Of a DNA stretch of 15,775 nucleotides, positions 1 through 15,775 are shown one piece after another. A program made the position numbers and the translations under genes. The notes under the pieces were generated by a model. That model did not search any database. It saw only the letters and a program-made list of their open reading frames with translations, and was not told where the DNA came from. Position 1 is the first letter of the stretch. Each line of letters opens with the position of its first letter. The DNA comes from Halovenus sp. Its GTDB lineage: Archaea; Halobacteriota; Halobacteria; Halobacteriales; Haloarculaceae. The stretch spans positions 1 through 15,775 of the forward strand of contig PUMG01000306.1 of the NCBI GenBank assembly GCA_003551265.1, written 5' to 3'.

Positions 1-945
1 ACAGTGAGCGTAGAACAGACGCTGTGTGAGTTCGCCGAACACGCCGCCAAGCACGCCGAAGACGCCAGCAGCGAGAAGTGCCACGAGCGGGTCGAAATCG
101 ACCGCCACCGTAAGTGCGGCGATACCGGCAGGAAGCGCCATGTGGTGGGTGACAGGGAACGAGTAGAGACCGAGCGCGAGGAAGGCGAGCGCCGCCATCG
201 TGAGACCGAACGCGAGGAACGCGCTGTTGCTCACCAGTGCGATGTACCCCGAGGCGAGTCCCACTGCGAGACCAAGCACGGCCACGTTCGCCCACTGGTA
301 GTGGTCGGGGAGCCAGACCTCGACAACTTTGCGACCCTCTGTTCCCTGTGCAGTCTCGTATCCCTCCTCGCCCCAGCGGTCGTGACGTTCGTGAGCAGAC
401 ATATCTAGCACCGAGCGGTCGAGTCCACGAACTCGCCCGATGAGCGTGTAGCCGAAGGCGATTCGGTGGACGAACCCAGAGACGACGACCGCGAGGAACA
501 CCGGGTCGACTGGAATCTCGACACCGGAAGCCAGACGCGCCAGCAAGACGCCGAAGACGCCGAAGGCACCGCCGACCAGCAGTCGGGAGGGGTCGGTCCC
601 GAGCGGCTTCGAGATGTTCTTCGCCTGGTGGTATCGGAACGTCGTGTCGAACGTCTCCTGTCTCCCGACGAACGCAGCAGCGGCGACACCTCCGGCGAAG
701 GCGACGTGTGGGCCGAGAACCGGCCCGAGTCCGATTGCACCGGTGACTCCACCGACGTCGACCGCAGCAGGTGCGACCCCGAACAGTGTCTCGTCTGCCA
801 GTAGTCCATCCGGTCCTGTGACTTCGCCGACGACGATTACGAAGCCTGCAAGAGCCAGCGCTGGGAGTGCGCCGATTGCAGCACCCAGCATCCCGCCAGC
901 CAACCCGGCAACGAGCAACTCGACAGTGAGTTCGGAAACGGGCAT
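1..945 (-). CDS. Polytopic membrane protein of unknown function (3' end beyond window)
   Basis: I do not recognise this family. The frame is open from an ATG at 945 to the window edge, giving 315 codons with no stop, so the C-terminus is missing. The protein is strongly hydrophobic with roughly seven to nine membrane segments (about residues 8-40, 64-94, 121-140, 147-167, 219-239, 242-263, 270-282 and 286-305). A hydrophilic stretch at about residues 175-212, containing MSAHERHDRWGEEGYE, separates two halves. Similar stretches occur in both halves: DPSRLLVGGAFGVFGVLL near 118-135 and DPLVALLAAGVFGVLGGVF near 285-303, which suggests internal duplication. It follows the DUF368 gene in the same direction after 74 bp, so co-transcription with aglB-DUF368 is possible but unproven. 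The internal ATG at 402 is in frame and is not the likely start, because coding character continues upstream of it. No catalytic motif is visible. Confidence 0.75.
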   Translation of the reverse strand, partial: MPVSELTVELLVAGLAGGMLGAAIGALPALALAGFVIVVGEVTGPDGLLADETLFGVAPAAVDVGGVTGAIGLGPVLGPHVAFAGGVAAAAFVGRQETFDTTFRYHQAKNISKPLGTDPSRLLVGGAFGVFGVLLARLASGVEIPVDPVFLAVVVSGFVHRIAFGYTLIGRVRGLDRSVLDMSAHERHDRWGEEGYETAQGTEGRKVVEVWLPDHYQWANVAVLGLAVGLASGYIALVSNSAFLAFGLTMAALAFLALGLYSFPVTHHMALPAGIAALTVAVDFDPLVALLAAGVFGVLGGVFGELTQRLFYAHC

Positions 946-1019
946 GTAGGTACGACTGCGTCCACATGCGTGATAGTAGTTGCGTCTTATGTAGGGGTTC
1001 TCGTGGTTATTGTGGCCCT

Positions 1020-2012
1020 TTATACACCGGCGTACTCCAGGTCGTCAGTGTACCTGTCGAGCAGGAGAACAGTACCCGCACCCACAAGCGCAGCCACGAG
1101 AATCGACCCACCGGTGACAGCAGTCCACGTCTCGGTTGTCTCGATGATCTGGAGAGCAGGGTAGCGAAGCGCACCGAGCATGAGGCTGACGAGAAAGACG
1201 AATGTCCCGATTCGGTAGCGTTCGAGTGCGGCACGAACGACGTAGGCGACGGTGAACAGGCCAACGAACGCGCCTGCGACGAACACAGCGACGACAGACC
1301 CCGCATCGACGAACGCGTCGGTGCTTCCACCCCCTGCAATCACGACAACGTTGTCGACGAACCGGTTCAGCGTTGCAGTCATGTAGTCGTACTGCCCGAG
1401 CAACAGGAGGATGAACGCCCCAGAGATACCTGGCAACACCATCCCGGAGATTGCAATCGCGCCAGCGCCGAAGACGACAGGAAGCGTGTGCGGGAGCCCC
1501 TCTGCAGCAGTGGCACCGGCAACGACGAACGCGAGCGAGAAGCCCACGAATCCCGCAAACACACGGCCGGGAGTCGAGAGCCACTCCAGTTCGAACAGCA
1601 CGAGCGCTGAGGCCCCAATCAACCCGAAAAAGAAGGCGAACGTCTGACCTGGAACGGTCGTGAGTGCAAACTGTACCATCCGTGCCAGCACAACCACTGC
1701 CGTCACCATACCAAGCCCGAGCGCGAGCAGAAACGGAACGTCCATCTCGACCAGTTTGGATACGAACTCGCGTCTCGACTCACTCCTGTGTACGGACCGA
1801 AGTGAGCCGAGCACCGTTGGGTCGAAGGCGGTCAGCGCACGGATAAGTCGCTCGTAGATGCCGGTGATGAGTGCAATTGTTCCGCCAGAGATACCTGGAA
1901 CGGCGTCTGCCGCACCCATCGCCAGCCCTTTACAGTAGACGACGACCAGTCCGAGCGCGCGGTCTGCCGTCGTTGCTGGCTCACCGTCGGTGTCAGCGTC
2001 AGCTGCTGGCAC
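1020..2012 (-). CDS. DUF368 / PopT-like polyprenyl-phosphate translocase
   Basis: This is a 330-residue DUF368 membrane protein. The family hallmark appears twice: DAVPGISGGTIAL at about 36-48 and MVLPGISGAFILL at about 191-203, consistent with two inverted repeats carrying re-entrant loops. About eight to ten hydrophobic segments fill the rest, and residues 1-18 form an acidic cytosolic leader. Bacterial DUF368 proteins (PopT) were recently shown to recycle undecaprenyl phosphate across the membrane. In an archaeon the matching substrate would be dolichyl phosphate; that is inference. The start is a GTG at 2012, only 5 bp after the aglB stop codon, so translation is probably coupled within one operon. 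No closer ATG exists: the next in-frame Met, residue 32, would cut into the first motif. Family assignment is firm; substrate and direction of transport are not shown by the sequence. Confidence 0.9.
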   Translation of the reverse strand: MPAADADTDGEPATTADRALGLVVVYCKGLAMGAADAVPGISGGTIALITGIYERLIRALTAFDPTVLGSLRSVHRSESRREFVSKLVEMDVPFLLALGLGMVTAVVVLARMVQFALTTVPGQTFAFFFGLIGASALVLFELEWLSTPGRVFAGFVGFSLAFVVAGATAAEGLPHTLPVVFGAGAIAISGMVLPGISGAFILLLLGQYDYMTATLNRFVDNVVVIAGGGSTDAFVDAGSVVAVFVAGAFVGLFTVAYVVRAALERYRIGTFVFLVSLMLGALRYPALQIIETTETWTAVTGGSILVAALVGAGTVLLLDRYTDDLEYAGV

Positions 2013-2017
2013 GGCTG

Positions 2018-5000
2018 TTAACCGACGACAGCCCGTGCCGAGGATTCGACCACATTGGTGGAGTCGCCGACGCTCCCAGTCTGGTCGCCGACGCTCCCAG
2101 TCTGGTCGCCGACGCTCCCAGTCTGGTCGCCGACGCTCCCAGTCTGGTCCCTGTCAGCGTCAGTCTGGTCACCAACCGAACCCGTCTCACCTTCCTCGTC
2201 TTCGTCTTCTTCCTCACCGATTTCAATTCCCTCCTCGAAGTCGAACTCCTCCTGGGGGTCGAACTCTTCGCGCTCCATATCGACTGTCACGGGCTCAGGA
2301 TCCTCACCGATGACCTGTGCCTCGGTGACGTTGGCCGTTGCCTCCCAGGTGAACATCTCTCCGTCTTCAGTCTGCTCGGGCTGAAGCGTCGTGAAGATGT
2401 ACTCGCCATCAGCCTCAACGGCGGGTTCCGTGTACCCTTCTTCGACGCCGTATTCGTCGTAGCCCGTCGTCGCGTACGGGAGGACCAGTTCGAAGCTACC
2501 GTCCTCGTCGGTCATCACCTGCCGGTCGTACGTGAATGGGTTGCCGTTCTCTGGCTCGAGCATCACCGTCACTTCGATAAGTTCGTCCTCTGGTCCAGTC
2601 CCCTCGACGGTTGCACCGGGGACTTTCTCGAACGTCTTGGTGAACGCTGGCGTGTTCGGATACATCATGTTCAGCGCCTCGTTGTCTGCCATCTGCTGGG
2701 CTTCCTGGTCGGCCACGTCTCCGTTCATACGCTCCATCAGTGCCTCACCGAACCCGGTGTTCCAGGTGTTCTGCTGTGCTGGTGCCTGCATATTCAGGTT
2801 GACGCCGTGTTCCTGAGCCATCGCGATGTCCTCCTGCGTCTGTGGGAGTGCGGACGTCTCACTCATGTGGACCAGGCGGAAGTGTTCGAGCGCTTCGACC
2901 TGTTCGGTTGGCATGGCTCCGAGACCTCCAATCTGTGCGGAGGGTGTCTCGTCGACGTACTCCTGTGCTTCTTCCAGGGTGTCGAAGACGAGCACACTAT
3001 CCTGGCCATCTGGTGGCTTCTCGACGTACCCTGAGCCTTCGAGGTCTTCACCGGGGAACTCCTGTTCGTCACCGGTCCACTCGACAACGACTGGTTGTGG
3101 GTTCTGTGAACTACCGTGATAGTGATACAGTCGCGTGACCATCGAGTCGTAGTAGGGTTGTTTCTGGAGTCTGGCTTCCGGAATGAGCTGTCCCTGTTCG
3201 CCAGCCGTCATGTATTGGAGCGTAAAGTCACGCTGGTCGAAGTCGCCGTGGAACTCCGGTGGCGCGAAGAACTTCCCGCCGACGTTGCTCTCCGTCTCGA
3301 CCATCAACCAGTCGATCATAACGAATCGGGTCTGGGCCTCCTCGTGGTCGTCAAGCGCTTCCAGTTTCTCGATTGCCTCATCCTCGTCCTGTGCGAGCAA
3401 GAACTCTGCTGCCTCGGTCGCCCCTTGCTGGAACGGGTTCGCGTTCGGGATGCGTTCGCCCCGTTCAGTAATCCAGTGACCGTAGTCCCACCACGACATC
3501 ACGCCGTAGGCCCCGTCGGGATAGTCGAAGTCGTCTGTTTCCTCGTACGTTCCGTAGAGGTCCATCGGTTCGTTGTCTGGATGGCCGAACTGCCCGGGCA
3601 CCGGTGTGCTGTCGTTCATGTACTGCAGGCTGTCGTCCCAGGCAACGACGTCACCGGGGAAGCTTGCGCCGTCAGAGAACTCTGTCGGCGTCGTATCGGC
3701 GCTGATTATCGGGAGTCCGAAAAACGGTGCGAACATCACGAGGACGATGACGCCAACCGTCAGAAGCTGGTAGGTTTCGAACCCGAACTGTTTGTCGGAG
3801 CTGCCTGCGAGTCGGAAGATGTAGCCGATGAGTACCGCGTTGAGTGCGCCCACCGTTATCGTCAGGTAATACGAGAACCGTACCTGTGTGAGACTCGCGA
3901 TGAGCATCGTGACTGCCCAGATGACGATGAGTAACTCCTCTGCTCGTGGATTCCTGCCGAGTAGCTGTTTCACCATCACCGCCCCACCGCCTGCAGCAGC
4001 GGTAAAGAGACCGAGATAGTACGTCTCGCTAATCTCGTCGAAACTCATCGGTCGAGTCTCTCCAATTGTCCCTGCTGCAGTACCCGGCGACGTCACAAAT
4101 CCGAAGACTCGGTCGATGTTGCTGATGAGGTAATCGAACAGCGTCGGTAGTGCAAGCGCCATCACTCCCATAACCAGTACGATCGAGCCAACGATTGTCG
4201 CCGGATACGCATAGCGTGTGACGCGACGTGTATCGAACTCGCGTGAGAGCCAGGCGAGAAAGAGAACGCCGCCTGCGCCCGCAAAGGCGAGTCCTGGCTG
4301 GATGAGTGACCGACTCGTGGTCCCAGTAATTTCCAGTGTGCGTGTCGTGCTCAGAATGAGGATTCCTGCCGTAGTCATGCTGATGACGCCCACGAACGCC
4401 GTGTGTTCGGGACTGCGACCACGGACGTGTTCGATGCTCATGTAGATGAGGAAGAATATTCCGAGGATGCCGAAAATCCACATTGCCGGTGGCCACGCCC
4501 AGACGTACATCGCCAGTGCTACGCCTGCGATCATGGAGTAGCCGATTGTCTCGCGCATCGCGCCGAACTCACGAACCTGGATCAGTTCGTACACCGGTTT
4601 TTCGCGTTCAGCAGCCGACAGGGCGACCATGACGCCGAGAATAGACAGCGACATGAACAGCACCTCCATCGAGTGGTGCTGCACGTTGCCTGCGAGCGTC
4701 ACCGACATCAGCCGGTCGGGCACGAGTGCAACGGTGGCGACGATGATGAGACCGCCGACTCGGCCACCGAGACGCTTGCCGATGAAGTAGCCCGGAATAC
4801 AGATGAGGACAGCGAAGAACGCTGGCGAGACGAGAAACACCTGGTGGACGAGACTCTCGCTCGGGTTCCCCAGTCCGACGATGAGTGCTGCCAGTGCGAT
4901 AATCTGGTCGAACATCGTTCCGAACTGATTGGGAGTCGTTCCGTACGGGAAGTTCGTCCACGGGTCGAACGGCATCGTCGCGGGAAAGTTCTGGACCGTG

Positions 5001-5209
5001 TAGTCGGTCATTCGCATGTGATACCATGGGTCGTTTCCGCTCAGGTACACCGTTCCGTCGACGATGAAGTTTCCGTAGTTTCGAAGTCGATTCCACAGGA
5101 TGAAGCCGACGAGGACGACCAGTACCGGGATATGATAGTACTTTTCGAGCCACGCGACCATCGCCTGTGTTTCCGATTCTTCCGAAAACTGTTCCCGCCA
5201 GTTGCTCAT
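2018..5209 (-). CDS. aglB: AglB, dolichyl-phosphooligosaccharide-protein glycotransferase (STT3 family)
   Basis: This 1063-residue protein has the archaeal STT3/AglB layout: about a dozen membrane helices (residues 27-500), then a large soluble domain facing outwards. It transfers a lipid-linked glycan to Asn in N-X-S/T sequons of surface proteins such as the S-layer glycoprotein. Visible motifs are GNDPWYH with metal-binding Asp60 (first acidic motif), NVQHHSME at 175-182 where the second acidic motif should lie, and the catalytic-domain signature SWWDYGHW, with WWDYG at 573-577. A VMIDW stretch at 630-634 may belong to the sequon-binding region. The last 60 or so residues are very acidic and end in six heptads, four of them the identical unit QTGSVGD (residues 1022-1049), then a short tail. 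The ATG at 5209 has a TATA-like box 29 bp upstream. Length matches haloarchaeal AglB (just over 1000 residues). The gene heads a likely operon with the DUF368 gene. Confidence 0.95.
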   Translation of the reverse strand: MSNWREQFSEESETQAMVAWLEKYYHIPVLVVLVGFILWNRLRNYGNFIVDGTVYLSGNDPWYHMRMTDYTVQNFPATMPFDPWTNFPYGTTPNQFGTMFDQIIALAALIVGLGNPSESLVHQVFLVSPAFFAVLICIPGYFIGKRLGGRVGGLIIVATVALVPDRLMSVTLAGNVQHHSMEVLFMSLSILGVMVALSAAEREKPVYELIQVREFGAMRETIGYSMIAGVALAMYVWAWPPAMWIFGILGIFFLIYMSIEHVRGRSPEHTAFVGVISMTTAGILILSTTRTLEITGTTSRSLIQPGLAFAGAGGVLFLAWLSREFDTRRVTRYAYPATIVGSIVLVMGVMALALPTLFDYLISNIDRVFGFVTSPGTAAGTIGETRPMSFDEISETYYLGLFTAAAGGGAVMVKQLLGRNPRAEELLIVIWAVTMLIASLTQVRFSYYLTITVGALNAVLIGYIFRLAGSSDKQFGFETYQLLTVGVIVLVMFAPFFGLPIISADTTPTEFSDGASFPGDVVAWDDSLQYMNDSTPVPGQFGHPDNEPMDLYGTYEETDDFDYPDGAYGVMSWWDYGHWITERGERIPNANPFQQGATEAAEFLLAQDEDEAIEKLEALDDHEEAQTRFVMIDWLMVETESNVGGKFFAPPEFHGDFDQRDFTLQYMTAGEQGQLIPEARLQKQPYYDSMVTRLYHYHGSSQNPQPVVVEWTGDEQEFPGEDLEGSGYVEKPPDGQDSVLVFDTLEEAQEYVDETPSAQIGGLGAMPTEQVEALEHFRLVHMSETSALPQTQEDIAMAQEHGVNLNMQAPAQQNTWNTGFGEALMERMNGDVADQEAQQMADNEALNMMYPNTPAFTKTFEKVPGATVEGTGPEDELIEVTVMLEPENGNPFTYDRQVMTDEDGSFELVLPYATTGYDEYGVEEGYTEPAVEADGEYIFTTLQPEQTEDGEMFTWEATANVTEAQVIGEDPEPVTVDMEREEFDPQEEFDFEEGIEIGEEEDEDEEGETGSVGDQTDADRDQTGSVGDQTGSVGDQTGSVGDQTGSVGDSTNVVESSARAVVG
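2063..2146 (-). repeat. Four perfect tandem 21-bp repeats inside the aglB 3' end
   Basis: Four identical, directly abutting 21-bp units (2063-2083, 2084-2104, 2105-2125, 2126-2146) each encode QTGSVGD. Two diverged units continue the same phase at 2147-2167 (QTDADRD) and 2168-2188 (ETGSVGD). The unit is a multiple of three, so copy number can change without a frameshift. Confidence 0.97.
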
Positions 5210-5234
5210 TAAACGATGTCAACAGAACGGCGGG

Positions 5235-5240
5235 GATAAG
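5235..5240 (-). promoter_or_regulatory. TATA-like box of aglB
   Basis: On the minus strand CTTATC is centred about 29 bp before the aglB ATG, preceded by an A/T-rich run (5241-5250). The spacing predicts a leaderless or nearly leaderless mRNA, as is common in haloarchaea. Confidence 0.5.
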
Positions 5241-5283
5241 TGTTATGTAATCCGCCGGTTCCACAACCGTTCGAAACAACGTA

Positions 5284-5367
5284 CAGATTCTGCCGGTCGA
5301 CGGAATCTGTGTGAGATTCTCGACCCGTCCGTGCGGTGTGAGAACTATCACTCGTTCCGTCGACCGG
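5284..5367. repeat. Nested inverted repeats upstream of aglB
   Basis: The 13-bp arm CCGGTCGACGGAA (5293-5305) recurs as its exact reverse complement at 5355-5367, with 49 bp between. The left arm also sits inside a second inverted repeat, CAGATTC (5284-5290) and GAATCTG (5303-5309). The element lies in the 179-bp gap between the DUF5804-like gene and aglB, both on the minus strand. It may be a regulator site for aglB or a transcript-end structure for the upstream gene. Confidence 0.7.
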
Positions 5368-5388
5368 TATCCTCTCCTGTGCAGTGTA

Positions 5389-5901
5389 CTAGGCACCGAA
5401 CTCTGCTCTGGTCACACGGACGACGAGTGTCTCCTCGACGTCCCGGAGGTCGTACTCAGGGATTTTTCCGCCAGTTCGAGTCACGAGCATCGGTTCGACC
5501 AGACGCGGTAATCGTTGGTTACTGAAGTGTGTATCCGAGATGTCAGTCTCGTCGTCAGGTTCGGTCGGCTGTTCGAGTCCATAGACTTTGAGAAACCGTT
5601 CGCTTTCGGCCGGGTCGATACGGTCCGTGCGGATTCCTGTGGCGAGGTCCCGCGACAGCCACTCCGTCTCGCTGATGGACGGTTCGTTAACGAGCGCGGT
5701 GTCGACGAACCGGATGAGATACCAGTTCAGGTCGTTCAACAGCGAGACGGCACCGCCCAGACTGACAGTGTCGACAGCGATCGAGTTGTGGAAGGGTTGC
5801 TGCAGGTCGTACGCCGCGAGCGCCTCCCGTGCGGTCTCCCGCGAGAGCAACTCGTACTGGAGGTTCGTCTCTGCCGTCCCGACGAGACAGACGCGCGTCA
5901 T
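5389..5901 (-). CDS. Haloarchaeal conserved protein, DUF5804-like
   Basis: This is a soluble, acidic protein of 170 residues starting MTRVCLVGTAETNLQYELLSRE. It resembles, from memory, the haloarchaeal DUF5804 family, whose function is unknown. The first 10 residues form a hydrophobic strand (VCLVG) like the start of a small alpha/beta domain. A central part has SLGGAVSLLNDLNWYLIRF (about 47-65), and the C-terminus ends in a TLVVRVTRAEF strand. No catalytic motif or membrane segment is evident. I chose the ATG at 5901 over an in-frame GTG at 5913 because the hydrophobic strand begins right after it and an A/T-rich stretch (5924-5932) lies about 27 bp upstream. The gene is upstream of aglB on the same strand but separated by 179 bp with inverted repeats, so it is probably its own transcript. 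It diverges from tRNA-Lys. Confidence 0.8.
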   Translation of the reverse strand: MTRVCLVGTAETNLQYELLSRETAREALAAYDLQQPFHNSIAVDTVSLGGAVSLLNDLNWYLIRFVDTALVNEPSISETEWLSRDLATGIRTDRIDPAESERFLKVYGLEQPTEPDDETDISDTHFSNQRLPRLVEPMLVTRTGGKIPEYDLRDVEETLVVRVTRAEFGA

Positions 5902-5974
5902 ACTCGGACACACACGAGGTGTGATGAAATCGGTTTCGCCTTCGTGAGCAGCGTACAGGGGGACCTGTTCGAAA

Positions 5975-5982
5975 CGTATTTG
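5975..5982 (+). promoter_or_regulatory. TATA-like box of tRNA-Lys
   Basis: The A/T-rich CGTATTTG lies about 32 bp before the first base of the tRNA, which suits an archaeal tRNA promoter with a very short 5' leader. Confidence 0.4.
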
Positions 5983-6010
5983 ACCACCCTCTGGTTACGT
6001 GGAACTGCCA

Positions 6011-6084
6011 GGGCCGGTAGCTCAGTCCGGCAGAGCGACGGACTCTTAATCCGTCGGTCGCGTGTTCAAATCGCGCCCGGCCCG
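6011..6084 (+). tRNA. tRNA-Lys (anticodon CUU)
   Basis: A complete 74-nt cloverleaf can be folded by eye. The acceptor arms GGGCCGG (6011-6017) and CCGGCCC (6077-6083) pair fully, with discriminator G at 6084. The D stem is GCTC/GAGC. The anticodon stem ACGGA/TCCGT encloses loop CTCTTAA, giving anticodon CTT. The T stem GCGTG/CGCGC (one G-U pair) encloses TTCAAAT. No CCA is encoded and no intron is present. Its 3' end is copied imperfectly at 7807-7832, marking it as the likely attachment site of the island that follows. Confidence 0.97.
6059..6084 (+). repeat. Putative attL: 3' end of tRNA-Lys
   Basis: These 26 bp, from the end of the variable loop to the discriminator base, match 7807-7832 at 23 of 26 positions, including an unbroken 13-bp core CAAATCGCGCCCG (6067-6079 and 7815-7827). 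Integration into tRNA 3' ends is the usual route for archaeal islands and viruses. Confidence 0.6.
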
Positions 6085-6085
6085 C

Positions 6086-6105
6086 TCCGCCTGCGGCGGA
6101 CTTTT
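6086..6105 (+). terminator. Hairpin terminator after tRNA-Lys
   Basis: TCCGCC (6086-6091) and GGCGGA (6095-6100) form a perfect 6-bp stem around TGC, followed by CTTTT. It starts two bases after the tRNA and is well placed to end its transcript. Confidence 0.6.
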
Positions 6106-6251
6106 GGTGAGTGTTAATGGGTGTAGAGGCTCTTACAGTAGAAATAGTTATATTTACCGTGACTCCGACTCGTGTTTGAATGCGGCATCCTTAACAAACC
6201 AATATCCGAATTGCTTTCACTAGCACATCCTTGTAAAAGCCATCCCCGAAT

Positions 6252-6259
6252 CTATTTAC
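6252..6259 (+). promoter_or_regulatory. TATA-like box of the fic gene
   Basis: CTATTTAC is centred about 28 bp before the ATG at 6284, in an A/T-rich leader, predicting a leaderless transcript. The rest of the 199-bp gap (6085-6283) holds the tRNA terminator hairpin and another A/T-rich block near 6148-6157; no gene is visible in it. Confidence 0.5.
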
Positions 6260-6283
6260 CAATGCTGACGTAATCAAAGTACA

Positions 6284-7504
6284 ATGAAACGGGGGTACGA
6301 TCTGCCGTCGAATGCTCCCGGCACCTATCTGCTGGTACGGGCCGACCGAAACGTCCCGTTTGGTAAGTTCTACAAGCCCGACAATCTTCCCCCGGAGTTG
6401 AGGCTCTCGGACGAGACGATACAGCTCGTCGAGCGAACCATGCACGCGCTCGGCCGATTGGACGGATTCAGGGGACAGGTGGAGGACGCGGAAACCGTCT
6501 TCAAGCCCCTGCTCTACAAAGAGGCCGAACAGTCCTCGCAAATCGAGGGAACGCAGGTGACGACGACCGACATCTATCGAGCGACCGCCGGCGGTGATAC
6601 CTCTGCGCGCAGTCGAGACGTACAGGAGGCGATGAACTACGTCGAGGCGCTCCAGGCAGCGAGCCAGCAACTTCTCGAGCGTGGTCGCACACCGGACAAC
6701 ATCACGCTCGAACTCCTGCTGGGACTTCACAGTACCGTCATGGAGACCGGAGCAACCGACGAGGAAGATCCGTTGCCCGGGGAGTTTCGCCCTGATTACG
6801 CGTGGATCGAGGAATCGAACGAACCGTGGCAGCGATCCGTTCGCTTCGTACCGCCAAAAGCCGAGATGGTCGACTCGATGATGGAGTCACTGCTCTCCTA
6901 CGTGCAGTCCCCGTCTCACTTCCCAGACATCGTCGACGTTGCGCTCGTTCACTACCAGATCGAGACGATTCATCCGTTCAAAGATGGGAACGGCCGCGTC
7001 GGGCGACTGTTGGCAATTCTCATGCTCGTTGCCTGCGACGCACTCACGAAGCCGTTGTTCTACATGAGCGCCTACATCAAAGCGAACCGGGAGGAGTACA
7101 CCGACCGACTGCTGGCGGTCAGCGAAGAGGGAGCGTGGGAGGAGTGGATTCAGTTTTTCGTGTCGGGAATGCGTGACCAGGCCGAGGAGGTGCTCGGCCG
7201 GGCCAAACTACTACTCGACCAGTACGAAACGTATCGAGAGACGTACGAAACCGCGTCGGAGTCGGTGCAGCGACTCGTCGACGTGCTGTTCGAGCAGCCG
7301 TATCTCACCGTCCCAATGGCCGCGGAACGAATCGACATGTCGTATCCTGCTGCAAACAACGCCGTCGGCAGACTCGTCGAGGACGGCGTGTTACTACAGG
7401 TTGAGCAACGGGAACGAAATCGCGAGTTCGTTGCCACAGACGTTATGGAGATTGTCGAACGAGATGCTGCCGCAGTGCCGACACCAGCCGAGGTGTTACA
7501 ATGA
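6284..7504 (+). CDS. Fic/DOC family protein, likely AMP-transferase, with C-terminal winged helix
   Basis: This 406-residue protein carries the Fic active-site motif HPFKDGNGRVGR (230-241); His230 is the expected catalytic base and Asp233/Gly235-Asn-Gly the nucleotide-phosphate site. SSQIEG at 84-89 matches the (S/T)xxxE(G/N) inhibitory helix and lies N-terminal to the Fic core, so this is a class II Fic enzyme in which Glu88 would block ATP until released. Residues 1-75 resemble a Fic N-terminal domain, and about 333-385 look like a winged helix-turn-helix (TVPMAAERIDMSYPAANNAVGRLVEDGVL). Such proteins usually transfer AMP to a protein target; target and biological role (toxin, self-regulator or host defence) are unknown here. 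All key residues are intact. The gene sits alone in a tRNA-bounded segment, suggesting horizontal transfer. It ends a few bases before a small ORF in another frame. Confidence 0.93.
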   Translation: MKRGYDLPSNAPGTYLLVRADRNVPFGKFYKPDNLPPELRLSDETIQLVERTMHALGRLDGFRGQVEDAETVFKPLLYKEAEQSSQIEGTQVTTTDIYRATAGGDTSARSRDVQEAMNYVEALQAASQQLLERGRTPDNITLELLLGLHSTVMETGATDEEDPLPGEFRPDYAWIEESNEPWQRSVRFVPPKAEMVDSMMESLLSYVQSPSHFPDIVDVALVHYQIETIHPFKDGNGRVGRLLAILMLVACDALTKPLFYMSAYIKANREEYTDRLLAVSEEGAWEEWIQFFVSGMRDQAEEVLGRAKLLLDQYETYRETYETASESVQRLVDVLFEQPYLTVPMAAERIDMSYPAANNAVGRLVEDGVLLQVEQRERNREFVATDVMEIVERDAAAVPTPAEVLQ

Positions 7505-7541
7505 TTTCCGTCCAAACGACTGGTTCCGGAACCGAGCAAAG

Positions 7542-7796
7542 ATGGTGCACTTCGACGTTGCTTTCCCGTCGAACCCTGAGGATATTCTCGACGGTCGCAA
7601 TCCGACTTTCTCGTACGTCTCGCGGCGACTCATCCGCGATGAGATGGACATGAACACGGGTGGGACTGTTGGTGACGTTCGGGAAATCTTCACCGACTTC
7701 TACAATCAGGTCGGTCGCTATCCGCCTCGATACTTTCCGCAGGAACCAGCAAACCGCCAGTACAACATCACCGGACTCCCCATTCTTTTGGGGTAA
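7542..7796 (+). CDS. Small unrecognised ORF after fic, possibly a 5'-truncated gene remnant
   Basis: I do not recognise this protein. From the ATG at 7542 it has 84 residues and ends in TAA. It reads like real protein rather than a shadow: balanced composition, many Tyr, Phe, Asn and Pro residues, and segments such as FSYVSRRLIRDEMDMNTGG and YNQVGRYPPRYFPQ. The same frame stays protein-like upstream of the ATG back to about the fic stop codon (YNDFRPNDWFRNRAK), which suggests the original 5' part was lost or replaced when the fic gene arrived. No membrane segment or known motif is seen. The stop lies just before the right-hand tRNA-like repeat. An alternative ATG at 7501 overlapping the fic stop opens a different frame of 49 codons that looks less like protein. 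Confidence 0.4.
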   Translation: MVHFDVAFPSNPEDILDGRNPTFSYVSRRLIRDEMDMNTGGTVGDVREIFTDFYNQVGRYPPRYFPQEPANRQYNITGLPILLG

Positions 7797-7806
7797 TAAA
7801 AGAATG

Positions 7807-7832
7807 CGCGTGCCCAAATCGCGCCCGCCCCG
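7807..7832 (+). repeat. Putative attR: degenerate copy of tRNA-Lys 3' end
   Basis: This matches 6059-6084 at 23 of 26 positions. Two changes fall in the T loop (TTC to CCC) and one in the acceptor strand (G to C), as expected for a copy no longer under selection as tRNA. A TTTTT run follows directly and may be the tRNA's original downstream terminator tract. Confidence 0.6.
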
Positions 7833-7879
7833 TTTTTGTGTCGCCACGCCCAACGACGAGACAGCGTTCTGAACACACG

Positions 7880-8758
7880 ATGGCACTGATTCACACACTG
7901 ACCGCAACGCTCGGGACCGCTATTCGAGTGCTGGTTCACTCGAACGTCTTCATCTCGCTGTCGGCGACCAGTGTCGCCGTCTCGACGGTTCTCCTCGCCA
8001 GCCTTTCGTTCGACCCGATACCGTTTTTTATCGTCTTCGCCGTCACGATGTTCGTCTACTCGTTCAACAGACTCACAGATTTTGCCGAGGATAGACGGAA
8101 CACGCCCGGACGAGCGACGTTCATCGGCCGCTACGGCAGGTTACTTCTGACCGTCGGTATCGTGCTCTATCTTCTCGCTACGGGAGTCGCAATTACCCGG
8201 CAGATTCCTGGTGCGCCAGCGATGGCGATTCCGCTGCTCGTCGCCGTGTTGTACTCCGTTGTCGGGTTCAAACAGATCTTGCTCGTGAAGAACCTGCTCG
8301 TGGGACTCTCGTGGGGACTCATCCCGCTCGGCGTCGGCGTGTATTACGGCATGCTCTGGAGCACCGACGTGCTTTTCTTTGCCGGTTTTATCACGGCGAT
8401 GATAACGATTGCTGCTGCCGTTTTCGACATCAAAGATATCGAGGGTGACAGTGAGGCAGGAATCGACACCCTTGCGGTCCGGTACGGTCCCCGGCGTACC
8501 CGCACGCTGGCGGCCGCCGCAACAGTCGTCGTTTCGCTGGTCGTCGTTTCCTTCGTGTTGGTCGGTGTACTCGACCCGGTGTCTCTGCTCTTGCTCGCGT
8601 TCACGGGATACGTCTTCGGCTACAGTCTCGTTGCGACGCCCGAGCGCGGCCCGCTTTTTTACGGGTTCGTCGTCGACGGTGAACACATCTTTCTCGCACT
8701 CGTGTTACTTGGGTGGAACTCACTGTTGACTGGGTGGAAGTCACTGTTGCTCTCGTGA
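7880..8758 (+). CDS. UbiA-family prenyltransferase
   Basis: This is a 292-residue intramembrane prenyltransferase with about eight or nine hydrophobic helices. The two Asp-rich Mg-diphosphate motifs are present: NRLTDFAED (63-71) and DIKDIEGD (183-190). The reaction would join a polyprenyl diphosphate to an acceptor in the membrane. Haloarchaea use relatives for ether-lipid, menaquinone and C50-carotenoid synthesis, and the sequence alone does not tell which applies. I chose the ATG at 7880 because the in-frame GTG at 7838 would add 14 polar residues lacking conserved character and starts beside the island boundary. The final residues contain a near-duplicate GWNSLLT/GWKSLLL encoded by a 21-bp direct repeat. 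The end overlaps the 3' end of the convergent meaB gene by 18 bp. No isoprenoid gene is adjacent to help. Confidence 0.88.
   Translation: MALIHTLTATLGTAIRVLVHSNVFISLSATSVAVSTVLLASLSFDPIPFFIVFAVTMFVYSFNRLTDFAEDRRNTPGRATFIGRYGRLLLTVGIVLYLLATGVAITRQIPGAPAMAIPLLVAVLYSVVGFKQILLVKNLLVGLSWGLIPLGVGVYYGMLWSTDVLFFAGFITAMITIAAAVFDIKDIEGDSEAGIDTLAVRYGPRRTRTLAAAATVVVSLVVVSFVLVGVLDPVSLLLLAFTGYVFGYSLVATPERGPLFYGFVVDGEHIFLALVLLGWNSLLTGWKSLLLS
8710..8749 (+). repeat. 21-bp-period direct duplication at the end of the prenyltransferase gene
   Basis: Two 19-bp blocks, 8710-8728 and 8731-8749, differ at one base and are offset by 21 bp, so seven codons are duplicated in frame. The second block lies over the convergent meaB stop codon (8741-8743). 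Confidence 0.85.
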
Positions 8759-9799
8759 CTCGCGTTGCGTTCGGACGCACTCGGCGAGTGGTTCGATAAG
8801 TTCGTCCGAGACGGCGTATGGGTCCGTTTCCCGTTCGACGACCGCCTCGACGTACGCGTCCATTCCACCTCGAACGGTGAGTTCCTCTGCCAATAACTCG
8901 TTGACGTCTTCACGGACGAGCGTCCGAATCTCCTCGGCGTAGCGAGCACGAACGTGCTCTTCGCGTTCCCCAGAGCGCTCGATGTGACTCGCGTGGGATT
9001 CGAGCACGTCGAGCAGTTCGTCGACACCCTCGCCAGTTTTTGCGACCGTTTCGACGATTTCGGCTCGCCAGCGGTCTGTCTCCGTCTCAGCCTCTAGCTG
9101 GAGTCCGTCGACCTGCTCCATCGCTCCCGCTCCGTGGTGCCCACCCGATTCGGGGATGCCGCCACGGTTGTATTCGAGCATCTCCCGGAGTTGCTGGACG
9201 GTACGGTTTGCGCCCTTTCGGTCGGCCTTGTTGACGACGAATATGTCACCGATTTCGAGGATTCCCGCTTTGAGCATCTGCACGTCGTCGCCGCTTCCCG
9301 GTGGCACCAGCACCATCACCGTGTCGGCAGTTTTGACGATATCGATCTCGTTCTGTCCGGCACCGACAGTCTCGATGATGATCTTGTCCTTGCCGAAGGC
9401 GTCGAGCGCTTTGACGGCGTCTGTCGTCGCAGTCGAAAGCCCACCGAGTGACCCACGGGCGGACATCGACCGGACGAACACGTCCATGTCGCCGATGTTC
9501 GAGCCCATCCGGATGCGGTCGCCGAGGATTGCGCCGCCGGTGAACGGCGACGACGGGTCGATAGCGATGATGCCGACAGTGAGACCGCGTTCGCGGTAGG
9601 TTGCGGCCATCTTGTCGACCAGCGTCGATTTGCCAGAGCCCGGTGACCCCGTCACGCCGATGACGTCCGCGCTGCCGGTGTGCTGATGGAGTTCCGAAAC
9701 CAGTTCGCGATAGCCAGGGCGGCGGTCCTCGATGTTCGAGATGACGCGAGCGAGCGCCCGGTGCTTGCCGGCCAGAAGGTCGTCGATGAGACCGCTCAT
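8741..9799 (-). CDS. meaB: MeaB/ArgK-family GTPase, methylmalonyl-CoA mutase chaperone
   Basis: This 352-residue G3E-type P-loop GTPase guards adenosylcobalamin loading and reactivation of methylmalonyl-CoA mutase in the cytoplasm. The P-loop GSPGSGKST is at 51-59, followed by IDPSSPFTGGAILGDRIRM (about 80-98), the ETVGAGQNE motif (143-151) and the base-specificity motif NKAD (190-193); all are intact. Residues 209-243 form a Gly/His/Glu-rich insertion (NRGGIPESGGHHGAGAM) between the GTPase core and the C-terminal dimerisation helices; this looks like a lineage-specific loop. The ATG at 9799 overlaps the stop of the mutase small-subunit gene in a TCAT/ATGA arrangement of 4 bp, indicating translational coupling. 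The 3' end overlaps the convergent UbiA-family gene by 18 bp. Confidence 0.95.
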   Translation of the reverse strand: MSGLIDDLLAGKHRALARVISNIEDRRPGYRELVSELHQHTGSADVIGVTGSPGSGKSTLVDKMAATYRERGLTVGIIAIDPSSPFTGGAILGDRIRMGSNIGDMDVFVRSMSARGSLGGLSTATTDAVKALDAFGKDKIIIETVGAGQNEIDIVKTADTVMVLVPPGSGDDVQMLKAGILEIGDIFVVNKADRKGANRTVQQLREMLEYNRGGIPESGGHHGAGAMEQVDGLQLEAETETDRWRAEIVETVAKTGEGVDELLDVLESHASHIERSGEREEHVRARYAEEIRTLVREDVNELLAEELTVRGGMDAYVEAVVERETDPYAVSDELIEPLAECVRTQRESREQQ

Positions 9800-10215
9800 T
9801 CTCTCTCGGGGACGTTCTCACGAACGTACGCTATCATCTGCTCCATCGACGCGCCGGGACCGAACACCTCGGCCACGCCGAGTTCTTTGAGTTCGGCTTC
9901 GTCGTCGTCGGGGATGATGCCACCGACGAGCACCAGCGTGTCGTCGAACGCATCGTAGGATTTCAGCCCCTCGATGATGTCGGGAACGAGTGTGTCGTGT
10001 GCCCCGGAGAGAATCGAGATGCCGAGAACGTCGACGTCCTCCTGGACAGTTGCCTGTACAATCTCCTCGGGGGCGCGGTGAAGCCCGGAGTAGATAACCT
10101 CGAAGCCAGCGTCTCGGAACGCGCGCGAGATGACGTGTGCGCCCCGGTCGTGGCCGTCCAGCCCAACCTTGGCGACGAGACACCGTATCGTCCGCTGTTC
10201 CTGATCTGCGCTCAT
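9796..10215 (-). CDS. Methylmalonyl-CoA mutase, cobalamin-binding (small/C-terminal) subunit
   Basis: This 139-residue standalone B12-binding domain has the base-off/His-on signature: DGHDRG at 20-25 (DxHxxG, with His22 the lower cobalt ligand), SIL at 67-69 (the SxL element), and GG at 98-99. It pairs with a separate catalytic subunit to interconvert methylmalonyl-CoA and succinyl-CoA, used in haloarchaea in propionate and amino-acid degradation and related acyl-CoA routes. The large subunit is not in this window. The length fits archaeal split mutases rather than the fused bacterial form. The ATG at 10215 is followed immediately by conserved sequence. It is the first gene of a two-gene operon with meaB, sharing 4 bp. 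Confidence 0.93.
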   Translation of the reverse strand: MSADQEQRTIRCLVAKVGLDGHDRGAHVISRAFRDAGFEVIYSGLHRAPEEIVQATVQEDVDVLGISILSGAHDTLVPDIIEGLKSYDAFDDTLVLVGGIIPDDDEAELKELGVAEVFGPGASMEQMIAYVRENVPERE

Positions 10216-10242
10216 ACCTCCCCGTTCGTCCGGTTACTGTTT

Positions 10243-10256
10243 GGTTTTTTCGATAA
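10243..10256 (-). promoter_or_regulatory. A/T-rich promoter element of the mutase small subunit-meaB operon
   Basis: On the minus strand CTTATCGAAAAAACC covers positions about 30-40 bp before the ATG at 10215. This is the only A/T-rich block on that side of the 166-bp divergent gap and may be the TATA region. Confidence 0.35.
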
Positions 10257-10352
10257 GACCACCGTGTCACACCCGTCGAGCACCAGACCTGCCTTCGCCA
10301 GCACTGTCCGAGCGTGACCGGTCCCGTCGTCTTGCGTTCGTCTGACGTATCG

Positions 10353-10360
10353 TTTTGTAT
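10353..10360 (+). promoter_or_regulatory. TATA-like box of the 10382 gene
   Basis: TTTTGTAT lies about 26 bp before the ATG at 10382. It overlaps an in-frame TTG at 10355, which argues against that codon as the start. Confidence 0.45.
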
Positions 10361-10381
10361 GAGGGGACGGTACAGAGGCGT

Positions 10382-10951
10382 ATGACGAGCCTGGACGAGG
10401 CCTACAACCGCAGGCGGTCAGGGTTGGACAATCCACGCAGAGTCGTTGCCGGGATGGTCCTCGTCGGAGTCGGTGTTGCCGCGATTATCGTGGCTATGGG
10501 ACTTGTTGGCTTCCGTGGCGAGAGTACAACCGCAAAGCAGTACGCTGGTGTCGCGGCCGGTCTCGGGATACCAGCCATGCTGTTTGGCATCGTCGTGGTG
10601 CTTCCCGCGAGTCGACGGACGCGTCTCGGAGTCGCCTTCGGAACCCTCGTCGCTGGCGCTGGAGTTGCCCTGTTCTGGCAGGTGTACCCCGGTCGCTGGA
10701 CACGAACTGCGGATCCGCTGGCGTTCGAGACGATGATGCTCTACGGCGTTGGCTGTGCAATCGCGCTGTGGTTCGTCTTCACCGCTATTGCTTCGTTCCG
10801 ACTCAGAAACAACCCACAGGGGACGGTCCGCCTCGACGTAGTGCGGCAGGGGAAGACGCGGACTGTCGAAGTGAGTAACGAGCAGTACCGGAGACTGGTG
10901 AACGACGGCGGCAATCCCGAGCAGATCATCCGGGAGATCGAAGACCGATAG
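10382..10951 (+). CDS. Four-helix haloarchaeal membrane protein, function unknown
   Basis: The protein has 189 residues. A positively charged N-terminus (residues 1-20) is followed by four predicted membrane helices at about 22-44, 54-75, 82-102 and 117-139, then a hydrophilic C-terminal domain of about 50 residues (GTVRLDVVRQGKTRTVEV, then NPEQIIREIEDR). The layout resembles a haloarchaeal family catalogued as DUF7139, recalled rather than checked; no function is known. The ATG at 10382 is supported by a TATA-like box at the leaderless distance and by a polar, basic leader typical of a cytoplasmic N-terminus. It diverges from the mutase operon and is followed after 94 bp by priL with its own promoter-like sequence. 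Confidence 0.8.
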   Translation: MTSLDEAYNRRRSGLDNPRRVVAGMVLVGVGVAAIIVAMGLVGFRGESTTAKQYAGVAAGLGIPAMLFGIVVVLPASRRTRLGVAFGTLVAGAGVALFWQVYPGRWTRTADPLAFETMMLYGVGCAIALWFVFTAIASFRLRNNPQGTVRLDVVRQGKTRTVEVSNEQYRRLVNDGGNPEQIIREIEDR

Positions 10952-11012
10952 CACCGCATCAGTGTTGCTTTTGATGAAGAGTTGTTAGGTTGCACCAGAT
11001 CGCGTCCGTCGA

Positions 11013-11018
11013 CTTTTT
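11013..11018 (+). promoter_or_regulatory. TATA-like element of priL
   Basis: CTTTTT is centred about 30 bp before the priL ATG at 11046, giving an estimated leader of only a few bases. It is a weak match. Confidence 0.3.
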
Positions 11019-11045
11019 GATGGCGGCCCCGCAAGAGAGACAAGT

Positions 11046-12113
11046 ATGAGACCGCTCCACGCGCGCTATCCGTTCTTTCGGTCGGCGCGCGAGGCAGTCG
11101 AGGAGGCAGAAGTCGACCTCGTCAACGTCGTGACCAGCGAGCCAGCGGTCGTCGAGCGAGCGCTGGAGCGCATCGAAGGCGCACTCGAAGACGCCGACGT
11201 CGGAGAGACTCACCGTCGGACGCGTGTGGAGTTACTCTCGTATCCGGTCGCCCGGGTCATCGTCTCGCTCGTCGACGAACACCTCCTGACGCGCAAGTAT
11301 GCGTTCGCCGAGGCGAGAACCGCCCACGACCGGTTTGCGTACGACCTCGAACAGTCGGTCGAGCTCAGAAGTGTGCAGCGACAACAACTCACACAGGACC
11401 TCCTCCTGGCGGAGTTCGACCTTGCCGAGGCGGTCCGAGAGACACCCGACGGGTACGCTGTCAACGTCGGGACGTATCTCGCGCTGGCGGCTGACAAACG
11501 GAATCCCGAGTGGCGACTCGTCAACCGACCGGTCCGTGATGGTGAGGTCTCCATCCAACGGTCCGAACTGCTCGCGCTGGTTGCACAGGCTGTCAAACAG
11601 CGAGTCTCCGAGGGGCTTCCGCTGGCTGTCCCGGCTGTCATTGGTGACGAACTGACCGACGAGTGCGCACGAGTGCGGGCAGCGCTCGCCGACCTCGACC
11701 TGATGCGCGACATCGACACGGTCGTTCCCGAACTGTTTCCACCGTGTATGCGCGCGCTCCTCGACCAGGTCCAGAAAGGCGAGCACCTCGCACATCACTC
11801 ACGCTTCGCCATCGCGTCGTTCCTGACGAGCATCGGGATGACGACTGACGAGATTGTCGACCTGTTCGAGGTGAACCCTGGTTTTGGGGAAGAGGCGACT
11901 CGCTATCAGGTCGACCACATCCGTGGGGAAACCAGTCCAACAGCGTACTCGACGCCGTCGTGTGCGACGATGCAGTCGTACGGCGACTGTGTCAATATGG
12001 ATGACCTCTGTGAGACGATTGCCCACCCGATGGCGTACTACGAGAAGAAACTCGACGACGCTGACGAGGACGAACTCACTGACTGGCGCGAACAGCAGAC
12101 CACGAACTCCTGA
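11046..12113 (+). CDS. priL: DNA primase large subunit PriL
   Basis: This 355-residue protein is the non-catalytic large subunit of archaeal/eukaryotic primase. With PriS it starts RNA/DNA primers for replication; PriL regulates initiation and primer length. It starts with MRPLHARYPFFRSAREAVEEA, typical for haloarchaeal PriL. The N-terminal helical domain covers about 1-215. The C-terminal domain has four spaced cysteines, C234 (FPPCM), C306 (PSCATM), C315 (GDCV) and C322 (DLCE), matching the ligands of the 4Fe-4S cluster, and HHSRFAIASFLTSIGM (250-265) resembles the conserved helix of this domain. All features are intact and the length is normal. The ATG at 11046 is unambiguous. priS is not in the window. 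The gene converges on the NfeD-like gene with a 44-bp gap. Confidence 0.93.
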   Translation: MRPLHARYPFFRSAREAVEEAEVDLVNVVTSEPAVVERALERIEGALEDADVGETHRRTRVELLSYPVARVIVSLVDEHLLTRKYAFAEARTAHDRFAYDLEQSVELRSVQRQQLTQDLLLAEFDLAEAVRETPDGYAVNVGTYLALAADKRNPEWRLVNRPVRDGEVSIQRSELLALVAQAVKQRVSEGLPLAVPAVIGDELTDECARVRAALADLDLMRDIDTVVPELFPPCMRALLDQVQKGEHLAHHSRFAIASFLTSIGMTTDEIVDLFEVNPGFGEEATRYQVDHIRGETSPTAYSTPSCATMQSYGDCVNMDDLCETIAHPMAYYEKKLDDADEDELTDWREQQTTNS

Positions 12114-12116
12114 GCT

Positions 12117-12137
12117 CTCACTGAGACTCTCGGTGAG
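12117..12137. repeat. Near-perfect palindrome between convergent genes
   Basis: Outer arms CTCAC/GTGAG and inner arms GAGA/TCTC are arranged symmetrically around one base, with a single non-pairing step. It lies in the 44-bp gap between the ends of priL and the NfeD-like gene and could form a hairpin on either strand. No strong T-run follows, so a terminator role is only possible. Confidence 0.5.
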
Positions 12138-12157
12138 TATCGTATCTGGAAGAACAG

Positions 12158-12718
12158 TTACGTCGTTTCGCTCTCGCGTTCTCTGCTGCGCTGTTGCTCG
12201 CGGTCGCGTTCGAGTTCACGGTCGATGTCGTCGCGTATTCTCGAGACAGACTCGACGGTGACGACGTTTCCACCGCCAGGGTCGACGACAATCACTTCAT
12301 CTCCCTCGGGGATTTCACCGTCCAGGCTCCGGGCTTTGTAGTACGGGTTGAACCCGCCTTCTTCGAGTTTGATCTCTCCCTGCGTTGGCGTCACTCGTTC
12401 GGTGACACGGCCGGTCGACCCACGGAGCGAGGACGAGTCTTTCGTCTTGCCCTTGCTGGGACCGCCCATGAGGTCGAGTTCGCGATACGCCCACAGCGTC
12501 GCCACCGACGCCACGAGAACGACGAGGCTCATGATGAGCAGGTTGATTGTGCCGGGGAGGACGAACGCCCCCAGATACCCGACCAGACCGGCGGCAAACA
12601 GCGCGACCCCCACCACGAAGAAGTGTGCACCGGGCGCAAACGCTTCAGCGACGATGAGGCCCGCACCGACCAGTATCAAAAAAAGCGGCAGGTTCGTCAG
12701 TACGAGGTCGAACACCAT
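12158..12718 (-). CDS. NfeD-like membrane protein with OB-fold domain
   Basis: The protein has 186 residues. About three or four hydrophobic segments (residues 4-27, 31-53 and 57-78) are followed by a linker and a small beta domain (about 97-158, GSTGRVTERVTPTQGEIKL, then EIPEGDEVIVVDPGGGNVVTVESV) of the NfeD OB-fold type. A charged Arg/Glu-rich tail follows (160-186). Short NfeD proteins usually work with stomatin/SPFH partners in membrane-domain organisation; no such gene is in the window. The start is the ATG at 12718. It follows the two-helix miniprotein gene on the same strand after 57 bp, so the two may be co-transcribed. Confidence 0.85.
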   Translation of the reverse strand: MVFDLVLTNLPLFLILVGAGLIVAEAFAPGAHFFVVGVALFAAGLVGYLGAFVLPGTINLLIMSLVVLVASVATLWAYRELDLMGGPSKGKTKDSSSLRGSTGRVTERVTPTQGEIKLEEGGFNPYYKARSLDGEIPEGDEVIVVDPGGGNVVTVESVSRIRDDIDRELERDREQQRSRERESETT

Positions 12719-12775
12719 ACTCTCTCTTGGAAGCCACTGCGGAAAACAGTTAGGGGTTCCAACCGGTGTTCGGTC

Positions 12776-12994
12776 CTACCAGTACGGGGTTCTGCTCCAC
12801 CTAGTCCAGGGCCGTCCGACGAGCGCGAACACCGCGAGTGCGAGCAACACGAACCCGAGAGAAACCACCGCCCCGGTTTGCATCTCGGATGCGAACAGCA
12901 GGTCGTTTTCAAGGAAGAAGTTGCTGACGATACCGATACCGCCGAGTACGACGACAACGACCGCGACGATGCCAGCGAGGGTGCGCCACTGCAT
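12776..12994 (-). CDS. Two-helix membrane miniprotein, function unknown
   Basis: The protein has 72 residues with hydrophobic helices at about 7-25 and 42-60, a short polar loop between them (SNFFLENDLLFASEMQTG) and an aromatic/basic end (RPWTRWSRTPYW). I do not recognise a named family. A clear TATA box (13017-13023) about 26 bp before the ATG at 12994 supports both the start and expression as a leaderless transcript. It sits ahead of the NfeD-like gene on the same strand and may form a transcription unit with it. Confidence 0.72.
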   Translation of the reverse strand: MQWRTLAGIVAVVVVVLGGIGIVSNFFLENDLLFASEMQTGAVVSLGFVLLALAVFALVGRPWTRWSRTPYW

Positions 12995-13016
12995 ATCTCA
13001 CGGTAGGCAGGGCGGG

Positions 13017-13023
13017 TATAAAA
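13017..13023 (-). promoter_or_regulatory. TATA box of the miniprotein-NfeD unit
   Basis: TTTTATA on the minus strand is centred about 26 bp before the ATG at 12994. It is the best TATA match in the window. Confidence 0.65.
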
Positions 13024-13082
13024 TGCCACGGGCTTTCGGGCGGTTGAGGTGGACATCTGTACGAGCGTGCACAGGCTGCGAA

Positions 13083-13088
13083 TCTAAA
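13083..13088 (+). promoter_or_regulatory. TATA-like box of the DUF2064 gene
   Basis: TCTAAA predicts transcription starting near 13112, downstream of an ATG at 13097 and just upstream of the ATG at 13121. This decides the start in favour of 13121. Confidence 0.45.
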
Positions 13089-13120
13089 GCCCCAAGATGC
13101 CAGACACCAGAGGAAGAGAC

Positions 13121-13873
13121 ATGACTACGGTGGTTGTCCTTGCCGACGTCCCTGACGAAAACGTGTTGCCTGCGCTGCATCCCAGCCCGCTGTCAAGTTC
13201 CCAGGCAGTGTCGCTCTATCGCGCGATGCTCGCAGACGTCTGCGAGATGGTCCAACACGGCGAGGCCGACCTGCTCGTGAACTATCCCTCACCAGAGCGG
13301 GTCGCTGAAGATGTGGACCCGGAGGCTGCGCTGCGGGATGTTCTCGAGGACGAACTTCCGGAGTCGGAGTCAGTCCGATACGAGGTACAGGTCGGTGAGA
13401 CCTACGCCGGTCGCGTCGGCAACACGCTTACACACCTACTCGACGTCGAGGGTGAGCGAACCGTGGGCATCGTCGACCCGGCAACACCGTTGCTCGGGCG
13501 CGAACACATCGGGACGGTTGCGATGAAACTTCGAGCGAGCGACGTCGTGCTGGGTCCCACGACAGGTGGACGACTGTACTTCGCGGGTTTCTGTGAGCCG
13601 GTCGATTTCGATGGCGCCTTTTCGACACCTGCAGTCGAGACGATGACAGCCCGTGCGCTCGAGGCAGGCCTCTCGGTTGATTATCTGCCACAGTTACCGT
13701 TGGTTGCATCGCCTGCGGATCTGGCGACTGTCGTGACGCTTGTCCGCGCTCGCAGGGCCGCTGGCCGAATTGTACCACGCCGGACGGCGGCGCTGCTCGA
13801 GGAGTGGGAACTGCAGGTTGTCGCGGGTGGGGAGTCTCGACCGACAGTATCGACCGGTTCCGACAAGTCTTAA
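13121..13873 (+). CDS. DUF2064 family protein (GT-A glycosyltransferase-like fold)
   Basis: This 250-residue protein resembles haloarchaeal DUF2064 proteins, related to nucleotidyl/glycosyltransferase A folds. The first strand is MTTVVVLADVP; LLVNYPSPE follows near residue 47, then QVGETYAGRVGNTLTHLL (about 94-111), IVDPATPLLGREHIGTVAMKL (about 119-139) and the conserved DVVLGPTTGGRLYFAGF (about 143-159). The usual basic KxR of the bacterial N-terminus is absent and the metal-binding region is altered (VDPATP), so catalytic activity is uncertain. No substrate is known. I chose the second ATG over that at 13097, which lies too close to the TATA-like box and adds eight unconserved residues. It runs into tRNA-Ser 26 bp downstream. 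Confidence 0.8.
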   Translation: MTTVVVLADVPDENVLPALHPSPLSSSQAVSLYRAMLADVCEMVQHGEADLLVNYPSPERVAEDVDPEAALRDVLEDELPESESVRYEVQVGETYAGRVGNTLTHLLDVEGERTVGIVDPATPLLGREHIGTVAMKLRASDVVLGPTTGGRLYFAGFCEPVDFDGAFSTPAVETMTARALEAGLSVDYLPQLPLVASPADLATVVTLVRARRAAGRIVPRRTAALLEEWELQVVAGGESRPTVSTGSDKS

Positions 13874-13875
13874 AG
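13869..13875 (+). promoter_or_regulatory. TATA-like box of tRNA-Ser overlapping the DUF2064 stop
   Basis: CTTAAAG is centred about 28 bp before the tRNA and contains the TAA stop of the preceding gene (13871-13873). Confidence 0.45.
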
Positions 13876-13899
13876 CGCTCGTGTGAAACGTGTATCACG

Positions 13900-13983
13900 G
13901 GTGGGATAGCGAAGTGGCCTAACGCGCCTGCCTTGAGAGCAGGTGTCCGAGAGGACTCAGGGGTTCGAATCCCCTTCCCACCG
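13900..13983 (+). tRNA. tRNA-Ser (anticodon UGA)
   Basis: An 84-nt class II tRNA. Acceptor strands GGTGGGA (13900-13906) and TCCCACC (13976-13982) pair perfectly, with discriminator G at 13983. The D stem is GCG/CGC. The anticodon stem CCTGC/GCAGG encloses CTTGAGA, giving TGA. A long variable arm (TGTCC/GGACT region) identifies serine. The T stem AGGGG/CCCCT encloses TTCGAAT. No intron or encoded CCA is present. Confidence 0.97.
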
Positions 13984-14026
13984 CTTGTGAGCGAACAACG
14001 ACACTCCTAACAGAGTTGGCCGCAGG

Positions 14027-14032
14027 CTTAAT
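14027..14032 (+). promoter_or_regulatory. TATA-like box of the FAD oxidoreductase gene
   Basis: CTTAAT is centred about 28 bp before the ATG at 14057, consistent with a leaderless mRNA transcribed separately from tRNA-Ser. Confidence 0.45.
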
Positions 14033-14056
14033 CGACGCAGGTACGGTACACTATTT

Positions 14057-15682
14057 ATGACGAGAGTCGCAGTCATTGGCGGCGGTATCGGGGGACTCAC
14101 TGCTGCCCAGGAGCTTGCCGAGCGCAATATCGCTGTCGAGGTCTACGAGGCGAGCGACAGGTTCGGCGGGAAAGCGCGCTCGTATCCAGTTGCCCAGCAT
14201 GGTCCCCTCCACGGTGAACACGGCTTTCGGTTCTTTCCGGCGTTTTACAGACACGTCGTCGAGACGATGGAGCGGATTCCGACTGCCGAGGGAACAGTTG
14301 CGGACAACCTCGTCGTGACCGAGGAGACGCTCGTCGCCAGTACCGACCAACCGGCGCAGCGGGCCAGAACGGGACAGCCAGAATCAGTCCGCGAGTGGAT
14401 GCAGACGCTCCGACCCGCGTTCATCGACGACCTGCCGCCCGAAGACCGTGCGTTCTTGCTCGAACGCTTTCTGTACATCCTGACCGCCTGTGATCAGCGC
14501 CGCGAGCACGAACTCGACAACGTCTCGTGGTGGGAGTTCATCGACGCAGACAACCGCTCAGAAGCGCTCCGAGAACGACTTGCGTCGGCGACACAGGCGC
14601 TCGTTGCTCTCCGTCCTCGTCTCGCCAGCGCCCGAACGATGGGCGTCATCTACCTCCAGTTGCTGTTCGGACAGATGGACCCGACCAGACCGGCCGAGCG
14701 AATTCTCAACGGTCCCACCAGCGAAGTGTGGATTCGGCCCTGGGTCGAGTATCTCGACTCACTCGACGTCGAACTCCATGCCAGTACCCCGGTTGAGCGA
14801 TTACTGTTCGACGGTCGCCGAATTACTGGCGCAGAGCGAACGGACGGGAACCGAATCGAAGCAGACGAGTTCGTACTCGCAGTGCCAGTCCACGTCGCCC
14901 CCAGTTTCGTGACACCGGAGATTGCCAGAGCAGCGTCCGAACTGGAGGGTATCGAGCGCCTCGACACCGCCTGGATGAACGGCGTACAGTTCTACCTCTC
15001 GACGGATATCTCGCTTACTCGTGGCCATCAGGTGTACACAGACTCCCCGTGGGCGCTGACGTCCATCTCCCAGCGCCAGTTCTGGAGTGGTCACGACTTC
15101 GAGACGACAGCTCCGGACGACGTCGAGGGAGTGCTCTCGGTCATCGCCTCTGACTGGGAAACCCCGGGCATCGTCTACGGGATACCCGCACGCGCCTGTA
15201 CACGAGCGGAAATCGCAACGGAGGTCTGGGAGCAGCTGAAAGCACATCTGAACGCAACCGAGGACGTGTTGACCGACGATGTGCTCGTGGAGTGGTTCCT
15301 GGACCCCGCTATCGTCGAGACCAACGATGGCGTCGAGAACCGCTCGCCGCTGCTCATCAACACTGTTGGCTCACTGAAACACCGTCCATCCGCCGAGACC
15401 AGCATCGAGAACCTCACCATCGCCGGTGATTTCGTCAGGACGAACTCGGATCTGGCGTCGATGGAATCCGCAAACGAGGCCGGGCGGCGGGCGGCGAATG
15501 CGATTCTCCGAAGACACCAGCCGACTACGCAGGCGGCGACTATCTGGGAACTCGCAGAGCCAGCGGTGTTCGAACCGTTCAGACGACACGACCGTCTCCA
15601 GTACCGCCTCGGGCTGCCACATCCCGGCGAAGTCACCCAGTCCGCCCGGTCGTTCGTCAATCGACTCGGCGTTCGTGGGTAA
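14057..15682 (+). CDS. FAD-dependent oxidoreductase, HpnE/phytoene-desaturase-like
   Basis: This 541-residue flavoprotein belongs to the amine oxidase/phytoene desaturase superfamily. The dinucleotide-binding motif VIGGGIGGLTAA (6-17) is followed by Glu31 for the FAD ribose and RFGGKARS (35-42). HGEHGFRFFPAFYRH (52-66) is typical of HpnE (hydroxysqualene dehydroxylase) and carotenoid desaturase/isomerase relatives. The C-terminal FAD motif IENLTIAGDFV spans about 449-460, followed by the SMESANEAGRRAANAI helix. It probably acts on a polyisoprenoid at the membrane, removing hydrogen or hydroxyl groups; the true substrate cannot be read from the sequence. It extends about 65 residues beyond the conserved FAD helix. 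The ATG at 14057 directly precedes the first strand. Its 3' end faces a convergent gene 3 bp away. Confidence 0.87.
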   Translation: MTRVAVIGGGIGGLTAAQELAERNIAVEVYEASDRFGGKARSYPVAQHGPLHGEHGFRFFPAFYRHVVETMERIPTAEGTVADNLVVTEETLVASTDQPAQRARTGQPESVREWMQTLRPAFIDDLPPEDRAFLLERFLYILTACDQRREHELDNVSWWEFIDADNRSEALRERLASATQALVALRPRLASARTMGVIYLQLLFGQMDPTRPAERILNGPTSEVWIRPWVEYLDSLDVELHASTPVERLLFDGRRITGAERTDGNRIEADEFVLAVPVHVAPSFVTPEIARAASELEGIERLDTAWMNGVQFYLSTDISLTRGHQVYTDSPWALTSISQRQFWSGHDFETTAPDDVEGVLSVIASDWETPGIVYGIPARACTRAEIATEVWEQLKAHLNATEDVLTDDVLVEWFLDPAIVETNDGVENRSPLLINTVGSLKHRPSAETSIENLTIAGDFVRTNSDLASMESANEAGRRAANAILRRHQPTTQAATIWELAEPAVFEPFRRHDRLQYRLGLPHPGEVTQSARSFVNRLGVRG

Positions 15683-15685
15683 CGA

Positions 15686-15775
15686 TTACGAGTTATCTTT
15701 TCGTTTCACCACGTCACCCAGCGTGTAGCCATCGGCCGAGGTGTCGCTCTCCCACTCCGTCTCGTCGGTGCTCGT
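15686..15775 (-). CDS. C-terminal end of an unidentified gene
   Basis: On the minus strand an open frame enters from the right edge and ends in TAA at 15688-15686, giving 29 residues: an acidic, Ser/Thr-rich stretch, then GYTLGDVVKRKDNS. The composition is haloarchaeal and the convergent 3-bp spacing from the FAD gene fits a real gene end. Too little is present to identify it. Confidence 0.55.
   Translation of the reverse strand, partial: TSTDETEWESDTSADGYTLGDVVKRKDNS

What the first reader, a model, noticed from the sequence alone, without database searches (positions are those of the whole stretch)
1020..5209. DUF368 (PopT-like) carrier translocase coupled to the oligosaccharyltransferase AglB
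The DUF368 gene begins 5 bp after the aglB stop codon on the same strand. Bacterial DUF368/PopT proteins return undecaprenyl phosphate to the cytoplasmic face. AglB releases its dolichyl-phosphate carrier on the outer face, and how archaea recycle it is poorly established. The pair suggests DUF368 is the missing dolichyl-phosphate recycling step of archaeal N-glycosylation. Seen: adjacency, intact PGISG motifs, intact WWDYG. Inferred: substrate and direction.
Basis: partly seen in the sequence, partly recalled or inferred. Interest (0 to 1): 0.7.

Follow-up and report, generated by a model that had tools for sequence, protein, structure and literature searches.

The report
Haloarchaeal lipid-carrier recycler beside oligosaccharyltransferase
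In salt-loving archaea the gene for a predicted membrane transporter that returns used lipid carriers often sits directly behind the gene for the enzyme that uses those carriers to attach sugars to proteins, which suggests a carrier-recycling step for this pathway that can now be tested.

Summary
aglB (5209..2018, minus strand) is followed after 5 nt by a DUF368 gene (2012..1020). The pairing is not peculiar to this strain: 99 of 145 sampled Halobacteria genomes, 41 of 58 genera and 9 of 10 families carry DUF368 downstream of aglB on the same strand. In 63 of the 98 loci measured the estimated gap is 6 nt or less. Other neighbours are conserved far less: the best is an aglG-type glycosyltransferase family, in 53 of 98 loci. 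DUF368 occurs in 144 of 145 genomes; 36 have only an unlinked paralogue clade ("B"), and 8 have only a displaced A copy. In Haloferax it adjoins aglB or an aglM-like gene in 15 of 15 genomes. The H. volcanii homologue partly replaces a Vibrio DUF368 protein (Sit et al. 2022, PMC9876793, passages). Best reading: a dolichyl-phosphate return translocase wired to AglB. Substrate, direction and physical contact are inferred. It is not the universal archaeal solution: 151 of 185 STT3-bearing non-haloarchaeal genomes of the phylum draw lack DUF368, and haloarchaea also carry DedA. My paper searches showed no report of the aglB link.

The parts
1020..2012 (-). DUF368 / VCA0040-like predicted polyprenyl-phosphate translocase, type A (aglB-linked), 330 aa, GTG start
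1884..1898 (-). first PGISG motif of DUF368 (residues 39-43), at a break between predicted helices
   Evidence: window coordinates worked out by hand from the residue numbers
1419..1433 (-). second PGISG motif of DUF368 (residues 194-198), at a break between predicted helices
   Evidence: window coordinates worked out by hand from the residue numbers
2013..2017 (-). 5-nt spacer between aglB stop and DUF368 start
2018..5209 (-). aglB, archaeal oligosaccharyltransferase (STT3), 1063 aa
3479..3493 (-). WWDYG motif of AglB (residues 573-577)
   Evidence: window coordinates worked out by hand from the residue numbers

Best explanation
The gene pair is a conserved haloarchaeal carrier-use and carrier-return unit. 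AglB transfers the glycan from its dolichyl-monophosphate carrier to protein on the outer face, leaving dolichyl phosphate there (donor known from the literature; the released product follows from it). The co-directional DUF368 protein, an all-helical membrane protein with two PGISG motifs, returns that dolichyl phosphate to the cytoplasmic leaflet for the next round (inferred from the family and from one in-print complementation). Because the donor is a monophosphate, no pyrophosphatase step is needed between the two (inference). Shown here: the pair, its class-wide conservation, the tight spacing, the selectivity, and the presence of an unlinked paralogue in most genomes without the link. 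Inferred: co-transcription, substrate and direction.
For: Linkage in 99 of 145 genomes, 41 of 58 genera, 9 of 10 families. 94 of 98 measured pairs have under 160 nt between them, so no gene; 63 of 98 have an estimated gap of 6 nt or less, and 24 of 98 have -4 or -1 stop/start overlaps. Other neighbours are far less conserved: an aglG-type GT2 family in 53 of 98 loci, a Polysacc_synt flippase family (AglR-like) in 21, the best family directly after DUF368 in 12; the window's own flanking genes were found in 2 and 5 of 158 loci, the window itself included. DUF368 is in 144 of 145 genomes; types A and B coexist in 7 genomes against 32 expected by independence, not corrected for relatedness. In Haloferax, 15 of 15 genomes have DUF368 next to aglB (6) or an aglM-like gene (9); three aglM-like representatives pass the AglM equivalog cut-off. 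The protein named DUF368 [Haloferax volcanii] (P0251) is 94.5% identical over 310 residues to a directly aglB-linked copy, and Sit et al. report that the H. volcanii homologue at least partly complements a Vibrio DUF368 mutant (passages). [quoted passage not shown] Archaeal N-glycans are mostly built on dolichyl monophosphate (passages).
Against: I found no direct assay in an archaeon. 46 of 145 genomes lack the linkage, and all 45 B copies are unlinked. G118 keeps DUF368 without a convincing AglB (best 79.7 bits against a cut-off of 450), and G021 has AglB without DUF368. 151 of 185 STT3-bearing non-haloarchaeal genomes lack DUF368, so AglB does not need it in general. All 43 haloarchaea of the phylum draw carry DedA-family proteins, which could do the same job. 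The window protein falls below both NCBIfam polyprenyl-phosphate-transporter equivalog cut-offs (173 and 77 bits against 400), though so does the H. volcanii protein.
Confidence: 0.7

Rival explanations
1. General carrier recycler: DUF368 returns dolichyl phosphate from all outer-face users (AglB, dolichyl-phosphate-mannose users such as AglS, exopolysaccharide pathways). It sits with aglB only because AglB is the largest consumer or because the two share regulation.
For: 36 of 145 genomes have only unlinked B copies; G118 keeps DUF368 without a convincing AglB; in bacteria DedA and DUF368 proteins are described as recycling the carrier in general (review passages).
Against: The linkage is selective for aglB and its pathway, and the linked state changes rarely along the DUF368 tree (7 changes by parsimony against a shuffled mean of 44).
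Confidence: 0.18
2. Outward flippase: DUF368 moves the glycan-charged dolichyl phosphate (AglB's substrate) outwards instead of returning the empty carrier.
For: Adjacency alone fits a substrate-delivering flippase as well as a product-returning one.
Against: Polysacc_synt/MurJ-type flippase genes are already in 21 of 98 of the same neighbourhoods; a DUF368 protein from H. volcanii acts in a Vibrio DUF368 mutant; lack of bacterial DedA and DUF368 proteins leaves free carrier outside.
Confidence: 0.07
3. Envelope ion or pH physiology: DUF368 serves salt or pH adaptation and its place behind aglB reflects shared envelope regulation, not a shared lipid.
For: Sit et al. connect DUF368 with alkaline and sodium tolerance and note its apparent enrichment in Halobacteria (passages).
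Against: The same work presents DUF368 proteins as candidate carrier translocases; the neighbours identified are largely N-glycosylation genes.
Confidence: 0.04
4. Frozen gene order without function: the pair is an ancestral accident that has not yet been broken.
For: Linked copies occupy most of the deep branches of the DUF368 and AglB trees, so the linkage is probably old.
Against: Flanking genes of the same loci have been reshuffled while the pair stays; the linked state is found in 9 of 10 families.
Confidence: 0.01

Closest known systems
DUF368 / VCA0040-PopT polyprenyl-phosphate translocases (PF04018; VCA0040 of Vibrio cholerae, SAOUHSC_00846 of Staphylococcus aureus, HVO_RS12060 of H. 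volcanii; Sit et al. 2022, passages)
   Same: Pfam family far above cut-off, PG[IV]SG motif in both halves, all-helical membrane protein; the H. volcanii homologue at least partly complements the Vibrio mutant in print.
   Different: Linked to an oligosaccharyltransferase and expected to act on dolichyl phosphate; below the NCBIfam equivalog cut-offs for VCA0040 and PopT.
DedA / UptA carrier flippases (PF09335)
   Same: Presumed same job, return of monophosphate carrier; present in all 43 haloarchaea of the phylum draw.
   Different: Different Pfam family; its position relative to aglB was not tested.
Agl N-glycosylation clusters of Haloferax and Halobacterium (aglB, aglG, aglM, aglR)
   Same: The window's aglB and the aglG-, aglM- and aglR-type neighbours of related loci belong to this pathway.
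   Different: DUF368 had no occurrence in the main text of two cluster papers (term counts and passages).
Bacterial pathways that release undecaprenyl monophosphate directly (L-Ara4N, teichoic-acid modification; review PMC12826051, passages)
   Same: The carrier is released as a monophosphate, so only a flip is needed (by analogy).
   Different: Different transferases, different carrier and no oligosaccharyltransferase.

Membership tests
DUF368 / VCA0040-like (PF04018) | Pfam profile match over the gathering score along most of the profile | tested here: met
   201 bits against 26, profile 1-227 of 246
DUF368 / VCA0040-like (PF04018) | PG[IV]SG motif in each half (taken as defining from the conservation seen here) | tested here: met
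   Residues 39-43 and 194-198; P, G, S and G of both are invariant in 18 archaeal sequences, with the middle residue variable
DUF368 / VCA0040-like (PF04018) | All-helical polytopic membrane fold | tested here: met
   AlphaFold2 model, mean pLDDT 86.6, 17 helices of 4 or more residues, helix breaks at both motifs; hydrophobic stretches along the chain
NCBIfam equivalogs NF052564 (VCA0040 type) and NF052563 (PopT) | Score above the curated equivalog cut-off | tested here: not met
   173.1 and 77.4 bits against 400; H. volcanii P0251 also falls below (188.6 and 89.1). It is therefore not filed under these two equivalogs.
Polyprenyl-phosphate translocase (function) | Moves polyprenyl or dolichyl phosphate from the outer to the inner leaflet | not testable with these tools
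   For archaea I saw only the complementation by the H. volcanii homologue in print (passages)
AglB / archaeal STT3 | TIGR04154 over cut-off, with STT3, AglB core and AglB_L1 domains | tested here: met
   799 bits against 450; PF02516, PF22627, PF18079
AglB / archaeal STT3 | WWDYG motif | tested here: met
   Residues 573-577
AglB / archaeal STT3 | Oligosaccharyl transfer activity | not testable with these tools

The most novel reading that the evidence does not exclude
Type A DUF368 is a dedicated partner of AglB that takes dolichyl phosphate directly from the oligosaccharyltransferase (a transferase-flippase pair, made together through touching or overlapping reading frames), whereas type B is a free-standing recycler that has taken over in several lineages; N-glycosylation flux in haloarchaea would then be set by carrier return.
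Probability: 0.15. Interest if true: 0.8.

Novelty: new variant of a known kind. Interest (0 to 1): 0.62.

Why it matters
I found no paper that says how the empty dolichyl-phosphate carrier returns to the cytoplasmic face in archaeal N-glycosylation (searches, open-licence library only). A class-wide link between the oligosaccharyltransferase and a family already known to move polyprenyl phosphates gives a named, single-gene candidate in a genetically tractable organism (H. volcanii), with a clear prediction for glycan occupancy and carrier pools. It would also give the haloarchaeal members of DUF368 a pathway; the published discussion I saw offers salt adaptation.

Tried and rejected
Fusion of AglB and DUF368: long open frames reported for some DUF368 matches (1066 aa in G134) proved to be frames overlapping aglB in another frame; no fusion in the four loci looked at.

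Simple frozen synteny: disfavoured because flanking genes change while the pair stays. A first gene-calling attempt was distorted by antisense ORFs and lost one or both anchor genes in 46 of 98 loci; it was replaced by a GC3-GC2 scoring with the two anchor genes forced in. The clusters are single-linkage groups, so the 53-locus GT2 group may hold more than aglG; only one representative was scored as AglG.

aglB absent in G069, G043 and G118: the Pfam STT3 profile missed them; TIGR04154 finds AglB in G069 (adjacent to DUF368) and G043 (about 2.7 kb away, same strand) and only a weak match in G118.

Neighbourhood of B copies and of methanogen-side copies: six loci of each were printed, and one neighbour of each kind was scanned (an NADH:flavin oxidoreductase and no family). 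By eye I saw no consistent glycosylation link, but two sequences there look glycan-related: a GT2-like start beside the B copy of G032 (L169) and a sugar-epimerase-like start beside the copy of G156 (L236). Neither was scanned, so a glycosylation link of B is not excluded.

H. volcanii genome itself: not among the 15 Haloferax genomes held as far as identity shows (best 94%), so I did not see the neighbours of HVO_RS12060; that P0251 is HVO_RS12060 is inferred from its name.

Papers not held: Roney and Rudner 2023 and Taguchi et al. 2016 (recalled, not seen).

Full report
WHAT IS THERE. The window is contig C222 of a 2.91-Mb haloarchaeal draft. Its organism falls in the same family (f1 of the tool's labels) as Haloarcula, since the DUF368 stretch of an f1:g3 genome is 100% identical to a protein named Haloarcula sp.. 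aglB runs 5209..2018 and DUF368 2012..1020, both on the minus strand, with 5 nt between. Both identities are secure. The only start that keeps the first predicted helix is the GTG at 2012.

CONSERVATION. I searched the same 145 Halobacteria genomes (drawn evenly from the class) with PF04018 and PF02516. DUF368 is found in 144 of 145. STT3 by Pfam is found in 142; TIGR04154 recovers AglB in two of the other three, so AglB is present in 144, with G118 lacking a convincing one. In 98 genomes the DUF368 match lies 1.4-4.4 kb beyond the STT3 N-terminal match on the same strand, downstream. G069 makes 99 after the TIGR04154 search: 41 of 58 genera, 9 of 10 families. Of the 98 loci measured (the window plus L063-L159; G069 not measured), taking the first ATG or GTG no more than 30 nt before the aglB stop, 63 have a gap of 6 nt or less, 31 have 26-157 nt, and 4 have 1.5-2.1 kb. 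24 of the 63 have -4 or -1 stop/start overlaps. Starts are not experimentally known.

SELECTIVITY. Within the loci fetched (matches plus 5 kb on either side, less at contig ends), the most frequent other gene family is a GT2 transferase in 53 of 98 loci (45 of 97 at position -1, divergent). Its representative is AglG by an NCBIfam equivalog above cut-off (518 bits against 440). Next come an FAD protein (25), a sulfatase (23), an Fe-S protein (22) and a Polysacc_synt/MurJ-type flippase (21); the best family directly after DUF368, a methyltransferase, is there in 12 of 98. The window's own flanking genes (DUF5804 and the truncated ORF at 945..1) were found in 2 and 5 of 158 loci, the window itself included. 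So the pair stays while its surroundings change. These 98 loci were chosen for being linked; against all 145 genomes the linkage is 68%. No genome-wide distribution of pair conservation was made.

HISTORY. A tree of 172 DUF368 proteins puts 45 unlinked copies in one clade (B, support 0.993). All 99 linked copies lie outside it (A, a grade: in an earlier tree of 157 B is joined to the f4 sequences by a node with support 0.999). Deep nodes of that tree are weak in part (0.16-0.49), and the unlinked copy of G129 branches near its root, so an ancestral linkage is likely rather than certain. By genome: A linked only 93, A linked plus B 6, B only 36, A unlinked only 8, A unlinked plus B 1, none 1 (G021). 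A and B coexist in 7 genomes against 32 expected by independence (not corrected for relatedness). AglB proteins from 19 unlinked loci (fetched for 19 of the 46 unlinked genomes) scatter among the 99 linked ones (12 changes by parsimony against a shuffled mean of 18). The simplest reading is that the linkage is old in Halobacteria and was lost several times; 37 of the 46 unlinked genomes carry B. G043, one of the 8, has DUF368 about 2.7 kb from aglB on the same strand.

WHERE aglB HAS MOVED, aglM OFTEN REMAINS. In G030, G048, G095 and G126 (f4:g15) the unlinked A copy lies next to, or its open frame overlaps that of, an aglM-like gene; in the four long-gap loci (G014, G078, G113, G122) such a gene lies between aglB and DUF368. 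AglM is assigned by an NCBIfam equivalog above cut-off for G113, G030 and G095. Of 200 loci scanned, 10 had an aglM-like gene at that threshold, so this neighbour is confined to part of f4. f4:g27 is Haloferax (the G113 protein is 98% identical to a Haloferax elongans entry). In all 15 Haloferax genomes held, one DUF368 copy is next to aglB (6) or an aglM-like gene (9) in the short loci returned; a second copy in G350 (L368) is next to neither. The protein named DUF368 [Haloferax volcanii] (P0251) is type A by similarity: its five best matches in the tree set are linked Haloferax copies, the best 94.5% identical over 310 residues.

NAMED EXAMPLES. Of the 80 named loci kept from the genome-contig scan (capped; more existed), 15 are haloarchaeal. 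9 of these 15 have AglB directly upstream: Halorhabdus amylolytica, Halostagnicola sp. A56, Halorubrum sp. Hd13, Halorubrum coriense, Halolamina salifodinae and four MAGs. 6 have no AglB in the stretch held: Halonotius roseus, Natronorubrum halalkaliphilum, Halobellus rufus, Natrarchaeobius chitinivorans, one MAG, and a copy on a Haladaptatus plasmid record.

OUTSIDE HALOBACTERIA. In a phylum draw of 246 genomes (43 Halobacteria, 203 others), DUF368 is in 34 of 203, STT3 in 185 of 203 and DedA (PF09335) in 87 of 203; 9 have both DUF368 and DedA and 91 have neither (odds ratio 0.42, p = 0.04, not corrected for relatedness). A published analysis reports a like avoidance between one DedA subfamily and COG2035 in bacteria (PMC10127716, passages). 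All 34 DUF368 genomes have STT3, and none has the two adjacent at the places listed (several are drafts, and a contig end could hide a case such as G287). In 4 of the 5 family f29 genomes with DUF368 they lie 12-15 kb apart on the same strand. One Thermoplasmata contig (L290) has STT3, AMMECR1, an amidohydrolase and DUF368 in a row on one strand. It is a single case, but from a separate lineage. None of the other 65 - that is, non-haloarchaeal - named loci nor the 19 phylum loci fetched showed AglB nearby by the haloarchaeal AglB profile, which would miss distant STT3.

MECHANISM. Shown here: co-direction, near-zero spacing, selective class-wide linkage, an unlinked paralogue in most genomes without the link, PGxSG motifs invariant in both halves among 18 archaeal sequences and a helical model (mean pLDDT 86.6). 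From papers: the H. volcanii DUF368 homologue at least partly complements a Vibrio DUF368 mutant (PMC9876793, passages); lack of DedA and DUF368 proteins leaves undecaprenyl phosphate on the outer leaflet (PMC12826051, passages); archaeal N-glycans are mostly built on dolichyl monophosphate, with delivery from it supported in H. volcanii, though for Halobacterium salinarum both mono- and pyrophosphate have been proposed (PMC4476749, passages). Inferred: AglB leaves dolichyl phosphate outside and DUF368 brings it back. Since the released carrier is already a monophosphate, the pair would suffice without a pyrophosphatase.

WHAT IS IN PRINT. Searches on DUF368 with archaea (6 papers, 2 opened), AglB recycling (1 paper, listing only), PopT with archaea (1 paper), AglB clusters (25 of 26 listed, 3 opened), AglR (5 listed, 2 opened), COG2035 (1 paper), scramblase (none), HVO_RS12060 (1 paper), DUF368/AglB and related words (30 of 1,423 listed, none of the 30 holding DUF368) and DUF368 with glycosylation (3 papers, 2 opened) showed me no paper that links DUF368 with aglB. 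Opened means passages found by term, not the whole text. Sit et al. mention dolichol phosphate once, in general terms, and suggest salt adaptation for Halobacteria (passages). Makarova et al. 2015 on archaeal membrane proteins does not contain DUF368 or COG2035 in its main text (term counts; its own arCOG number for the family was not searched). The library holds open-licence papers only, so a report in a subscription journal could have been missed.

VERDICT.

Noticed in passing
window 2063-2149: A perfect 21-bp repeat, 4.1 copies, encodes GSVGDQT units in the low-complexity C-terminal tail of AglB, just before the stop; other f1 AglB tails printed are also low-complexity but differ in sequence.
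   Followed up: partly
L290:174-6864 (Thermoplasmata archaeon AUK133): STT3-like gene, AMMECR1, amidohydrolase and DUF368 in a row on one strand: possibly an independent, looser link between STT3 and DUF368.
   Followed up: partly
genomes G223, G231, G247, G329 (family f29): DUF368 and STT3 lie 12-15 kb apart on the same strand in 4 of the 5 DUF368-bearing genomes of this non-haloarchaeal family.
   Followed up: no
45 unlinked type-B DUF368 copies, e.g. L179, L166, L173: A separate DUF368 paralogue clade spread over families f1, f3 and f8, present in most genomes that lack the aglB-linked copy; in six loci looked at by eye no consistent glycosylation neighbour was seen, apart from a GT2-like sequence in L169.
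   Followed up: partly
G021 (family f5): The one haloarchaeal genome of 145 without DUF368 (best match 10.5 bits); it keeps AglB and two DedA matches.
   Followed up: partly
G118: A genome rated 100% complete with DUF368 but only a weak STT3-like match (79.7 bits against a cut-off of 450): possible loss or replacement of AglB.
   Followed up: no
G074:C1:2722822-2722971 and G090:C25:154401-154529: Short extra matches to the C-terminal part of the DUF368 profile 1-2 kb downstream of the main gene (25.6 and 20 bits), possibly remnants of a duplication.
   Followed up: no
window 6284-7504: A Fic/DOC-family protein (Fic_N plus Fic domains) in a haloarchaeal draft.
   Followed up: no
window 1-945 (-): A truncated ORF running off the contig end after DUF368, hydrophobic by eye; matches found in 5 of 158 loci, the window included.
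   Followed up: no
phylum draw, 203 non-haloarchaeal genomes: 91 of 203 have neither a DUF368 nor a DedA match, so some other carrier-return protein may exist in those archaea.
   Followed up: no
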